64,000 nt of DNA from Myxococcales bacterium (GTDB lineage: Bacteria; Myxococcota_A; Polyangia; Nannocystales; Nannocystaceae), in NCBI GenBank assembly GCA_014240065.1, contig JAAZXR010000003.1, forward strand, positions 62,001 to 126,000, given 5' to 3'. Both the position numbers and the translations under genes were made by a program. Position 1 is the first letter of the stretch. Each line of letters begins with the position of its first letter. Positions 1-64,000 of the stretch are shown here, piece after piece. The notes beneath the pieces were generated by a model. It saw only the letters and a list, made by a program, of their open reading frames with translations, was not told the origin of the DNA and did not search any database.

Positions 1-105
1 GTCGTGCGCGCTTCGGGCGAGGCTGGATGCGGGGTCGACATCGGCGGAACCTTAGCCGAGCGCGGCGCTCAACCCAAGCACAGATTGGCCGCCCGCCGCT
101 CGCCC

Positions 106-1854
106 TCAGTGGCGAGCTTTGAGCACTACGAGCGCGAATTGACCTGCGCGCGGGCCGCTCTCTACCCGGCTCACCGCGAGCCCCCACGCCTCGTTGAGCG
201 CCACCTGGACGCCGACAAAGTCGGCCATGGCCAACGCCTCATATTCGCTCGCGAAGGCGCGGTGAAGCGCGATCTCAGCGAAGCCGAGGTTGAACGCCGC
301 CTGTTCGTATCCGCCCAACGAGTCCTCGCCACCTGCGATCCGCGCCGCCAACTCCGTCGCGATTCCAGTGAGCGCGCCGTTCACCCTGACGTTCGCGAGG
401 CCGCGCTTGGCCCGCGTCGAGCTCACCGCCGAGAGGACGCTCGCGGTGAGGTCGCCCGCGGGTCCAGCCCCCGACTCCCGGTAGAAGTTCTGGGTGACAT
501 AGATCGGCACCGGCGCGATCTCGGCGGGCGTCTCCGGCGGGCTGAGCACCACACCGATCCCGAGGTGGGTCACGTCGTCCGCCAAAATATTGGCCCGGTG
601 ACTCGGGCTGTCCATCAGGCTCCGATGGATCTCATGCGGTCCGTATCCCCGCGCGACGTTCTCGCGAATCACAGCGCCGCGGAGCTGTGCCCCGGCGAAC
701 CTCTCTATCGCGCTCCCAGATCGCGGAGAGATGTGTCCGACGTAGCGGTGCTCGACCATATCTTCGCTGTGCGAGCTCGCGACTCTCGCGGCTTCCTCGC
801 TCCACTGGAGTCGAGCAAGACCCGCCTCCGCGCGCACTTCATTGGCGAGTTCGTAGAGTCGGCGCGCGAGCTGCTGCGTCGAAGCGTACTCGGCCGGGCG
901 CTCCCGGAGATAGCTGACCGCGTCCGGGAGTTGTTCACCGCACGCCACCGGAAAATTCGCGGCCACCTCCACCCCGTGGCTGCCCTCGCATAACACCTCC
1001 ACCTGCACCACGCCGGGCTCGCTCGGGCACACAAAGGAGGCGTCAAAGCTGCCGTCGCTCCCGAGCACCGCGGGGAGTCGTTGCAAGCTCCCGCGGCCGT
1101 CGACCACTTCGACTCGCGGGGCTCGCCGCCGCCCAAGAAGCACGCCGCGAATCGGCACGCGGGCGTTGAGCGCCGCCGCGCGAGGCACAGGCCGCAGATC
1201 CACCGCCCGCTTGAGGTAGCTGATGATGAGGCGTGAGCGCCCCTCGTCGGTGGTCGCCACGCCCACGCCAAACAGCGCCCCCTCGCCTTCCGGGAGCGAC
1301 GAGCTCGCCTCTCGCACGAGCGCGTCCATCGAGGCCCCACACGCCTCGTGAGACGGGTCGCGCGCGCACGTCGCGTGGTCCGCCTCCACCACGAACACCG
1401 AGGGCGGAGGATCCGGGAGCCCGTGCCACGCGAGCAGACCGGAGACCAGGCCCGCGGGGAATTCTCCGGCGCTCGGCGCACCGACAGCCAAGGAGCGAGC
1501 CATGGCGCTCAACGCGGGGTCGTGGATACGCGCCTCGTTGGAGAGCACAGCGAGCAGGGAGCGCTCCGCGGCGTTGGGCCGAAACATCGAGGTTTCGCCA
1601 TATTGGATCGCCGCCTCCTCGGACGGATGAAATTCCCGGCGCTCCAAGCCGGCTCCTGGATCATCGACCGCGCGACCCGAGTTCGCCGGAGCCTGCGTCG
1701 CCTCGCCAGGCCGCCCGCACCCTACGAGCGCGAACGAGGCGAGCAGCCCGCGCCGCAGCCGCCGACACCACGCTCGCCGAAGTGGACCGGCTACGGATCC
1801 GCGACCAATCGAACCGTCGCGGCGGCGCTGGCGAGGTGGAAATCGGCGCTCCAC
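106..1854 (-). CDS. CAP/SCP-domain lipoprotein
   Basis: About 580 residues, probably exported and anchored as a lipoprotein: a basic stretch and hydrophobic core end in LVGCG, a lipobox-like site. The centre to C-terminal third (roughly residues 330-440) has CAP/SCP (PR-1-like) hallmarks: ANEVRAEAGLARLQW, HSEDM, GHISPR, ENVARG and SPSHRANIL. CAP domains occur in many secreted proteins of unknown activity; bacterial ones are often linked to the cell envelope. A further 140-residue tail (SAVSSTRAKRGLANVRVN) may be a degenerate second copy. The start is uncertain. No ATG lies near the signal peptide; GTG at 1854 gives a leader but overlaps the upstream gene by 64 bp, and a CTG near 1758 would start just before the hydrophobic core. 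It is the last gene of a three-gene operon. Confidence 0.75.
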   Translation of the reverse strand: MERRFPPRQRRRDGSIGRGSVAGPLRRAWCRRLRRGLLASFALVGCGRPGEATQAPANSGRAVDDPGAGLERREFHPSEEAAIQYGETSMFRPNAAERSLLAVLSNEARIHDPALSAMARSLAVGAPSAGEFPAGLVSGLLAWHGLPDPPPSVFVVEADHATCARDPSHEACGASMDALVREASSSLPEGEGALFGVGVATTDEGRSRLIISYLKRAVDLRPVPRAAALNARVPIRGVLLGRRRAPRVEVVDGRGSLQRLPAVLGSDGSFDASFVCPSEPGVVQVEVLCEGSHGVEVAANFPVACGEQLPDAVSYLRERPAEYASTQQLARRLYELANEVRAEAGLARLQWSEEAARVASSHSEDMVEHRYVGHISPRSGSAIERFAGAQLRGAVIRENVARGYGPHEIHRSLMDSPSHRANILADDVTHLGIGVVLSPPETPAEIAPVPIYVTQNFYRESGAGPAGDLTASVLSAVSSTRAKRGLANVRVNGALTGIATELAARIAGGEDSLGGYEQAAFNLGFAEIALHRAFASEYEALAMADFVGVQVALNEAWGLAVSRVESGPRAGQFALVVLKARH

Positions 1855-3026
1855 GTGGGCGCCAACGCGCTGCCAAACGATCGCCCCCCCCGGCTCTTGT
1901 CGATCCGGAATACGTTGACCTTGATGGTTTGGTTGGGCGCGGGCGAACATGGTGCGTCCGTGTGAGCACACACGTCGCGCCAGGGTAGCGCGAACTCGAC
2001 CTGCCATCCGAGTTCCTGGCGAGAATCGGTCGCCGCATACTGCACAGATGCCGCGGTCTTGGCTCCGCCATCCCACGCGGGGCCACCTTGACGATGCCCG
2101 GTGAACGACGCGTCGAACAAGTCGCCGTCGGGGGATCCTTGGATTTCGAGATATCCGGCTCCCTCCTTCGAGAAGACAAAGACCTCGAGCACGTCCTCCG
2201 TCCACAGGTGGGCGTCGCGACCCTCCAAGCTCGACACGATGTCGGCGTCCGTCAGCGCCCCGGCGACGTAGAGGAACTCTTCATCCCACGCCATCTTCAC
2301 CGCTGTCTCTTGACCGCCATGACGTGCGGTGACCCCTGAGAAACGGCTCTCGTACAGCGGCCATCGCCCGTCTTGCCACACCGCCTCGTTGAGGACGCCA
2401 TCGACCGTGATCGGCGCCGCGATCCGGGGCGCGCTCACCGTTCGTCCGGCGCCCGCCGTGGGGACGACGCCGAGGGTGGCCACGGTCCGCGCCCCCGCGA
2501 ACGGGCCCCGCCCCTCCCTGGCTGCTCCCTCGACCACCTCCAACACACCATCACCACAAAGCAGCTGCGCTTCGATGCTCGCGGTCCGCCACACCCACTC
2601 GTCCGACAGCGCCACCGGGAAGGTCAGCGCCTCACCCGGCGTGATCGGCCGCACCACGACGACCGTGCGCGGGTCTTCGAGGAGGCGATCTGGACGGCCA
2701 CGGTTCACGAGGCGACGAGCGGCGTCCTCTGGCGGTCTCGCGCTCACCTCCACGCGACACGCGCGCGCGACGTCGCGCCCTACGAGGGGCTCAAGCTCAA
2801 TATTAAATGGTTCACTCGGACGGATGATCTGTGGCAGCGACCGCAACACCAACCGAGCCCCGCCCTCCCATCGCCACGCCTGGTCACCGGCGACCGACCG
2901 ATACCCCGCCGACGTCTCGTGCTCGACGCAGCCCGCGCCGACCATGACCGGCACCGCGAGCGCGAACCATGCGGCCGCGCGGGACCGGGCCAGTTCGCGT
3001 CTCCACCAACGACGGCCGACCATCAA
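1791..3026 (-). CDS. CBM9-like (DOMON-type) lipoprotein
   Basis: 411 residues. The N-terminus has a basic start, a hydrophobic core and the lipobox-like VMVGAGC, so it is probably a lipoprotein. Residues from about 205 to the end look like a family 9 carbohydrate-binding-like beta-sandwich: ITVDGVLNEAVW opens it, followed by KMAWDEEFLYVAGALTD and TEDVLEVFVF, and KVNVFRIDK lies near its end. Such domains bind sugars or haem-like ligands in other proteins, but the ligand here cannot be inferred. The N-terminal 180 residues are not recognised. The start ATG at 3026 overlaps the stop of the upstream gene (ATGA), and its 3' end overlaps the following CAP lipoprotein, so the three genes are translationally coupled. 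Confidence 0.75.
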   Translation of the reverse strand: MMVGRRWWRRELARSRAAAWFALAVPVMVGAGCVEHETSAGYRSVAGDQAWRWEGGARLVLRSLPQIIRPSEPFNIELEPLVGRDVARACRVEVSARPPEDAARRLVNRGRPDRLLEDPRTVVVVRPITPGEALTFPVALSDEWVWRTASIEAQLLCGDGVLEVVEGAAREGRGPFAGARTVATLGVVPTAGAGRTVSAPRIAAPITVDGVLNEAVWQDGRWPLYESRFSGVTARHGGQETAVKMAWDEEFLYVAGALTDADIVSSLEGRDAHLWTEDVLEVFVFSKEGAGYLEIQGSPDGDLFDASFTGHRQGGPAWDGGAKTAASVQYAATDSRQELGWQVEFALPWRDVCAHTDAPCSPAPNQTIKVNVFRIDKSRGGRSFGSALAPTWSADFHLASAAATVRLVADP

Positions 3027-3706
3027 AATCGCACCAGGGCGGCGGATGGTGCCGCGGGCTGGGCGGCGACGCCGGCCCTTCCGTCAACCCCACCTGGGTT
3101 CGTCGCCGATTGAATGGCGAGCCCAGCGATGGTGCCCACGCTCGCCGCGATCAAGGACACCGCGACCCAGAAGTACCACTGATCGACCACCCGGTTGGGC
3201 TTGCCCTCGGAGGTCGGAGTCCTCGTATCGAGGGGGGCCGGGGTCGAGCGCTCGGCGCCAGCGCGCCGAAAGTCCAGAACCTCACGCTGCGTCGACGCAG
3301 GATCGTCGACGGCTCGCCCGCGCGCCAAGGCGGCCAGACGCGTCGTCGCTCCCTCCCGCTCCGCGCGCTGCGCCGGGGTCAGCGCCTCCCCCGAGTCCGC
3401 GAGCCGCTCCCACGCGGCGAGGGCCTCCACGAAGCGCCCCGCTCGCTCATGCGCGCTCGCCTCCTCCTCCACCACCGCATACAGCGACCCCTTGGCCTCC
3501 GCGCCCGCGTCCTCGGAGAGATCTCCCGGATCCAGGGCGGTCGCGGCTTGGGCCTTCGTTGGATCGTTCGCGGCCTCCCCAAGGTCAGGCGCGTCGCTCG
3601 GCGCCGGCGCGGCAGCCTCGGCGACCGCCACCATCTTAAACGTCGCCAAGAAGGCGCCGGCGACGGCGAATCTCCAAGGGAGCGGTGGAAGCGGGCGCAT
3701 ACGCAT
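3023..3706 (-). CDS. exported protein with C-terminal membrane helix
   Basis: 227 residues. The chosen ATG at 3706 begins a basic start and hydrophobic segment (FAVAGAFLATFKMVAVAEAAA), probably a signal peptide or anchor. A middle part, rich in Ala and Glu, reads like TPR helices (ASAHERAGRFVEALAAWERLAD). A second hydrophobic helix (WYFWVAVSLIAASVGTIAGL) lies near the C-terminus. This arrangement is common in uncharacterised envelope proteins of myxobacteria. It is the first gene of the operon with the CBM9-like and CAP lipoproteins. A second ATG at 3700 is equally possible. It diverges from the gene at 3823, leaving about 116 bp for two promoters. No function recognised. Confidence 0.65.
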   Translation of the reverse strand: MRMRPLPPLPWRFAVAGAFLATFKMVAVAEAAAPAPSDAPDLGEAANDPTKAQAATALDPGDLSEDAGAEAKGSLYAVVEEEASAHERAGRFVEALAAWERLADSGEALTPAQRAEREGATTRLAALARGRAVDDPASTQREVLDFRRAGAERSTPAPLDTRTPTSEGKPNRVVDQWYFWVAVSLIAASVGTIAGLAIQSATNPGGVDGRAGVAAQPAAPSAALVRF

Positions 3707-3822
3707 GGGCGGGCAGCATCGTACCACCTCTCGCCTTGGGTGACCTGGGCCGCCTGTTGGGGGCCGCCGAGCGGCCTCGCCTCCGCCGTCAATACGCGGC
3801 GCTTCGTGTACTATTCGCGGAC

Positions 3823-4599
3823 ATGGCGCGCGCAACAAAGAAGCTCGATGACCTCGCTCTCCTGTTGGAGAAAACCGGCGGAGATCCCAGACGCCTCGAG
3901 GCGGTGAAGAAGGCCCAGGGGTTCCGGCGCTCGTGGATCGAGCTCGCCGAGACGCTCTGCACCGTGCGCAAGAAGGGCGCGTTCCGCAAGTGGGGCTACG
4001 ACGACTTCTTCGTCTACTGCAAGAACGAACTCACGCTCAACAAGGCGACCGTCGAGAAACTGACCATCAGCTTCTCCACCCTCAAACGGCACGCTCCGCA
4101 GGTGCTCGCCCGCGACGGCGTCGCGAAGACCATCCCGAGCTACGAGGCCATCGACTACTACGCGAAGGTCATGGGCGACGGTGAACCCGACGATGATGGA
4201 CCGCAGGCGCCGAGAAAGAATCGCCAGGGGAAGCTGGCCCCGCCCCGCGTATCCGCTGGCGTCATGGAAGAGCTCTCCTCCGCCGTCTTCGACGAGGGAC
4301 AGCCGGTCGCGCAGCTGCGCAAGCGCTTCGACTCGGTCATTTTTCCCAAACCAAAGGGTGCCGACCAGCTCGCGGCGCTCCAACGAGCGAGCGGCGCGGC
4401 CCGCAAGCTCGCCGAGATGCTGCCGGACCTCGACGGCATCGACGAGAAGCTGCATTCGCGTCTAGAGCGCGATCTCGGGCAACTCCGAGAGCTCGTCGAA
4501 GCCCAGGCCGCGCCCCTCCGGGAGAAACTTAAGAAGCCCTCGCGGCGGACCACCGGCGCGCAGAAGAAGCCGGCGCAGAGCGCCGAGGCCATGAACTAG
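3823..4599 (+). CDS. conserved protein of unknown function
   Basis: 258 residues starting at ATG 3823, just after a divergent promoter gap. The protein is soluble, basic and largely helical. Residues 40-85 (KWGYDDFFVYCKNELTLNK, then TISFSTLKRHAPQVL) look like a helical DNA- or protein-binding unit: the alternation of Lys/Thr and hydrophobics resembles a helix-turn-helix but no standard family motif is clear. The C-terminal half is a predicted coiled coil (LERDLGQLRELVEAQAAPLREKL) followed by a lysine-rich tail. The YihY gene follows 23 bp later on the same strand, so the two may be co-transcribed. No function assigned. Confidence 0.7.
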   Translation: MARATKKLDDLALLLEKTGGDPRRLEAVKKAQGFRRSWIELAETLCTVRKKGAFRKWGYDDFFVYCKNELTLNKATVEKLTISFSTLKRHAPQVLARDGVAKTIPSYEAIDYYAKVMGDGEPDDDGPQAPRKNRQGKLAPPRVSAGVMEELSSAVFDEGQPVAQLRKRFDSVIFPKPKGADQLAALQRASGAARKLAEMLPDLDGIDEKLHSRLERDLGQLRELVEAQAAPLREKLKKPSRRTTGAQKKPAQSAEAMN

Positions 4600-4622
4600 C
4601 CGCCGTCGCCCCCCCGAGGCCC

Positions 4623-5999
4623 ATGTCCGATTCACCGCCACCTCCTATCTCGCGCAACGGCGTCCCTCGCCGACTGCGGGGGAGGGCCCAGAAGATACGA
4701 GAGTGGCTCGCACCCACCCTCCCAGAGTACGACCCTACACCGGCGCGGGCGTCATGGCTGAGTTTCGTCTACGTCCTGCGCCGATGGCTGCGGATCGATC
4801 GCTGCACGGGCCTCGCCGCGACCTTGACGGTGGAGACGCTGCTCTCGATGGTCCCGATCACCTCCGTCGTGCTGTTCTTTGTGCGGCTCATCGATCCGGC
4901 ATTCGGGAGGAAATTCCTCGAGATGGTCGCGGCGTCGCTGGTGCCCGACACCACGAGAGCCGATGAGGTGACCGACACCATCATCGAGGTGGGCGCCCGG
5001 GCCAACGTGGATCAACTCGATGGATGGGGCCTGCTCGTGGTCATCGTGCTCGCGTATTGGCTGTTCGCCACCCTCGAGAGCACCGCCAACGAGCTGTGGC
5101 GCGTGAAGCGCCGGCGCCGCATGATCACAAAGTTCACGATGTTCTACACGCTCGCGAGCCTGGCTCCCATCGTGGTGCTCTACAGCTTCGCGCAGCCGCT
5201 GCTCAACAAGTTCACCGAGACCGTGTTCGTGAACCCCTACCTCACGACCACCCTCGCGCTGATCTTCTTAAATCGATTCATGCCGAACACCTCGGTGTCC
5301 TGGAGAGCCGCGATCACCGGGGGGCTGGTGTCCGCGTCGCTGTTTGAGTTGGGGAAGTTCGCGTTCGGTCTGTATGTCTCGAGGGTGTCCATGAGCACCT
5401 ACGAGAGCGTCTACGGCGGCCTCGCCGTGTGGCCAGTGTTCCTGGTGTGGGTCTACATGTCATGGATGCTCGTTTTGTTAGGGCTGGAGGTCTCTTTTGT
5501 GGTCCATCACGGCAAGAACGTGATGCGAGAGGGGTTCGTCCCTCCGCAGCTGCGCAGCGAACAGCTGCCCCCGTCCACGCCAGGTCGAACCGCCGCGCGA
5601 ATTATGCTGGCGATCTCCGACCACTGGTACAAGCGCCGCGCGCCTTCGGATATCGAGCTTCTCACGGACCGCTTCGGTCTCGGCATCGGTCGCACGGTCC
5701 AAATGGTGGACTTCCTCGAAGACGCGGGGCTGCTCGTATCGGTGGACGGAGAGCGCGGCTACGTCCCCGCAGAACCCCTCGAGCACATCTCGTTGCGACG
5801 GATCCTCCAGCTCTTTGATCGAGATCTTCCCAACATTCGAGATGACGAGCTCTCGAGCATCTTCGCCAGCGCCGACCACACCACGGACCAGCATCTCGGA
5901 GATTTGACGCTCGCCGACCTGGTCACGCGCGCGCGGGACGAGTCCGGTGTCCCGCAGGGCGCGGCCGAGGCGCTCGCCGACGAACCCCCCGTCCCATAA
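4623..5999 (+). CDS. YihY/BrkB-family inner membrane protein
   Basis: 458 residues. The first 290 show the YihY/BrkB arrangement of about six membrane helices: LTVETLLSMVPITSVVLFF, LLVVIVLAYWLFATLEST with ELWRVKRRR after it, FYTLASLAPIVVLYSF, LFELGKFAFGLYVSR, YGGLAVWPVFLVWVYMSWM and LLGLEVSFV. The family was once called ribonuclease BN in error; its role is unknown and may involve transport. The C-terminal 150 residues lie in the cytoplasm and resemble a winged helix (DIELLTDRFGLGIGRTVQMV), an extension seen in many family members. The start ATG follows the upstream gene closely. Confident at family level, not at function. Confidence 0.9.
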   Translation: MSDSPPPPISRNGVPRRLRGRAQKIREWLAPTLPEYDPTPARASWLSFVYVLRRWLRIDRCTGLAATLTVETLLSMVPITSVVLFFVRLIDPAFGRKFLEMVAASLVPDTTRADEVTDTIIEVGARANVDQLDGWGLLVVIVLAYWLFATLESTANELWRVKRRRRMITKFTMFYTLASLAPIVVLYSFAQPLLNKFTETVFVNPYLTTTLALIFLNRFMPNTSVSWRAAITGGLVSASLFELGKFAFGLYVSRVSMSTYESVYGGLAVWPVFLVWVYMSWMLVLLGLEVSFVVHHGKNVMREGFVPPQLRSEQLPPSTPGRTAARIMLAISDHWYKRRAPSDIELLTDRFGLGIGRTVQMVDFLEDAGLLVSVDGERGYVPAEPLEHISLRRILQLFDRDLPNIRDDELSSIFASADHTTDQHLGDLTLADLVTRARDESGVPQGAAEALADEPPVP

Positions 6000-6103
6000 G
6001 CGAACGTGGCCCGCTCGCGCGCCGCCAAAGCCCGAAGGACGACCGGAGGTCTGGAGCCAACGCGCCTGTCATGGGTTTTGCATTCATCTCAAGGTGGAAC
6101 CCC

Positions 6104-6535
6104 ATGTCTCCCGACGACGCCCATCCTCTCCCCGAATACCGCTCCGATCCGCGAAACGCCCCCCGCGTCCGCATCCACACCACGGGCATCATGACCGCGA
6201 GCGCCCCAATTGGAAGTCCTACCCACGGGGTGCGCGTGCTCGATCTCTCGCTTGGAGGCGCACGAGTCCTCTCCCACCACAACTGCGTCGCCGGTCACGA
6301 GTTCAACGTGATCTTACGCTTTCAGCCCCAGCTGCTGCGGCTCCAGGCTGCCATCGTGTGGGTCAAGCCTCGAGCAAAAGGGATGTACGAGTGTGGAATC
6401 GCGATCCAACGCATCTCCGCGGAGAATCGTGCCTACCTCTCGGAAATTCTTGCGGATCGACTGCGCCCACAACGAGCGGCAAACTGTGCATTCTACCCGG
6501 CGAAGCCCGCCAATTCCTCGAGTTCATCCAGGTAG
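6104..6535 (+). CDS. PilZ-domain protein
   Basis: 143 residues. ATG 6104 is preferred because AAGGTGG lies six bases before it; an earlier in-frame ATG at 6071 has no such site. The protein fits a single PilZ domain: an RxxPR-like RNAPRVRIH, then VLDLSLGGARVL, matching the second PilZ motif (D/NxSxxG), then beta strands ending VWVKPRAKGMYECGIAI. PilZ domains often bind cyclic di-GMP; the RxxxR motif here is imperfect, so binding is possible but unproven. The Ser-rich C-terminus after LADRL may be unstructured. It stands alone, about 100 bp after the YihY gene. Another PilZ protein is encoded at 42916-43230. Confidence 0.85.
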   Translation: MSPDDAHPLPEYRSDPRNAPRVRIHTTGIMTASAPIGSPTHGVRVLDLSLGGARVLSHHNCVAGHEFNVILRFQPQLLRLQAAIVWVKPRAKGMYECGIAIQRISAENRAYLSEILADRLRPQRAANCAFYPAKPANSSSSSR

Positions 6536-6877
6536 CGGCCCGAGGACGGCGGATCGAATCGCGATCTCGGTCCGCGCATGCACAGATGGCGCGCGGTTCA
6601 TCCTGGAGGCCAGCGTTACGAACGCGCCGCTTTAATCCGCGGTGCGCCGGTAAGACAAGGCACTGAACCACCGTAAAAAGAACACGCGGCCACACGTGAC
6701 GGATGGGAGGTATTCCATCGGCGGACCCGAACGCCACGCGCCGGCGGGCGATAAACGTTCCAGCGATTCCACCGTTAAGAAAACGCACCACCGACACATC
6801 CGCCGACACTTCAGATCCGCCGTCACTCGACAACAAAAAAAAAGCGTTGTAAGGTTTCGACGTAGTGGCACCCATGC

Positions 6878-7030
6878 TTGTCATCCCAAACCATAGTGAT
6901 CGTCGGGCGCGACGGAGCGAGCTTGAGAAGGAAGCTCGCCCTGATCAACCCGACATCCTGGGACGAGAGCGCGCCGCTGCGTCTACTGAGCTTCACTTCC
7001 TCGTGGGGTGAGGTGCTCTGGAAGGAGTAA
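6878..7030 (+). CDS. possible 50-residue small protein
   Basis: A short reading frame from TTG 6878 (or GTG 6896) to TAA 7030 encodes a peptide with GRDGASLRRKLALINPTSWD and a C-terminus FTSSWGEVLWKE. It stops two bases before a strong terminator, the arrangement expected for a last gene. No clear ribosome-binding site is visible. A second overlapping frame, ATG 6874 to TGA near 7011 (MLVIPNHSDRRARRSELEKE...), is equally open, so the frame is undecided and the transcript could be non-coding. No family is recognised. Confidence 0.3.
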   Translation: MSSQTIVIVGRDGASLRRKLALINPTSWDESAPLRLLSFTSSWGEVLWKE

Positions 7031-7031
7031 G

Positions 7032-7061
7032 GCCGGGGGCACACGCCCTCGGCTTTTTTTT
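7032..7061 (+). terminator. intrinsic terminator, + strand
   Basis: GCCGGGGGC (7032-7040), loop ACAC, GCCCTCGGC (7045-7053), a 9-bp stem with one G-T pair, followed by eight T. It works only in the plus direction; the other strand has no T-run. It lies upstream of the HD-domain gene and therefore ends a separate upstream transcript. Confidence 0.85.
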
Positions 7062-7106
7062 GTCCGCAGTTGCCCGTGAACCGGCGCTGAGCGCCGTATA
7101 CTCTCG

Positions 7107-8222
7107 ATGAAGTCGGCCGTGCCGACGAGCACGCGCATGGCCCAGCGAATCCAACCGCTCTCGGAAGCGACCCGCCAACGCGCGCCCATCGCGTCGCAGG
7201 TGGGCGAAGAGCTGCTCACGTCGCCGTGGCTGCGCCGACTCCAGCGAATCAGCTTCCTCGGAACCTTGGACGCGCACCCGGGGAGCGCCCGTCCAAGCTC
7301 CCGATGGGAGCACTCGCGCGGCGTCGCCGCCCTCGGGCTGCGGGCCGCGGAAGACCTGGAGTTGAACCCTGAGCAGACCCGCTACCTCGTCGCCGCCTGC
7401 ATGCTTCACGACGTCGGACACTTCCCGCTCTCCCACGCGGCGGAGGCCGCCTTTCGCCGGCGCTGCGGGGCCGATCACCACCAGCTTGGCCGGTGGATCG
7501 TGCATGGCGACGGCCCGATTCCGCGCGCCAGGTCCTTGGCCCCTGTCCTTGAGCGCGCAGATCTCGTCCCCGCCGAGGTGTGGTCGATCATCGATCCCGC
7601 GGCCTCCGTCGGCGGCGTCGCTCGGCTCGCCCCGCTGCTCAACGCAGCCATCAACCTCGACACCCTCGACGGGATCCCGCGGGTCGCCAAGACATTTCGG
7701 CGCCGAACGCCACCGGCGAATGACAGCCGAATCTTCGCGTGGGTGGACGACGCCCTCGCCCTGCGTCCCGAGGCCCTCCCCCACCTCGATCGATTCTGGC
7801 GCTCCAAAGACGTCGTCTACGATCAGATCATCAACCTCCCGAGCAATATCCTCGCGGAGGCGCAGCTGTGCGACGCGGTCGATGAGGCGTTCGTAGACCT
7901 CGAGATCGGCGGCATCCTCGACCTCGACGATGAGCGATTCCATCAAGCGCTCGCGGAGAATGGCGCCTCCGTTCAGGTCAACGTTCGCCACGACCAGGAC
8001 TTTTCTCTCCAGGACCGAGCCGGCTGGGGCCAAATCGTGATTCGAAATCGAAAGCGATACGCGGTGCGCGAAGACGTACAGGCCTCCCCCGGCGGCCTCG
8101 CTCAACACGCCTGGCACCTGCGGTACCGCCACACCAAGGGGCCGGCCTACCTGGTGGCCCGGCGCGAGCAGCTCGAGCTTCCGGGGCTCCGCACCCTCGA
8201 GCTTGAGAGGCCGGACCTGTGA
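7107..8222 (+). CDS. HD-domain phosphohydrolase
   Basis: 371 residues. An HD superfamily metal-dependent phosphohydrolase: RWEHSRGV (His69), MLHDVGHFPLSH (His101-Asp102, His105, His110) and a later Asp in NLDTLDGIPR supply the H...HD...D metal ligands. The pattern RWEHSRG then HDVGHFPLSH is that of the dGTPase-like group (COG1078 type). Substrate unknown; family members act on dNTPs or other phosphate esters. A second ATG at 7137 is possible, giving a protein ten residues shorter. Its stop overlaps the GTG of the nucleotidyltransferase-like gene at 8219, so the two are made together and probably act in one process. A terminator just upstream separates it from earlier transcription. Confidence 0.85.
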   Translation: MKSAVPTSTRMAQRIQPLSEATRQRAPIASQVGEELLTSPWLRRLQRISFLGTLDAHPGSARPSSRWEHSRGVAALGLRAAEDLELNPEQTRYLVAACMLHDVGHFPLSHAAEAAFRRRCGADHHQLGRWIVHGDGPIPRARSLAPVLERADLVPAEVWSIIDPAASVGGVARLAPLLNAAINLDTLDGIPRVAKTFRRRTPPANDSRIFAWVDDALALRPEALPHLDRFWRSKDVVYDQIINLPSNILAEAQLCDAVDEAFVDLEIGGILDLDDERFHQALAENGASVQVNVRHDQDFSLQDRAGWGQIVIRNRKRYAVREDVQASPGGLAQHAWHLRYRHTKGPAYLVARREQLELPGLRTLELERPDL

Positions 8223-9238
8223 TCGACGACGGTCGATTCGCGAACATTGCCACCGCATGTGGCGTTTCTTTGGAGCAGATCCCATCGCTCCACGCGGCCA
8301 TCCATTTCTCCCGTCGCGCTCTTGAGACCGCGCGCGAGGCCTCTCGGAGAGTTCGGCTCGCCCACGGCGACGCGGTCTGCGTCCTCGCCCTCGGATCTGT
8401 CGGCCGAATGGAGGCGAGCGAGGCGAGCGACCTCGACCTCGCCGTGTTGTTCGACCCCACGCGGACCACGCGAGCTCGCGCCGAGCAGATGCGCGCCGAC
8501 CTCGTCGAGGGGCTCGGCGTCCACTTCCACATCCCGCAAAAGACCTTCCGCGCGGCGATCGACATGCACGACCTGCTGCAGAACGTGGGGGGGCAACGCG
8601 ACACCAACACCCGGCTCACCTATCGGGCGCTCATTTTGACGGAGTCGGGGTGGCTGTACAATGAGCCCGCATGCGACGCGCTCCGGCGGGAGATCTTTGA
8701 CGTCTACGCGGACGGAACGGTGACCCGCGGTAAGTTGCTGACCTCTCTCGCCAACGACCTGCACCGCTACTGGCGCACCGTCTGCGTCGACTACCGCTTT
8801 AAGGTGGAGGAGCAATCCAAGGGCTGGGCCCTCCGATCATTAAAGCTCCGGCACTCTCGCAAGCTCTGGCACCTCTCCAATATTACGCTGCAGCTCTGGG
8901 CCGCCTCCTCCGCCACGCCGGGTTCGTCCATCGATGAGCAGATCTTCGAACGCCTGCGCTGGCCGACGCTCGCTAAACTTGGCGCCTGCCTCCAGGACCT
9001 CGGGCTCGCCGCGACCGCCCCCCCCCTCTACTACGCGCACGATCGTTTCCTCGGCGACTTGAGCAGCGTCGCCATCCGCGAGGAGCTCGACGGGCTGGCG
9101 TACGAAGATCGACGCGCCAACCCGCGCTACCTGTCACTTCGAGAGAACGCCAGAGCGCTCGACGCGGCGTGCGAGGTGGTGGTCTCGGCGCTCTGGCGAA
9201 TCGATCGCGCCCACCTGATTCGGTTTTGTCTGCTCTAG
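8219..9238 (+). CDS. nucleotidyltransferase-like protein coupled to HD gene
   Basis: 339 residues, GTG start with GAGAGG eight bases upstream and a GTGA overlap with the HD gene. Residues 56-80 (LALGSVGRMEASEASDLDLA) carry the polymerase-beta-type nucleotidyltransferase signature: Gly59-Ser60 followed by Asp71-x-Asp73. The spacing and the R-E between resemble the GlnE/DUF294-like group rather than the small MNT toxins. The C-terminal 230 residues are helical and basic (SLKLRHSRKLWHLSNITLQL) with no recognised domain. The enzyme may transfer a nucleotide to a protein, RNA or small molecule, with the HD partner hydrolysing it; this pairing is inference. Good confidence in the fold, none in the substrate. 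Confidence 0.75.
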   Translation: MIDDGRFANIATACGVSLEQIPSLHAAIHFSRRALETAREASRRVRLAHGDAVCVLALGSVGRMEASEASDLDLAVLFDPTRTTRARAEQMRADLVEGLGVHFHIPQKTFRAAIDMHDLLQNVGGQRDTNTRLTYRALILTESGWLYNEPACDALRREIFDVYADGTVTRGKLLTSLANDLHRYWRTVCVDYRFKVEEQSKGWALRSLKLRHSRKLWHLSNITLQLWAASSATPGSSIDEQIFERLRWPTLAKLGACLQDLGLAATAPPLYYAHDRFLGDLSSVAIREELDGLAYEDRRANPRYLSLRENARALDAACEVVVSALWRIDRAHLIRFCLL

Positions 9239-9461
9239 CGCGCTGCGTCCCCGGGTCCGCGGGTCTCCGTACCCCGCTCCGTCAACAACACTGCGTCGCC
9301 AGACGCCAACGTCGCGAGGCCCCGGGTGGGTCCTCCCCGACGCCTCCGAGCGCCGCTGACCCCTTCGGCGGTCCCGGCCCGCGAGCTCCTCGGCGCTCCC
9401 GCTGCGGCGACAGACCCACGGCGATATTGAGATGCCCGACATGGGCGAGGCTTCGTGAGCG

Positions 9462-10301
9462 CTACGCGGGCGCGCCTAGACGCGGTCGCGCGCGCGGCCC
9501 TCTCAACGCGACCAGGGTCCCGCACCCGCCGTTCGGCTGCGTGCGCGCGAGGCTGCTCATCCGGACGTTCATCCCCGCCGCGCGGACACGACCGGCGAGC
9601 GCCCGGTACCTGTCTTCGGACACCCCATGAAGTTCGCTGGTCGGCACCGCGTTGTGCGAGTAGACGTGGACCTTCACGTCCAGCGGACGCACCAGGTCGA
9701 TGAAGGCGTCTACTTCCTCCTCCGTGTCATTGACGCCCTCGATGATGAGATACGCCGCGGCGATCTTACGTTTGCGAGCTCCGCTGAGGGTGCGCAGCTC
9801 CTCGCCCAAGGTGTCAAAGAGCGGGGCGAGCTTCGGGCCTCGCGGGACCATCCGCGCTCGGGCGGCCTCCGTGCCAGCGTGCACCGAGATGGTCAGGCCG
9901 CGATGTGGCAGGCGCATCCAGGCGCGCAAGCGATCGAGCGGTCCTCCCGACGTCGTGAGGCTCATCCCGAGCCCCTCGCTTCGACACCACGCGAGACATC
10001 GGGCGACGTTGTCGTGGTTGTGCAGCGGCTCTCCGACGCCGGAGACGGTCACGCGCGCGACGGACCTGCCGCGCTCTCGCACCGCGACCACCTGAGCGAT
10101 GAGCTCGTCGGCCGAGAGCTGTCGACCAAATCCATGCGCCCCCGACGCGCAAAACGGGCACCCGACCGCACATCCCACCTGACTCGAAATGCACAGCGAA
10201 TCCTGCCGATACAGCACGGCCTCCACCGCGCAGCCATCATCAAGCTGCACGCGCCACTTGGTGTTCGTCTCGCAGATCCGCTCGTCGAGGAGGCTCAACA
10301 C
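9462..10301 (-). CDS. short RlmN/Cfr-like radical SAM methylase
   Basis: 279 residues from GTG 10301. It has the RlmN/Cfr pattern: CISSQVGCAVGCPFC, where Cys44, Cys48 and Cys51 would bind the 4Fe-4S cluster; GVGEPL (GMGEPL in RlmN); and a C-terminal GGCGTLVA, equivalent to the ACGQL that holds the methyl-carrying cysteine of RlmN. RlmN proteins methylate A2503 of 23S rRNA and one position in tRNA and are about 350 residues; this protein lacks most of the N-terminal domain. The same frame stays open upstream to the stop of the 70-residue gene at 10437, and the residues before the GTG (RRLAFFGASGYRRR) look protein-like, so the true start may be an unusual codon upstream. Target RNA unknown. Confidence 0.75.
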   Translation of the reverse strand: MLSLLDERICETNTKWRVQLDDGCAVEAVLYRQDSLCISSQVGCAVGCPFCASGAHGFGRQLSADELIAQVVAVRERGRSVARVTVSGVGEPLHNHDNVARCLAWCRSEGLGMSLTTSGGPLDRLRAWMRLPHRGLTISVHAGTEAARARMVPRGPKLAPLFDTLGEELRTLSGARKRKIAAAYLIIEGVNDTEEEVDAFIDLVRPLDVKVHVYSHNAVPTSELHGVSEDRYRALAGRVRAAGMNVRMSSLARTQPNGGCGTLVALRGPRARPRLGAPA

Positions 10302-10436
10302 ACGACGTCTGTACCCCGAAGCTCCGAAGAACGCTAGCCGGCGCGAGCTCGTCGGGCGCGAGCGCCTCGGAAGTGGATAGATCGAACCACTGCGCCCGGA
10401 ACGCCCGGGCGTCTCCGCACGCGCACCGAGGGTTCC

Positions 10437-10649
10437 TCAGGCCGCGACGGCGAGCGCGAGCGCCTCTGCGGACCTCTCGGCGTCTGCCTCGAGCGCGTCG
10501 AGCAGCGCGTGGCAGACGAACAGCTCCCCCTCTTCTTGGCCAATACCGCACTCGCTCACTGCATCTTGAAGGGCGCACACATACTCCCAAACCGAGACCT
10601 GGCCGGCTCGTGGGGTGTGGCGCTGGGACTGAAAACTGACGACGTTCAT
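10437..10649 (-). CDS. 70-residue acidic protein of unknown function
   Basis: A small acidic protein beginning at ATG 10649 with a strong site (GGAGGAG) five bases before it. It has three cysteines (YVCALQDAVSECG, LFVCHALLDALEAD) and a helical C-terminus. The RlmN-like gene follows in the same frame after a single TGA, so the two are surely co-transcribed. The AT-rich promoter region upstream has a weak Fur-like sequence. No family is recognised; three cysteines might bind a metal, but there is no CxxC pair. Confidence 0.7.
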   Translation of the reverse strand: MNVVSFQSQRHTPRAGQVSVWEYVCALQDAVSECGIGQEEGELFVCHALLDALEADAERSAEALALAVAA

Positions 10650-10698
10650 GGCACTCCTCCACAGAGCGACATCGTCGCCTTCGGGTCGATCTTTGAGC

Positions 10699-10717
10699 GA
10701 AAAAAATCGTTCTCATT
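10699..10717 (-). promoter_or_regulatory. weak Fur-box-like site
   Basis: On the minus strand the sequence reads AATGAGAACGATTTTTTTC, about 50 bases upstream of the 70-residue gene, in an AT-rich patch. It matches the 19-bp Fur consensus at about 10 positions, which is marginal. It may equally be part of a promoter. Confidence 0.2.
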
Positions 10718-10881
10718 CTGGCGCGCTTATTCGCAAACCGAGCCCAGACGGCGGTGAGCCCCGCGAAGACTGATTCACGTGGGAGGTTCTCCAACATCTC
10801 CGCACCTCGACGCGCAAAAAAGATCTCGCGACGGCGCCGAACGCGACGTCGGGAGATGTAGGTGTCAGCGCGGCGTTGTCC

Positions 10882-12207
10882 CTACACCGCGTCGCTGCGG
10901 CTCGCGAAGTTAAACTCCTCAACGACCAGCGGCGGGACCACCATCACCATGCCCCCGCGCGTCGCCACGCGTTCGGGCGCCCCCATCGCGACCACCCTCG
11001 TGAGCAACGAGACGGGGCTGTCGTTATAACGGAAGTTATTGATGGGGCGAGTGATCGCGCCGTTTTTGATCTCGAACGTGCCATCCCTGGTGAGCCCGGT
11101 GACCTGAATGCGGCTCCGGTCGAGCGTGCGATTGTACCAAAACCGCGTGACGAGCACCCCGTCGTCCACCTCCTTGAGCAAGTCTTCTGCGGTCCCGCTT
11201 CCCCCAGACATGTGGAGTGTCGACGGAGAAGGCACGGCGGGGACCCCCTGCTTCTTGGCCCAAAACCGAGTCGTCGGGAGGTCGACGAGCACGCCGTCTT
11301 TGACCCACGTTCGCTCCGTCCGCGGGCTCCCCTCCCAGTCGAATGGCATCCCCGGATCCGCTCGATCCGCGGGCGCCGAGCGCAAGGTGACCGATGAGGC
11401 GAAGAGCCGCTCACCTACGCGACTCGTCCCGGCGCCCGCGGCGAAGTAGCTGCGCCCCTCCTCCGCGCGCCTTCGGTCCATACTGTTCACCAGGAAGGAC
11501 AACAACTCCGCGACCGCTAGCGGCTCCAAGACGACCGTCCGCCGCCCCGCCTGGGCGCGGCGCGGGGCGCGGGAGAGCGTCGCCCGTCTCGCGACTTTAT
11601 CGGCGAGCGACGCCACGCCGATCCGCTCCACCGCGTGCGAGGCGGCCGCGCCGTATGAGCTCCCGGTGCCATCGACGCTCCGAGAGGTGAGGCTCAGTGA
11701 GATCCGCGTCTTCCGGTGCTTCGCGACCATCCCGCTCGAATTGGCGAGCAACAACTCGACGTCCTCGTGGGCGACGAAGCCCGCCCCCACGAGCCCAGCA
11801 TCTCGCGCGCGCTCCACCGCCGGTCGGAGGAGCTCCACACGCCGGCCCGCGTCGATTCTCGCGGTCGCGGGATCGCGACCCCGCACACGCCCGTACCGTT
11901 GCGCTCCAAGCAGCGGGACCTGCTCGGGATTGACCGGGGCGATCGCGGCCAAGGACTCGGCCTGCCGCACCAAGTCGAGCACCTCCTCGCGCGAGGAGGC
12001 GGTCCCTGACACCGTCGCCGCGCGCTGCCCTTGGAGGCTCGTGACCGACAAGGACAGCTTCTGCGTATCGCCGGTGGTCGTGACCCCATTGTTCGCGAAC
12101 CGCGTGTTCCCTGCGGTCGCAGACTCCCCAAACACGCGCAGCTGTCCGGCGGTGCGGGCGGCGAGCGCTCGCTCTACGAGCCGCGACAGCCGCGGAGACT
12201 TCGCCAT
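10882..12207 (-). CDS. TldE/PmbA-family protease subunit
   Basis: 441 residues of the TldD/PmbA family. It carries the family's long beta-rich architecture (VLEPLAVAELLSFLVNSMDR, FDWEGSPRTERTWVKDGVLV, TGLTRDGTFEIKNGAI) but lacks the HExxxH zinc motif, so it is the TldE-like non-catalytic partner. TldD/TldE cleave peptides such as the leader of microcin B17 and antitoxin CcdA in Escherichia coli. No signal peptide is visible. Its start overlaps the stop of the TldD gene by one base (TGATG), giving a stoichiometric heterodimer. It is the downstream gene of the pair. Confidence 0.9.
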   Translation of the reverse strand: MAKSPRLSRLVERALAARTAGQLRVFGESATAGNTRFANNGVTTTGDTQKLSLSVTSLQGQRAATVSGTASSREEVLDLVRQAESLAAIAPVNPEQVPLLGAQRYGRVRGRDPATARIDAGRRVELLRPAVERARDAGLVGAGFVAHEDVELLLANSSGMVAKHRKTRISLSLTSRSVDGTGSSYGAAASHAVERIGVASLADKVARRATLSRAPRRAQAGRRTVVLEPLAVAELLSFLVNSMDRRRAEEGRSYFAAGAGTSRVGERLFASSVTLRSAPADRADPGMPFDWEGSPRTERTWVKDGVLVDLPTTRFWAKKQGVPAVPSPSTLHMSGGSGTAEDLLKEVDDGVLVTRFWYNRTLDRSRIQVTGLTRDGTFEIKNGAITRPINNFRYNDSPVSLLTRVVAMGAPERVATRGGMVMVVPPLVVEEFNFASRSDAV

Positions 12208-13835
12208 CAGCGCTCCCCTTTCGTGTTCACAATATTTACCCGGAACCGCGCCGGCGGGCAGCCGTGACTGACCGCGTTGCTCTGCCCGGGCTCCCCCTTC
12301 CCGTCGCTGAAGGTGCCGAACAAGCGGTAGGTCCCCGCGCCCCCTACCATGTCACACGACCTCCAAAACTCCACCGTGTTGGCCTGATATCCCACGTCTC
12401 GCAGCGGCCTCACGACGCGACCATTTTTGATCTCCCAAAACATCTGGCCGGAGAACTGAAAATTATAACGCTGCTGATCGATGGACCAGCTGCCGCGCCC
12501 GGTGATGAGGATGCCGTCGTCGGTCGCGTTGATGAGGTCCTCGGTGGCGTAGCCGCTGGCGTGCGGCTGCAGGCTGATATTTGGCATCCGCTGGAACGGC
12601 ACCTTGTCAAACCCCGAGCTGTAGCTGCACCCCCGACTTCGCGCGTCACCGGTCCATCCCACCTGATCCCGAGTCGTCTGCCATCCGACGAACCGTCCGC
12701 CGTCTACCATCTCCCACCGCTGCGCCGGGACCCCGTCGTCATCCCACCCGGTGGTCGCGAGCCCTCCCGGCTGCGTGCGGTCCGCCCGGACGTCGACGAG
12801 GTCGCTGCCGAGCACGAGGCGCCCCGCGTCGTCAGGCTTGATGAAGGACGTCCCCGCATAGTTCGCCTCGAAGCCGCGCGAACGATCCAGCTCCGTGGGG
12901 TGACCGATCGATTCATGAATCGTCAGCCACAGGTTGCTCGGCGCGAGGATCACTGTGCGAGGTCCAGGCGTGACGCTCGGCGCGTGGAGCTTTCGCAGCA
13001 CGTCGACGCCGACGGTGGCGGCGTCCGCGTCAATGCCAGCGTGATCCACGAACTCCCACCCCGCGAGCATGGGCGGGACCTCGTAGCTCCTCGACGCGAA
13101 CGCCCCGCTTCGCCGGTCGACCGCGGTGGCCGAGAGCGACGGCGCGATCCGAAAATAGCGCTGATGCAGGCGCGTGCCCTCGCTGTTCAAGAGCAATTTC
13201 TCTTCGCGGACCGTCGCGACCGACGCCGCCGCGTAGCTCACACCGGAGATCGAGAGCGCCGCCCTCGTCCACCCCATCAGCTTCGTGGTTTTCTCCTCGA
13301 GCGGCACCTCAAACGGATCCCGCTCGTGCGGCGCGATCCAGCGGGCGCGAGCTGATGCCTCCGCGGCCCACTCCACTGGCGCTCGCAAGAGGGTGGCGTT
13401 GAGCGTGGCCGTCTTCACGGCCCTGGAGGCGAGCGCCTGCGCGTCCGCCACGCTGTGCACCTGACCAGCGGCGAATCCCCACGCACCTCCCGCGATGACG
13501 CGGACACCCACGCCCGTGCTCTGCGTGCGCCGAACGCCGCTGACGTGCAGGTCCCTCACCCTCAACGACTCGCGGCGCAGCTCCATCGCGCGCGCCTCCG
13601 CAAACGTCGCCCCGCCCTGCGTCGCCGCATCGATCGCCGCGGCGAGGAAGGGCTCGAACGCGAGGAGCGGGCTGCCGTCGAGGTCCTTGAGGGAAGCTGA
13701 AGTTGGAGCGATGGTCGCGGTCGGCGCCGGACGACGCACACCCGCCGGGTCCGCGATCGCAGAGCGCTCACCGAACAGCGCCGCGCCGGTTCCTATCGCG
13801 GAGCGTTGGATGAATCTCCTGCGTGTGGTCGCCAT
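12207..13835 (-). CDS. TldD-family metalloprotease with Tat signal
   Basis: 542 residues. The catalytic subunit of a TldD/TldE pair: IHESIGHPTELDR holds the zinc motif HESIGH. The start ATG 13835 follows GGGGGCGGG. The N-terminus TTRRRFIQRSA then a hydrophobic stretch (AIGTGAALF) matches a Tat signal (T-R-R-x-F), which ordinary cytoplasmic TldD proteins lack. The partner gene downstream shows no signal, so either the complex is exported together by hitch-hiking or only this subunit is outside; both are inference. Substrates unknown. Overlap with the TldE gene by one base. Confidence 0.9.
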   Translation of the reverse strand: MATTRRRFIQRSAIGTGAALFGERSAIADPAGVRRPAPTATIAPTSASLKDLDGSPLLAFEPFLAAAIDAATQGGATFAEARAMELRRESLRVRDLHVSGVRRTQSTGVGVRVIAGGAWGFAAGQVHSVADAQALASRAVKTATLNATLLRAPVEWAAEASARARWIAPHERDPFEVPLEEKTTKLMGWTRAALSISGVSYAAASVATVREEKLLLNSEGTRLHQRYFRIAPSLSATAVDRRSGAFASRSYEVPPMLAGWEFVDHAGIDADAATVGVDVLRKLHAPSVTPGPRTVILAPSNLWLTIHESIGHPTELDRSRGFEANYAGTSFIKPDDAGRLVLGSDLVDVRADRTQPGGLATTGWDDDGVPAQRWEMVDGGRFVGWQTTRDQVGWTGDARSRGCSYSSGFDKVPFQRMPNISLQPHASGYATEDLINATDDGILITGRGSWSIDQQRYNFQFSGQMFWEIKNGRVVRPLRDVGYQANTVEFWRSCDMVGGAGTYRLFGTFSDGKGEPGQSNAVSHGCPPARFRVNIVNTKGER

Positions 13836-13907
13836 CCCGCCCCCATGATAGCCTCCCCCCGTCACGGTCGTACAATCAAACCGGCCGTGTATCAGGAGAA
13901 ATCACAG

Positions 13908-14621
13908 ATGAAAAAGAAACCGCTGACCGTATGGAGCCTCTCATTGTTGTTCGTCGCCGCGTGCTCGCCCGCCGCGGATTCAGGCAAGGACGCCAAGAAC
14001 GACGCCTCCCCGACCGCCGCTGCCACGCCCGCAGAGAGCGCCAAGCCCGCTGAGATCGCGAAGGTGGCCGAAGCTCCAAAGCCCGACCCGGTCGCGCTCG
14101 CGGCGGAGGCTCGGAAGACCGGCCCCGGCGGCCTCCCGGTCGGCGAGCGCTTCAGCGCGTTCCAGATCATCAACGCGACCACGGGGAAAGAGTACTGCCA
14201 AGTGTGTCGCTTCGGCTCCTCCCCCAAGATCATGGCGACAGGCACCGTCGACGACCCGGGCTTTAAAGAAGACCTCAAAAACATCGACGCGCTCCTCGCC
14301 AAATATGGAGAAGACAAGATCAAGGCGTTCGCCGTCATCGCCGAGCCGAAGGGAGATCACCTGATCACCCCGGGGTCGTCGCGCGACGAGCTCCTCGCGA
14401 AGGCGAAGGCGCTCGCGACCGAGCTGGAGTTGACCTACCCGGTGGTCCTCCCCGTCGCGGAAGGAGAGGGGCGCAACAAAGTGTTCGAAGATCACTACAA
14501 CGTGAAGGACAGCCGCACGCTCATGTTCGCGGACGGTGGTAACCTCGTGAAGTACAATGAGGTCGCGCCCGCAGACCTCTCCACGCTGGACAAGGCCATC
14601 ACCGACGTCATCGGTGGCTGA
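13908..14621 (+). CDS. thioredoxin-like lipoprotein
   Basis: 237 residues, ATG 13908 with AGGAGA nine bases upstream. A typical lipoprotein signal (MKKKPLTVWS..., lipobox FVAAC with Cys19) is followed by an Ala/Pro/Lys-rich linker to about residue 75. The rest reads as a thioredoxin or peroxiredoxin-like fold: FQIINATTGKEYCQVCRFGS with a CxxC, followed by long helices and strands (IKAFAVIAE, TYPVVLPVAE). CxxC here may act in redox sensing or reduction in the periplasm; no family name is certain. It is divergent from the TldD gene, with a promoter gap of 72 bp. Confidence 0.75.
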   Translation: MKKKPLTVWSLSLLFVAACSPAADSGKDAKNDASPTAAATPAESAKPAEIAKVAEAPKPDPVALAAEARKTGPGGLPVGERFSAFQIINATTGKEYCQVCRFGSSPKIMATGTVDDPGFKEDLKNIDALLAKYGEDKIKAFAVIAEPKGDHLITPGSSRDELLAKAKALATELELTYPVVLPVAEGEGRNKVFEDHYNVKDSRTLMFADGGNLVKYNEVAPADLSTLDKAITDVIGG

Positions 14622-14662
14622 TCTTCGTCGGCTGATCGCGCTCCTCTCACGAGCGTGACATG

Positions 14663-14692
14663 GACGCCCTCGCGTATCCTCGCGGGGGCGTC
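14663..14692. terminator. hairpin between convergent genes
   Basis: GACGCCCTCGCG, loop TATCCT, CGCGGGGGCGTC: 12 bp with one G-T pair. It lies between two convergent genes and has no long T-run in either direction, so termination efficiency may be modest. Confidence 0.5.
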
Positions 14693-14708
14693 GTTCGTTG
14701 GTGGCGGC

Positions 14709-15086
14709 TCAACGCTCGTCAGGGCCGAACAGGTGCCCTTCGTAGGTGTCGGCGGTCATCGCGAGATACTGAATCACCTCGCTGAGCATCGTGTCCGAGA
14801 TCTTCGGCTCGGTAAAAAAATGCGTCATCACCAACATCTTCTCGTGGATGGCCAAGGCTCCGTATCGGATCCGCCAGTTGAGCCCGAGCGCCGCGCGCAA
14901 TCGCATCCCGGACATCGCCGCCGCGTCTCCGACGATGGTCGAGACTCGAATCATGCGTCCGTCCCCCTCGTCGAGCTCCTCGCAGCGGACGGTCTGGGTG
15001 CGACCGCCTGCGACCGCGACAGTGATGAAGCGTCCATCCACATCCCACCCCTGGGCGGCGCTCAATTGCTGCAGGCGTTCGTCCAT
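14709..15086 (-). CDS. YbjN-like/secretion-chaperone-fold protein
   Basis: 125 residues from ATG 15086. The order of elements (MIRVSTIVGDA, LRAALGLNWRIRYGALAIHE, KMLVMTHFF, VIQYLAMTAD) matches the YbjN-like fold shared with type III secretion chaperones: an alpha/beta domain of about 120 residues. Such proteins are usually regulators or chaperones without enzymatic activity. No partner is evident in the neighbourhood. It follows the thioesterase gene at 15135 by about 50 bp on the same strand and probably shares its transcript. The fold assignment is by pattern only. Confidence 0.55.
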   Translation of the reverse strand: MDERLQQLSAAQGWDVDGRFITVAVAGGRTQTVRCEELDEGDGRMIRVSTIVGDAAAMSGMRLRAALGLNWRIRYGALAIHEKMLVMTHFFTEPKISDTMLSEVIQYLAMTADTYEGHLFGPDER

Positions 15087-15134
15087 GCGCCAATGCTCGC
15101 ACGATTCGGCCTCCACCTACAACGCAGACGCCGC

Positions 15135-15626
15135 TCACTCGCTGATCGCCGGATCCAACGCGCGCATCGCCGCCCGCACAGGCTCCGGGACACGCACCTT
15201 CGCGTTGCCGTTGGCGTAGTCGAGCAACACGATCACGAAATTCCCTCGCGCGCATACACCTCCGTGTCGCGTCGACCATATCTCCGCCTCAAGCGTAAAG
15301 CTCGTGCGACCGATCTTCGCGCATGAGGTCTTCACCAGCAGCGGATCTGGGAAGCCCATCGGACGCCGATAGTCGACCGTCATGGTCGCCAAGATGGGGC
15401 CGACGATCCCCCCCTCCGTGACCGAACGCGAGATTCCCTCGATGCCCACAGCCTGAAAATACTTCATGCGCGCGTTCTCAAAAAACCGCAGGTACACAGC
15501 GTGGTTGACGTGCCCGAGGGCGTCCAGATCTACCCAGGAAGGCTCGTCGCGCACCGTGAACGGGCCCTCAAGCGCGCCGGGGCGCCCATAGCCAGGGGGG
15601 ACTTCGTTGTTCTCGGCGTCGCTCAT
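15135..15626 (-). CDS. hotdog-fold acyl-CoA thioesterase
   Basis: 163 residues. A 4-hydroxybenzoyl-CoA-thioesterase-type hotdog protein: WVDLDALGHVNHAVYLRFFE is the family's active-site loop with its Asp and His-Asn pair, followed by strands ATMTVDYRRPMGFPDPLLVK. It would hydrolyse acyl-CoA thioesters in the cytoplasm; substrate chain length cannot be read from sequence. The YbjN-like gene lies downstream. A second hotdog thioesterase of a different subtype is encoded at 21991-22458. Confidence 0.85.
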   Translation of the reverse strand: MSDAENNEVPPGYGRPGALEGPFTVRDEPSWVDLDALGHVNHAVYLRFFENARMKYFQAVGIEGISRSVTEGGIVGPILATMTVDYRRPMGFPDPLLVKTSCAKIGRTSFTLEAEIWSTRHGGVCARGNFVIVLLDYANGNAKVRVPEPVRAAMRALDPAISE

Positions 15627-15723
15627 CGCTCCTCAAAACCCTCTCGCTGCGCTTGTACCACTGTTCGTGGGCTGGTGTCGGCGTCGGCTCCCCGCGTGGC
15701 CGCCCCCGAGCGCCGCACCCCGC

Positions 15724-16617
15724 TCACGGGATCGCGCGCGGCCCTGGAAGATCGACGCCGTAGCGCAGCGCCGGTGGCGGTTGCGCCCCGGGCGGATGCG
15801 GGAGCACGAGGGCCGCCCGCAGCACGACGCCGGAGGTCAAGATGAGCAGCGCCGGGGGTACGACCGACAGCGCGCGCCGTTTCTTCAGCCCGTGGAGACA
15901 ACGCACCCCGGCGAACAATCGGGAGGCCAGCCAAATTGTGAGGGCTGAAAACCCGAACGCCCACACCGCCGGCGTGACCCAACCATAGCTAGCGAACACA
16001 TCCAAAACTCCATAGAGTAATGACACGGGGACGAAGGCCAACCCCGTGGCCCGCATGGTCGTCCCCATCGACCGAGGGGCACCTCCGGTGAGGACCAGGA
16101 CGACGTGGGCGACGATCCCCGCCAGAAAGTACACGAGCGGGATCCCAAGCGGCACCATCAGCAACACCCAGACCCGCAGCGACCGCACAAAGAACGACGG
16201 CATCGCGGCGTCGATCAGGCTCGGGGCGACCACTTGTCCGTCACAAAAAGCGAGCAGTCCGGTCATCCACGGCGCGTCCGCTCGCGAGGTCAACGCTCCC
16301 GTGGACGCGCCACCGTCAGCCTCTCCGACCATGCTCGCCACGAACACCAGGAACAGGGGGCCGCTGCACAGCAACCACGTCGGCCATCGCGCGGCCCACA
16401 TCAAGCGGATCACCGCGGCGTGCCCGACCGGCTCTCGAATTGTGAGCGCCCGCGCGAACGGACGGCGCAGCAACAACACCAACGAATCCCACCACCGGCG
16501 GAGATCATGACGGCGCGAATCTTCCAACGGCAGGTAACCGCAGTCGTACGCTCGTGGCGGACGCCGCTCCTGTGAGATCGCCGCGCCCGCCGGCGCTGTC
16601 GTGGGGAGGCTCGTCAC
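15724..16617 (-). CDS. Yip1-like multi-pass membrane protein
   Basis: 297 residues with about five membrane helices: WLLCSGPLFLVFVASMV, VWVLLMVPLGIPLVYFLAGI then HVVLVLTGG, GLAFVPVSLLYGVLDVFA, VWAFGFSALTIWLASRLF and VVPPALLILTSGVVLRAALV. The N-terminal cytoplasmic part includes WWDSLVLLLRRPFARALTI, close to the motif that opens Yip1-type domains in bacteria. Function unknown in bacteria. The product ends in a proline-rich tail. It ends about 100 bp before the thioesterase gene on the same strand and may share its transcript. Confidence 0.65.
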   Translation of the reverse strand: MTSLPTTAPAGAAISQERRPPRAYDCGYLPLEDSRRHDLRRWWDSLVLLLRRPFARALTIREPVGHAAVIRLMWAARWPTWLLCSGPLFLVFVASMVGEADGGASTGALTSRADAPWMTGLLAFCDGQVVAPSLIDAAMPSFFVRSLRVWVLLMVPLGIPLVYFLAGIVAHVVLVLTGGAPRSMGTTMRATGLAFVPVSLLYGVLDVFASYGWVTPAVWAFGFSALTIWLASRLFAGVRCLHGLKKRRALSVVPPALLILTSGVVLRAALVLPHPPGAQPPPALRYGVDLPGPRAIP

Positions 16618-16874
16618 CGCGCGCTACCATACCTGAAAACAGGTCGGACTCCACGCCGCGAAGCGCCCCGGACCACGCCGGCCCTCCGCGCGGTCGATGA
16701 CACGGAGATATTGTCGCCTGCGCGCCAAATTCCGTCCTTTTAGTGGGCGCCTCCCCGCGCGCAAAACGCCGCGTGGCGACGGCGGCCGCGCGCACGCTGC
16801 GACGAGCCAACGTCCGCGTGGCGGCGCGTGGCGGCGAAGATAAATTCGTCAGCCGACCCGTCTTGTAGGTCGCG

Positions 16875-18173
16875 TCAGTCTTCATCCCCGCCGGCGTCGA
16901 CCGCCTCGATCCGCACCGTAGTGATCTTTTTCTCGTCAGCGGCGAGCACCTTGAAGCGCAGCTCGTGCGCGACGAAGACCGAGCCCACGCGCGGCATCTC
17001 CCCCGCCAAGCGGGTCAGAAAGTCCCCGACGCTCTCCACCCCCTCGAGCCCCTCAAGTTCGTCCTCATCGAGCCTGAAGCGCTCTTGCACTTTGACGAGG
17101 CTGTCTTGCCCATGAAACAGGTTGCTCACCTCGTGGGGTCCCGAAGACGACGTCGTCGCCTCCTCGTCGGTCTCGTCGAAGATTTGGCCCACGATCTGCT
17201 CCAGCACGTCTTCAAGAGTGACGACGCCGACGGTGTGCCCCGCATCGTCAACGACGACCGCGAGGTGCAGGCGCTGCTCTTTGAATCGCTTGAGCAAATC
17301 GACGACCAGGAGGCTCTCGCTCACGAACATCGGGCGACGCAGAATTGTTCCGAGCGCCTCTGGTCCTTCGTCGTGCCACACCCCACCCACGAGTTGTTTG
17401 ATGTGCAAGATGCCTCGGATGTCTTCGTGGGTGTCCTTGTACACCGGCAGTCGACTGTGCCCCGAGTCCCTGGCCGCGCGGCGGATCTCTTCCAGCGGCG
17501 CGCCCAGCTCGACCATCGTCACCCGGGAGATCGGCACCATAATCTCGCGGACATGTTTTCCATCGAAGCTGAACACCTTGCGCAGCAGCACCGCCTGCTC
17601 CGTGCGGATCGATCCCTCTGCCCAGCCTTTGCGAACGAGAAAATCTAGTTCACCGGTGGTCACGTCCATCGAGCCGTCCGCCTCAGGGGTCGCCCGCCGC
17701 AGCACCCACTCCGTGACCCCGGCGAGGGCCGCCGTGATCGGATAGGTCACGCGGCCGAACACGTGCAGCAGCCGCAGCACCGGGATCGCGATCGTGTTCG
17801 AATACAGCCGCCCCACCGCCTTGGGCACGATCTCTCCGAAGATCAACAGCAGCGCCGTGCTCACGACAACCGCGATAGGCACCGACCAACTCTCTTGCGG
17901 ACCGCCCTCGAAGATTCGAATGGCGAACGCCGTCGCGGTCGCGCCGAGCATGGTGTTGAAGACGTTGTTACCGAGCAAAATTGTAGACAACACCCAGACG
18001 GGTCGATCCACCCACATGGCGATCACACGGCCGTCGCGGCCACCTTCATTTTTTACACGCTCGGCGCGGCGGACGTCATAGCTCGTGATGGCCGTCTCGC
18101 TCCCGGAGAAGAACATGCTGAACACGAGGCACAACGCGATGACCAACAGCGAGAGGATGTCGCTGTCGCTCAT
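16875..18173 (-). CDS. CNNM/CBS-domain transporter (hemolysin C-like)
   Basis: 432 residues from ATG 18173; GAGGTG lies six bases upstream, and the GTG at 18179 is a less likely start. The N-terminal CNNM (DUF21) domain has membrane helices beginning LLVIALCLVFSMFFSGSETA, then WVLSTILLGNNVFNTMLGAT and VVVSTALLLIFGEIVPKAVG, the GEIVPK motif being typical. Two CBS repeats follow (VMVPISRVTMVELG-like region, and LLVVDLLKRFKEQRLHLAVV), then a CorC/HlyC transporter-associated domain at the C-terminus. Family members export magnesium or cobalt. No neighbour suggests a specific role. Membrane topology and domain order are normal. Confidence 0.9.
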   Translation of the reverse strand: MSDSDILSLLVIALCLVFSMFFSGSETAITSYDVRRAERVKNEGGRDGRVIAMWVDRPVWVLSTILLGNNVFNTMLGATATAFAIRIFEGGPQESWSVPIAVVVSTALLLIFGEIVPKAVGRLYSNTIAIPVLRLLHVFGRVTYPITAALAGVTEWVLRRATPEADGSMDVTTGELDFLVRKGWAEGSIRTEQAVLLRKVFSFDGKHVREIMVPISRVTMVELGAPLEEIRRAARDSGHSRLPVYKDTHEDIRGILHIKQLVGGVWHDEGPEALGTILRRPMFVSESLLVVDLLKRFKEQRLHLAVVVDDAGHTVGVVTLEDVLEQIVGQIFDETDEEATTSSSGPHEVSNLFHGQDSLVKVQERFRLDEDELEGLEGVESVGDFLTRLAGEMPRVGSVFVAHELRFKVLAADEKKITTVRIEAVDAGGDED

Positions 18174-18306
18174 GGGCACACCTCGAGGGGGCTGGTGCCC
18201 TCACCCGCGCAGCTGACCCGGTGGGTCGCTTCAGGCGCGGGACACAAAGGAGGAGGTTCTGGGTCTTCTGCCGCGAGGTCGTTTAACACGCTCCGGCGAC
18301 TATAAC

Positions 18307-19143
18307 TCATTCGGAGACGAGTGCAGTCCCGCGTGATCCAGGAGTTCTCGCCTCGCCCGCGAGCTCCCCCGGGCCCGCCCCCAGGATATGAACGGCCGAA
18401 ATACCCTGTTCAAGCCGCAGGAACGCCTCTTGAACCTTCGGGATCATGCCATCGACGATGACCCCGGCAGCGATGGCCTCGCTCGCCTCGCGCGGTGTGA
18501 GCCGCTCGATTCTCGTGCTCACGTCGTCCTTGTCCCGCAAGACCCCTGGCACCCCTGTCATCAAGAACAGGTGGTCCACTTCCAGGTGGGCCGCGAGCGT
18601 GCTCGCCACTGTGTCTGCGTTAATGTTGAACACCTCGCACGCCGCCTCCTTGGCGACGCTCTCCGGCGCCACTCCGAGGGAATTGACGACTGGGGTGAAG
18701 CCTCCCTGCCACAAGTGGGTCACCGCGTGGGCCCGCACCTCGGTGATCTCTCCGACGAGACCGAAGTCGACGGGCGCATCCTCGCCGGGGACGTCGATGG
18801 GCGGACGACGCGTCGCCGAGATGAGCCCGTCGCTCACCCCCGAGATGCCCACCGCCCGCAGCTTCGCGGCGCGCGCCGCGGCGACGACATCTACGCTCAC
18901 CTCGCCCGCGAGGATCTGCTTCATCACCTGCAGCGTCGTCGCGTCGGTCACCCGCCGCCCGGCGACCTTGAGCGTCGCGAGTCCAAGCCGCGCCTGAAGC
19001 TCGCTGGCCTGCGGCCCTCCCCCGTGAACGAGGACGAATCGCCACCCCTCCTCCACGAGCGCCTGCACGTCTCGAAGCACCGCGATCAGCGTGGCGGTCT
19101 CGGCGACGACGTCGCCTCCGAACTTGAGGACAGCGGTCTTCAT
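18307..19143 (-). CDS. argB: acetylglutamate kinase
   Basis: 278 residues starting at ATG 19143 (MKTAVLKFGGDVV). It phosphorylates N-acetylglutamate in the second step of arginine synthesis. Amino acid kinase motifs are present: KFGGD at the start, LVHGGGPQASEL for the phosphate-binding loop, and FNINADTVASTLAAHL plus LFLMTGVPGVL for substrate and ATP sites; DGMIPKVQEAF is the C-terminal lysine motif. It follows argC by 25 bp and both are on one transcript. Length is normal. The N-terminus lacks the long helix of the arginine-inhibited hexameric enzymes, so feedback control is not evident. Confidence 0.93.
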   Translation of the reverse strand: MKTAVLKFGGDVVAETATLIAVLRDVQALVEEGWRFVLVHGGGPQASELQARLGLATLKVAGRRVTDATTLQVMKQILAGEVSVDVVAAARAAKLRAVGISGVSDGLISATRRPPIDVPGEDAPVDFGLVGEITEVRAHAVTHLWQGGFTPVVNSLGVAPESVAKEAACEVFNINADTVASTLAAHLEVDHLFLMTGVPGVLRDKDDVSTRIERLTPREASEAIAAGVIVDGMIPKVQEAFLRLEQGISAVHILGAGPGELAGEARTPGSRGTALVSE

Positions 19144-19168
19144 GATCAGCTCACCAACGCGTCCGCGA

Positions 19169-20227
19169 CTACGGCCACATCGCCGGCGCGTCGATGCCCT
19201 CTCCCGCAGGACGACCAAACATGAGGTTCATGGACTGCACCGCCTGCCCCGCGCCCCCCTTGACGAGGTTGTCGAGGGCCGTCGAGATCACGCAGGTCCG
19301 CACGCCGTCGTGAGCGTCGCCCAGCTGCAGGCTGAGATCGACCCACATGCTCCCCTTCACGGCGACCACTTCGGCGCCGCGCTGCCCGAGTACGCGGACG
19401 AAGGCGGACCCCTCATAGTACCGCTCGTACATCGCCACGAGCTCATCCGCCGACAGCGAAGCTGGCACCTCCACGAAGCTGTTCGCCAAGATTCCGCGAG
19501 TCAGCGGCGCCGACACGGGGACAAACTCCACCCGAGCCTGCGCGGACGCCCCCGCGTCGCGGAGCGTCTGCTCGATCTCCGGCGTGTGTTGGTGGTCGAG
19601 CACCTTATAACTCTTCAGGTTCCCCGCGCGGAGCGGATGGTGGGTCCCCTGCTTGGCGTACGCGCCACTCCCCGACGATCCCGTGCACGCCACGGTGTGC
19701 ACCGCGCCGTTCAAGAGCCCGGCCTTCGCGAGCGGAAGCAACCCCAACACGATGGTCGTGGCGAAGCAACCGGGGGAGGCCACGCGCGTCGCCTCGCAAA
19801 GCTGGGGAGCGAACAATTCGGGGAGCCCGTACACCCAGCGACCGTCCAGCATGTCGGGGCTTGGATGCTCGATCCCATAAAAGCGCGCGTACGCCTGGGC
19901 GTCGCGGAGCCGAAAGTCCCCCGAGAGGTCGATGATCTTCGCGTCCACTTCTCCGAGCTCGCTCGCCATGGTGGCGCTGACTTTATGGGGCAACGCCAAG
20001 AACACCACGTCCACCCCCTCCGCCGCCTCCAGCGGGGGAATATTCTCAAACGTGAGTCCTGTGGAGGTGAGGTTGAGGTGCACCGCCTCGAGGGGCTCAT
20101 CGACATGATCGATGCTCGTCACACGAACGAGCGACACGCGCGGATGTGCGATGAGGTTGCGAATGAGCTCCGCCCCGCCGTAGCCAGTTCCTCCGATGAT
20201 CGCGACTTTGATTTTTTGTTCAGACAC
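19169..20227 (-). CDS. argC: N-acetyl-gamma-glutamyl-phosphate reductase
   Basis: 352 residues from GTG 20227, giving MSEQKIKVAIIGGTGYGGAE; an earlier in-frame start at 20257 would add ten residues. It reduces N-acetylglutamyl phosphate, the step after ArgB. GGTGYGGAEL is the NADP-binding loop; VASPGCFATTIVLGL holds the catalytic Cys; HHPLRAGNLKSYKVLDHQHT contains the substrate-binding His-rich loop. Upstream are a hairpin and an operator-like palindrome (separate entries) that might regulate the argC-argB transcript. Other arginine genes are not in the window. Confidence 0.93.
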   Translation of the reverse strand: MSEQKIKVAIIGGTGYGGAELIRNLIAHPRVSLVRVTSIDHVDEPLEAVHLNLTSTGLTFENIPPLEAAEGVDVVFLALPHKVSATMASELGEVDAKIIDLSGDFRLRDAQAYARFYGIEHPSPDMLDGRWVYGLPELFAPQLCEATRVASPGCFATTIVLGLLPLAKAGLLNGAVHTVACTGSSGSGAYAKQGTHHPLRAGNLKSYKVLDHQHTPEIEQTLRDAGASAQARVEFVPVSAPLTRGILANSFVEVPASLSADELVAMYERYYEGSAFVRVLGQRGAEVVAVKGSMWVDLSLQLGDAHDGVRTCVISTALDNLVKGGAGQAVQSMNLMFGRPAGEGIDAPAMWP

Positions 20228-20322
20228 GGTGTGTTCCCGGCGGGGAGCATAGATCAATCTGCCCCGCGGACGTCGCTCCCCGGCCCGCGGATCCCAACGC
20301 CCGGAGCCGCGCCGCTCGACTG

Positions 20323-20357
20323 TTGTTCGACCCGCCAGCGTCCTCGCGGGTCAACAA
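20323..20357 (-). other. hairpin in the argC leader region
   Basis: TTGTT-c-GACCCGC, a 10-base loop, then GCGGGTC-AACAA: a 12-bp stem with one bulge, 96-130 bases upstream of argC. No T-run follows in either direction. It could be a leader structure, an attenuator element, or chance; function is not shown. Confidence 0.35.
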
Positions 20358-20464
20358 ACAGCGATCTCTCACGCCCCGATCACCGTGAAGCCCGCGCCGA
20401 TCACTGGCCGAACGGCGGGAGATCTTTCAATTTGCCGTGTCACAGCGGGACAAAACATGCCGCA

Positions 20465-20482
20465 TATGACACCCATGTCATA
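20465..20482. promoter_or_regulatory. operator-like inverted repeat
   Basis: TATGACA, four bases (ccca), TGTCATA: a perfect 7-bp inverted repeat, the size and spacing of a dimeric regulator site. It is 238 bases upstream of argC on the minus strand and about 120 bases before the structured RNA candidate on the plus strand. The regulator is unknown. Confidence 0.4.
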
Positions 20483-20599
20483 CGCATGCACCTCCAAAAC
20501 CGGCCCGATGCGACATCGGCGTCAGCCTTGGAGGGTCCTCGCCGGTTGGCTCGCGGGGGGGGAACCTCTAACTCCCTAAAAGTGTAAAGAATTTAGTTC

Positions 20600-20887
20600 C
20601 GGCAGGCATCGTGCAGTAGGAGAGTGTCAGATTGTCGAAAACGCTTCCAACGGAGGGCAATCTGACCTTGGCTTTCTTACTTGGCTTAACCTTAAGCTTA
20701 ACTTAGCCCCTCCGACGCGCTTCGCACCATCTTTTTCGACCGACTTACATTCGGTCGACGTCCGCGGGAGCCGGACCTCGTCCTCTCCCACGGACAATCG
20801 CAGACGAGCACTCCTGGTCTGTGCTGCCATCTAGATTGAACAACAACCCCGAAGCGGTCTGGTCCCCGCATCGGGGTTGTTCTTTTT
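20600..20887 (+). ncRNA. candidate structured non-coding RNA
   Basis: A stretch of about 290 bases without a gene and with several perfect hairpins: GTCAGATTG/CAATCTGAC (20626-20634 and 20658-20666), CGACCGA/TCGGTCG (20737-20757), GTCCG/CGGAC (20760-20776), and a strong terminator at the end. It begins near an AT-rich patch. It does not match tmRNA, RNase P RNA or SRP RNA by their conserved sequences. Start coordinate is approximate. A 6S-like or regulatory RNA is possible. Confidence 0.45.
20842..20886 (+). terminator. intrinsic terminator, + strand
   Basis: AACAACCCCGA (20842-20852), an 18-base loop, TCGGGGTTGTT (20871-20881), an 11-bp perfect stem, followed by CTTTTT. No plus-strand gene precedes it within 10 kb, so it must end an unannotated transcript. 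Confidence 0.8.
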
Positions 20888-21048
20888 GCACACCTCATCC
20901 GCACCACAACAACGGGATCGGATGGCCGCGTGTTCCCGACGGCGCCGTTGATCGTGGAGCACGCCGTCCGCAGTTGCGGCGTTCACGCGCACTCGGCCGG
21001 GCCACGTCGCTCACGCTCTTGTCGCACGCGGTGGAGGGCTGCGGCCAC

Positions 21049-21987
21049 CTAGCCCGCGACGTGGAGGTGGTCCCCGGGCTCGGCGACCCGATCCGCGAGC
21101 CGCCACACCTCACACGCAGGGACGCGGTCCTCGATCCCGGCCAACAGCTCCTCCATCGAGCAAGCCGCGAGGCGGCCGAGCCCGCGCCCGTCCACCGCGA
21201 TGTGGCCGCGGTGATCGCAGCGCTCGCCCATCCCTCGCGTATGCGAGGCCGCGCAAATCCCCGTGGTCTCAAACTTGAGCGGGTCCACGCGCAGCGTGCC
21301 TGGGCAGCGCGGGCAGCGGTGGCGCTCACTCATCGCGCCCGCGTCGAGCACGGACACCAGCGGGTCACGACCACCCCCCTCGGCGCGGAGGCTCGTCCAC
21401 CGCGAAGAATCGAAGGCGTAGACACCTGGCAGCTCCGCCTCGACACCGAGCATGCTCGCCAACCACGATGCCGCCAGGTAATACGCCGGCGCGCTCTTGT
21501 CCCCCTCGCCACGAGACTCCACGAACAGCGGCGCGTCATCGAAGTGGGGGTCCGCGTCCCATCGCTCCGCCAACGACGCGCGCAGCGCTCCGGCCAGACG
21601 AATCCGCCGACTACCCACGATCACGCGGGTGATCCTGTCGACCAATACGAACGCCACGTTTGAGAGCTTGTCTCTTGGGTCCACGCTCACGTCGCAGACT
21701 TTTAACTTGTCACACGCGATGGTCCCCCGCGAGGTCCGCCACACCGACACCAGCTTGAGCTCGATCGCCGCCTCCCAATCGAGGGCCGCCACAGCGTCGT
21801 GCGCCTCAAGCCCGAGGTGCCACTGCAGCGCGTTTCCATAGCGCCCGCGGGAGGCGTGGGTCCCGAACATCCCCACCGCCGGGCGGAGCGGCAAGCCGAC
21901 AGCGGCGTCGAGGAGCGCATCCAAGTAGGCACACTCCCGCCGCGGCGCGTCCTCCGAGGGCGCGGCGTGCCGGACGGGCAACCGCAC
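21049..21987 (-). CDS. MutH/Sau3AI-like nuclease with zinc ribbon
   Basis: 312 residues, GTG start three bases after the upstream stop. Residues 47-80 (RGRYGNALQWHLGLEAHDA..., then DWEAAIELK) line up with the Escherichia coli MutH core from KGWIGVLLEIWLG through DFAALGVELK with the same spacing: Asp70, Glu76 and Lys78 stand for the catalytic Asp, Glu and Lys of MutH (D70, E77, K79). The residue equivalent to the catalytic Glu56 is Gln55 here. It is followed by CDKLKVCDV. A C-terminal zinc-ribbon-like unit has Cys225, Cys228, Cys245 and Cys257. The protein should be a nuclease or nicking enzyme of DNA; site and strand preference unknown. MutH itself is typical of some gammaproteobacteria, so this is unusual here. 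Confidence 0.65.
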   Translation of the reverse strand: MRLPVRHAAPSEDAPRRECAYLDALLDAAVGLPLRPAVGMFGTHASRGRYGNALQWHLGLEAHDAVAALDWEAAIELKLVSVWRTSRGTIACDKLKVCDVSVDPRDKLSNVAFVLVDRITRVIVGSRRIRLAGALRASLAERWDADPHFDDAPLFVESRGEGDKSAPAYYLAASWLASMLGVEAELPGVYAFDSSRWTSLRAEGGGRDPLVSVLDAGAMSERHRCPRCPGTLRVDPLKFETTGICAASHTRGMGERCDHRGHIAVDGRGLGRLAACSMEELLAGIEDRVPACEVWRLADRVAEPGDHLHVAG

Positions 21988-21990
21988 GAC

Positions 21991-22458
21991 CTACGTGGAC
22001 TCCTCCGAGGGGCTCTCGCGCGGTGGATTCGACGCGACCGCGCGCGCCACGTTGTCTTGGATCTCCGGCGACAGCGGCATCGGCGTCCCCCTCGTGTCCA
22101 CCTGCACAAAGACCAACTCAGCGTCCGTCACGTCGTGCCATCGCTCCACGTCTGTTGACTCGTGGGCGATCACGCGGACGTAGACCTGGATTGAAGTGCG
22201 CCCACAGCCCAAGACGGTGGTGTAACAGCTCACGATATCTCCGACGCGCACCGGCGCCTTGAACTCGACCTCTCGGACCGCCACTGTGACGACGCGGCCG
22301 GCGCCCACTCGATGGGCCCCGATCGCCCCCGCCTGATCGATCAAGCTGAGGATGTGTCCCCCAAAGATCGTGCCGTGCGCGTTCGTATCGCGAGGCATCA
22401 TGCTCACTCGAATCGCTGGGGATCTCGAATAATCTCGAGGATGGAAGTCGCCTGTCAC
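21991..22458 (-). CDS. YciA-type acyl-CoA thioesterase
   Basis: 155 residues. A hotdog-fold thioesterase of the YciA/BFIT type: DTNAHGTIFGGHILSLIDQA is the family's active-site segment, then VAVREVEFKAPVRVGDIVSCY. It hydrolyses acyl-CoA in the cytoplasm. It lies 38 bp after the receiver gene and 3 bp before the MutH-like nuclease gene, so it is translated from the end of the signalling operon. Its link to either neighbour is unclear. Confidence 0.85.
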   Translation of the reverse strand: MTGDFHPRDYSRSPAIRVSMMPRDTNAHGTIFGGHILSLIDQAGAIGAHRVGAGRVVTVAVREVEFKAPVRVGDIVSCYTTVLGCGRTSIQVYVRVIAHESTDVERWHDVTDAELVFVQVDTRGTPMPLSPEIQDNVARAVASNPPRESPSEEST

Positions 22459-22496
22459 CTCCGTCGAGCATGGCAGTTCCGCACGCCCGCTTCAAC

Positions 22497-22985
22497 TCAA
22501 GAGTCGGACCGACCGACGGCCCGCATGATCGCGGCGCGCACTGCCGTGGCGTCGGCGTAGTCCGGGCAGTAGCTGAGCGCGGGATCCCGCGAGGACAGGG
22601 CCTCGAATCGACGCGACTCATGCTCGAAGTCGTACGACAAGACCACCGGCCCCACATACCCCGATTCGCGCAGCGCCCGGAGGATAAACAGCCCCTGGTT
22701 GTCCTCCTGAAACTGCCGGGCGCGCGTGGTGTCTCCATTGAATCTGCTCGACAACGCCACCAGGTCGCCAAACAATAGACTCGGAGCGGTCCTATCAAAC
22801 CGCATGTCGAGGTATACGAGGTCCGGCGGCCGCTCGCGCGCCATGGTGCACGCCTCCGCCCCAGAGTGTGCTTGCGAATAGCCGATCCCCTCGGAGACGA
22901 AGGTCGTCAAATTCGTCAGATACTCGTCGCCATCCTCGACCACGAGCACATGCAGCGCCGGCGCTCGGTATGAGGTCTCAGTCAT
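22497..22985 (-). CDS. stand-alone receiver protein with insertion
   Basis: 162 residues. A receiver domain: VLVVEDGDEYL carries the acidic pair, PPDLVYLDMRF the phospho-acceptor Asp60, and VVLSYDFEHE the strand that normally holds a Ser/Thr switch residue. Between Asp60 and QGLFILRALR (residue 97 onwards) is about 36 residues, some 27 more than a standard receiver. The same insertion occurs in the receiver of the sigma-54 activator two genes upstream (26046-27707). The gene has no output domain, so it may be a phosphate shuttle or sink. GGAG lies seven bases before the ATG; the start overlaps the kinase stop by 8 bp. Confidence 0.8.
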   Translation of the reverse strand: MTETSYRAPALHVLVVEDGDEYLTNLTTFVSEGIGYSQAHSGAEACTMARERPPDLVYLDMRFDRTAPSLLFGDLVALSSRFNGDTTRARQFQEDNQGLFILRALRESGYVGPVVLSYDFEHESRRFEALSSRDPALSYCPDYADATAVRAAIMRAVGRSDS

Positions 22986-25900
22986 CGGTGGTCTCCACGC
23001 AAAAGAACCGTATCACGACCGCCTTCGACCACGTCTCGCGAGGCTCTACGGCGATGGACCCATCATATCTCGAGAGCAGATCTGCGGTGATCCCCATCCC
23101 CCGATCAGCGTACCGACCGCGGAGCATCTCGTTCGTGAGAGGCTCGGGGGAGCGATCCATCATGGAGATCGCGAGCGTCTCCAACGCGGTGATCTCGTCC
23201 AGCTCCCGCGTCAACGAGATCCCAAGCTCGATAGGCCCCTCCGTGTACTTGCGCGAAGACGCGAGCGAGTTGCGGAAGACATTCGCGAGGATGTCGTCGA
23301 GGTCGGTGCGAAAGATCCGAACGCTGGCGATGTCGAGGCCTCCCACGACGAGGCGGGTGTCAAGTCCAACAAACTGCTGCTCTTGAATCACCTCGTGAAA
23401 GATTGACCGGAGCAGCTCACCGTCCACCTCCACCAAGCACCGGCGCTCCACCATTCCGGCGAGCTGCTCCGACGCCTCGCGACCGAGGACCGCGCCGTCG
23501 AGAGCGAGCTGCTGTCCCAGGCGCTTGCGCGCCGCCGCGGACAAGCTCTTTGGAGACCGCACGTCTCGCGCGCGGCGCTTGACGCGACGAAACGCCGTGA
23601 GCATCGGTCCGAACACGGGATCTCTCCGTCGAAGGTTCAGCCGCCTGCCGTGGGTGCGAGCGACCGCCTCCAGATCCTGGCAATAGCCCAAGAACCGCCC
23701 GTAGATCCCTCGACGTTCCATGTCGTGAGGCGCGGCGCCCTCCCCGTCGGGCGCCGGCTCCTCCGCGCCGCCCTCAAATAGACGTCGAAAGAGGGTCGTC
23801 GCGCGCGCGGCCGCGTCGTCTCCCCCGCGGGAGAGATCATGTCCAACGTCCACGAGGAATGATGTGTTGTGCTTGAGGACCTCGTGGCGGATCAGCGAGA
23901 GGATGCGAGCGACCTCCGGCACAGACTTCGGTGCGATCTCGATCACGACCGCCAGAGAGTCTCCTCGATAGCGTCGATACACCAAGGCCCCGCCCCAGGC
24001 CAATAGCGCCAGCAGCAACCCGATCAGCACCCCCGCGATCGACCGCAGGCGCGTCCGCGTTCGCGCCGCGAGCGCCTCAGCCTGCTCCCAATCGAGCTCG
24101 TAGGGGCCGGCCGCGCGGCGATAGAGGTCGAGGTGTCTCGACGCCTCCACCAACCGCAGGCCATCGAACGCCCTGCGCGCCAGCTGATACCGCGCGCGGA
24201 GTGATCCCTGTCGCGCGGCGATCTCCCAGTGTTCGTCCGCGTCGACGCCCGGACCACTGACGATCGCGAGTCGCTCGTGCACCTCGGGCTGCTCAGCGTC
24301 CTGCGTGAGGCTCTCCTCCCAGTACGTCCGCGCGCGGGTCTCATCTCCGAGCGCGAGCGACACCTTCGCCAGCTCATTGAGCAGGGCTGGCACGCCCGGA
24401 TGAGAGGAGCGCGCGTCGAGCAGCAGCCGCTGCGCGCGACGCCAGTCTCCGTACTCGGCGCCGACGACGTAGGCCTCGTCGATGCGTCGCTGCAAATCCG
24501 GGTCGAGGCGCTCAAGCTCTGCCCGCGGAGGCACGGGCGCGGCCTCCATCGGTCCGGGCGCGGTCAACGAACGCTGCAGGTCGCGCAGCGCCTCCCTCGC
24601 GCCGTCGAGCATCGGATCTTCCGGCGGCGCAGCGGCGATGAAACGGCGGAAGTGCGCCTGCGCGGCCTCGCGTTCCTCGGCGCCCTCCTCCCGCGACATC
24701 AGCTCCCCTAAATAGAAATGGAGCTGATACAAGTCCGGCCGCAGGCGCAGCGCGACGCCGAAGTGCTTCTTCGCCAGGTCATCTCTCGCCCCCTTAAACT
24801 CCTTGAAACACACCAGGCCGAGGGCCATGTGCGCGTGGTAGTCGGTGGGCTCCATCACAGTCGCGAGCCGAAGGTGCTCGATCGCCTCCGTCAGACGGCC
24901 CCTCCGCGCGAGGAGCTGCCCGAGCTCATATTGGGCGCGCGGGAACCACGGAGAGGCGTCCACCGCGTTTCGGAGCTCGCGTTCGGCGGCGTCGAAGTCT
25001 CCGCTCGCGGTGGCCTCGCGCCCCCCCTCGTACGCCGCTTGCGCCTCGGGGGTCGGCCTCCCACCCCGGGACTTCGCGAGCTCGGCGATCGAGCGTTGAA
25101 TCTCCAGTTCTTCCACTACCCGCTCGAGCGCCTTCACCCTCGGCTCCTTCGGATACGCAGACAACAGCTGACTGAAGGCGTCGAGGGCGGCGACGTTGTC
25201 GCCCGTGACTCGCGCCACCTCTCCTCGAAGGAACAGAGTCTGGGCCGCCGCGACGACGTTCGCGCGCTCATCGGTCTGCGCCTGCTGCGCGAGAAACCCA
25301 CGGACGCGATCGAGCATCTTGTCGCGGGAGATCCCCTCGAGGCGGCTCGCCTTCCCCCACAGCAAGCCCGCGGCCTCCACATCGATCGACGCTGGCCGCC
25401 CCTGGTCACCGAGGGGAAGCTCCGCGATCTCAAGGGCGATTCGCAGGCGCTCAGCCTCGTATCTATCCCCGCACTTCGCCATCCAACGCAGCACATCGAC
25501 CCGCTCTCGCAACCACAAATTGCGTGGGTCGTAGACCTCAAGTAAGAGCAGGTCCTCGATGGCTCGCTCCGGGCATCCTCCTCCCTTCAAGGAGCTGAAC
25601 CGGGCATGACCGAGGCCACGCAGCACCTGAGGATCATTGTCGTACAAGAGCAACGCCGCCTCGTAGGCGGTGATCGCCTCTCGCCAGCGCTCGTCTGACG
25701 CCGCGCGGCGCCCTTGCAACACCACGCCTTCGAACTCACGAAGACGCTCCCGCTCACGCTCGAGCTCATCGACCTGGCCGGTGTCACCGTCGCTGGTGTT
25801 CTCCGTCGGTGGCTCCCCCTCGCCGTCCGAGTCGGTCACCCCGGCGGGGTCTCGCGACGTGGTGTTCGGAGCCTCTGGATCTGGGAGCCCGCGTGTGGGC

Positions 25901-26049
25901 CACGGTTCTGGCGCCGGCAGCTCCGGGAGCCCCCCTCCAGGCGCCGACGACGGCGGCTCTCCGCGCCCGACCGCTGAGACACCGAGGCCAACGAGCGAAC
26001 AAATCGCGACGCGCAAGATCCTGTGCAGAGGCCGGCGGGCGCGCCTCAC
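22978..26049 (-). CDS. TPR-rich membrane histidine kinase
   Basis: 1023 residues. A signal-anchor N-terminus and a Pro/Gly-rich linker precede about 550 residues of TPR-like repeats (QAAYEGGREATASGDFDAAE, then ELRNAVDASPWFPRAQYELG). One membrane helix follows (IAGVLIGLLLALLAWGGALV, near residue 670). The cytoplasmic end is a histidine kinase: IRHEVLKHNTSFL with His722 as the likely phospho-site, a long linker, then HATPase_c motifs: N-box DDILANVFRNSL near 920, SMMDRSPEPL for G1, and RGMGITADLLSRYDG for G2 near 985. The TPR part would face the periplasm and may sense envelope proteins. It sits between the activator and receiver genes in a tight operon, overlapping both. Confidence 0.85.
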   Translation of the reverse strand: MRRARRPLHRILRVAICSLVGLGVSAVGRGEPPSSAPGGGLPELPAPEPWPTRGLPDPEAPNTTSRDPAGVTDSDGEGEPPTENTSDGDTGQVDELERERERLREFEGVVLQGRRAASDERWREAITAYEAALLLYDNDPQVLRGLGHARFSSLKGGGCPERAIEDLLLLEVYDPRNLWLRERVDVLRWMAKCGDRYEAERLRIALEIAELPLGDQGRPASIDVEAAGLLWGKASRLEGISRDKMLDRVRGFLAQQAQTDERANVVAAAQTLFLRGEVARVTGDNVAALDAFSQLLSAYPKEPRVKALERVVEELEIQRSIAELAKSRGGRPTPEAQAAYEGGREATASGDFDAAERELRNAVDASPWFPRAQYELGQLLARRGRLTEAIEHLRLATVMEPTDYHAHMALGLVCFKEFKGARDDLAKKHFGVALRLRPDLYQLHFYLGELMSREEGAEEREAAQAHFRRFIAAAPPEDPMLDGAREALRDLQRSLTAPGPMEAAPVPPRAELERLDPDLQRRIDEAYVVGAEYGDWRRAQRLLLDARSSHPGVPALLNELAKVSLALGDETRARTYWEESLTQDAEQPEVHERLAIVSGPGVDADEHWEIAARQGSLRARYQLARRAFDGLRLVEASRHLDLYRRAAGPYELDWEQAEALAARTRTRLRSIAGVLIGLLLALLAWGGALVYRRYRGDSLAVVIEIAPKSVPEVARILSLIRHEVLKHNTSFLVDVGHDLSRGGDDAAARATTLFRRLFEGGAEEPAPDGEGAAPHDMERRGIYGRFLGYCQDLEAVARTHGRRLNLRRRDPVFGPMLTAFRRVKRRARDVRSPKSLSAAARKRLGQQLALDGAVLGREASEQLAGMVERRCLVEVDGELLRSIFHEVIQEQQFVGLDTRLVVGGLDIASVRIFRTDLDDILANVFRNSLASSRKYTEGPIELGISLTRELDEITALETLAISMMDRSPEPLTNEMLRGRYADRGMGITADLLSRYDGSIAVEPRETWSKAVVIRFFCVETTDD

Positions 26050-27707
26050 GACCGAACCCTTCGCTGGAGAACTCGAAGCCGAATCCCCAGTTGGTTCATG
26101 CGAAGCTGGACCTTGCGGCCCGCGCTCCCGTCCTCGAGCAGCAGCTCCGCGATCCGATCAAGATCGCCGTCATATTTCAGGTAGAGGCGCTCAAGATACT
26201 GCCGCTCCACATCGCAGCTGACCGCGTTGAGGCTCTCGTGCGCCCGGACGAGCACCTCCACCGCATCTTCGTCGCCTCCCGAGGCGTCCTCTTCGACGGA
26301 GAACCCCCTCAAGAGCTCGACGACGGTCTTCACCGGGAACGGCACGACGTCTGTGCGGATCGTGGCCGCGTTGGCTGAGACAGGGCTCGGAGCGCCCGCG
26401 TCCTCTACCAAGCTCACCAAGGTGAAGGTCACCAAATTGGAGAGCACCATCTCCAGCTGCCGAAAATTCCCGGGCCACTCGAACTCGCGCAAGCTCCCCG
26501 CGCTGCTCTTGTGCAGCAGGAATGTGAGTCGCCCTGGCTGCGCCGCCCCGGGCTTTTGGGTGACCACAGCCACCTCGAGGCCGTCCTCGCCGCTGGAGAG
26601 CCCGTGTCTGTGCGCGTACCTGGCGAGCAGGTCCTTGTTGTAGCCGTGGGCGCACACCCGCCGCAGGAAGTAGGCCAAGAGCTCCTCGAAGTCGTCCTTC
26701 CTGTCCCGTAAGCTCGGGAGACGCACCGCGGTCGCCGGGTTGAGCCGCATGAGCAGATCCTCGCGAAATCTCCCGTCGCGCACCATTAAGCCCAGGTCCT
26801 CGTTGGTGGCCACGACCAACTTCACGTCCGAGGAGTGCTCCTCCACCGATCCCACGGGCCGATACTTGTGGTCTTGCAAGACCAGCAGCAGCGACTTTTG
26901 AAGTTCGAGGCTGAGGTTACCTATCTCGTCCAAGAACAGGGTCCCGCCCTTGGCCCGCTCGATCACCCCTTCGCGATTTGCGGTGGCCCCGGTGTACGCG
27001 CCCTTGACCACGCCGAACAGGTGCGCCGCCATCAGCGACTCAGGCAGGGTCGAGAGATCCACGGCCACAAAATCACCGCTCCTGCCGGAGCGACGGTGGA
27101 TATGCTCGCGCGCGAGCAGGCTCTTTCCTGATCCGGTCGGGCCCGTGAGAATCAGCGGGAGCTGCCCTCGCGCGAGCACGCTCAAGCGCTGGCGGAGGCT
27201 CCGCATGACCCGCGTCGTGCCCCAATAGAAGGTCTCATCCTCCCTCGAGTCTTCTCGCTGCCTGAGGATCGACTGCACCTGTACGCGCAGCGCTCGCGCG
27301 TCGAGGTACTCGTCATCGAGGAGGTAGGTGTAGTCCTCGGCGTCCAAGCGCTCGGCGTCCAGCCCGATCGGCAGGTCCTCAACGGAGGTCATCACGACCA
27401 CCGGGAGATCCGGATAACCGGGCCGCAGGGCCTCAAGGATCTTGAACCCCTGGGTCCGTCGGAGTCGCTCTGTCACCTCGCGCTGGCTCCCCTTCAGGCC
27501 CGATTTGTCCGCCGGCAGCAGCTCCGCCTCCTCGATATTGAAATGGACGTCGAGCAACACCAGCTCGATCGGAACGGGAGACGACGCGAGACGCTCTTTC
27601 GCCTCGCGGAAGTTCCGGGCGGGTGGCACAAAGGTGTGCTCGGAGAGGTGCCTCTCGCACAGCTCGAGGTAGGTGTCTTCGTCGTCGATGATGAGGATAT
27701 TCGCCAT
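26046..27707 (-). CDS. sigma-54 activator with atypical receiver
   Basis: 553 residues from ATG 27707. The N-terminal receiver has acidic IIDDEDTYL, phospho-Asp53 in LVLLDVHF, and then a 32-residue stretch before QGFKILEALR, a larger loop than normal. The AAA+ domain is complete: GPTGSGKS (189-196), GAYTGA (236-241) for sigma-54 contact, GGTLFLDE (254-261) for Walker B, and RFREDLLMRLN near the arginine finger. A Fis-like HTH ends the protein (YDGDLDRIAELLLED, then MNQLGIRL). It activates sigma-54 promoters, and rpoN is in the same window. Target genes are unknown. Start overlap with the kinase (ATGA) and a 2-bp gap from the upstream gene mean tight coupling. Confidence 0.9.
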   Translation of the reverse strand: MANILIIDDEDTYLELCERHLSEHTFVPPARNFREAKERLASSPVPIELVLLDVHFNIEEAELLPADKSGLKGSQREVTERLRRTQGFKILEALRPGYPDLPVVVMTSVEDLPIGLDAERLDAEDYTYLLDDEYLDARALRVQVQSILRQREDSREDETFYWGTTRVMRSLRQRLSVLARGQLPLILTGPTGSGKSLLAREHIHRRSGRSGDFVAVDLSTLPESLMAAHLFGVVKGAYTGATANREGVIERAKGGTLFLDEIGNLSLELQKSLLLVLQDHKYRPVGSVEEHSSDVKLVVATNEDLGLMVRDGRFREDLLMRLNPATAVRLPSLRDRKDDFEELLAYFLRRVCAHGYNKDLLARYAHRHGLSSGEDGLEVAVVTQKPGAAQPGRLTFLLHKSSAGSLREFEWPGNFRQLEMVLSNLVTFTLVSLVEDAGAPSPVSANAATIRTDVVPFPVKTVVELLRGFSVEEDASGGDEDAVEVLVRAHESLNAVSCDVERQYLERLYLKYDGDLDRIAELLLEDGSAGRKVQLRMNQLGIRLRVLQRRVRS

Positions 27708-27709
27708 GA

Positions 27710-28132
27710 CTAGCCCCGCCGCGCCCGTTGAACGAGCTCGCGCAAGGACGCGCGAATCTCCCGCTGTGCCGCCAGCATGCGCATCCGAACCTCTTGATCG
27801 TCGAGCGCCGCTCCCGAGGTGAGCCGCTCGCCGAGCGACTCCATCCAGCGCACGTGCGCCTCGATGCGCCCGAGTTCTGGCGCCGACTGCTCGCGCTCCG
27901 CGGCGGTCATCCCTTCGACGCCAGCCTCGTAGATGACCCACGCCGGCCACCGGACCCCATCCCGCGTGGTGCGAGTGCCCAAGATGTCCCGCTGCACGGC
28001 GGCCGTGAGACGCGCGCTCCCGTCGCGCCATTCATCGTCGTCAAGGTTCGCGCTTTGCCACGCGACATACTTGCCGAGATCGTGTTTGAGCGACATGAGC
28101 CGCTCGGTCAGACTGCTCGAAAAACCTCCCAT
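27710..28132 (-). CDS. small H-box-like protein of the signalling operon
   Basis: 140 residues from ATG 28132 (ATG 28096 is an alternative). Helical and charged. The stretch LMSLKHDLGKYVAWQSANL places a His-Asp in a helix and resembles the kinase segment SLIRHEVLKHNTSFL in the same operon (position of His722), so this may be a stand-alone phosphotransfer or dimerisation four-helix bundle. This is inference from a short match. It lies between the winged-helix gene and the sigma-54 activator gene, starting 2 bp before the latter. No signal peptide or membrane helix. Confidence 0.5.
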   Translation of the reverse strand: MGGFSSSLTERLMSLKHDLGKYVAWQSANLDDDEWRDGSARLTAAVQRDILGTRTTRDGVRWPAWVIYEAGVEGMTAAEREQSAPELGRIEAHVRWMESLGERLTSGAALDDQEVRMRMLAAQREIRASLRELVQRARRG

Positions 28133-28176
28133 GCGCCGCTCCCAGCTTCGCGCACGCTGGCGAGCCACGCAAGCCC

Positions 28177-28611
28177 CTAGGGTGCGAGGTGATACCGAGT
28201 CCCGCGGGCGCGCCCGGTCGTGGTCACCTTGCCGACATCTTTCATCCACGAGAGATACCCTCGGAGCTCGTCGAGGTCGATGTTGAGGTCTTTGCTGAGT
28301 TGGCCAATGGTCCGAGGCTCCTCCGCGACAGCTTGCAGGATCGCGACGAACATCGCCCCCTCCACCGAGTCCTCGTCGGCGGATTCATCCATCTCAACAC
28401 GGACGGGCCGGCTCGACATTTTGTTCCCGAGGGCTTCCGTAATTTCCGCGAGATTCAACGCGCGGACCATGGGGCCCGCCTCGCTCGCGAGCAATTCCCC
28501 GATGGTCATGCTCGCTGGCATCTGCTCCAGCGTTCGTTGCGCCGCTTGCCGCAGACGAGATGTCTGCGTGTTTTGAAGGGCCGACTCAAAAAGTTGTGCG
28601 ATCTGAGACAT
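28177..28611 (-). CDS. winged-helix-like regulatory protein
   Basis: 144 residues, ATG 28611. The C-terminal half reads as a winged helix: MFVAILQAVAEEPRTIGQLSKDLNIDLDELRGYLSWMKDVGKVTTTG, with a recognition helix and short wing (TTGRARGTRYHL). The N-terminal 70 residues are helical with no recognised motif. It is the first gene of the operon that runs to the receiver, thioesterase and nuclease genes. It may bind DNA or an RNA polymerase partner and could control its own operon. No family name is certain. Confidence 0.6.
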   Translation of the reverse strand: MSQIAQLFESALQNTQTSRLRQAAQRTLEQMPASMTIGELLASEAGPMVRALNLAEITEALGNKMSSRPVRVEMDESADEDSVEGAMFVAILQAVAEEPRTIGQLSKDLNIDLDELRGYLSWMKDVGKVTTTGRARGTRYHLAP

Positions 28612-29069
28612 GGGTACAGCGTCTACCTTTCGTCAAACAATGCCCCGTGGCGGGACATGGGGAACATGATCATTGGGGAGCGAAAGTGCAACCCCAAGAG
28701 GGTGTTTTTATTTCCCGAAACTCCGGGGCACGCAAGAAGACTAGCTAGGTATAAAACCGGACCTGCAGCCTCTAAGGCTGCGATCCTGAGGGTACCGTGC
28801 CACCAGTCGCGGGCGCCCGCAAGTCCCGTGGGTGTGCATGAATTGCACGTGTCGCGCAGCGTGACACTTCGACGGCGGTCGATGGATCGTTCTAGAACGG
28901 CGAGCGTCTTCTGAAGCGGGGGTAATGTGGTTCACCGCGGATACCCATCAAGGGCTGTGTACACGCGCCCGCCCTCGCGTGAGCGCGGGGAGCGACATCG
29001 CACCCGGCGATGCCCAGCGAACCGCCGGCGTTCAAATCGAGGCACGCGGAGGTTTCCCATCGCTAAAAT
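28612..29069. other. 458-bp gap upstream of the signalling operon
   Basis: The leader and promoter region of the minus-strand operon starting at 28611, and the region after the EGF-like lipoprotein gene. It holds the hairpins GCAGCC/GGCTGC at 28765-28781, GTGCA/TGCAC at about 28834-28848 and GTGTC/GACAC near 28849-28867, plus a 12-bp palindrome at 28888. No -24/-12 sigma-54 promoter was found by eye. Confidence 0.6.
28888..28899. promoter_or_regulatory. 12-bp palindrome CGTTCTAGAACG
   Basis: A perfect palindrome in the gap upstream of the signalling operon, about 277 bp from its first ATG. Its size suits a dimeric repressor. It does not match the deltaproteobacterial LexA box. Function unknown. 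Confidence 0.3.
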
Positions 29070-29582
29070 TTAACCGCAGGTGAGAAATCCCGCGTCCACT
29101 GTATACGGCCCACATTCGAACCGGAATGGAGCCCCACAGCCCAGCTCGCCGTCGAGGCCTACCCCCCAACTCAGCTCGCCCGCCTGGGCGCCAAAACACA
29201 CGATCTCTCCGGAGGCGCATCGGATCTCGTGGATGGTGTCCACATTGTATCCAGCGGTAAATAATGTGGAGTTCGTGGGCCAGGTCGTGGCGTAGTCCTG
29301 GCTGAACAGCCGGAATTCCACGTCGAGCCCGTCGTCGCAAAGATCGGTCACCAGCACCGACATGAGCGGCTCACACCCAACATCTGCAACCCCACCATAG
29401 CCGGGGTGGCAAGAGCACAGCCCCTGGTCGCAGTAGGCGTTGGCCCCGCAGGTCACCGCGTAACACTCGGAGGTCGACTCGTCCACGTACAAAATGCAGC
29501 CGAGCATTCCGCCCAGTCCAAGGGCGAGGACGCCGAGCGCGCACCGCATCATCGTTGAGTACTTGTTGGCATCTTTGGGCAT
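29070..29582 (-). CDS. lipoprotein with EGF-like cysteine motif
   Basis: 170 residues. Lipoprotein signal: MMRCALGVLALGLGGMLGC with Cys as the lipidated residue. Next comes ECYAVTCGANAYCDQGLCSCHPGY, a six-cysteine EGF-like pattern. The rest is a short beta-rich domain with paired cysteines (CASGEIVC, ECGPY). EGF-like repeats are common in secreted proteins of myxobacteria, usually for extracellular contact; no partner is seen here. It is the only gene between the signalling operon and bioA, from which it diverges. Confidence 0.65.
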   Translation of the reverse strand: MPKDANKYSTMMRCALGVLALGLGGMLGCILYVDESTSECYAVTCGANAYCDQGLCSCHPGYGGVADVGCEPLMSVLVTDLCDDGLDVEFRLFSQDYATTWPTNSTLFTAGYNVDTIHEIRCASGEIVCFGAQAGELSWGVGLDGELGCGAPFRFECGPYTVDAGFLTCG

Positions 29583-29740
29583 CGACTGTCGCCACCTCTC
29601 GTCGGCCAGATCGTAGCGTGCTCGCGGTGCTTACGCCACCCGCACTCCGCATCCGCGTCGATCCTCACCCAACCGCCCCCGGGCGCCCGCTCTCCTAAGA
29701 ACCCGCAACCCCACGCCTCCGTGGGCTATGCTCGCCGAGC

Positions 29741-31075
29741 ATGGAGGACCTCCGAGCCAAGGACGCGCGGGTGCTGTGGCATCCTGCCACCCACTTTGGG
29801 GATCTTGAGCGCCTCCCGCCGCTCCCGGTCGCCCGCGCCAAAGGCAGCTTCTTGTACGACGTCGAAGGGCGTCCGATCTTGGACGCCATCTCCTCTTGGT
29901 GGACGGCGCTGCACGGCCACTGTCATCCGCGCATCGTCGCCGCGATGACCGAACAAGTCGGCACACTCGACCACGTGATGTTCGCCGGCTTCACCCATGA
30001 GCCCGCCATCGGCCTCGCCGAGCAGCTCCTCGACATGGCGCCGCCGGGCTACGGCAAGGTGTTCTTTAGTGACTCAGGATCGTCGGCGGTCGAGATCGCC
30101 ATGAAGCTCAGCTTCCAAGCGCGGCTCCAAGGCGGCGAGCGCGGGCGCGGCCGATTCGCGGCGCTTAAAAACAGCTACCACGGCGAGACGCTCGGCGCCC
30201 TCGCGCTCTCTGCCAACGACGACTACCGGGCGACCTTCTCGCCGCTCCTCGTCGACGTGACGTTCTTGCCTTCCCCGAGCGTGCCGGCGCATCGGCACGA
30301 GGATCTCTCCAGCGACGCGGGCGCAGATTCACCCGAGGCCGACGAGGCGGTGGCGTCGCTCCGCGCGCACGGCCACGAGCTCACCGCGCTGATCATCGAG
30401 CCCATCGTGCAGTGCGCTGGCAAGATGCGCATGCCCGGGGCCGGGTTCATCCGACGAATCACGCAAGAAGCTCAAGCCCTAGGCGTCCACGTCATCGCCG
30501 ATGAGATCGCGGTCGCCTTCGGCCGCACCGGCCGGCTGTTCGCGTCAGAGTGGGTGGGCGTGACCCCGGACCTGATGTGTCTCAGCAAGGGCCTCTCGGG
30601 CGGCATGTTGCCCCTCGCCTGCACGCTGGTCCGCGAGGGGCTCGAGGATGTATTTCGCGGCCACCCCTCGCGCTCTTTCATGCACAGCCACACCTTCACC
30701 GCGAACCCCGTCGCGTGCGCCGCCGGCCTCGCCAGCCTCGCCTTGCTCCGCGAGGAGCGGATCCCCGCCATGGAGGGGCAGGTCGCGGCGCTCGGAGCCG
30801 CCGCCGACGACGTCGCGCGAGCCTGCGCAGCCATCGGCGCTCACCGCCAAGCGGGCATGATCGTCGCGTTTGATCTCGACCGTGACGCCGCGCACCCCGG
30901 GCCTGTCGACGGGCGCATCTCATTGAGCGTCCGAGAGGCCGCGCTCAAGCGTGGCGTGCTGCTGCGCCCGCTCCATGACACGGTCTACTGGATGCCGCCC
31001 CTGAACATCTCTCCCTCGGAGCTCTCGCTGCTTTCCGAGGTCACCGTCGACGCGGTCAACGAGGTGATGGGTTGA
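29741..31075 (+). CDS. bioA: adenosylmethionine-8-amino-7-oxononanoate aminotransferase
   Basis: 444 residues. A class III PLP aminotransferase in biotin synthesis that converts KAPA to DAPA using S-adenosylmethionine. The BioA-type SSWWTALHGHCHPRI near the N-terminus carries the paired Trp-Trp that sets it apart from other class III enzymes. LIIEPIVQCAGKMRMPG and VIADEIAVAFGRTG contain the PLP-Asp, and LSKGLSGGMLPL the Schiff-base Lys. Length is normal. No other biotin genes are nearby. Its stop overlaps the TTG start of a lipoprotein gene downstream. The biotin carboxylase at 59571 is a biotin-dependent enzyme of the window. Confidence 0.9.
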   Translation: MEDLRAKDARVLWHPATHFGDLERLPPLPVARAKGSFLYDVEGRPILDAISSWWTALHGHCHPRIVAAMTEQVGTLDHVMFAGFTHEPAIGLAEQLLDMAPPGYGKVFFSDSGSSAVEIAMKLSFQARLQGGERGRGRFAALKNSYHGETLGALALSANDDYRATFSPLLVDVTFLPSPSVPAHRHEDLSSDAGADSPEADEAVASLRAHGHELTALIIEPIVQCAGKMRMPGAGFIRRITQEAQALGVHVIADEIAVAFGRTGRLFASEWVGVTPDLMCLSKGLSGGMLPLACTLVREGLEDVFRGHPSRSFMHSHTFTANPVACAAGLASLALLREERIPAMEGQVAALGAAADDVARACAAIGAHRQAGMIVAFDLDRDAAHPGPVDGRISLSVREAALKRGVLLRPLHDTVYWMPPLNISPSELSLLSEVTVDAVNEVMG

Positions 31076-32478
31076 GATGGAGACGCGCCGGGCGAGGCTG
31101 CCCCCTCACCTCGGTCGCGGCAGGAGCCGCGGGGTTGCTCGCGAGCGCTGGTGGGTGCCAAGTCCAGCCCTTGACCGTCGATGTCGAGATCTCTCTCACC
31201 GCCGACCACGCCTCCGCGCGCCGCTGTCCTGACGGGCAAGCGCTCGCGTCTACCGTCATCCGTGAGTGGACCCAGGTGGGGTCCCAACCCCGCGCAGTTC
31301 TCCACACGTCCTCCCCCACCGCGGGGACGTGGTGGCTCGAGGACGTGCTCAACCCTGACGCGGGTTCCATACCCGTGACGGTCCAGCTGGTGTTCGCTGA
31401 GGACGACGAACAGCTCCCCTCCATCACCGTCAACACCTCAGCCTGGAACGCCTGGTTTAGCGAGGCCGGGTGGACGCTCTACAAGCACCCAGACAGCGCC
31501 ATGGTGTGGACAATCCTCGCCAACGGCTCCATCGGACTCCAGGTCTGCCGCACAGATCTAAGCGCCGAAGTGCCGGAGACGAGATGCGGAGACTTTAGCC
31601 AACCCCCGGCTACGTCGGGAGCCTCGAGTTGGCACCGCACAATTAGGATGGTGGAGGGAGTTCCGTACTTGATGGCGATGAAGCGCGTCGCCGTCCCGTA
31701 TGACGACGGATGGTACTGCACGGGAAATCTCCAGGGCTCCGAGGCGGACGAGAACGAACCGCCAAGCGAGATTCCATTTTGTATCTATCGAATCGTGGAG
31801 GGATTCTCCAAATTACTCGACCTCACGGAGGCGCGGGAGGGGGACCTCTGGCTCGGTGCAGACAGCGATCTGCTGTGGGAGATCGACCCTGGCGATCCGA
31901 TCTCCATGGCCGCGTCCATGCCTACGGGCGCCGAAGGGGAGGCTGTGGTCTTGGCCGACTTGGGCGCCGCGAGCGGACGCGCCTCTCCACATATTACGCG
32001 CTTGACGGCCGATGGAAACGGTCAGTTGCAGCGTGGGGACGTCAGCGCAGGCGTCGACTCCCTTCCGACCAACCTGGTCCCTACGACATGGAATCTACAG
32101 CTCGGGGAGACGCCGTCCCGCTTCGTCGTCGCCCAAACCCACCAAGAGTCCAGCGGTGGGTATCAGCTCAATCTGTACTTCGCGGACTCCTTTGACCTCG
32201 TCTGGAAATCGAAGACCGTGGAACGGCAGATCCCCGCGGACCCGTCGTCGATCGCCCCGCTGTTGTTGCAGCTCGAGGACTTCCCGATCACTGTGAGCGT
32301 GCTCGATGGACAGCTCCAACGAGTCGACGGAGCGACGCCGCTCGAGCCCCTCGCCCCCGCCGTTGACGCCCTCACGATCGCGCAAGCGGGTCCAAGCCAC
32401 ATCCTCATCCGTTACGTGGACGACACCGCGACCCTGCTGAGGGTGACGTGCGAGCCCTCGAACGCCCCTAACCGGTGA
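31072..32478 (+). CDS. lipoprotein of unknown function
   Basis: 468 residues, TTG start overlapping the bioA stop (TTGA), with GAGG eight bases before it. A basic start, a hydrophobic stretch (SVAAGAAGLLASAGGC) and lipobox Cys fit a lipoprotein. The rest is mostly beta-rich with acidic loops (EIDPGDPISMAASMPTG, LFVLADLGAASGR-like) and no recognised domain. Translational coupling to bioA is probably incidental. It overlaps, tail to tail, the cNMP-binding gene by 11 bp. Confidence 0.65.
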   Translation: MRWRRAGRGCPLTSVAAGAAGLLASAGGCQVQPLTVDVEISLTADHASARRCPDGQALASTVIREWTQVGSQPRAVLHTSSPTAGTWWLEDVLNPDAGSIPVTVQLVFAEDDEQLPSITVNTSAWNAWFSEAGWTLYKHPDSAMVWTILANGSIGLQVCRTDLSAEVPETRCGDFSQPPATSGASSWHRTIRMVEGVPYLMAMKRVAVPYDDGWYCTGNLQGSEADENEPPSEIPFCIYRIVEGFSKLLDLTEAREGDLWLGADSDLLWEIDPGDPISMAASMPTGAEGEAVVLADLGAASGRASPHITRLTADGNGQLQRGDVSAGVDSLPTNLVPTTWNLQLGETPSRFVVAQTHQESSGGYQLNLYFADSFDLVWKSKTVERQIPADPSSIAPLLLQLEDFPITVSVLDGQLQRVDGATPLEPLAPAVDALTIAQAGPSHILIRYVDDTATLLRVTCEPSNAPNR

Positions 32479-33307
32479 CCTTGAGATTCGTCGCGGCGAC
32501 GCGCCTCGCCAGGGTCTTCGCGAGGTCGACCGCGAGCGACGGTCTGCTGGCGAGCAGGGCCCGAAAATCATCACCGGAGACGCGTTGAACCAGGCACACC
32601 CCCTGCGCGATCACGTCGGCGCTCCTCGGCGCTCCGGTCAACAACGACATCTCGCCGAACATCTCATCCGAGTTGATCGTGGCGAGCTCGATGCCCTGAC
32701 ACTTGACCGACGCTTGCCCCATGACCATCACCAAGACGTCGGTGTCGTCGCTGCCTTGGCTCAATATGACCTCACCATCTTCGTAGCGCTTGAGTTCGCT
32801 CGCCGGCTCCACGCGCTTCGCCGACGCGGCGGCGCACAGCCCGGCCATCACCTCTTCATAACACTGCAGCGTGCGCAAGCTGGACTCGGCGAACTCGGGG
32901 TCCGCCGTCATACACGCGGCGAAATCCGCCGCCGAGCACACCGAGAGCTCCGTGACAAAATCACTCTCCGCGAGGATCCCCACCCGTGAGCGTGGATAGC
33001 TCACGAGATCACCGTCCATAAAGAAGCGGATCAGCTTGCCGTCCTGCGACAGCTTGAGCATGCCGTCGTCGATAAAGACGACATCTCCACCAAACCGCGT
33101 CATGAGATCGACGCCGGCCTCGAGGCGCTCAGGCCTCAAGAACTGGGTCAGGCGCCCACGCATGGTGGACGATTGGGACCGCGCCTCTTCGGCGAGATTT
33201 TCAAGGAGCTCAGGGACTTCGAGGGTAGAGAGCAAAGGCTGGACCTCAGACACGGACATCGCCCGCAGAGCAGCGCGCTGTAGCGCGGAACCGGGCTCGC
33301 GCGTCAT
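32468..33307 (-). CDS. cyclic-nucleotide-binding-domain protein
   Basis: 279 residues from ATG 33307 with GGAGG nearby. The C-terminal 130 residues are a cNMP-binding domain: RYEDGEVILSQGSDDTDVLV, VMGQASVKC, DEMFGEMSLLTGAPRSADVI, with the GEMSLLTG + R cassette that binds the phosphate. The N-terminal half (LSTLEVPELLENLAEEARSQ... and the FGGDVVFIDDGMLKL strand) may be a second, degenerate cNMP fold. There is no DNA-binding domain, so it is probably a signalling adaptor sensing cAMP or cGMP. Standalone gene; converges on the bioA-linked lipoprotein gene. Confidence 0.8.
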   Translation of the reverse strand: MTREPGSALQRAALRAMSVSEVQPLLSTLEVPELLENLAEEARSQSSTMRGRLTQFLRPERLEAGVDLMTRFGGDVVFIDDGMLKLSQDGKLIRFFMDGDLVSYPRSRVGILAESDFVTELSVCSAADFAACMTADPEFAESSLRTLQCYEEVMAGLCAAASAKRVEPASELKRYEDGEVILSQGSDDTDVLVMVMGQASVKCQGIELATINSDEMFGEMSLLTGAPRSADVIAQGVCLVQRVSGDDFRALLASRPSLAVDLAKTLARRVAATNLKVTG

Positions 33308-33417
33308 TTCACGCCTCCGAAGACCACTCAGATCGTAAAGAGTCCCTTTTGTGGACGCCCCACGCGAGAAGTGGCGCGCTCGCGGCAACCCGCTCTCGCT
33401 GGCGCCGCGCGGGGATG

Positions 33418-34620
33418 CTATTGGAGGCGCGCGAAGCTGCGCACGGCTGCGCCCTCATCTGAGTGTTCGTGATGCAGGAACACCCCGTCAGTGTCGCCCA
33501 CAACTTGCCAGACCCGCGGGACGCTCGGCCATGTCTGCGGCGCGCCCTTGTCCGCGGGGATGTGAACGACATGCCCGGGTAGCTCCGCCGCAGAGGTCGC
33601 CGCGATGAGGCCGTTCTTGCCGACCGCGAGGCTCTGGAACACGTGGTCCTTCAGCGTCGCGAGCGCCTCCGGCGGGGAGGAGCCGTCGACAGCGACCCTA
33701 CCAAAATCGGTGGAGCGCCCGTCACTCATTAGGTGACTCCAGTAGACAAAGCCCGAGCCGACCGCCACTCCGATCACTCCCCGGGTCATCTTCACGTGGC
33801 CGCGAAGATCGGTCCCGTCGTCCCGCATCGAATAGATCACGTCGGGCCCCCCGCGCTGGTGCGCCATAAAAAATACGCGGCCACCGTGTGACGTCAGAGC
33901 GAACGCCGGCCCCAGCTCGGGGTGGAGCTTGGCCCTGCCCCCCGACGCGGGATCGATCCACCCGAGGCCGCCGAGCCGCCCTTGCTGCTGCACCGGCGCG
34001 ATCCAAAACGGCGCCCCCTCGCAGTTGACGACGCGATGCCCTCCATCGAAGCCGGCCAATAACGACCTGACCTCCGCGCCATCCTTCGAAACCCTCATGA
34101 GATGAATTCCATCCTTCGCGTCATTTGGGAACTCGACGAAACAGAGCCCATCCTCGGCGTGAAAGATGGCGTCCACCCGCCCGAGCCGCTTGACCAGCGC
34201 CGGCGCCCCCTCCGCCTTCACCTCTCGGATCGTGGTCTCAACTCGCCGCCCCAACTCAACCTCACCCACGAACAGCCGCCCGGAGAACGCGTGACTCACC
34301 CGAACCCTCTCGCTCGTCTCCCACAGCGGGGTTGGGAGGCGCAGCGTCGGCGCCGGGAGGTCGGTAGCGGCGAGCGTTTCCGGGGCCGCCGGTGTCGCAT
34401 CGACAAGTGGGGAGATATCCACCGCTGGTGCGTGGGGTGGGGCCACAGCGACGGTCGGCGTCGCTGCTCCCGATTTTCTCATTACCTCCGACGAGACCGG
34501 CCGCTGGTTGAGAACGACTCTCGACGCCCCCTCGCCCGCACGCGGGCCCTCCCGGGTGCAGCCTCCCGACAGGGCGAGCGAGGTGAGAATCAATCCAGTC
34601 CGCCTGCGATGGGTGCTCAT
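33418..34620 (-). CDS. lipoprotein with beta-propeller-like domain
   Basis: 400 residues. MSTHRRRTGLILTSLALSGGC is a lipoprotein signal with lipobox Cys. A linker rich in Pro and Ala follows. From about residue 110 the protein has repeating strands of the kind seen in DUF5050-like propellers: TRVSHAFSG-like starts, VDAIFHAEDGLCFVEFP, GPAFALTSHGGRVFFMAH, VIYSMRDDGTDLRG, VAVGSGFVYWSHLM and LAVGKNGLIAATS. Such propellers bind or report in the periplasm; no ligand is known. The gene stands between other lipoprotein genes on the same strand. Confidence 0.7.
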   Translation of the reverse strand: MSTHRRRTGLILTSLALSGGCTREGPRAGEGASRVVLNQRPVSSEVMRKSGAATPTVAVAPPHAPAVDISPLVDATPAAPETLAATDLPAPTLRLPTPLWETSERVRVSHAFSGRLFVGEVELGRRVETTIREVKAEGAPALVKRLGRVDAIFHAEDGLCFVEFPNDAKDGIHLMRVSKDGAEVRSLLAGFDGGHRVVNCEGAPFWIAPVQQQGRLGGLGWIDPASGGRAKLHPELGPAFALTSHGGRVFFMAHQRGGPDVIYSMRDDGTDLRGHVKMTRGVIGVAVGSGFVYWSHLMSDGRSTDFGRVAVDGSSPPEALATLKDHVFQSLAVGKNGLIAATSAAELPGHVVHIPADKGAPQTWPSVPRVWQVVGDTDGVFLHHEHSDEGAAVRSFARLQ

Positions 34621-34668
34621 TCGAGACGCATCATAGCCGCTTGTCTGGAGGATGGTAGTGCCTCGACG

Positions 34669-35733
34669 CTATTTGCTGAGCCAGCTCAACGCAGACGACG
34701 GGATCGGTGCGGACTCGCCGTCGTCGAGCGCCCAATCCACGTTCAGGTCGACGGCGCCATCTTGCCCGGTCACGTAGTCAACCTGGACAGCGAAGCCGCC
34801 GGCCCCGAGGGTCACAGTGTTGCACTGGGCGCCTTGGCCCGCGGGCAACACCACGAGCTCGTAGCCCTCAATGGTGAATCGAGCGGCGCCATTGGACCGG
34901 ACGCAAAACTCATAGTCGGCCTCACTCGGCGTGAACAACACAGTCGTCATGCTCGCGGCCACCGCGGGCCCCTCCGAGCCGGGCACATTGCCGCCAAACG
35001 CCGCCGACGCCATCGCCAGATCAGGGACTCGAAGCGCGAGGGGAGGATCGCCCATCCCCTGCATGTCAGGAGGGGTGTCACCCTCGCTCGCGCCGCTCGA
35101 GGGCCACAGCGACACGTCGAGGCCGGCGCCGTCGGGGACCGCCCTGCCAAAGCCGCCGTCATTGGCGAGCACCGTGAGCGCGTCCGAAGACACCTTCGTG
35201 TTCCGCCGCCCTTCCCCTCGCCGAACGACGAGCGAGCTCGCCGCCGCGTCCTGCGGCAGCACCACGAGGATTTCGCCGTCGTGCATGCTCTGGATGGCTC
35301 CCTCGTCGTCACCCCACAGCACCGCCATCATGTCCTTGTCGTCACCGAATCCTGCGCCGTAGATGGCGACGAGCGATCCACCGGCAGCCGCGGCCGGGAC
35401 AACCTTGTCGACGCTCATGGCCGCAGCGCCACCGCCAGTCGCGGGCGGATCTTCCGGCGGAGCTGCCGGCGGGTCGAGGCGCACGGCCACTCCCATGATC
35501 CCGACTGGGCGACTCGGTCGCGTCGGGGTAATCCGGCGCGGCGCCTCACCGCTGGTCCCATCGGCGACCGACACGGACTGCCGAATCCTGCTGGCAGAGG
35601 CCGCCTGACCATCGTCCTCGGTGGCCTCCGCGGGGGATTGAGCCCCGCCCTCGGGACCGACGATGACGCACCCGACGGCGGGGGCGCATGACAAGAAAGT
35701 CGTAGTGAGAAGTCGCTGTTTAAAATCCTTCAT
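34669..35733 (-). CDS. lipoprotein with IPT- and PA14-like parts
   Basis: 354 residues from ATG 35733, preceded by AAAGAG. Lipoprotein signal with LLTTTFLSCAPAVGC. Residues from about 120 read as an IPT/TIG-like beta-sandwich (AAAAGGSLVAIYGAGFGDDK), and the last 100 residues as a PA14-like segment (TPSEADYEFCVRSNGAARFT, then IEGYELVVLP). It is predicted to be an envelope protein with carbohydrate- or protein-binding modules. The preceding lipoprotein gene lies 48 bp away on the same strand. Confidence 0.65.
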   Translation of the reverse strand: MKDFKQRLLTTTFLSCAPAVGCVIVGPEGGAQSPAEATEDDGQAASASRIRQSVSVADGTSGEAPRRITPTRPSRPVGIMGVAVRLDPPAAPPEDPPATGGGAAAMSVDKVVPAAAAGGSLVAIYGAGFGDDKDMMAVLWGDDEGAIQSMHDGEILVVLPQDAAASSLVVRRGEGRRNTKVSSDALTVLANDGGFGRAVPDGAGLDVSLWPSSGASEGDTPPDMQGMGDPPLALRVPDLAMASAAFGGNVPGSEGPAVAASMTTVLFTPSEADYEFCVRSNGAARFTIEGYELVVLPAGQGAQCNTVTLGAGGFAVQVDYVTGQDGAVDLNVDWALDDGESAPIPSSALSWLSK

Positions 35734-35801
35734 CTCTTTGTTCTCTTTCCCTTCGACGCGTGCGAGCACGACAGATTCATCCCCGTTGCGTCGTTGAAAA
35801 T

Positions 35802-36476
35802 CTAGCCTCGTGACGGTTTGGCGCGTTTGGCGCGGAGGGTCACTTTGCCACCGTTCGTCGACACCTCGAAGCGAACGTCGCCACCGTGTTTTTTTTGCAG
35901 GTTCGGCGCCGCGCGAGAAATCTTCCTCAGCAACGCGCCGTAGCTCATCCCGTCCGTGGTCTCGCCGGCGTCGCGCTTCGCCCTGACAAAATCCTTGTAC
36001 AGCGCCCTCGCGTCCGCGCTCGACATGCCGGGAGGCAACACCGCCTCCGTGGCCGTGCGGCCGCGCGCCCTCGGGACCGCGGCGCGCTCCTCTCCGCTCG
36101 CATTCTCGCCCCCCTTCGCCGCCTTCCGCTCCGCTGCCCGCCGCGCCCGCATGACGTCTTCCCTGCGCCGCGACTCGCTGAGCAGCCGCTTGTACGTCCC
36201 CTGTTCGATCTGCCGCATGATGCGATTCCAGTACTGCTCGTAGGTGTTCAGTCTCCCCTTAAGCGTATTGAACCGGAATTTTTGTACCGTCCGCATCGGC
36301 GGCCGGCGAAGGAACTCTCGAAGGAGGCGCGTGGTGGCCTCGTGCTTGCGCACCGGCGGCATGTTGTCCACGCCGACGAAATACCGATCGTACGCGACCT
36401 TCAACATCTCGATGGCCTCTTCGAGATCGTTGAGATCCAACCCACGATCGGAGACGATATCTGCCTTGCGCGCCAA
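35802..36476 (-). CDS. conserved basic coiled-coil protein (MXAN_5187-like)
   Basis: 224 residues. Basic, helical, without signal peptide. N-terminal NDLEEAIEMLKVAYDRYFVG and RPPMRTVQKFRFNTLKGRLN then TYEQYWNRIMRQIEQGTYKR resemble a conserved family of unknown function first noted in Myxococcus (MXAN_5187-type C-terminal domain); this assignment is from memory of the pattern and is moderate. The middle is Arg/Ala-rich, the end is KAKP-type basic. It diverges from the rseP gene and stands alone. Role unknown. Confidence 0.6.
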   Translation of the reverse strand: MARKADIVSDRGLDLNDLEEAIEMLKVAYDRYFVGVDNMPPVRKHEATTRLLREFLRRPPMRTVQKFRFNTLKGRLNTYEQYWNRIMRQIEQGTYKRLLSESRRREDVMRARRAAERKAAKGGENASGEERAAVPRARGRTATEAVLPPGMSSADARALYKDFVRAKRDAGETTDGMSYGALLRKISRAAPNLQKKHGGDVRFEVSTNGGKVTLRAKRAKPSRG

Positions 36477-36712
36477 GCGGCATCCATCTTATCCCTCCTC
36501 GGAGCCGAGTTAAAGCCCTCGGGCGCTCCGTCCGAGCCATGGCCCGAGCCACCTCCTGCGCGAGGCGGCGGAGCCGACCGCGGAAGATGGACCGCGCGCG
36601 TGCAATGGCCTATGAAGGGCTACGTGCTGGCCGCTTCGCGAACAAGTCCCGCGCCAAATCGCAAATTTTGCGCGGGCCGCGCATCCTCCACCCCACCGCG
36701 TGGGGAGGGTGC

Positions 36713-38338
36713 ATGACGCTGCTCGCGTTCTTCTTGCTGATCGGGCCGATCATCTTCGTGCACGAGCTCGGTCATCTGATCGCGGCAAAATTGGTCGGCG
36801 TCGAGGTCCGACGATTCTCGATCGGCTTCGGGCGCCCCTTCGCCCGCATAAGACTCGGCGAGACCGAGTACTGCCTCGCGCCGATCCCCCTCGGCGGCTA
36901 CGTGCAGATGACGGGTCAGCAAGGGCAAGAGGCCGACACTCCCGAGCAGCAAGCGCGCTCGCTGAGCGACAAACCCTTGTGGGCGAAACTCGTCGTGCTC
37001 GCGGCGGGACCGCTCGCGAACTTTGTCCTGCCCTTCGTGATCTATTTCTTCATCTTCCTCGGCCAGACGACGCAATATCCCGCCTCTGTCGGCAGCGTGC
37101 TCGACGGCTCGCCCGCCAACGCCGCTGGACTCCAAACCGGAGATCGAATCACCGCCATCGATGACGAGAACATCGCCTCGTGGGACGCGATGGTGCGCAT
37201 CGTCTCTCGCTCTCCAGAGCGGGAGCTACATCTACAGATCGAACGGGACGGACAGCGCATTGAACGCTTCGTGACACCCCGCCGGGCGACGAGGCGCAAC
37301 GATCTCGGAGATCGCGAGGACGTCGGCCGCCTCGGAATCCTCATGCACTCCTACGCACCTCAACTCGCGATCGTTGATCCTCGATCCCCCGCCGCGCAAG
37401 AGGGGCTGCGAGATGGCGACATCATCACCTCGTTTAACGGTGAACCAGTTGTCACGGTGGAGGACCTGGAGCGGCACCTCACCCGGACCTCCGACTCGCT
37501 CATTCGACTGACCTACCTTCGCGCGGAGGAGGCGGACAGCCCCATCGGCACCGCGCTCGTCTATCGCTCCTATCACGCCCAGATCCTCCCGCGCAAAGAC
37601 TCCGGGCTGGCCGTGGGAATCGTGGCCGCGAACACCTCTGTCCGATCGGTGACACCGGGCCGCGCAGCCTTCAACGCTGGGATCCGGCGGGGCGACCGCA
37701 TCCTCGCCGTGAACGGCGCGCCGCTCTCGCGGTGGGAATCCCTCCAAGGCGAGCTGCTGCGCGCACCCGAGCGCGGATCCACGCTCGACGTTCAATCCCC
37801 CGGGAGCGAGGCGCGACAAGTCTCCATCGACCTCGATCTCGGCGCCCTCCGCGACGAGTGTGGGAGCCGCTTGGACTGTTACCTCGGCGCCACCCCCTAC
37901 CGCACCGTTCACCTCCCCGATGAAGTCCCCATCCGTGGGCGAGGGTCGTTCGCCTTGCGCGCCGCGTGGCACCAGACGACGGGGAAGATCGGCGAGCTCT
38001 GGCTCGCCATCCGGAGGATGATCACCCTTGAGCGAGGGATCGACGACCTCAGCTCCGTGGTCGGGATCTTCTACATCGCGGGGATCATCGCGCCCCAGGG
38101 CGCCGGGCCCTTCCTCGACATGATGGCGTATCTCAGCCTCTCCATCGGCGTGCTCAATTTCCTCCCGATCCCGGTGCTCGATGGCGGCCACATCCTTTTG
38201 TACGCGGTCGAGTCCATTCGGCGGAGACCTCTGAGCCAACGCGCCCGCGAGATCGCGAGCACGGTGGGCCTGGTCATCGTGCTGCTCTTGCTTTTGGTCG
38301 GGCTTCGCAACGACATCGTGCGTTTTTGGATGAACTAG
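36713..38338 (+). CDS. rseP: site-2 zinc metalloprotease RseP
   Basis: 541 residues from ATG 36713, GGGAGGGT nearby. HELGH (17-21) in the first membrane helix is the zinc site; NFLPIPVLDGGHI near the C-terminus is the second zinc-ligand loop, in the LDG motif. Three PDZ-like domains lie in between (GSVLDGSPANAAGLQTGDRI, DPRSPAAQEGLRDGDII, TPGRAAFNAGIRRGDRIL). Function: intramembrane cleavage of anti-sigma factors in the envelope stress response; the third PDZ is unusual, as Escherichia coli RseP has two. tsaB follows at once on the same strand. Confidence 0.9.
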   Translation: MTLLAFFLLIGPIIFVHELGHLIAAKLVGVEVRRFSIGFGRPFARIRLGETEYCLAPIPLGGYVQMTGQQGQEADTPEQQARSLSDKPLWAKLVVLAAGPLANFVLPFVIYFFIFLGQTTQYPASVGSVLDGSPANAAGLQTGDRITAIDDENIASWDAMVRIVSRSPERELHLQIERDGQRIERFVTPRRATRRNDLGDREDVGRLGILMHSYAPQLAIVDPRSPAAQEGLRDGDIITSFNGEPVVTVEDLERHLTRTSDSLIRLTYLRAEEADSPIGTALVYRSYHAQILPRKDSGLAVGIVAANTSVRSVTPGRAAFNAGIRRGDRILAVNGAPLSRWESLQGELLRAPERGSTLDVQSPGSEARQVSIDLDLGALRDECGSRLDCYLGATPYRTVHLPDEVPIRGRGSFALRAAWHQTTGKIGELWLAIRRMITLERGIDDLSSVVGIFYIAGIIAPQGAGPFLDMMAYLSLSIGVLNFLPIPVLDGGHILLYAVESIRRRPLSQRAREIASTVGLVIVLLLLLVGLRNDIVRFWMN

Positions 38339-38340
38339 CC

Positions 38341-39078
38341 GTGAATCAGTGGCTCCTCACACTCGACGCGTCAACGCCGACCACAGTGGTCGCGCTCGGC
38401 CGAGCGGACGCGGCGGCGCCGCGAGCCTCCGTGGTCTCCACAGACGGCGCGAACCAAACCTCAGAGAAGCTGGCCGCGCACCTTGAACGCGTGCTGCGCG
38501 AGTGCCAAATCAACATGTCCGACGTGACGAAGATCGCGGCGGGCGTCGGGCCTGGGACGTTCACCGGGACGCGGGTCACCGCCGCCTTCGCCAAGGGCGT
38601 CGCCCTCGGCCTCGGCCTCGGCGTGCACCCGGTCTCGACGCTGGAGGCGTCGGCGTGGGACGCGGTTGACGCCGCCACCAAACCGCGAGACGTGGCCGCG
38701 ATGCTCGATGCGCGACGGGACGAGATCTACGGGGCGGTCTACCAGTGGGACGAACATCGCGGCGCGCTTCGTCGGCGCGGCGACGAGCGATGCGTCGCGC
38801 TTGAACGCTTCATCGAGGACTCGGCCCTCTCCCCAGCGACCACCCTCGTGGGCACCGGCGTCACCGCCTACCGAGATCGTCTTGAGGCGACCCACGGATT
38901 CTCGCTCATGCCGACGAATGGGCTCTCCGCGAGGGGCCTGTGGTGCGCGAGCCGCCGCGCCGCTGAGCAGGCTGCGGTCGATCCAGCGGCGCTGGCTGTC
39001 ACCTACCTGCGAGCCAGTTACGCTCAGATGGGCATTCACAAGCCGAAGCGCCCGATGATCAAGAGCCCCTTCGTTTGA
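38341..39078 (+). CDS. tsaB: tRNA N6-adenosine threonylcarbamoylation protein TsaB
   Basis: 245 residues; GTG 38341 puts NQWLLTLDASTP at the family's usual start, while ATG 38326 would overlap rseP. TsaB is the dimerisation partner of TsaD in t6A synthesis on tRNAs reading ANN codons. Motifs: LDASTP for the pseudo-active site, AAGVGPGTFTGTRVTAAFAKGVAL typical of the ASKHA fold, and AMLDARRDEIYGAVYQ. It follows rseP directly; this link is found in other bacteria by gene order but has no clear functional reason. Length and motifs normal. Confidence 0.85.
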   Translation: MNQWLLTLDASTPTTVVALGRADAAAPRASVVSTDGANQTSEKLAAHLERVLRECQINMSDVTKIAAGVGPGTFTGTRVTAAFAKGVALGLGLGVHPVSTLEASAWDAVDAATKPRDVAAMLDARRDEIYGAVYQWDEHRGALRRRGDERCVALERFIEDSALSPATTLVGTGVTAYRDRLEATHGFSLMPTNGLSARGLWCASRRAAEQAAVDPAALAVTYLRASYAQMGIHKPKRPMIKSPFV

Positions 39079-39117
39079 CGCCAGGCTGACGCCCACGCTT
39101 GAGCGCCGCGGCCCACG

Positions 39118-40335
39118 TTACGCGGCCGAGCCACCGGCGAGGGATTCGATCGCCGCCTTGATCCTTCGCAGGCCCTCCGCGATGTCCTCTTCACTCGTCG
39201 CGAAGCTGAGGCGGAGGTGGCCCGGGGCCCCGAACGCCGACCCCGGCACGCTGGCGACCAGCTTCTCCTCGAGCAGCCACGTCGCGAACGCCACGTCATC
39301 GGCGAAGCGATCTCCCACGTAGGCGCCGAAATTCGGAAATACGTAAAACGCGCCGTCGGGCGGGACCGTCGTGACGCCCGGGACCTCGTTGAGCCCCTCC
39401 AGCATGAGGGCGCGCCGCTTCGCGAACGCCCCCCGCATCGTCACGACATCTTCTTGGGCGGCCCGATTGGTCATCGCCTCAAGCGCAGCCCACTGGGAGG
39501 GCGTGGCGGCCCCCGACGTCGTCTGGCCTTGGACCGCAGCGGCCGCCTTCACGACGTGGCGTGGCGCCGCGAGGATCCCGATCCGGTAGCCGGTCATGGC
39601 GTAGCTCTTCGAGACCCCATCGACCACGACGACCTTGTCGGTCAGCCCCTCCAGCGCGCGGAAGGCCGACACGTGCTCGTAGCCGTCAAAGACAAGCTTG
39701 CGATAGATGTCGTCGCAGACGATCCACGCCCGCGGGGCCTTCGCGCAGATCACCTCGCCGAGCGCCCGCACCTCCTCGGCCGTATATCCGACGCCGGTTG
39801 GATTGGAGGGGCTGTTGAGCACGACGAATCGTGTGCGCTCGTTGAGCACCGCGCCGAGGCGCGCCGGATCGAGCTTGAAACCACGCGCGGCGGAGGCCTC
39901 TACAAAGACCGGCGTGCCCGATCCAAGCTCAACCATCGCGGGGTAGGAGACCCAGTACGGCGCAGGGATGACCACCTCATCTCCGGGCGAGAGCGTCACC
40001 AAGAACAAGTTCGCGAGGCTGTGTTTGGCGCCACACGAGATCAAGATCTCATCGCGGCCAATCTGTCGCCCATGGTACGTCGAGAGCTCACTCGCCGCCG
40101 CATCTCGCAGCGCAGGCAACCCAGGGACCGGGGCATAAGCGACGCGCTCGCCCTCCAGCCGATCTACGACGCGCCTCGTCACAGCCGCGGGTGGGCGAAA
40201 GTCGGGTTCACCCGCGCTGAAGTTCAAGACCTGCTTCCCCTCGGCTCGAAGGGCGGCAGCGCGGGCAGAGACCGCCAGCGTCGCCGACGGTTTTATCGCG
40301 AGCGCGCGGGCGTTGATGTTCAAATCGTGCGTCAT
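39118..40335 (-). CDS. class I aminotransferase (aspartate aminotransferase)
   Basis: 405 residues. A PLP enzyme of the prokaryotic aspartate aminotransferase (type Ib) group: NFSAGEPDFRPP at the N-terminus, YAPVPGLPALRDAAA, then YWVSYPAMVELG with the cofactor ring stack, NSPSNPTGVGY for substrate phosphate, SDD-like DDIYRKLVFDGY, and VDGVSKSYAMTGYRIG with the Schiff-base Lys, and RLSFATSEEDIAEGL at the end. It probably makes aspartate or aromatic amino acids. Its start overlaps the rsmD stop (ATGA). Exact substrate range unknown. Confidence 0.88.
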   Translation of the reverse strand: MTHDLNINARALAIKPSATLAVSARAAALRAEGKQVLNFSAGEPDFRPPAAVTRRVVDRLEGERVAYAPVPGLPALRDAAASELSTYHGRQIGRDEILISCGAKHSLANLFLVTLSPGDEVVIPAPYWVSYPAMVELGSGTPVFVEASAARGFKLDPARLGAVLNERTRFVVLNSPSNPTGVGYTAEEVRALGEVICAKAPRAWIVCDDIYRKLVFDGYEHVSAFRALEGLTDKVVVVDGVSKSYAMTGYRIGILAAPRHVVKAAAAVQGQTTSGAATPSQWAALEAMTNRAAQEDVVTMRGAFAKRRALMLEGLNEVPGVTTVPPDGAFYVFPNFGAYVGDRFADDVAFATWLLEEKLVASVPGSAFGAPGHLRLSFATSEEDIAEGLRRIKAAIESLAGGSAA

Positions 40336-40937
40336 GGGTGGGAACCTTCGCCTCGCTTGTTTTCTCCGGTGTAACGCAGAAAGTCCAGCCGATGATGGCC
40401 ATAGCGCTTCCGCGCCTCAAGCTCGAGGGCTTGGGGCCATTGAAACTGTGCCTGTTCGCCGCCTCCCTCATAAAACTCCACCACGACCACGGCCCCCTCG
40501 GTCAGCCACCCTCGCCCGACGAGCAGCGAGGCCACCGTCGAATAGAGCGCCGTTTGGTCGTAGGGGGGATCGAGATAGACCAGGTCGTGGCGCTCCGGGG
40601 AGGTCTCGAGCACGGCGCGCGCGTCCCCCGGGATCACGCGAGTCACCGCCTCCAGTTCGAAGGTGGCGAGTTGATTCTTGAGGAGCCGGGTCATCCCGCG
40701 CTGGAGCTCCACGAGGGTGGCGAACGCCGCTCCGCGACTGAGGGCTTCGATGCTGATGGCGCCGGTCCCCGCGAATGGCTCCAGGACCCGGGCTCCCACC
40801 ACCTCCGCCTGGAGCCGATCAAACACCGCGCTGCGGAGCTTCGACGACGTGGGGCGCACACCCTTCAGCCCGCTCGGCAGCGTCATGAGACGCCGCCCCC
40901 CCAGTCGACCGCCGACGACGCGCTGCATGACTCCCAT
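40332..40937 (-). CDS. rsmD: 16S rRNA guanine-N2 methyltransferase RsmD
   Basis: 201 residues. A class I SAM methyltransferase acting on G966 of 16S rRNA: VVGGRLGGRRLMTLP at the start, RPTSSKLRSAVFDRL, LEPFAGTGAISIEALSRGA for the SAM site, and DLVYLDPPYD, the DPPY catalytic motif. Normal length. It overlaps the aminotransferase gene by 4 bp; this pairing with an aminotransferase is likely only convenience. Confidence 0.88.
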   Translation of the reverse strand: MGVMQRVVGGRLGGRRLMTLPSGLKGVRPTSSKLRSAVFDRLQAEVVGARVLEPFAGTGAISIEALSRGAAFATLVELQRGMTRLLKNQLATFELEAVTRVIPGDARAVLETSPERHDLVYLDPPYDQTALYSTVASLLVGRGWLTEGAVVVVEFYEGGGEQAQFQWPQALELEARKRYGHHRLDFLRYTGENKRGEGSHP

Positions 40938-40997
40938 ATACCCGCGCCACCGAGCCGACGCAACGCGCGGCCCGAGGAGCTGAGCGGAGGCGTCGCG

Positions 40998-42011
40998 CTA
41001 CGAGCAGGGGGCGCAGGCGGCATGGCCCGGACACGGGTGCCCGGCGAGGTACGGCTCGGTCTCACGCTCGAGTCGGGCCCGCTCCCGGCTGTCTCTCCGC
41101 CTCCGCCGAAACCACGCCACGAACACCACCGGAGAGCAAAGCACGAGCAGCGCGTCGGGCGAGGTCGCGAGCGGGGCCCACGAGAGTCGTGACCAGAGCC
41201 CCTCTCTCCAAGACTGCGCCAGCGTCCCGACCGTGACGCCGTAGGTGTCGACGACCGCGCGATCAAATCCGCGACCTCTTCGAACCGCGTCGATCAACGC
41301 GTGGAACTGCGCCCCCGTCACGTCCCGCTCTCGCACGAACTCCACGAAGTCGCGACTCACCGCGTACGCCTCTCCCACTTCGAGCCGGTCCCCACCAAAC
41401 GGCCCCTCCAAGGTTGAGATGTCCGGGAGTCCACGGGCGTACCCCCGCGCCAACACCTCGCGCCGACTGGGGCTGAGCACCTCGCCAAGATTGTCCGCCA
41501 CCCCCTCGTGAAACCACGCCGGCACCGCCATCCCCCCGACCGCGCGGTGCAGCGCCACGTGGGCCAGCTCGTGTCGCAGCACGCCCTCGAGATGCACGCG
41601 GCCGCCATCGGGACCGTGGGCCGCCACGATGATCTCGCCCGTCGAAGGCCGGGCCACGCCGGTCGCCCAGTCCGCCATGCCCGACGCCGCCGCCAATTCA
41701 CCCGCGTGAGATGTCAGCAACACTGTGATTCGATCATCGACGTCCTCGCCGAGGGCTCCCTCGATCTCGCTCCACCACCGCGGGATGTGTCGGGTGAGCT
41801 CTTGCGCCTCGCTCGCCAGCTCTGGTTCGTAGCGCACGGTGACCGGACCCAAGACGCGCTCTTTCATCGGCGTGGACAGCGCCCACGGCGCTGGCGACGG
41901 TGCGCTCGATGCCGCGGCGACCCCCGCCCACCCGATGAGCCCGAGAAACACCCCACACATCCACGCCCCTAGCCCCGTCAGAAGGCGGCGGACGCCGTGA
42001 TGCCTAGACAT
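40998..42011 (-). CDS. membrane-anchored gluzincin metallopeptidase
   Basis: 337 residues from ATG 42011. N-terminal signal/anchor (LLTGLGAWMCGVFLGLIGWA). Middle: HELAHVALH (near residue 147), a HExxH zinc motif, then EGVADNLGEVLS with the third zinc ligand Glu, as in the peptidase MA/gluzincin fold. A C-terminal helix (LLVLCSPVVFVAWF) with a basic stop-transfer makes a second anchor. The short Cys-rich tail (CPGHAACAPCS) is unusual. It may be an envelope protease; the same HExxH fold opens the 1054-residue protein at 47814. The upstream gene ends 14 bp away. Confidence 0.75.
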   Translation of the reverse strand: MSRHHGVRRLLTGLGAWMCGVFLGLIGWAGVAAASSAPSPAPWALSTPMKERVLGPVTVRYEPELASEAQELTRHIPRWWSEIEGALGEDVDDRITVLLTSHAGELAAASGMADWATGVARPSTGEIIVAAHGPDGGRVHLEGVLRHELAHVALHRAVGGMAVPAWFHEGVADNLGEVLSPSRREVLARGYARGLPDISTLEGPFGGDRLEVGEAYAVSRDFVEFVRERDVTGAQFHALIDAVRRGRGFDRAVVDTYGVTVGTLAQSWREGLWSRLSWAPLATSPDALLVLCSPVVFVAWFRRRRRDSRERARLERETEPYLAGHPCPGHAACAPCS

Positions 42012-42025
42012 GGAGCGCGGCTCGG

Positions 42026-42850
42026 TCACGGACTTACAGTGATCACGGTGACCTCGTCGCGCAAGGTGCTGGCGAGCACAAATCCGACGGCGACCCCGAT
42101 GGCGAGGAGCGCTCCCCCCGCGATGAGCCCCGCGCGCACCTTGGGGTTCAGCCGACCCCGGCGGCGCTCCGTCGCCCCGTCGGCCACCGCAGACCGGTGT
42201 TCTTGCCACAATGCGCCCAGCAACCCCGCGGAGTTGGCAGCGGCCGCGCCCCGAACGCCAAGCTCGCGCCCGAGCAGGCAATCATAGGTGAACACGACCG
42301 CGCCCTCGCGGTCAGGGAGGTATCCAATTGTAAGCACCAGATCATCGCGACCCTCCGCGCAGACGCGCCGCGCGACCGCGGCTCCGCTCCGGAGGCGGCG
42401 CACCTGGGCCGTCGGCGCCTCCGCGGCTTCCATCGCAGCCTCCAGCGCGTCCACGAATTCGAGCTCCGCCTTCGAACCCGGCGCGTCCTCGGACAGTCCG
42501 ACCGCCACGCGGAGCGCTCGCGTCTGGGGCTCCGCGACGCGGGGCGCGGGCGCGCTCGGTGTCACCGCGGCGTCGTCGGCCGCCTCGCCAAGAGAGGCCT
42601 CCTCCTCCCGCGCGCGTGAGGACTCGCCCGCTCCTGACGCTCGCGCCGGTTCCACCTGGGCGCTCGGCTCGTCCGCCGCGCGCGGGCTGAGTCTCAAGCC
42701 TCCGGCGTCACCCCGATCCCGAGCGAGACTCCCACGCTCGCTCAAGGAGACGACACCCGCTCCGTCCACCAACCCGCGCGCTGTCGGCACCGGCGCGGTG
42801 ACCGTCTGCCCGATCACGAGCAGTGAGACGCATAGCCGTGCGCAAAACAT
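42026..42850 (-). CDS. exported protein with C-terminal membrane helix
   Basis: 274 residues from ATG 42850. N-terminal hydrophobic signal (ARLCVSLLVIGQTVTAP), then a long Ala/Glu/Arg-rich, low-complexity stretch of about 100 residues. A compact alpha/beta part follows (ALRVAVGLSEDAPGSKAELEF, DLVLTIGYLPDREGAVVFTY) that might bind a ligand. The end is a membrane helix (AGLIAGGALLAIGVAVGFVL). Family not recognised. It precedes the metallopeptidase gene by 14 bp, so the two are probably co-expressed and both in the envelope. Confidence 0.6.
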   Translation of the reverse strand: MFCARLCVSLLVIGQTVTAPVPTARGLVDGAGVVSLSERGSLARDRGDAGGLRLSPRAADEPSAQVEPARASGAGESSRAREEEASLGEAADDAAVTPSAPAPRVAEPQTRALRVAVGLSEDAPGSKAELEFVDALEAAMEAAEAPTAQVRRLRSGAAVARRVCAEGRDDLVLTIGYLPDREGAVVFTYDCLLGRELGVRGAAAANSAGLLGALWQEHRSAVADGATERRRGRLNPKVRAGLIAGGALLAIGVAVGFVLASTLRDEVTVITVSP

Positions 42851-42915
42851 CACCACACCTTAGCAAGAGTGCGTGCCGCTTCCAATGGCGCGCCGACAGC
42901 TCTCTCCTCGCGCCC

Positions 42916-43230
42916 TCACCCGAGGCGGTCGAGTGACCACACGTGAGCAGCGCGGAGCCCCTCGGTGAACTGGACACCAAAACGCCGATCGTCGATGCGA
43001 TCTGCCCAGCGGACCTCGGCCTCGACATCGACCGGGAAATCAACCTCCGGCAACTCAAACTTCACCCGCAACTTCGTCCCCACCGCCACACCTTCGAGCG
43101 CCTCGGCGAGCAGCACCTTCATCCCACCGAGCGACAGGTCCTCACTGGTCGCAGAGACGACCTGCGCTCCAACTTCCAAGGTGACATCGGTGCTGTGAAA
43201 TTTTCGTTGAAATCGTCTGCGTTCGGACAT
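42916..43230 (-). CDS. PilZ-domain protein
   Basis: 104 residues, a single PilZ domain: RRRFQRKFHSTDVTL at the N-terminus carries an Arg-rich switch motif, then ATSEDLSLGGMKVLL is the D/NxSxxG motif and LRVKFELPEVDFPVDVEAEV, VRWADRIDDRRFGVQF complete the barrel. The RxxxR sequence (RRFQRK) is close to consensus, so c-di-GMP binding is plausible. A second PilZ protein in the window lies at 6104. It stands alone on the minus strand upstream of the exported-protein gene. Confidence 0.85.
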   Translation of the reverse strand: MSERRRFQRKFHSTDVTLEVGAQVVSATSEDLSLGGMKVLLAEALEGVAVGTKLRVKFELPEVDFPVDVEAEVRWADRIDDRRFGVQFTEGLRAAHVWSLDRLG

Positions 43231-43281
43231 GCGTCACCTCCATCGCGGGGGATTTGGGGGGTTGTAGCGCGAATCGACGCG

Positions 43282-45438
43282 CTAGTCAGCCTCGCGCGGT
43301 ACACCGGGGACCTCTGGGCCGCGCGACCCTCGACGAGGGCGCTGACGCGTCCGAAACCACGCGCGGTACGCCTCGACCTTTTTTTGTTGAGCTTCGGGGG
43401 CGCGTCGGCCACACGACGCTCGCTCCTCGCTGCCTTCCGGTGCCCCCCACCGCACCTCCACGCAATCGTTGGGGTTGTAGGCGATCTCGAGCGCGGTCGC
43501 GCGCGCCATGAGCTCCGCCATGGTCAGGGTCACAGTCGCGCCGTTCGAACGCGCGTAGCTGATCGCGCGCTCCGGCGCCTTCAAGAGCTGCGCGCGCAGA
43601 TCATGCAGCCTGCTACGCAGGGCCTCCGGAGGGAACTCTTCTGAAATGCCGAAGGCGGCCGGAGCGCGCAGCACCCCGTCGACAAACCCCTCCACCACGT
43701 CCATCGCCACGAGCAACCGCAGGTCGCGAGCCGGCGTCGAAAAATTTTCCCACGGACCCGAGGTCTCGAACACCGCGTGCCCCCACGGCATCGGCACGGG
43801 CTCCCCCGGATGGGCCGCGACGTACTCGAGGCCGTTGTTGACCGACGTCACGCGCACCTCGGCCGCCTCACTCAACGCGTCTACGACCTCCGTGAGCGCG
43901 ACCTCGACGTCAACAGGCTCGGGCGAGACGAGCTGGTGCATGCGATCAAAGAACGTCGCGGCGCTGATGGAACCCACCTCGAGGTCGACGTCGCCGTAGC
44001 CTCGTAGCTTGAGGAGCCCCCGGTTCCCTGGCGTCTCCATGGTTCGCAGCCCGTCCTCCCTCGCCTCACCACGCACAGCCGGTCGAAACCGCTTGAACCC
44101 CGAGCCCCCGAGCGACGGGTCTGGGTTCCACATGAAGTTTCCCGCCCAAAATCGCTTCCGCGTGATGCTCCCGTCGGGCTGCCCATCGATGGCGTACAAC
44201 ACGCCCGGGCGACCGCCCTCCTGCGCCATGAGCTCCACCACGACGAAGAGATGACCGTAGGGGTCGGCATAAATCGTCCCGGGACGAACCCCTTCCTTGG
44301 AGAGCTCAACCGGGTAGAAATCATTTTGATCGTCCCCGTGAGGAACCCGACCGTTCCCCGAGTGTACGCCCCATCCGATGTTCTTGCGGAAGAAGTACTC
44401 CACCGACCGCAGCAGCGAGATCGTGCCCTCCGACGCTGTCCACGAGCTTGGGATGGTCATGGGCTCGTCGTTGGAGTGGATCTTGCGACACGAGGGGGCG
44501 AGCCTGCGGCCGCGGGTGCAGCGACGATACGTGAACGGTAAGCCGCGCTTCCACGCGAAGTACGCCCGCAAGAAATACGGAGCGTCCGCGCAGTCGGGCT
44601 TCAGCCGCAGCCCGCCATCCTTGGCGTCCTCACCCAGACCTAGCGCGTCGTGCATGTAGTTCCGAGAATCGTCCATCAGCGCCTCGCGGAGCGCCTTAAA
44701 CGCCAACTCTTCGCCTCTCGGAGCGTGGAACAATTCACGCACCCACGCGCTGAACAGCGCCTCCTCCCGGGGCCGCCACGATCGACGAGTCTTCCACGCA
44801 CGCGCCAGCGTCCCGTCTTCGGAGGGCGTCACAAGCTCGGGCTCCGTGCTCCGCTTCCGGCGGCTACCCACACGAATCTTGCGACACGCCAAGCCCACCC
44901 CTGCGCGGCCGACGATCACACGATACACGCCGGGATCCTCCGGGCGAAACGTCACCGCCGCGGAGCTGGGCGGTCCGTCCCGCCGATCGATGGCGACCTC
45001 GACCGGCTCGTCGTCGTGTTTAACCCGCACCTCCAGCGGACCAGCGCCATCGAAGGTCGCGGCCAACACATGAAGTCGCCCCCCAACCCACGGTCGCCGA
45101 GGCGAGGTGATGACGCCGAGCGACTTGTCCGATGCCTTGGGGCACGCTCCGGCGGCGGCCGGGTCTGACGGGGCCGCCGTCGGGGTTCGCAGTGGAACTC
45201 TCGGGAGGCTCGGGAGGACGGTGGACGGCGGATTTTCGAGCCCCCCCGCCGGCGGCTCGGCTTCCGCGTCCGCGTCTGCCCCCGGGCCCGCGCCCGCGCC
45301 CGTCGCCGTGGCCTGTGTCTCGCTCGCGCCCTTGACAATCGCCCCCCGATCCACCGGCGCCGCCTCACACGCGAACGCCGTTAAGGACCAAAGCAAGCTC
45401 CAATAAGGAGCCCCGAGACGTCGACTCCCTCCGGGCAC
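43282..45438 (-). CDS. large lipoprotein-like protein with Cys-His site
   Basis: 718 residues. The N-terminus (WSLLWSLTAFACEAAP) is lipoprotein-like, followed by an Ala/Pro/Asp-rich linker. Near residues 280-400 is an NlpC/P60- or transglutaminase-like pattern: DCADAPYFLRAYFAWKRGLP with Cys283, and later YADPYGHLFVVVEL with His396, the order and spacing of a Cys-His hydrolase. Catalysis is inference. The middle (MWNPDPSLGGSGFKRFRP) and the C-terminal 300 residues are not recognised. It stands alone, diverging from serA, and probably acts in the envelope. Confidence 0.65.
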   Translation of the reverse strand: MPGGSRRLGAPYWSLLWSLTAFACEAAPVDRGAIVKGASETQATATGAGAGPGADADAEAEPPAGGLENPPSTVLPSLPRVPLRTPTAAPSDPAAAGACPKASDKSLGVITSPRRPWVGGRLHVLAATFDGAGPLEVRVKHDDEPVEVAIDRRDGPPSSAAVTFRPEDPGVYRVIVGRAGVGLACRKIRVGSRRKRSTEPELVTPSEDGTLARAWKTRRSWRPREEALFSAWVRELFHAPRGEELAFKALREALMDDSRNYMHDALGLGEDAKDGGLRLKPDCADAPYFLRAYFAWKRGLPFTYRRCTRGRRLAPSCRKIHSNDEPMTIPSSWTASEGTISLLRSVEYFFRKNIGWGVHSGNGRVPHGDDQNDFYPVELSKEGVRPGTIYADPYGHLFVVVELMAQEGGRPGVLYAIDGQPDGSITRKRFWAGNFMWNPDPSLGGSGFKRFRPAVRGEAREDGLRTMETPGNRGLLKLRGYGDVDLEVGSISAATFFDRMHQLVSPEPVDVEVALTEVVDALSEAAEVRVTSVNNGLEYVAAHPGEPVPMPWGHAVFETSGPWENFSTPARDLRLLVAMDVVEGFVDGVLRAPAAFGISEEFPPEALRSRLHDLRAQLLKAPERAISYARSNGATVTLTMAELMARATALEIAYNPNDCVEVRWGAPEGSEERASCGRRAPEAQQKKVEAYRAWFRTRQRPRRGSRGPEVPGVPREAD

Positions 45439-45578
45439 AGTTCTTGGATATCGGTTTTCGATGGAAACCGCTAGATGTCGTCATTTTTCGCCGCTCTTGG
45501 CCCAGGAGCGTGGGTCTACGAACCCGAGCAGCGGTCGGACGGTGTATGCTCCAAGGCGTCAGGTTTCCGGAGGCAACC

Positions 45579-46799
45579 ATGCGCGTACTCATCGCAGACA
45601 AGCTCACACACGGCGCTCTCCATGCGATCGAAGTCCTCGGCCACGACGTCGAGTTCTCGCCAACCCTCACCCCCGACACCTTGGTTCAGGCCCTCGAGAG
45701 CGTCCAGCCAGACGTGCTCGTGGTTCGCTCCACAAAGGTGAACGCGGCAGCCCTCGGCGCCTCGTCCTCGCTCAGCCTCGTCATCCGGGCCGGCGCCGGC
45801 GTGAACACCATCGACCTCAAGACCGCGAGCAAGCTCGGGATCTTCGTGGCCAACTGTCCGGGCAAGAACGCCGTCGCGGTCGCCGAGCTCACCATCGGCA
45901 TCCTCATCGCTCTCGACCGACGAATCGCAGAGGCCTCGCAGCTGATGCACGAAGGTCGGTGGGAGAAATCGACTTTCTCCAAAGCCGAGGGGCTGTTCGG
46001 ACGGAGACTCGGCCTCGTTGGATTTGGCGCCACGGCGCGGGAGGTCGCCAGCCGCGCCATCGCCATGGGCATGCAGGTGAGCGCCTGGACTCCACGACTC
46101 GAGGCGTCCATGGCGAGACCGTACGGGGTGCACGTCGCCGAGAGCCTCGACGCGCTGCTTGGGAGCTCTGACGCGCTGAGCGTCCACTGCCCACTCAACG
46201 CCTCCACTCGCGGCCTCATCGGCGCGCGGGAGTTAAGCCTGATCCCCCCCGGCGGGATCTTCATTCACACGTCCCGCGGGGGAATCATCGACGACGTGGC
46301 GCTCGCGGCCCACGCCAAGTCCGGCCAGCTCCGCGTCGGGCTCGACGTGTTCGAAGGAGAACCCGGCTCGAGCAGCGACGCCTTCGACAACGAGCTGCGG
46401 GAGGTGGCCGCGGCGGTGTTGACCCCGCATATCGGCGCCTCCACGGCGCAGGCGCTGGAATCGACGGGCGCGGAGGTCACCCGCATCATTCAAGATTTCG
46501 CGACGTTGGGCCTCGCACACAACGTCGTCAATATCGCCGACGCTTCACAAGGCCGGCATCGACTGATCGTTCGCCACGAGGACCGGGTCGGAGTCCTCGC
46601 CGGCGTACTCGACGCCCTCCGACGCGCGAACCTCAACGTCAAAGAGATGCAGAACGTGATCTTCGATGGCGGCGAAGGCGACGTGGTCGCCGCGAGCGCG
46701 ACCATCATCGTCGAACAGATCCCCTCCCGTGAACTCCTCCAAGAACTGCGCTCCCTCGATGCGATCCTCGGGGTGGATATGCGAAGCTCAAGCTCGTGA
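45579..46799 (+). CDS. D-3-phosphoglycerate dehydrogenase-like with ACT domain
   Basis: 406 residues from ATG 45579 with GGAGG 6 bases upstream. A D-2-hydroxyacid dehydrogenase of the SerA type: IRAGAGVNTIDL has the catalytic Arg, LGLVGFGATAREVASRA the NAD loop (GxGxxxxxxA), CPLNASTRGLIG and LTPHIGAST contain the catalytic His region. The C-terminal ACT domain (RLIVRHEDRVGVLAGVLDAL) normally binds serine for feedback inhibition. It would oxidise 3-phosphoglycerate in serine synthesis. Its stop overlaps the GTG start of a DNA adenine methylase. Activity on another hydroxyacid is possible. Confidence 0.88.
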   Translation: MRVLIADKLTHGALHAIEVLGHDVEFSPTLTPDTLVQALESVQPDVLVVRSTKVNAAALGASSSLSLVIRAGAGVNTIDLKTASKLGIFVANCPGKNAVAVAELTIGILIALDRRIAEASQLMHEGRWEKSTFSKAEGLFGRRLGLVGFGATAREVASRAIAMGMQVSAWTPRLEASMARPYGVHVAESLDALLGSSDALSVHCPLNASTRGLIGARELSLIPPGGIFIHTSRGGIIDDVALAAHAKSGQLRVGLDVFEGEPGSSSDAFDNELREVAAAVLTPHIGASTAQALESTGAEVTRIIQDFATLGLAHNVVNIADASQGRHRLIVRHEDRVGVLAGVLDALRRANLNVKEMQNVIFDGGEGDVVAASATIIVEQIPSRELLQELRSLDAILGVDMRSSSS

Positions 46800-47806
46800 T
46801 CAAGTATCTTGGATCCAAGCGGCTCCTGATCCCGCGCCTCCTGAAGAAGATCGACGAGATCGGCGGCCTGACCACCGCCGCCGATCTGTTCTCAGGCACG
46901 TCGCGGGTCGGACACGCCCTCAAAAACCACGGGATCCGCTGCGTCGCGAACGATCACAACGTCTACGCGCACACCCTCGCGCGTTGCTACGTCGAGGCCG
47001 ACGCAGATCGTGTGCGAGGGGAGGCCACCAAGCTCCTCTCTGAGCTCATGCTCGCCCCCGAGGTCGACGGGTGGTTCACCGAGAATTACTGCCGCCAGTC
47101 GCGATTTTTCAAGCCCGAGAACGGCCGCAAGATCGAAGGCATCCGAACCAAAATCCAGGCGCTCGAGCTCGATCCCGCGCTCGAAGCGATCTCGCTGGTC
47201 TCGCTGATGGAGGCCGCCGACCGCGTGGACTCCACCACGGGCGTACAAATGGCGTACCTGAAGTCGTGGGCCCCGCGAGCCCACAACCCGCTGGAGCTGC
47301 GGCTGCCGTCAATCTTGCCCGGTCCGGGGAGAGCCATGAACCTCGACGTGCTCGACGCGGCGCGTGAAATCGAGGCCGATCTCGTCTATCTCGATCCCCC
47401 GTACAACCAGCACAGCTACCTGGGCAACTATCACGTGTGGGAGACCCTGGTGCGTTGGGACGCCCCCGAAATCTATGGCGTCGCGTGCAAGCGCGTCGAC
47501 TGCCGGGATCCCGCGCGCAAGAGCGCGTTCAACTCCAAGCGCAAAATTGAGGCGACCATGCGCGAGCTTGTGGCGACCGTGCGCGCGCGGCATCTCATCG
47601 TCTCGTTCAACAACGAGGGGTTCTTGGGCCGAGAGTTGCTCGAGAGCATGCTCGGCGCCCGTGGGACGGTCAGCTGCGACGTGGTCGACTACAAGCGCTA
47701 TGTCGGCGCAAAAATCGGCGTCTACAATCCGAGCGGAGAGAAGGTCGGGGTGCCGACGCACTTCCGCAATCGAGAGTTCTTGTTTCACGTCGCCGTTGAC
47801 CGCTAG
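46796..47806 (+). CDS. D12-class N6-adenine DNA methyltransferase
   Basis: 336 residues, GTG start overlapping serA (GTGA). A Dam/D12-type SAM methyltransferase: IKYLGSKRLLIPRLLK at the start is the family's N-terminal motif; DLFSGTSRVGHALKNHG binds SAM; LVYLDPPYNQHSYLGNYHV is the DPPY catalytic motif; HLIVSFNNEG follows. It modifies adenine N6 at a site that cannot be predicted from sequence. No restriction nuclease or specificity gene is adjacent, so it is an orphan methylase. A MutH-like nuclease at 21049 is a possible functional partner, but the two are 25 kb apart and this link is only inference. Confidence 0.85.
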   Translation: MIKYLGSKRLLIPRLLKKIDEIGGLTTAADLFSGTSRVGHALKNHGIRCVANDHNVYAHTLARCYVEADADRVRGEATKLLSELMLAPEVDGWFTENYCRQSRFFKPENGRKIEGIRTKIQALELDPALEAISLVSLMEAADRVDSTTGVQMAYLKSWAPRAHNPLELRLPSILPGPGRAMNLDVLDAAREIEADLVYLDPPYNQHSYLGNYHVWETLVRWDAPEIYGVACKRVDCRDPARKSAFNSKRKIEATMRELVATVRARHLIVSFNNEGFLGRELLESMLGARGTVSCDVVDYKRYVGAKIGVYNPSGEKVGVPTHFRNREFLFHVAVDR

Positions 47807-47813
47807 CTTCCGC

Positions 47814-50800
47814 TCAGAAACTGCGCGCCACCATGACTCGAAACGTGTCGAGGCCGATCTCCGCGTCGAGTCCGCGCGCGTATTGGAAGAAGAGATCGAC
47901 GCGTTCGCCGTAGCCGACGCGAAATGAAAAGATCAGCGACGCGCCGACGCTCCCCGCGAGGTCGCTCCATTTAATAGGATCTGTCCACGCCCTCCCCCAG
48001 TCGCTGAACGGCACGAACACCACGTTTTGCAGGTACATGGGCACCGCCCCGATGCCCCGCTCCACGTCCACCAGGGGGATCCGATACTCGAGATTGAGCA
48101 GCCCGAAGTACCGCCCCCGGAACACCCCCGACGGGTATCCTCGCAGCGACCCCGCCTCGGACACCGCGGTGCGAGTGAGGAACAGGCGGAGCTGATCCTG
48201 CTGCTCTGAGAGGCCGCCGAGTGAGTAGGCGCCGCGGCGCTCTAGCCCGCCCGCGGAGGCCCCTGCGGACGCCCGCAAGGCCAGCACCTGGTGCCCTCTC
48301 CAAGGCATGGGGATGAACTCGGCGTATGTCAGCCGCGCCTGAAGATCACGAAAATCGCCGCCCAAGGCCTTGTCAAATACCGAGATGGACATCGAGAGCC
48401 GCCTCCCGGTCTCGGTGTAGTAGCTGAACTGGTTGGACCGCGTGTTGGAGTATCCGAGCCGCATGGTGGCGCCGGCGAGGTCGCCGACCTCCGGCGCCGA
48501 CTGCAGCGGCGCGTTCGGGTCGACCACGGTCGCCTCGTCGAGGTTGTCGTAACGTGTAAATTGGTATCCGAAGCTCGCGCTCGCCCGATGGATCGGGTGG
48601 CTGATGATGGGCACCGTCAACGCGGCGGACGCCTGGGTCGAGCGCTCAAGATACTCCGACGCCAGGTAGAGCTGCGACACTTCGCCGTCGTAGATGTAGC
48701 GGTCGTAGCCCCCTCGTTCCCGGAACGTCCTCCCAAAACCGGCGCTGAAGGTCGGGAACGGGCGTCGCCAGGTCCACTGCACGGAGCCCGCCGGGCGGGC
48801 GTAGTCGAGCAACCAGCGGAAGGTGCCCGAGAGGCGGTGGAGGCCGGCCACATCTGACACCTCGGTCGACACCCCGATGTCGGTGAGGAAATCACTCGAT
48901 GACAGCTCAAAAGCGGTCGGCATGATGACGCGCGGGAACATCGTCTTGATCGGTCGGTAGCGCGTGCTCGCTCGGGCGTGGGCGGCGGTCTCCGACGCTC
49001 CAGACAGCTCCCCCACCCGCTTGGGCCCGACGCCTCCATCCGCCGCGTCCTCCTCCGCGAAGGTCGGCGCCACCGGATAGTCCATGTCCCCGTTCATCGC
49101 CGGAGTCCACTGGTCGCGACGGATCGGCATGGACCACAGGTCGAATCCGGAGGCGGTGAACCCGACGTAGGCGAGCGTCTCTCCGTCATGACTGACCGCG
49201 CACTCAAACGCGCCGCCGAGCACGTTGGTGACCTGCCAGATCTCACCGTCGTCCAGATCTGCGGCGTAGATGTTGAAGACACCCGTTCGGTCCGAGCTGA
49301 AAAAGAGGGTGCGACCGTCGGGGCTCCAACATGGCGACTGATCGCTCGCGCGGTCGAGGGTGAGCGGCCTGGAGGTCTCCTCCTCGACGTCGTAGAGGTA
49401 GACATCCCGGTAGCCGCCATCACCCCAACCGCCATAGGCGATGGACCGCCCGTCGGGGGAGTATCGCGGGGTGTAGACCTGAGCGAATCTCCCGGACGCC
49501 CCCACCTCCGTCGTGCGCTTCGTCCGAAGGTCGAGGAAGGCGAGCCGCGACTGGGCGACGTCATTCCGGACAAACACCACAGTCCGCCCGTCGGGAGCGA
49601 CGTGCGGTTCGCGGGCGCGGAGACCGAACGTCAGCTGCTCCGCCCCGTCGAGCGGGTCCGCGCCTGGCGCCCAGCGGTAGAGGTCACTCCATCGATACCG
49701 CAGGTCGTGCACGCCGGTCATCCCGTAGACAAACTCAGGGCCGTCCCCCACGAAGGAGACTGGCGTCGCCTGCGGGGCGGCGAACACCCGCTCCACCTGG
49801 TCTTGCTGTCCTTGCGCCCCGATCCCTACCCCCTCTCGCAGCCTGGCTCCTCTCCGCTGGACTCGTCGAATGCCGGGCCGCGAATGACCGTCGTCGTCGA
49901 AGAAATAAATCCACTCGTCGTCCTCGCTCCACACCGGATATCGGGTGTGGTTGCGTGACGTCGCGGCGTTGGAGCTAAACGTAATACGCCGGCCCTGCCG
50001 GAGCCCCTGCGTTCTGATCTGCCGGGCCTGAGCCATAAATTTTCTCCTCGACGAGGCGACAAACTGCGTCCATAGCTCATCGAAACCGATCCCGATGACG
50101 TCCTCGAGCGCCCGATTGATCCCGAAGGGGATGAGCCGGCTCCCATAGAGATGGCTCAAGCGCGTGAACGTGTCCCGCCCGTAGGTGAGCACCAGATATT
50201 TCATGAAGTGGAGGCCGTAGAGGTACACCGAAGAGCCGTACGGAAAAATCCTTGAGCCGTTCGTCACCTGAGACAAGCGCTCGAGCCGCCCCTCAAGGAC
50301 AGCCATGCGGAGGTACATCTCAAACTGAGCGAAGCGGTCGCGCCCCTGGCTCCCGAGATCCGACTCGTAGAACGTCGCGATCCCCTCGATGATCCAGCGC
50401 GGCTGAATCACGTTCGGTGAGTAGATCTTTCCCAGGCTGCCGAGTCCGAAGATCTTGTTGAAAAACTCGGGCACGCCGCTGCTGCTGTCGAGATGGGCGA
50501 TGTGCACGAACTCGTGCGTGACCAGGATGTTGAGCCAGTCGTCGTATCCACCGAGGACGCTCATGGAGTCCGGCGCGGTGACGTTCAACGTGATCCGTGG
50601 ATACGGCACCACGGAGGCCGACCCGTTCGGCAGATCTGTATTGTCGATCAGGACGACGTGGGTTCGACGCCTCGGGACATGGCCGAACAGCGCGCCCACC
50701 TGCTCATGCGCGCGCTCCGATTGTAGCGCCACGCGCTCCGCGACCTCCGCGAGCTGATCTTGATAATGGATGACGAAGTGTTCCGTGGTCATGGAACGCC

Positions 50801-50978
50801 ATCGAAGATCCGGGTTCGCGCGGGCGCTCCGCGGGGCGCCCACACAGCACACGAAGACACAGCACACGAAGGCGCACCAAGCGAGCACCGCCGTCGCGAG
50901 GCGCCGCCTCGCCCTGCTATCGAAGGCCCGTGCAGCGATGTGTCGAACTCGCCGGCGCATCTCGCGGCATCGTAGCAC
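47814..50978 (-). CDS. peptidase/TolB-propeller/outer-membrane barrel protein
   Basis: 1054 residues. Three parts: after a signal peptide (LATAVLAWCAFVCC...), a gluzincin-like segment with HEFVHIAHL near residue 155 and EGIATFYESD; then TolB-like propeller repeats (YSPDGRSIAYGGWG, WSPDGRTLFFSSDRTG, VSHDGETLAYVGF); then a C-terminal beta-barrel of about 350 residues (GRRLSMSISVFDKALGGD, YFGLLNLEYRIPLVDVERG, RVMVARSF at the end, with final Phe as in outer-membrane proteins). Thus a likely outer-membrane protein with periplasmic or surface peptidase and propeller. The signal-encoding region has a 15-bp tandem duplication (see repeat). It converges with the methylase gene, 7 bp apart. Confidence 0.75.
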   Translation of the reverse strand: MLRCREMRRRVRHIAARAFDSRARRRLATAVLAWCAFVCCVFVCCVGAPRSARANPDLRWRSMTTEHFVIHYQDQLAEVAERVALQSERAHEQVGALFGHVPRRRTHVVLIDNTDLPNGSASVVPYPRITLNVTAPDSMSVLGGYDDWLNILVTHEFVHIAHLDSSSGVPEFFNKIFGLGSLGKIYSPNVIQPRWIIEGIATFYESDLGSQGRDRFAQFEMYLRMAVLEGRLERLSQVTNGSRIFPYGSSVYLYGLHFMKYLVLTYGRDTFTRLSHLYGSRLIPFGINRALEDVIGIGFDELWTQFVASSRRKFMAQARQIRTQGLRQGRRITFSSNAATSRNHTRYPVWSEDDEWIYFFDDDGHSRPGIRRVQRRGARLREGVGIGAQGQQDQVERVFAAPQATPVSFVGDGPEFVYGMTGVHDLRYRWSDLYRWAPGADPLDGAEQLTFGLRAREPHVAPDGRTVVFVRNDVAQSRLAFLDLRTKRTTEVGASGRFAQVYTPRYSPDGRSIAYGGWGDGGYRDVYLYDVEEETSRPLTLDRASDQSPCWSPDGRTLFFSSDRTGVFNIYAADLDDGEIWQVTNVLGGAFECAVSHDGETLAYVGFTASGFDLWSMPIRRDQWTPAMNGDMDYPVAPTFAEEDAADGGVGPKRVGELSGASETAAHARASTRYRPIKTMFPRVIMPTAFELSSSDFLTDIGVSTEVSDVAGLHRLSGTFRWLLDYARPAGSVQWTWRRPFPTFSAGFGRTFRERGGYDRYIYDGEVSQLYLASEYLERSTQASAALTVPIISHPIHRASASFGYQFTRYDNLDEATVVDPNAPLQSAPEVGDLAGATMRLGYSNTRSNQFSYYTETGRRLSMSISVFDKALGGDFRDLQARLTYAEFIPMPWRGHQVLALRASAGASAGGLERRGAYSLGGLSEQQDQLRLFLTRTAVSEAGSLRGYPSGVFRGRYFGLLNLEYRIPLVDVERGIGAVPMYLQNVVFVPFSDWGRAWTDPIKWSDLAGSVGASLIFSFRVGYGERVDLFFQYARGLDAEIGLDTFRVMVARSF
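50842..50871. repeat. 15-bp tandem duplication in signal-peptide region
   Basis: Two identical 15-base copies (acacagcacacgaag) side by side. On the minus strand they encode the repeated FVCCV-FVCCV within the signal peptide of the 1054-residue protein, so it lengthens the hydrophobic core by five residues. Confidence 0.9.
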
Positions 50979-51026
50979 TCTCGCGCCTGCTCTCGCGCCT
51001 ATTGTCGCGCCCGCTCACGCGCCCGC

Positions 51027-52847
51027 TCACGCGCCCGCCTCGGCCTCCACCGGAAGGTCCTCGTCTACGCCTGCCCGGTGCTGCATATGCTCCGGGAAGC
51101 GCTCGCTCATTCGATCATGGACGACCCGCTCTGCCTCCTCTGCAGTCGACGCTTGGAGCACAGCGCTCGCGAGCTCTTCCATCTCCGTCAGAGAAGACAG
51201 CCGCAGCAGCTGCTTGATCAATGGAATCGAGACGGACTGCATCGAGAGCTCCTCGACCCCCATCCCTACCAACACCCAGGTAAACATGGGATCGGCGGCC
51301 ATCTCGCCGCACACCGACACCGGCACCCCGCTCCTTTTGCCCGCCTCGCATACCGTCCGAATGAGCCGCACGATCGCCGGATGTAGCGGCTGGTACAAAT
51401 AATTTACCTCGTCATTTTCGCGATCAATGGCGAGCGTATATTGGATCAGATCGTTGGTCCCGATGCTCATAAAATCGACGTGATCGGCGAGGACATCAGA
51501 GACGAGGGCCGCCGACGGGAGCTCAATCATCACACCGATCGGGACGTCGTCTGAGTGGGCGATCCCCTCGTCATTGAGTTGCTCTCTTGCCTCATCAATG
51601 ATCGCCAGCGCCTCGTGAAACTCCTCGAGCCCGCTGATCAGCGGCAGCATGATCCGCAAGGGCCCGTGCACCGCGGCTCGAAGCAGCCCGCGCAGCTGGA
51701 TACGAAACTCGTCTCGATACTTGAGCGCGAGCCGGGTCCCGCGCATCCCCAGGGCTGGGTTCGCCTCAACGTGTGCCGCGCGAAACACCTTGCTCTGCTT
51801 GTCGGCGCCGAGATCAAACGTCCGAATTAACACGGGGAACGGCGCGCTTTGGGCGAGCGCGTGCTTCGCGACCTGGTAGTGCTCTTCTTCGGTCGGCGCC
51901 ACGTCTCGACCGAGAAACAAGTACTCGGTGCGGTACAGCCCGATGCCCTCCGCCCGGTGCGAGAGGGACGACTCGAGCTCGGTCGGCATCGCAATATTGG
52001 AGCGGAGTCGAATGCGGTGACCGTCTTGGGTCACCGCGGGGAGCGCTCGCTCCTTGAGGATCCTGTCCTCAAACTCCTCGTAGACGCGCGTCTCCTCGGC
52101 CAGCTTCGCGAGGTCGCCTTCGTTCGGGTTGATGATCACCCGGCCGTGGACCGCGTCGACGGCGACCAGCACGCCAGACTCCAGCTGCTCCACGATGTCG
52201 TCGACGCCGACGATGGCTGGAATCTCCAGCGACCGCGCGGTGATCGCCGCGTGGGATGTGGGCGCCCCCTCGTCGGTCACGATGGCCGCCACCTTGTGTT
52301 CATGCAGCTGCGCCGTGTCGGCAGGGCTCAAATCGTGCGCGATGACGACCGCCCCCTCTGGTGGGTGGATCTCGTCGGGGTTGGTCCCTAGAAGGGTCCT
52401 CAAGATACGCTCGGTGAGGAACGCCACGTCGAATTGCCGCGCGGCGAGATATTCATCTTCGATGGCGTCGAAACGCTCCTGGATTTGATCCGACACCCTC
52501 GCCACCGCCCACTCCGCGTTGAGGCTCTCGTCTTGAATGAGGCGCTCCGTCCGCTGAATGAGATCCGGATCGCGGAGCATGAGCTGCTGCGCCTTCAGGA
52601 TCTGTCGGTGCTCACCGTGTCCGAGGCGGCTCTTGACCCCCTCAATTTGATCGTGGGTCTCCCTCAACGCCGCGCGAAACCTCGCGACCTCCGCCTCGGT
52701 CTCGGCTTTGTCTATCTTCTGGTGCGGTACCTGTACTCGGCGTCGATCCACGACATACGCCGGTCCGATGCCGATGCCGGGGCTGGCCGCGGCCCCGCGA
52801 CGCTCTAACCGTACGTTCGTGTCGGTGCTCGGGATCTCGCTACTCAC
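51027..52847 (-). CDS. ptsI: PTS enzyme I
   Basis: 606 residues from GTG 52847, overlapping the HPr stop (GTGA). It autophosphorylates from phosphoenolpyruvate and passes phosphate to HPr. SPGIGIGPAYVV opens the domain; DEGAPTSHAAITARSLEIP contains the active His of the swivelling domain; FLGRDVAPTEEEHY, RGTRLALKYRDEFR, GVMIELPSAALV and FMSIGTNDLIQYTLAIDREN are from the PEP-binding barrel; SVCGEMAADP completes it. The C-terminus is a short Glu/Ala tail. The genes hprK, rapZ, EIIA and ptsH lie upstream; no sugar permease is encoded, so phosphate flow is probably regulatory. Confidence 0.92.
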   Translation of the reverse strand: MSSEIPSTDTNVRLERRGAAASPGIGIGPAYVVDRRRVQVPHQKIDKAETEAEVARFRAALRETHDQIEGVKSRLGHGEHRQILKAQQLMLRDPDLIQRTERLIQDESLNAEWAVARVSDQIQERFDAIEDEYLAARQFDVAFLTERILRTLLGTNPDEIHPPEGAVVIAHDLSPADTAQLHEHKVAAIVTDEGAPTSHAAITARSLEIPAIVGVDDIVEQLESGVLVAVDAVHGRVIINPNEGDLAKLAEETRVYEEFEDRILKERALPAVTQDGHRIRLRSNIAMPTELESSLSHRAEGIGLYRTEYLFLGRDVAPTEEEHYQVAKHALAQSAPFPVLIRTFDLGADKQSKVFRAAHVEANPALGMRGTRLALKYRDEFRIQLRGLLRAAVHGPLRIMLPLISGLEEFHEALAIIDEAREQLNDEGIAHSDDVPIGVMIELPSAALVSDVLADHVDFMSIGTNDLIQYTLAIDRENDEVNYLYQPLHPAIVRLIRTVCEAGKRSGVPVSVCGEMAADPMFTWVLVGMGVEELSMQSVSIPLIKQLLRLSSLTEMEELASAVLQASTAEEAERVVHDRMSERFPEHMQHRAGVDEDLPVEAEAGA

Positions 52848-53122
52848 GACTCTCCGAATCCGCCGCGGATCAACTCCGCGATGGCGTCGTGCGCTTCCTG
52901 AGCGTCCTCGCCTACGCACCGTAACTGGATCGTGCCGCCCTTTGGACACGCCAGCATCAGCACCCCGAGAATGCTCTTTCCGTTCACTTCGGTCTCACCT
53001 TTCGCGACAAAGACCTCACACGAGAACTTGTTCGCGAGCGCCACGAGCTTGCTCGCCGGCCGGGCGTGCAATCCCAAATCGTTCACGATGGCGTGGTCGC
53101 CTGTTACCGTAGTGGATTCCAT
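52844..53122 (-). CDS. ptsH: phosphocarrier protein HPr
   Basis: 92 residues. GLHARPASKLV holds the active His19 that receives phosphate from enzyme I. NGKSILGVLMLACPKGG contains Ser50, the regulatory serine equivalent to Ser46 of Gram-positive HPr, which HPr kinase phosphorylates; hprK is four genes upstream on the same operon. HPr would pass phosphate to the EIIA encoded just upstream. Nothing missing in length. GTGA overlap with ptsI. Confidence 0.93.
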   Translation of the reverse strand: MESTTVTGDHAIVNDLGLHARPASKLVALANKFSCEVFVAKGETEVNGKSILGVLMLACPKGGTIQLRCVGEDAQEAHDAIAELIRGGFGES

Positions 53123-53128
53123 GGTGCT

Positions 53129-53593
53129 TCAGCCTTCAGCGCGGACGTCTGAAATAACAATCGCACGCTTCGCCGACCCTGCGCAAGCATCGGCGACGAT
53201 TTTCGCGTCCGCTCCGCGACGATCGACCGTCGCGAGCTTCAGCAACATCGAGAGCGAGAGGCCGCCCAAGACCACGGCAGATCGCCGATCCATCACCGAC
53301 CTCACGCACCGCCGCCACGGGCTGGAACCCACGATATCCACGATAATCAGCGGCTCGGGGCCGTCACCGAGACAGCCCATGACCTCGCGCAAGCGCTCGG
53401 AGAGGGCCGCGCAATCGCCACTGCCCGCGTCTACCGAATAAACGTCCTCAAAACCGCTCGAGCAGATAGCCTTCGCCGCGTCCAACAGGGTCGACGCGGT
53501 GGCACCGTGACCTACGAGCACGACCGGCAGCCACCGCGCACCGTCCGCCTCGGCGCCGCCCCCGTTGGCCTCTGTCGTAGATGGCGGCGTCAC
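53129..53593 (-). CDS. mannose-type PTS EIIA domain protein
   Basis: 154 residues; GTG 53593 overlaps the rapZ stop (GTGA), whereas an upstream start would need a 43-residue Arg-rich extension. After a low-complexity N-terminus comes WLPVVLVGHGATASTLLDAA, with His29 at the usual EIIA-Man phospho-site, then DPLIIVDIVGSSPWRRC and LSLSMLLKLATVDRRGADA. The chain is complete enough for an EIIA-Man fold. With no transporter components near, it may regulate enzymes or sigma-54 activity, as is common for the nitrogen-type PTS in proteobacteria. Confidence 0.85.
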   Translation of the reverse strand: MTPPSTTEANGGGAEADGARWLPVVLVGHGATASTLLDAAKAICSSGFEDVYSVDAGSGDCAALSERLREVMGCLGDGPEPLIIVDIVGSSPWRRCVRSVMDRRSAVVLGGLSLSMLLKLATVDRRGADAKIVADACAGSAKRAIVISDVRAEG

Positions 53594-54477
53594 TGTGGTG
53601 CTCCTGCGTCGCGGTGAAAATAGCTCAGGGTGACGTGCTGATCCGGACTGAACGGACGCGCCTCGAAGCGGGTCGCCAGTTCCCGCACGAGCGACACAGA
53701 GCGATGCTGGCCTCCGGTGCAACCGATCCCCACGTTGAGGTAGGCGCGCCCCTCGGCGACAGTCCGCGGTATCTGAAACCTGAGGTGTCCCTCGATGAGG
53801 TCAGCGAGCGCCACCGCGTCGGGCTGCGTCATCACGTAGTCATAGACGCTGGCGTCGAACCCCGTGAGCGGTCGGAGGTCCTCCACCTCGTGCGGGTTGT
53901 CCAAGAACCGAGCGTCGAATAAGAGCTCCGCGCCGGCCAATGCGCCGTGCTTGAAGCCGAAGGAGGTGATGGCGACGTTCAGGCTCCCGCTCGACGCGCA
54001 CAGGTCCTTGATGCGATTTCGTAGCTGCCGCCCAGAGAGCTCTGAGGTGTCGATCTCTTCGTCCGCGATCGCCCGCAACGGGCCTAGCAAGGCGCGCTCA
54101 GCGGTGATGGCGTCGGGGAGGAAACCCAGCGGATGCCGTCGCCTCGTCTCCGAGAAGCGCCGCAGCAAGCACGGGTCTCGCGCCTGCAAGAACACCACCC
54201 GCGTGGTGTCTCCCCGCGACGCGATCTCTGCGAGGAGATCAACGACCCGCTCCACTTGGGCCTCCCCTCGCGCGTCTATCCCCGCCGCCACGCGAAGATG
54301 CCCGGCGCCCCGCAGGGTCTCGATCAGCTCTGGCACCATCGACGTCGGGAGATTGTCGACACAATAGTAGCCGACATCGGCGAGCGCGTTGAGCGAGGTG
54401 CTCTTGCCCGCGCCGCTCAGGCCCGTGACCACGACCAGATCAACAGCGCCCTCGGATCCAGGTCGCTCGTCCGCCAT
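53590..54477 (-). CDS. rapZ: RNase adapter/nucleotide-binding protein RapZ
   Basis: 295 residues from ATG 54477. GLSGAGKS (19-26) is the Walker A. The C-terminal domain has NVGIGCTGGQHRSVSLVREL, the family signature that binds the regulatory ligand. In Escherichia coli RapZ guides RNase E to small RNA GlmZ and controls GlmS; related proteins bind PTS components or GlcN6P. It fits the PTS-Ntr/HPr kinase operon, which often contains rapZ. Starts one base inside hprK (TAATG). Confidence 0.92.
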   Translation of the reverse strand: MADERPGSEGAVDLVVVTGLSGAGKSTSLNALADVGYYCVDNLPTSMVPELIETLRGAGHLRVAAGIDARGEAQVERVVDLLAEIASRGDTTRVVFLQARDPCLLRRFSETRRRHPLGFLPDAITAERALLGPLRAIADEEIDTSELSGRQLRNRIKDLCASSGSLNVAITSFGFKHGALAGAELLFDARFLDNPHEVEDLRPLTGFDASVYDYVMTQPDAVALADLIEGHLRFQIPRTVAEGRAYLNVGIGCTGGQHRSVSLVRELATRFEARPFSPDQHVTLSYFHRDAGAPQ

Positions 54478-55445
54478 TACTCCAGCTCGCTCGCCGGGAG
54501 AACGGTGGCCGCCGCTATCTTCGTCGCCACCATTTCTTGAAATTCGCGAGCGGAGTCGTGGCCCCGATGCTTGAGCAGTTGGTTCCGCGCCACCACCTCG
54601 ATCAACGAGGCGATGTTCCTCCCCGCGCGGAGCGGGATCCTCACCAAGGGCACGTCGATCCCCAAGATCGGCCACGTCATTGACTCCGTGCCGAGCCGGT
54701 CATAATCGTCCTCGTGAAGATCGCTCAGCTCCACGACCACCTCGACCTTCTTCGTATCCCGCACCGCGCCGACGCCAAACAGATGCGTGATGTTGAGGAT
54801 CCCCATGCCGCGAATCTCCATATGGTGCTGGTGGAGGTCTGTCGCCGCTCCCCAGATGGTGTCGGGGGGACGCACCGCGACCTGCACCACGTCGTCGGCC
54901 ACCAGGCGATGTCCCTTTAAGATCAACTCGAGGGCCGCCTCGCTCTTCCCGACTCCGCTGCGTCCTATCAACAAGAGCCCGACGCCGAGGACATCGAGCA
55001 AGACCCCGTGGATCGTGGTCCGTGCCGCCAACGCCTCCTCAAGCACGCGCGTGAGTTTCCCGATCATCGTTGAGCTCATCAGCGCGCTTTGAAACAGCGG
55101 GATCCCGTGATCGCGAGCGACCTCCATCAACACGTCGGGAGGCTCAAGGCCTCGCGTCAGCACGATGCAGCTGATCTGCTTCGCGCAGAACTTCTCGAGC
55201 CCGTCGCGTGCGACCGACACATCGCAGCTCATGATGTAGTCGACCTCCGTGAGACCGAGCACCTGCACTCGGTTACCGTAGACATGACGTACGAAGCCAG
55301 ACAGGGCCAGCCCCGGCTTTTGAATCCGCGGCGCGGTGATCTCGCGCCCAAGCCCCCCCCAGTCGGAGAGGCAAGTCAGCTGCAGCTCTTCCGCAGACGC
55401 TTCGAACAGCGCTGAGACTTGAATGCTTCGTTGCTCTCGCCTCAT
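54477..55445 (-). CDS. hprK: HPr kinase/phosphorylase
   Basis: 322 residues. TIHGVLLDVLGVGLLLIGRS leads into the Walker A (GRSGVGKS, near 161-168), with His146 as the family's conserved His. MEIRGMGILNI is the HprK signature. It phosphorylates HPr on Ser50 with ATP or PPi, and can reverse it. In proteobacteria with incomplete PTS the enzyme controls regulatory phosphate flow. It overlaps rapZ by one base and follows hpf by 28 bp. Length is normal. Confidence 0.93.
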   Translation of the reverse strand: MRREQRSIQVSALFEASAEELQLTCLSDWGGLGREITAPRIQKPGLALSGFVRHVYGNRVQVLGLTEVDYIMSCDVSVARDGLEKFCAKQISCIVLTRGLEPPDVLMEVARDHGIPLFQSALMSSTMIGKLTRVLEEALAARTTIHGVLLDVLGVGLLLIGRSGVGKSEAALELILKGHRLVADDVVQVAVRPPDTIWGAATDLHQHHMEIRGMGILNITHLFGVGAVRDTKKVEVVVELSDLHEDDYDRLGTESMTWPILGIDVPLVRIPLRAGRNIASLIEVVARNQLLKHRGHDSAREFQEMVATKIAAATVLPASELE

Positions 55446-55473
55446 CTTTGTCCACCGTCTCTGCGAGGACGCG

Positions 55474-56067
55474 TCAACCCTCGACGTGCCCCTGCGTCTC
55501 GATCACCCCATAGTTTCCGTCGCCGGTGCGATAGACCACGTTGATGTCGCCCGTCTTGTTATTCGTGAACACCAGGAAGGCCTTGTGAAGGAGGTTCATC
55601 TGCATGATGGCCTGCTGGAGATCGAGTCGATCCGCCTTGAACTCTCGCTCTCGAATCACCGCGGGGAGGTCCGCTTGAGGCGACACCGGCACGACGTATT
55701 CCGGCGCCTCTGGCGTTCGGCTGACTCCCGCGTCAAACACGCGCTGCCGGATCTTGGCTGACCGTCCCCTGCTCGGTTGATGGTTCCGGATGCGATCCTT
55801 GTACCGCCGCACTTGTCGCTCCATCTTCGCGAGCGCCTTGTCGATCGAGGAGTACATATTGTCCGTCGTCTCTGAGGAGTGGAGATGGATACCATTCCTC
55901 AAGGTCACATCGAACTGCACGATGTGATCGAGTTTCTCCACTGAAAACGTGCAGCTTGTCTTGAGCGGGTCGGAGAAATAGCGCCGAATTTTTAGTAGTC
56001 GATCCTCGGCATACGTGCGCATCGCATCTGACGAGTCCATGTGTCGAAATACAAAGTGGGTCTGCAT
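55474..56067 (-). CDS. hpf: ribosome hibernation promoting factor, long form
   Basis: 197 residues. The N-terminal S30AE domain (VFRHMDSSDAMRTYAEDRLL, then RRYFSDPLKTSCTFSVEKLD) inactivates ribosomes in stationary phase. The C-terminal 55 residues (FKADRLDLQQAIMQMNLLHK then AFLVFTNNKTGDINVVYRTG) are the dimerisation domain of the long HPF, which drives 100S ribosome formation alone. The rpoN-hpf pair is a common arrangement. 28 bp separate it from hprK and from rpoN. Confidence 0.93.
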   Translation of the reverse strand: MQTHFVFRHMDSSDAMRTYAEDRLLKIRRYFSDPLKTSCTFSVEKLDHIVQFDVTLRNGIHLHSSETTDNMYSSIDKALAKMERQVRRYKDRIRNHQPSRGRSAKIRQRVFDAGVSRTPEAPEYVVPVSPQADLPAVIREREFKADRLDLQQAIMQMNLLHKAFLVFTNNKTGDINVVYRTGDGNYGVIETQGHVEG

Positions 56068-56094
56068 CGTTCGTCGTCTTCTCTGTCCGCGCGG

Positions 56095-57573
<1,479 letters not shown>

Positions 57574-57782
57574 ACGTCGCTTCCAAAAGCGTACCAGACG
57601 GAAGCCGTCCGCGGCAAAGCGCCTCGCCGTGCAACGAGATGCGCAACGAAGCCGCCGCCGGAGGCCCCACACGGCGATCACGCGGGTGTGGGAGAGCATG
57701 CCACCGGCCGGCGGCGCGGCCCGCTGCACCTCCGCCGAGGCAAACCGGCCGTCTTGGACGACGCCGGCGAGATCGCCTCCAC

Positions 57783-59450
<1,668 letters not shown>

Positions 59451-59570
59451 TCAACGGCGAACGAACATGACGGCCCGATGGCTGCCCGAGGGCTCCGCTG
59501 ACCATTTCAGCCAGGTTCGCTTGGCCCCGCGAACGACGCACCCGCGATCTGCGAGGGTGCCCTCCGCGGT

Positions 59571-61103
59571 CTAGGGCTCCAGCGATCTGCGCCAAGCTGA
59601 GATCTCGCCCGTCGCATGGTTCGACGCCGTCTGTCCCAAGCGTCCCCCTTCACCCGCCAACGCGGCCGCGAACGCCACCGCCGCCGCCGCCGCCGCCGCC
59701 TCGGCCTCCGCCTGAGGTACCTGGGATCGCTCGCACAGCTGTGGATGCTCGGCGACGTAGCCGGTCGTCAAGGCGCCCGCGCAAAAGTCCGCCTCGTCGA
59801 GCACACGTCGATGAAACGAGAGGTTGGTCTGAATCCCGAGGATGACGGTGTCTGCGAGGGCTCTGCGCATCCGCGCGATGGCGGCCTCCCGATTCGGCCC
59901 CCACGTCGTCACCTTGGCGATCATCGGATCGTAGTGGCTCGAGACCTCGCTCCCCTCGTCCACGGCGGCGTCGATGCGAAGCCCGCTCCCCTGCGGCCAG
60001 ACCAGCGCCCGAACGGGGCCAGGGCTGGGCAAGAAACGATATGGGTCTTCGGCGTAGATGCGACATTCAACGGCGTGCCCGTCGAGCCGAACGTCGTCTT
60101 GACCGTACTCAAGCGCCCTCCCGGCGGCGACCAACAATTGGTCTCTCACCAGATCTCGACCGGTGATCGCTTCGGTCACCGGGTGTTCCACCTGCAACCG
60201 CGTGTTCATCTCAAGGAAATAAAACGAGGCGCCACCGTCGGTCTCCTCGAGGAGGAACTCGACCGTACCTGCCCCCACATAGTCGACCGCGCGAGCGGCC
60301 TGGCACGCGACCTCGCCCATCTGGGCGCGCAGCTCGGGCGTCATGGCCCGGCAGGGTGACGGCGCCTCTTCGATGACTTTTTGGTTCCTCCGCTGTACGG
60401 AGCACTCGCGCTCATTGAGCCAGATCACGTGACCGTGCGCGTCGGCCATCACCTGGATCTCGACGTGACGAGCGCGCTCCACCGCGCGCTCCACGAAGAT
60501 ACGTCCGTCCCCGAACGACGCGATCGCCTCTCGCTTCGCGGCCTCAAACGCTCGCTCAACCTCTGCGGCATCGCGCACGATTCGCATGCCCTTCCCGCCG
60601 CCACCCGCGGACGCCTTGAGCATCATCGGGAAGCCGATCTCCGAGGCGGCCGCCCGCGCTGCGTGAGCGTCTTCGATGTCGTCGCGACCCGGGACGACCG
60701 GGACCCCGGCCGCGAGCATCGCCCTGCGCGCCGAGACCTTGTCTCCCATCACGTTCATCGCGTGCGCAGACGGTCCGATGAAGATGATACCCGCCGCCGC
60801 GCACGCCTCCACAAGCTCGGGGCGCTCGCTGAGAAAACCGTAACCGGGATGGATCGCCCCCGCACCGGAGGACTTGGCGGCCTCGATGATCTTCTCCACG
60901 CGGAGGTAACTCTCGCTCGAGCGCGTCGGCCCGATATGCACGGCCTCATCCGCCTCGCGGACGTGCATCGCGTCGCCGTCTGCGTCGCTGTAGACCGCCA
61001 CCGTCGTCAACCCAAGCTCTCGGCAGGTCCGAAATACCCGGCAGGCGATCTCCCCGCGATTCGCGACGAGCACCTTGTCGAACGGGAGCGCTGACGCCGT
61101 CAT
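59571..61103 (-). CDS. biotin carboxylase (acyl-CoA carboxylase subunit)
   Basis: 510 residues. Motifs of the biotin carboxylase family: KVLVANRGEIACRVFRTCRE at the start, HPGYGFLSE, KASAGGGGKGMRIV for ATP, YFLEMNTRLQVEHPVTE for the catalytic Glu-Asn-Arg set, and YAEDPYRFLPSPGPV. The end (after about 450) is Ala/Glu-rich with a run of Ala encoded by GCC repeats near 59683-59705; it has no biotinyl (AMKM) domain. So it is a free carboxylase that needs a separate biotin carrier, not an AccC-BCCP fusion, and could belong to acetyl-, propionyl- or methylcrotonyl-CoA carboxylase. The start overlaps the stop of the small lipoprotein gene. Confidence 0.88.
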   Translation of the reverse strand: MTASALPFDKVLVANRGEIACRVFRTCRELGLTTVAVYSDADGDAMHVREADEAVHIGPTRSSESYLRVEKIIEAAKSSGAGAIHPGYGFLSERPELVEACAAAGIIFIGPSAHAMNVMGDKVSARRAMLAAGVPVVPGRDDIEDAHAARAAASEIGFPMMLKASAGGGGKGMRIVRDAAEVERAFEAAKREAIASFGDGRIFVERAVERARHVEIQVMADAHGHVIWLNERECSVQRRNQKVIEEAPSPCRAMTPELRAQMGEVACQAARAVDYVGAGTVEFLLEETDGGASFYFLEMNTRLQVEHPVTEAITGRDLVRDQLLVAAGRALEYGQDDVRLDGHAVECRIYAEDPYRFLPSPGPVRALVWPQGSGLRIDAAVDEGSEVSSHYDPMIAKVTTWGPNREAAIARMRRALADTVILGIQTNLSFHRRVLDEADFCAGALTTGYVAEHPQLCERSQVPQAEAEAAAAAAAVAFAAALAGEGGRLGQTASNHATGEISAWRRSLEP

Positions 61104-61390
61104 TGGGGCGGCGCTCCTTCGGCGCTGATCGCCTCATTGTCGGGCTCTTGGCCAGCGTCGGATGGCGCGTCCGCGGGCGGGAGCGCGGGCGCGGCCGACG
61201 TCCCCGCGTCGCCGTCTCCTCGCGTCGAATCCTCGGGCGGCGCGACGACGCCTGCCGATGGGCCCGGTGGCTCCGCGGCCTCCTCGACGCCGATCGGATG
61301 GGCCATCGTAGGGGGCGGTGGCTCTGGCCACTCAACCTCCTTGGGGGGCGACGCGCAGGCGACCACGAGCGTGAACGGCAACACCCGCAT
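61100..61390 (-). CDS. small proline-rich lipoprotein
   Basis: 96 residues from ATG 61390. MRVLPFTLVVACASPPKEVE carries a lipobox-like VVAC at Cys12, then a Pro/Ala/Glu/Gly-rich low-complexity chain, with WPEPPPP and repeated acidic residues. It overlaps the biotin carboxylase start by 4 bp (ATGA), so it is co-translated. No function recognised; a flexible periplasmic anchor is one guess. Confidence 0.55.
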   Translation of the reverse strand: MRVLPFTLVVACASPPKEVEWPEPPPPTMAHPIGVEEAAEPPGPSAGVVAPPEDSTRGDGDAGTSAAPALPPADAPSDAGQEPDNEAISAEGAPPQ

Positions 61391-61421
61391 CGCGGCGAAA
61401 ATCCCCGAGTTGAACGGCGGC

Positions 61422-61928
61422 TCAGTCGTCGTCATCATCGTCATCGTCATCGTCGACATCAGCGACGTCGTCAATGTTCATCTCTGCGCCGTCGACGACA
61501 CCTTCTGGGTTGTCCGCGTCTGCGTCGCTGTCCTCGTCTCCGTCACCCTCGGTGGCCGCACCTTCAGCGGCTTCCGCCTCCGTGTCCTGACCGACTTCTT
61601 TGGGAGCGATGGCGGCGTCCTCGTCCTCGTCATCGTCCCCCATACTGAGCGGCACCGCCTCAAGGAAGGTGTTGTCATTGGTCGTCGAGCGCAGCTGTGT
61701 TCGCTGCTCTTCGATGAAGTCGCGCACCACGGTCTCCACGTCCTCTTCGTAGCGGACTTTCTCGGCCGCCACTTCACGGAGCGCGGTCACCCCTTCTTTG
61801 TTCTCACACTCCACCAGCGCGGTCCCGCGCTGCTCGCTGAGCGCGCGCGCGCGGCGAGACGCCAGCACGGTGAGGGCAAAACGGTTCGGGACCTTCTCGA
61901 GGCAATCTTCGACGGTGACGCGTGCCAT
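61422..61928 (-). CDS. rpoZ: RNA polymerase omega subunit with long acidic tail
   Basis: 168 residues from ATG 61928. [20 protein letters not shown] is the standard omega start; [17 protein letters not shown] and [15 protein letters not shown] complete the conserved region by about residue 70. Ordinary omega proteins are about 70-100 residues; here about 90 more follow, strongly acidic ([12 protein letters not shown], and a final run of ten Asp). Omega aids polymerase assembly and can bind ppGpp. The tail is a low-complexity extension whose job is unknown. It lies between a lipoprotein gene and the tandem repeat array. Confidence 0.9.
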
Positions 61929-62286
61929 GGGCGGCGAGTATGTGCAGGGACACCTCTCTTGTCCACCCACCCGAAATTGCGCGAGATTCGCCGTCTCACG
62001 GTCATTTGAACGACACCGGGACCCTGACTCGCGCAGCCATCCTGTCACGGTCGGCGGAGTCGCGCAATTGGCGCTCCGTGAGTTCTTCGACGCGCCCACC
62101 AACGCGCCGTGGCGGTGATGCATGGCAGGCCACCGCAGCACGCCGGTCGCGGCGCGCCGGTCACACCTCGACCGTCACATCCCGACCGTCACATCCCGAC
62201 CGTCACATCCCGACCGTCACATCCCGACCGTCACATCCCGACCGTCACATCCCGACCGTCACATCCCGACCGTCACATCCCGACCG
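61929..62286. other. 358-bp gap with tandem repeat array
   Basis: The region between the rpoZ start and the TerB-like gene's stop. The first 240 bases include the rpoZ promoter and no gene. The rest is the tandem repeat described next. Confidence 0.6.
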
Positions 62287-62294
62287 TCACATCT
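62169..62294. repeat. 14-bp tandem repeat, nine copies
   Basis: Nine head-to-tail copies of cgaccgtcacatcc, the last differing at one base (cgaccgtcacatct). The array fills the end of the gap after the TerB-like gene; the last copy holds that gene's stop codon (minus-strand TGA). Copies are identical, the usual state of a recently expanded minisatellite. There are no spacers, so it is not a CRISPR. Confidence 0.95.
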
Positions 62295-62718
62295 CGACGA
62301 GCAGCTGCTGGCCGCGCTCTCGCAGCTCGAGCGAATCTTGGACCCACCTGATGAACCGCTCCGACACCTCGATATTGAATTCGAAGGCCTCTGCCAGCTG
62401 AAGGAGGGCATCACGCTCCCCCTCCACGAGCACGTTGTCTGCCATCGCAGCGCATACCGCCTGGTAGTACAAGAAGATTCGCGCCTCGCGATGCTTCACC
62501 TCTCGCGCCACCTCTACGAGGCTCGACGGATTCGAGAATTCCTCCCGGACTCGATCTCGCTCCTCGGGGAGCAACATCATTTGGCCCATGAGCTCCTCGA
62601 CGAAATGGCGTTCGCTGTCGGACACGTCGTCATCTCGCGACGCCATGATGGCGACGCAACGCGCGACAGCGACCTGCTCCGTGGGCGTGATTAGTTCTGC
62701 GATGGGAAAGTCAAACAT
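62287..62718 (-). CDS. TerB-like helical protein
   Basis: 143 residues, all helical. EQVAVARCVAIMASRDDDVS then DSERHFVEELMGQMMLL matches the TerB fold's first helices and acidic metal-like loop, and MADNVLVEGERDALLQLAEA repeats the motif. TerB domains occur in tellurite resistance and stress proteins; no ter cluster is nearby, so this is a stand-alone protein. Its stop codon lies in the final copy of the 14-bp repeat array. It diverges from the TonB-dependent receptor gene. Confidence 0.75.
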   Translation of the reverse strand: MFDFPIAELITPTEQVAVARCVAIMASRDDDVSDSERHFVEELMGQMMLLPEERDRVREEFSNPSSLVEVAREVKHREARIFLYYQAVCAAMADNVLVEGERDALLQLAEAFEFNIEVSERFIRWVQDSLELRERGQQLLVEM

Positions 62719-62781
62719 GAGGTCGCGCCTAGGATACCCCGGTTGGCCACCGGTCCGCTAGCAGCCCCGCCGGCGGAGGGC

Positions 62782-62937
62782 GCCCGGCGCAGCGCCGGGG
62801 TGCCTGCCCGCGGCACGTTTTCGCCCAACCACGCACGTTCCCCGCGTGGTGAAATCGCCGGGTGGTCCGCGCTCCTGCCGGCGGAGAAAGCGCAGTGTGC
62901 AGCCCCCTGTGTGGGGGCCAGCCGCCCGAGATTCCCC
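62782..62937 (+). promoter_or_regulatory. structured leader with cobalamin-riboswitch-like parts
   Basis: The divergent gap before the TonB receptor. The plus strand has GGTGCC ... GGCAC, then GGTGAAATC followed by GGTGGTCCGCGCTCCTG, which resembles the conserved GGTGxxAATC and GGTCCCGCCACTG segments of cobalamin riboswitches. Other helices are ACCACGC/GCGTGGT (62828-62850) and GCCCCC/GGGGGC (62902-62918); CGCCCGA/TCGGGCG (62923-62949) puts the receptor's ATG in a loop. The B12 box is not clear. The downstream gene is a receptor type often under such control. A chance resemblance is possible. Confidence 0.4.
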
Positions 62938-64000
62938 ATGAATCGGGCGACCAGGGCCACCACCCCGTTCACCCCGTACACTCGCAGAGCGCAGGTTTTT
63001 TCCCCTGCCTCGCCTCACGATCCAGGAGCACCTCCCCTGTCCCCGGCAACGATCACCCTCGCACTCTGGTGCAGCGCGTCTCCCAACGCGACCGCGACGA
63101 CGCCCGGCGACGCGACCCCCGAAACCACCGGGGCCGATGCGAGCGCGGACACCCCTCCCCAAAAAAAGCGACCCTCCCCAAGCGACACGAGCCCACGGGC
63201 GAGCGTTGGTCGCACCACCGTCGTCGACGCGCCGACGTCGCAGCGACGCACGCAAGCGGACGCGGACGCCCGCAACGCCGGCACCGTCACCGCGCTCAAC
63301 CTCGACGCGATCGACGGCGCCATCCCAGCGGACGGCGCGGCCGAGCTCCTCGGGCGACTCCCCGGCGCCAACGTCCGGTCCATCGGCGGGCTCGGACAGT
63401 TCTCTGCGGTCTCCATCCGTGGATCGAGCGCGGAACAAGTTCAGGTCGTGATCGATGGCGTCCCACTCAACGACGGCTTCGCCGGCCTCACCGACCTCTC
63501 GCTGCTGCCCCTTGAGACGGCGGGGCGAATTGAAGTCTACCGGGGCTTCATCCCGCTTCGATTCGGGGGCGCCGCGCCCGGCGGGGTCGTCCAGCTTGTG
63601 GGGCGACCCATCGAGACCACGCGCACGAGCGCGCGCGGGGGGCTCGGTTCGTTTGGCGCCCGCCAGCTCTCCGCTACCCACGCCCAGCGCCTCACCCGCC
63701 GATGGGGAGCCTCGGCGCACATCGGCTACGCGGGTGCCTCGGGTGACTTCCCCTTTTACAGCACCGCCAATACGCCGAACATCAGCGACGATGACACCGT
63801 CGTCCGGCGGACCAACAACGACTATGATCGCGTCGTCGGCCACCTACGCGTCGAGGGCCGTGGTGATCGATGGCGCTGGACGCTGCGCCAATTCGTGAGC
63901 GATCGGCGGCGGGGAATCGCGGGGCCCGCCACCGCGCAATCGACCAGCGCCTCGCTGCGAACGACCCAAGCGAGGACGATCTCCCAGATCAGGCACATCG
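62938..64000 (+). CDS. TonB-dependent receptor (partial, runs off the window)
   Basis: At least 354 residues; the frame remains open at the window end. ATG 62938 lies in a hairpin loop, and no strong ribosome-binding site is seen, so a start further in, just before a signal-like stretch (TITLALWCSASPNATA), is possible. A linker precedes the plug domain: LNLDAIDGAIPADGAAELLG then LPGANVRSIGGLGQF, VSIRGSSAEQVQVVIDGVPL, NDGFAGLTDLSLLPLETAG and RIEVYRGFIPLRFGGAAPGG. These are the typical plug motifs. Barrel strands follow (GARQLSATHAQRLTRRWGAS). It should take up an iron complex or vitamin B12 through the outer membrane; the leader hints at cobalamin. Confidence 0.85.
   Translation, partial: MNRATRATTPFTPYTRRAQVFSPASPHDPGAPPLSPATITLALWCSASPNATATTPGDATPETTGADASADTPPQKKRPSPSDTSPRASVGRTTVVDAPTSQRRTQADADARNAGTVTALNLDAIDGAIPADGAAELLGRLPGANVRSIGGLGQFSAVSIRGSSAEQVQVVIDGVPLNDGFAGLTDLSLLPLETAGRIEVYRGFIPLRFGGAAPGGVVQLVGRPIETTRTSARGGLGSFGARQLSATHAQRLTRRWGASAHIGYAGASGDFPFYSTANTPNISDDDTVVRRTNNDYDRVVGHLRVEGRGDRWRWTLRQFVSDRRRGIAGPATAQSTSASLRTTQARTISQIRHI

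Follow-up and report, generated by a model that had tools for sequence, protein, structure and literature searches.

A conserved four-gene signalling module of Myxococcota whose two receiver domains share an insert beside the phospho-aspartate and lack the active-site lysine

The window analysed here is a stretch of 64,000 nucleotides from a Myxococcales bacterium (GenBank assembly GCA_014240065.1, contig JAAZXR010000003.1, positions 62,001 to 126,000). It contains a conserved unit of four genes encoding a small protein with an HDL[GA][KR] motif, a sigma54 activator, a TPR histidine kinase and a stand-alone receiver, with the kinase gene lying between the two receiver genes. The features of the locus, in window coordinates, are as follows.

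27710..28132, minus strand: small HPT-like protein of 140 aa with KHDLGKY, first of the four conserved genes (upstream of the activator in 56/58 loci)
26046..27707, minus strand: sigma54 activator, a loop-bearing receiver (residues 1-150) and an AAA+ domain with GAYTGA (PF00158, E 7.3e-51)
27549..27551, minus strand: codon of phospho-Asp53, activator receiver (invariant in 58/58 orthologues)
27453..27548, minus strand: enlarged beta3-alpha3 segment, activator residues 54-85 (translation, orthologue alignment, model)
22978..26049, minus strand: TPR histidine kinase of 1023 aa, with one clear transmembrane helix at about residues 671-690 after the TPR region (TPR matches, hydropathy)
22981..23994, minus strand: cytoplasmic region of the kinase with H-box RHEVLKHNT (His722), N-box, D and GxG (motif conservation, NtrB profile match)
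22497..22985, minus strand: stand-alone receiver of 162 aa (receiver fold, model pLDDT 95.4)
22806..22808, minus strand: codon of phospho-Asp60, stand-alone receiver (invariant in 80/80 orthologues)
22698..22805, minus strand: enlarged beta3-alpha3 segment, stand-alone receiver residues 61-96, with helices 75-81 and 86-95 (translation, alignment, model)
28177-28611: winged-helix-like gene upstream of the module, its place kept in the window's own family only
21991-22458 and 21049-21987: 4HBT thioesterase and a 312-aa protein without a Pfam match, downstream, their place kept in the window's own family only

The initial annotation had reported that both receivers possess an enlarged loop after the phospho-Asp. 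Its residue counts were confirmed from the translations, with 32 residues found between Asp53 (LLD53) and Gln86 (Q86-GFKILEALR) of the activator, and 36 between Asp60 (YLD60) and Gln97 (Q97-GLFILRALR) of the stand-alone receiver. The contrast that it drew with normal receivers also held, though its baseline of about 8 residues was slightly too high. Among 60 other receivers of the same genome the spacing, counted in residues from the Asp column to the alpha3 Gly column with both excluded, was 7 in 57, 8 in two and 9 in one, compared to 35-37 in stand-alone receiver orthologues (n=80) and 25-36 in activator orthologues (n=58). The similarity of the flanks was borne out as well, D-x-x-F ... Q-G being present in 58/58 activator and 80/81 stand-alone receiver orthologues. 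When receivers of the host genome were compared to the activator-receiver profile, an end-to-end match was obtained for these two only, with the others matching by one flank. The enlarged loop is neither a product of chance nor an artefact. Residues of the stand-alone receiver insert such as R62, F63, D64, R65, G73 and G84 matched the active site in their invariance. Towards their tails the inserts of the two families resemble each other less, and the tails vary in length by clade.

Two further observations concern individual receivers. The stand-alone receiver of Nannocystis pusilla Na p29 (L189) is split over two frames, broken inside the insert, by an apparent frameshift in the assembly; it is the one orthologue of the 81 in which the D-x-x-F ... 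Q-G pattern is incomplete. Additionally, the activator receivers of some other families carry another insert of approximately 20 residues with several Cys between beta1 and beta2 (e.g. CDRRIPCQVCEERTRGCPL), seen at L103, L104, L105, L107 and L109 and also in the activator N-termini of L100-L102, which is possibly a metal site.

AlphaFold2 models placed the insert between beta3 and alpha3 in both receivers. In the activator (receiver pLDDT 88) it was predicted to begin with an extended stretch and a 3-residue helix, after which a long helix (75-94) continues into alpha3. That of the stand-alone receiver was predicted to start in the same way and to go on with helices 75-81 and 86-95, ahead of alpha3 at 97-107, with pLDDT of about 98 throughout. 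The predicted folds are thus not identical, helix 75-81 being additional in the stand-alone receiver, but the inserts occupy the same place, and the models gave no sign of the different positions or unrelated folds that would have told against the shared loop. Both models matched solved receivers of the (beta-alpha)5 fold over 120-125 residues, with Z up to 15.4 and 16.6. The fold searches listed ordinary receivers. Their alignments took in about 120 of 162 residues for the stand-alone receiver and at most 125 of 156 for the activator receiver, the latter having NtrX and LuxO as its best structural matches. PF00072 scores were 23.1 and 25.8 bits, below the gathering cut-off of 30.2; the insert splits the match in both proteins, and one flank only is covered. 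Searches of Pfam and NCBIfam with single sequences likewise returned partial receiver matches and no insert-bearing family. Profile matches to PDB sequences stop at the insert, so that none of the solved receivers was observed to have it, which is not proof of its absence from all structures.

A common ancestor of the two receivers, also suggested in the initial annotation, is well supported by sequence comparison. Comparison of the two family profiles gave an E value of 3.9e-22 with the starts of the inserts aligned (LDMRFDR-P---LLGD with LDVHFD-IP---LLP). A comparison restricted to the insert scored 26.6 (E 6.5e-7), while 100 column-shuffled controls reached a maximum of 17.6 (0/100 as high), and the similarity covered roughly the first 17 residues of the insert. 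In a maximum-likelihood tree from which the insert columns were excluded, the two families formed one clade (SH-aLRT 98) apart from the 60 ordinary receivers. This tree was built from 115 columns by a quick search with its other forks poorly resolved, and long-branch attraction could conceivably have produced the clade. An independent origin of the inserts in two unrelated receivers, alike by chance, would be in keeping with the few columns and long branches of the tree and with the differing length and helix content of the C-terminal halves of the inserts. Such an origin is very improbable, and is largely refuted by the loop-only similarity that exceeds 100/100 shuffles, by the single clade recovered without loop columns, by the full-length profile match and by the loss of the same active-site Lys in both families. 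The two receivers are paralogues, and their inserts between beta3 and alpha3 go back to a single ancestral one.

The 1023-aa protein encoded between the receiver genes is a divergent membrane histidine kinase. An H-box of the RHE[VI]LKHN type was found in 76/76 loci (one reads GHE and a few differ at the last position), and the N-box, Asp and GxG residues are invariant among kinase orthologues. The H-box His is accompanied by a HATPase_c domain, which was matched by 30/53 orthologues (best E 1.9e-8), the window copy alone falling below threshold. The best PDB profile match of the kinase region was the ATPase domain of NtrB (E 0.0029). Because a hydrophobic N-terminal segment precedes the TPR region, this region is probably periplasmic.

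The initial annotation had missed that the conserved unit has four genes, the only ones found to remain together across three Myxococcota clades. Among the 80 loci examined from the species collection the kinase adjoins the stand-alone receiver in 73/77 testable loci, and the activator does so in 57/61. In the four loci where the receiver is unlinked (L140, L144, L145 and L163) the kinase was identified elsewhere in the genome in 4/4 cases (E below 1e-91), and three of these genomes were also found to have a full-length activator receiver. Among 98 related genomes the kinase was present in 47. Counting the activator by strong, loop-spanning matches, 45 of the 98 possess both genes and 50 lack both (Fisher p 2.6e-24, a value inflated by relatedness); the other 3 are discordant, a contig cut inside the kinase gene accounting for one. 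Clustering of neighbouring genes in three Myxococcota clades showed the activator, kinase and receiver to be common to all, with the small protein falling into a separate cluster for each clade but at the same position. Genes flanking the module are clade-specific and gave no pointer to the regulated process.

Across the phylum, the stand-alone receiver family was identified in 79/284 sampled genomes, in one copy. One genome (G084, loci L088 and L102) harbours two complete and divergent sets of activator, kinase and receiver. An occurrence of the module outside Myxococcota was considered and rejected, as the matches titled Klebsiella pneumoniae, Rhodobacterales and Oligoflexia (L161, L188, L190, L155 and L182) are metagenome bins that encode the module under titles that are probably wrong.

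Receivers rank among the most numerous domains of bacteria, and almost all have the Asp-Thr-Lys site, the active-site Lys binding the phosphoryl group. This Lys, whose loss the initial annotation had overlooked, was found in 58/60 ordinary receivers of the same genome but in 0/138 loop-bearing receivers, in which its position is mostly occupied by Asp or Glu. The Thr/Ser at the end of beta4 is kept in the activators (58/58), whereas the stand-alone receivers have Tyr or His in 78/80. The phospho-Asp is invariant in both families (80/80 and 58/58) and the acidic pair is kept in both, except for one gapped row. Pseudo-receivers have been defined as receivers missing at least one of five active-site residues, and many of them do not work by phosphorylation (PMC12632262). 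Both receivers of the module fall under this definition because they are missing the Lys and, for the stand-alone receiver, also the Thr/Ser; judged by their sequences, they are pseudo-receivers of a kind that retains the metal site and the phospho-acceptor. They differ from those described in this retention, in the obligate co-conservation of a kinase and in the long ordered beta3-alpha3 insert.

These losses raise the question of signalling that is independent of phosphorylation, in which the two pseudo-receivers would act through binding to the kinase, to the small protein or to a ligand, with the insert replacing the chemical switch. The absence of Lys from 138/138 loop-bearing receivers and of Thr/Ser from the stand-alone family would agree with this, as would the ligand binding described for pseudo-receivers around the beta3-alpha3 loop and alpha3 (PMC12632262). 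However, the phospho-Asp and acidic pair are retained in essentially every orthologue, and the module is never without a kinase whose H-box and ATP-site motifs are conserved, which makes this explanation quite improbable.

The gene for the small protein lies directly upstream of the activator in 56/58 loci, one of the exceptions being due to a contig end. Of these 56 copies, 45 were found by motif and 11 by profile. HDL[GA][KR] was present in 56/56, with HDF in place of HDL in one. The invariance seen in the alignment of the small protein (A5) is partly built in, since its rows were chosen by motif, and the 11 copies found by profile serve as the independent test. His17 of KHDLGKY is a candidate phosphotransfer His. 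No relative of the small protein was found in Pfam or PDB, and comparison to HPt, Spo0B and kinase H-box domains detected no relation beyond the short motif. Homology to the kinase H-box region was tried and rejected: the match beat shuffles but was no better than that of a control profile made from the stand-alone receiver, so that the resemblance is suggestive only.

The activator possesses the PF00158 AAA+ domain together with a GAFTGA-type motif (read as GAYTGA), as in NtrC-type activators. It resembles NtrC, NtrX and LuxO in having a receiver followed by this domain, but differs from them in the insert after the phospho-Asp and in the missing active-site Lys. A possible further difference is that no Pfam HTH (HTH_8) was matched in the window activator or in three orthologues, although the C-terminus looks Fis-like by eye. 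The gene for sigma54, rpoN, was identified at 56104-56580 of the window (Sigma54_DBD, E 1.7e-64), about 28 kb from the module. A -24/-12 sigma54 promoter was sought in the window and none was found.

Since an obligate set of four proteins bears His, Asp, His and Asp, a relay is the simplest reading of the module. It is tentatively suggested, with a probability of about 0.42, that the four proteins form a self-contained His-Asp module, perhaps a Spo0-like relay that runs from kinase to stand-alone receiver to small protein to activator. The membrane kinase with its TPR sensor region would autophosphorylate on His722 of the RHEVLKHNT box, from which the phosphoryl group would pass to Asp60 of the stand-alone receiver and then, probably via His17 of the small protein, to Asp53 of the activator. 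The phosphorylated activator would then open its target promoters. Lying adjacent to the phospho-Asp, the shared insert would be a natural docking element in such a relay, most likely as a module-specific surface for the His-bearing partner or partners, in an active site remodelled by the Lys loss, and it may also take over some of the chemistry for which the Lys is normally needed. The homology and position of the inserts, the retained Asp and acidic pair, the Lys loss, the kinase motifs and the co-conservation of the four genes are observations; from them we infer phosphotransfer and its order, a phosphotransferase role for the small protein and the recognition of a partner by the loop. The special phosphotransfer partner envisaged in the initial annotation fits the finding that one unusual histidine kinase and a small HDxxK protein are conserved along with the receivers, while its recognition of the loop is conjectural.

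Points in favour of the relay are the retained phospho-Asp and acidic pair, the motifs of the kinase and of the small protein, the co-conservation of the components, the invariant residues of the insert and the presence of rpoN in the window. Against it are the loss of Lys in both receivers and of Thr/Ser in the stand-alone receiver, the failure of the window kinase by itself to reach the HATPase_c threshold, and the small protein, for which no relation to HPt, Spo0B or kinase H-box domains was detected beyond a short motif. A broader version, in which the relay would be Myxococcota-wide and both receivers would use a remodelled active site, with an acid replacing the Lys, an ordered insert that docks and perhaps catalyses, and the small proteins forming a new family of stand-alone HDxxK phosphotransferases, is considered rather doubtful.

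The Spo0 phosphorelay of Bacillus consists of KinA, Spo0F, Spo0B and Spo0A. As in Spo0, the module comprises four separate proteins, namely a membrane or soluble kinase, a single-domain receiver, a small His protein and a receiver-bearing transcription regulator, so that a Spo0-type set of components is found in one obligate group, the correspondence being one of architecture only. The two differ in that the putative relay here would end in a sigma54 AAA+ activator, that the insert is present and the Lys missing in both receivers, and that no sequence relation to Spo0B was seen in the small protein.

The same genes could also form a branched system, in which the kinase would phosphorylate the activator directly, the stand-alone receiver would be a phosphate sink or a feedback competitor for one partner surface, and the small protein would be a phosphatase, adaptor or dimerisation factor. 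Having the same kind of insert, both receivers could bind the same partner, and the small protein is itself no more than a putative phosphotransferase. A precedent is the phospho-sink single receiver NmpT, which is encoded beside an NtrC-like regulator in the NmpRSTU system of Myxococcus xanthus (PMC6211767). A branched system would nevertheless offer no obvious use for the small protein's conserved His-Asp-Leu-x-Lys helix, and it is regarded as fairly unlikely. NmpRSTU is similar to the module in belonging to the same phylum and in combining several components, among them kinase(s), one single receiver and a regulator of the NtrC-like kind; it differs in its hybrid kinase and protoglobin sensor, and its abstract mentions no small HDxxK protein (PMC6211767).

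The receiver, the kinase and the NtrC-type activator are known kinds of parts. For the receiver variant (insert and Lys loss), the HDxxK family and the four-gene module, no earlier description was found in the available literature; no account of the system was met in open-access publications, where absence is no proof. Plesiocystis pacifica carries the module (L132), and a survey of myxobacterial two-component systems that includes this species does not describe it in the portion available (PMC4603909).

The module is of interest for its receivers. A phylum-wide lineage in which the Asp and metal-binding acids are kept, the Lys is always absent, an ordered insert adjoins the Asp and the tie to one kinase persists constitutes a natural experiment on which parts of the active site are dispensable. 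It is equally an experiment on the insulation of one pathway against about 75 other receivers of the same cell. Should the small HDxxK protein prove to be a phosphotransferase, the module would represent another phosphorelay that was assembled independently, and one that offers four clear residues for mutation.
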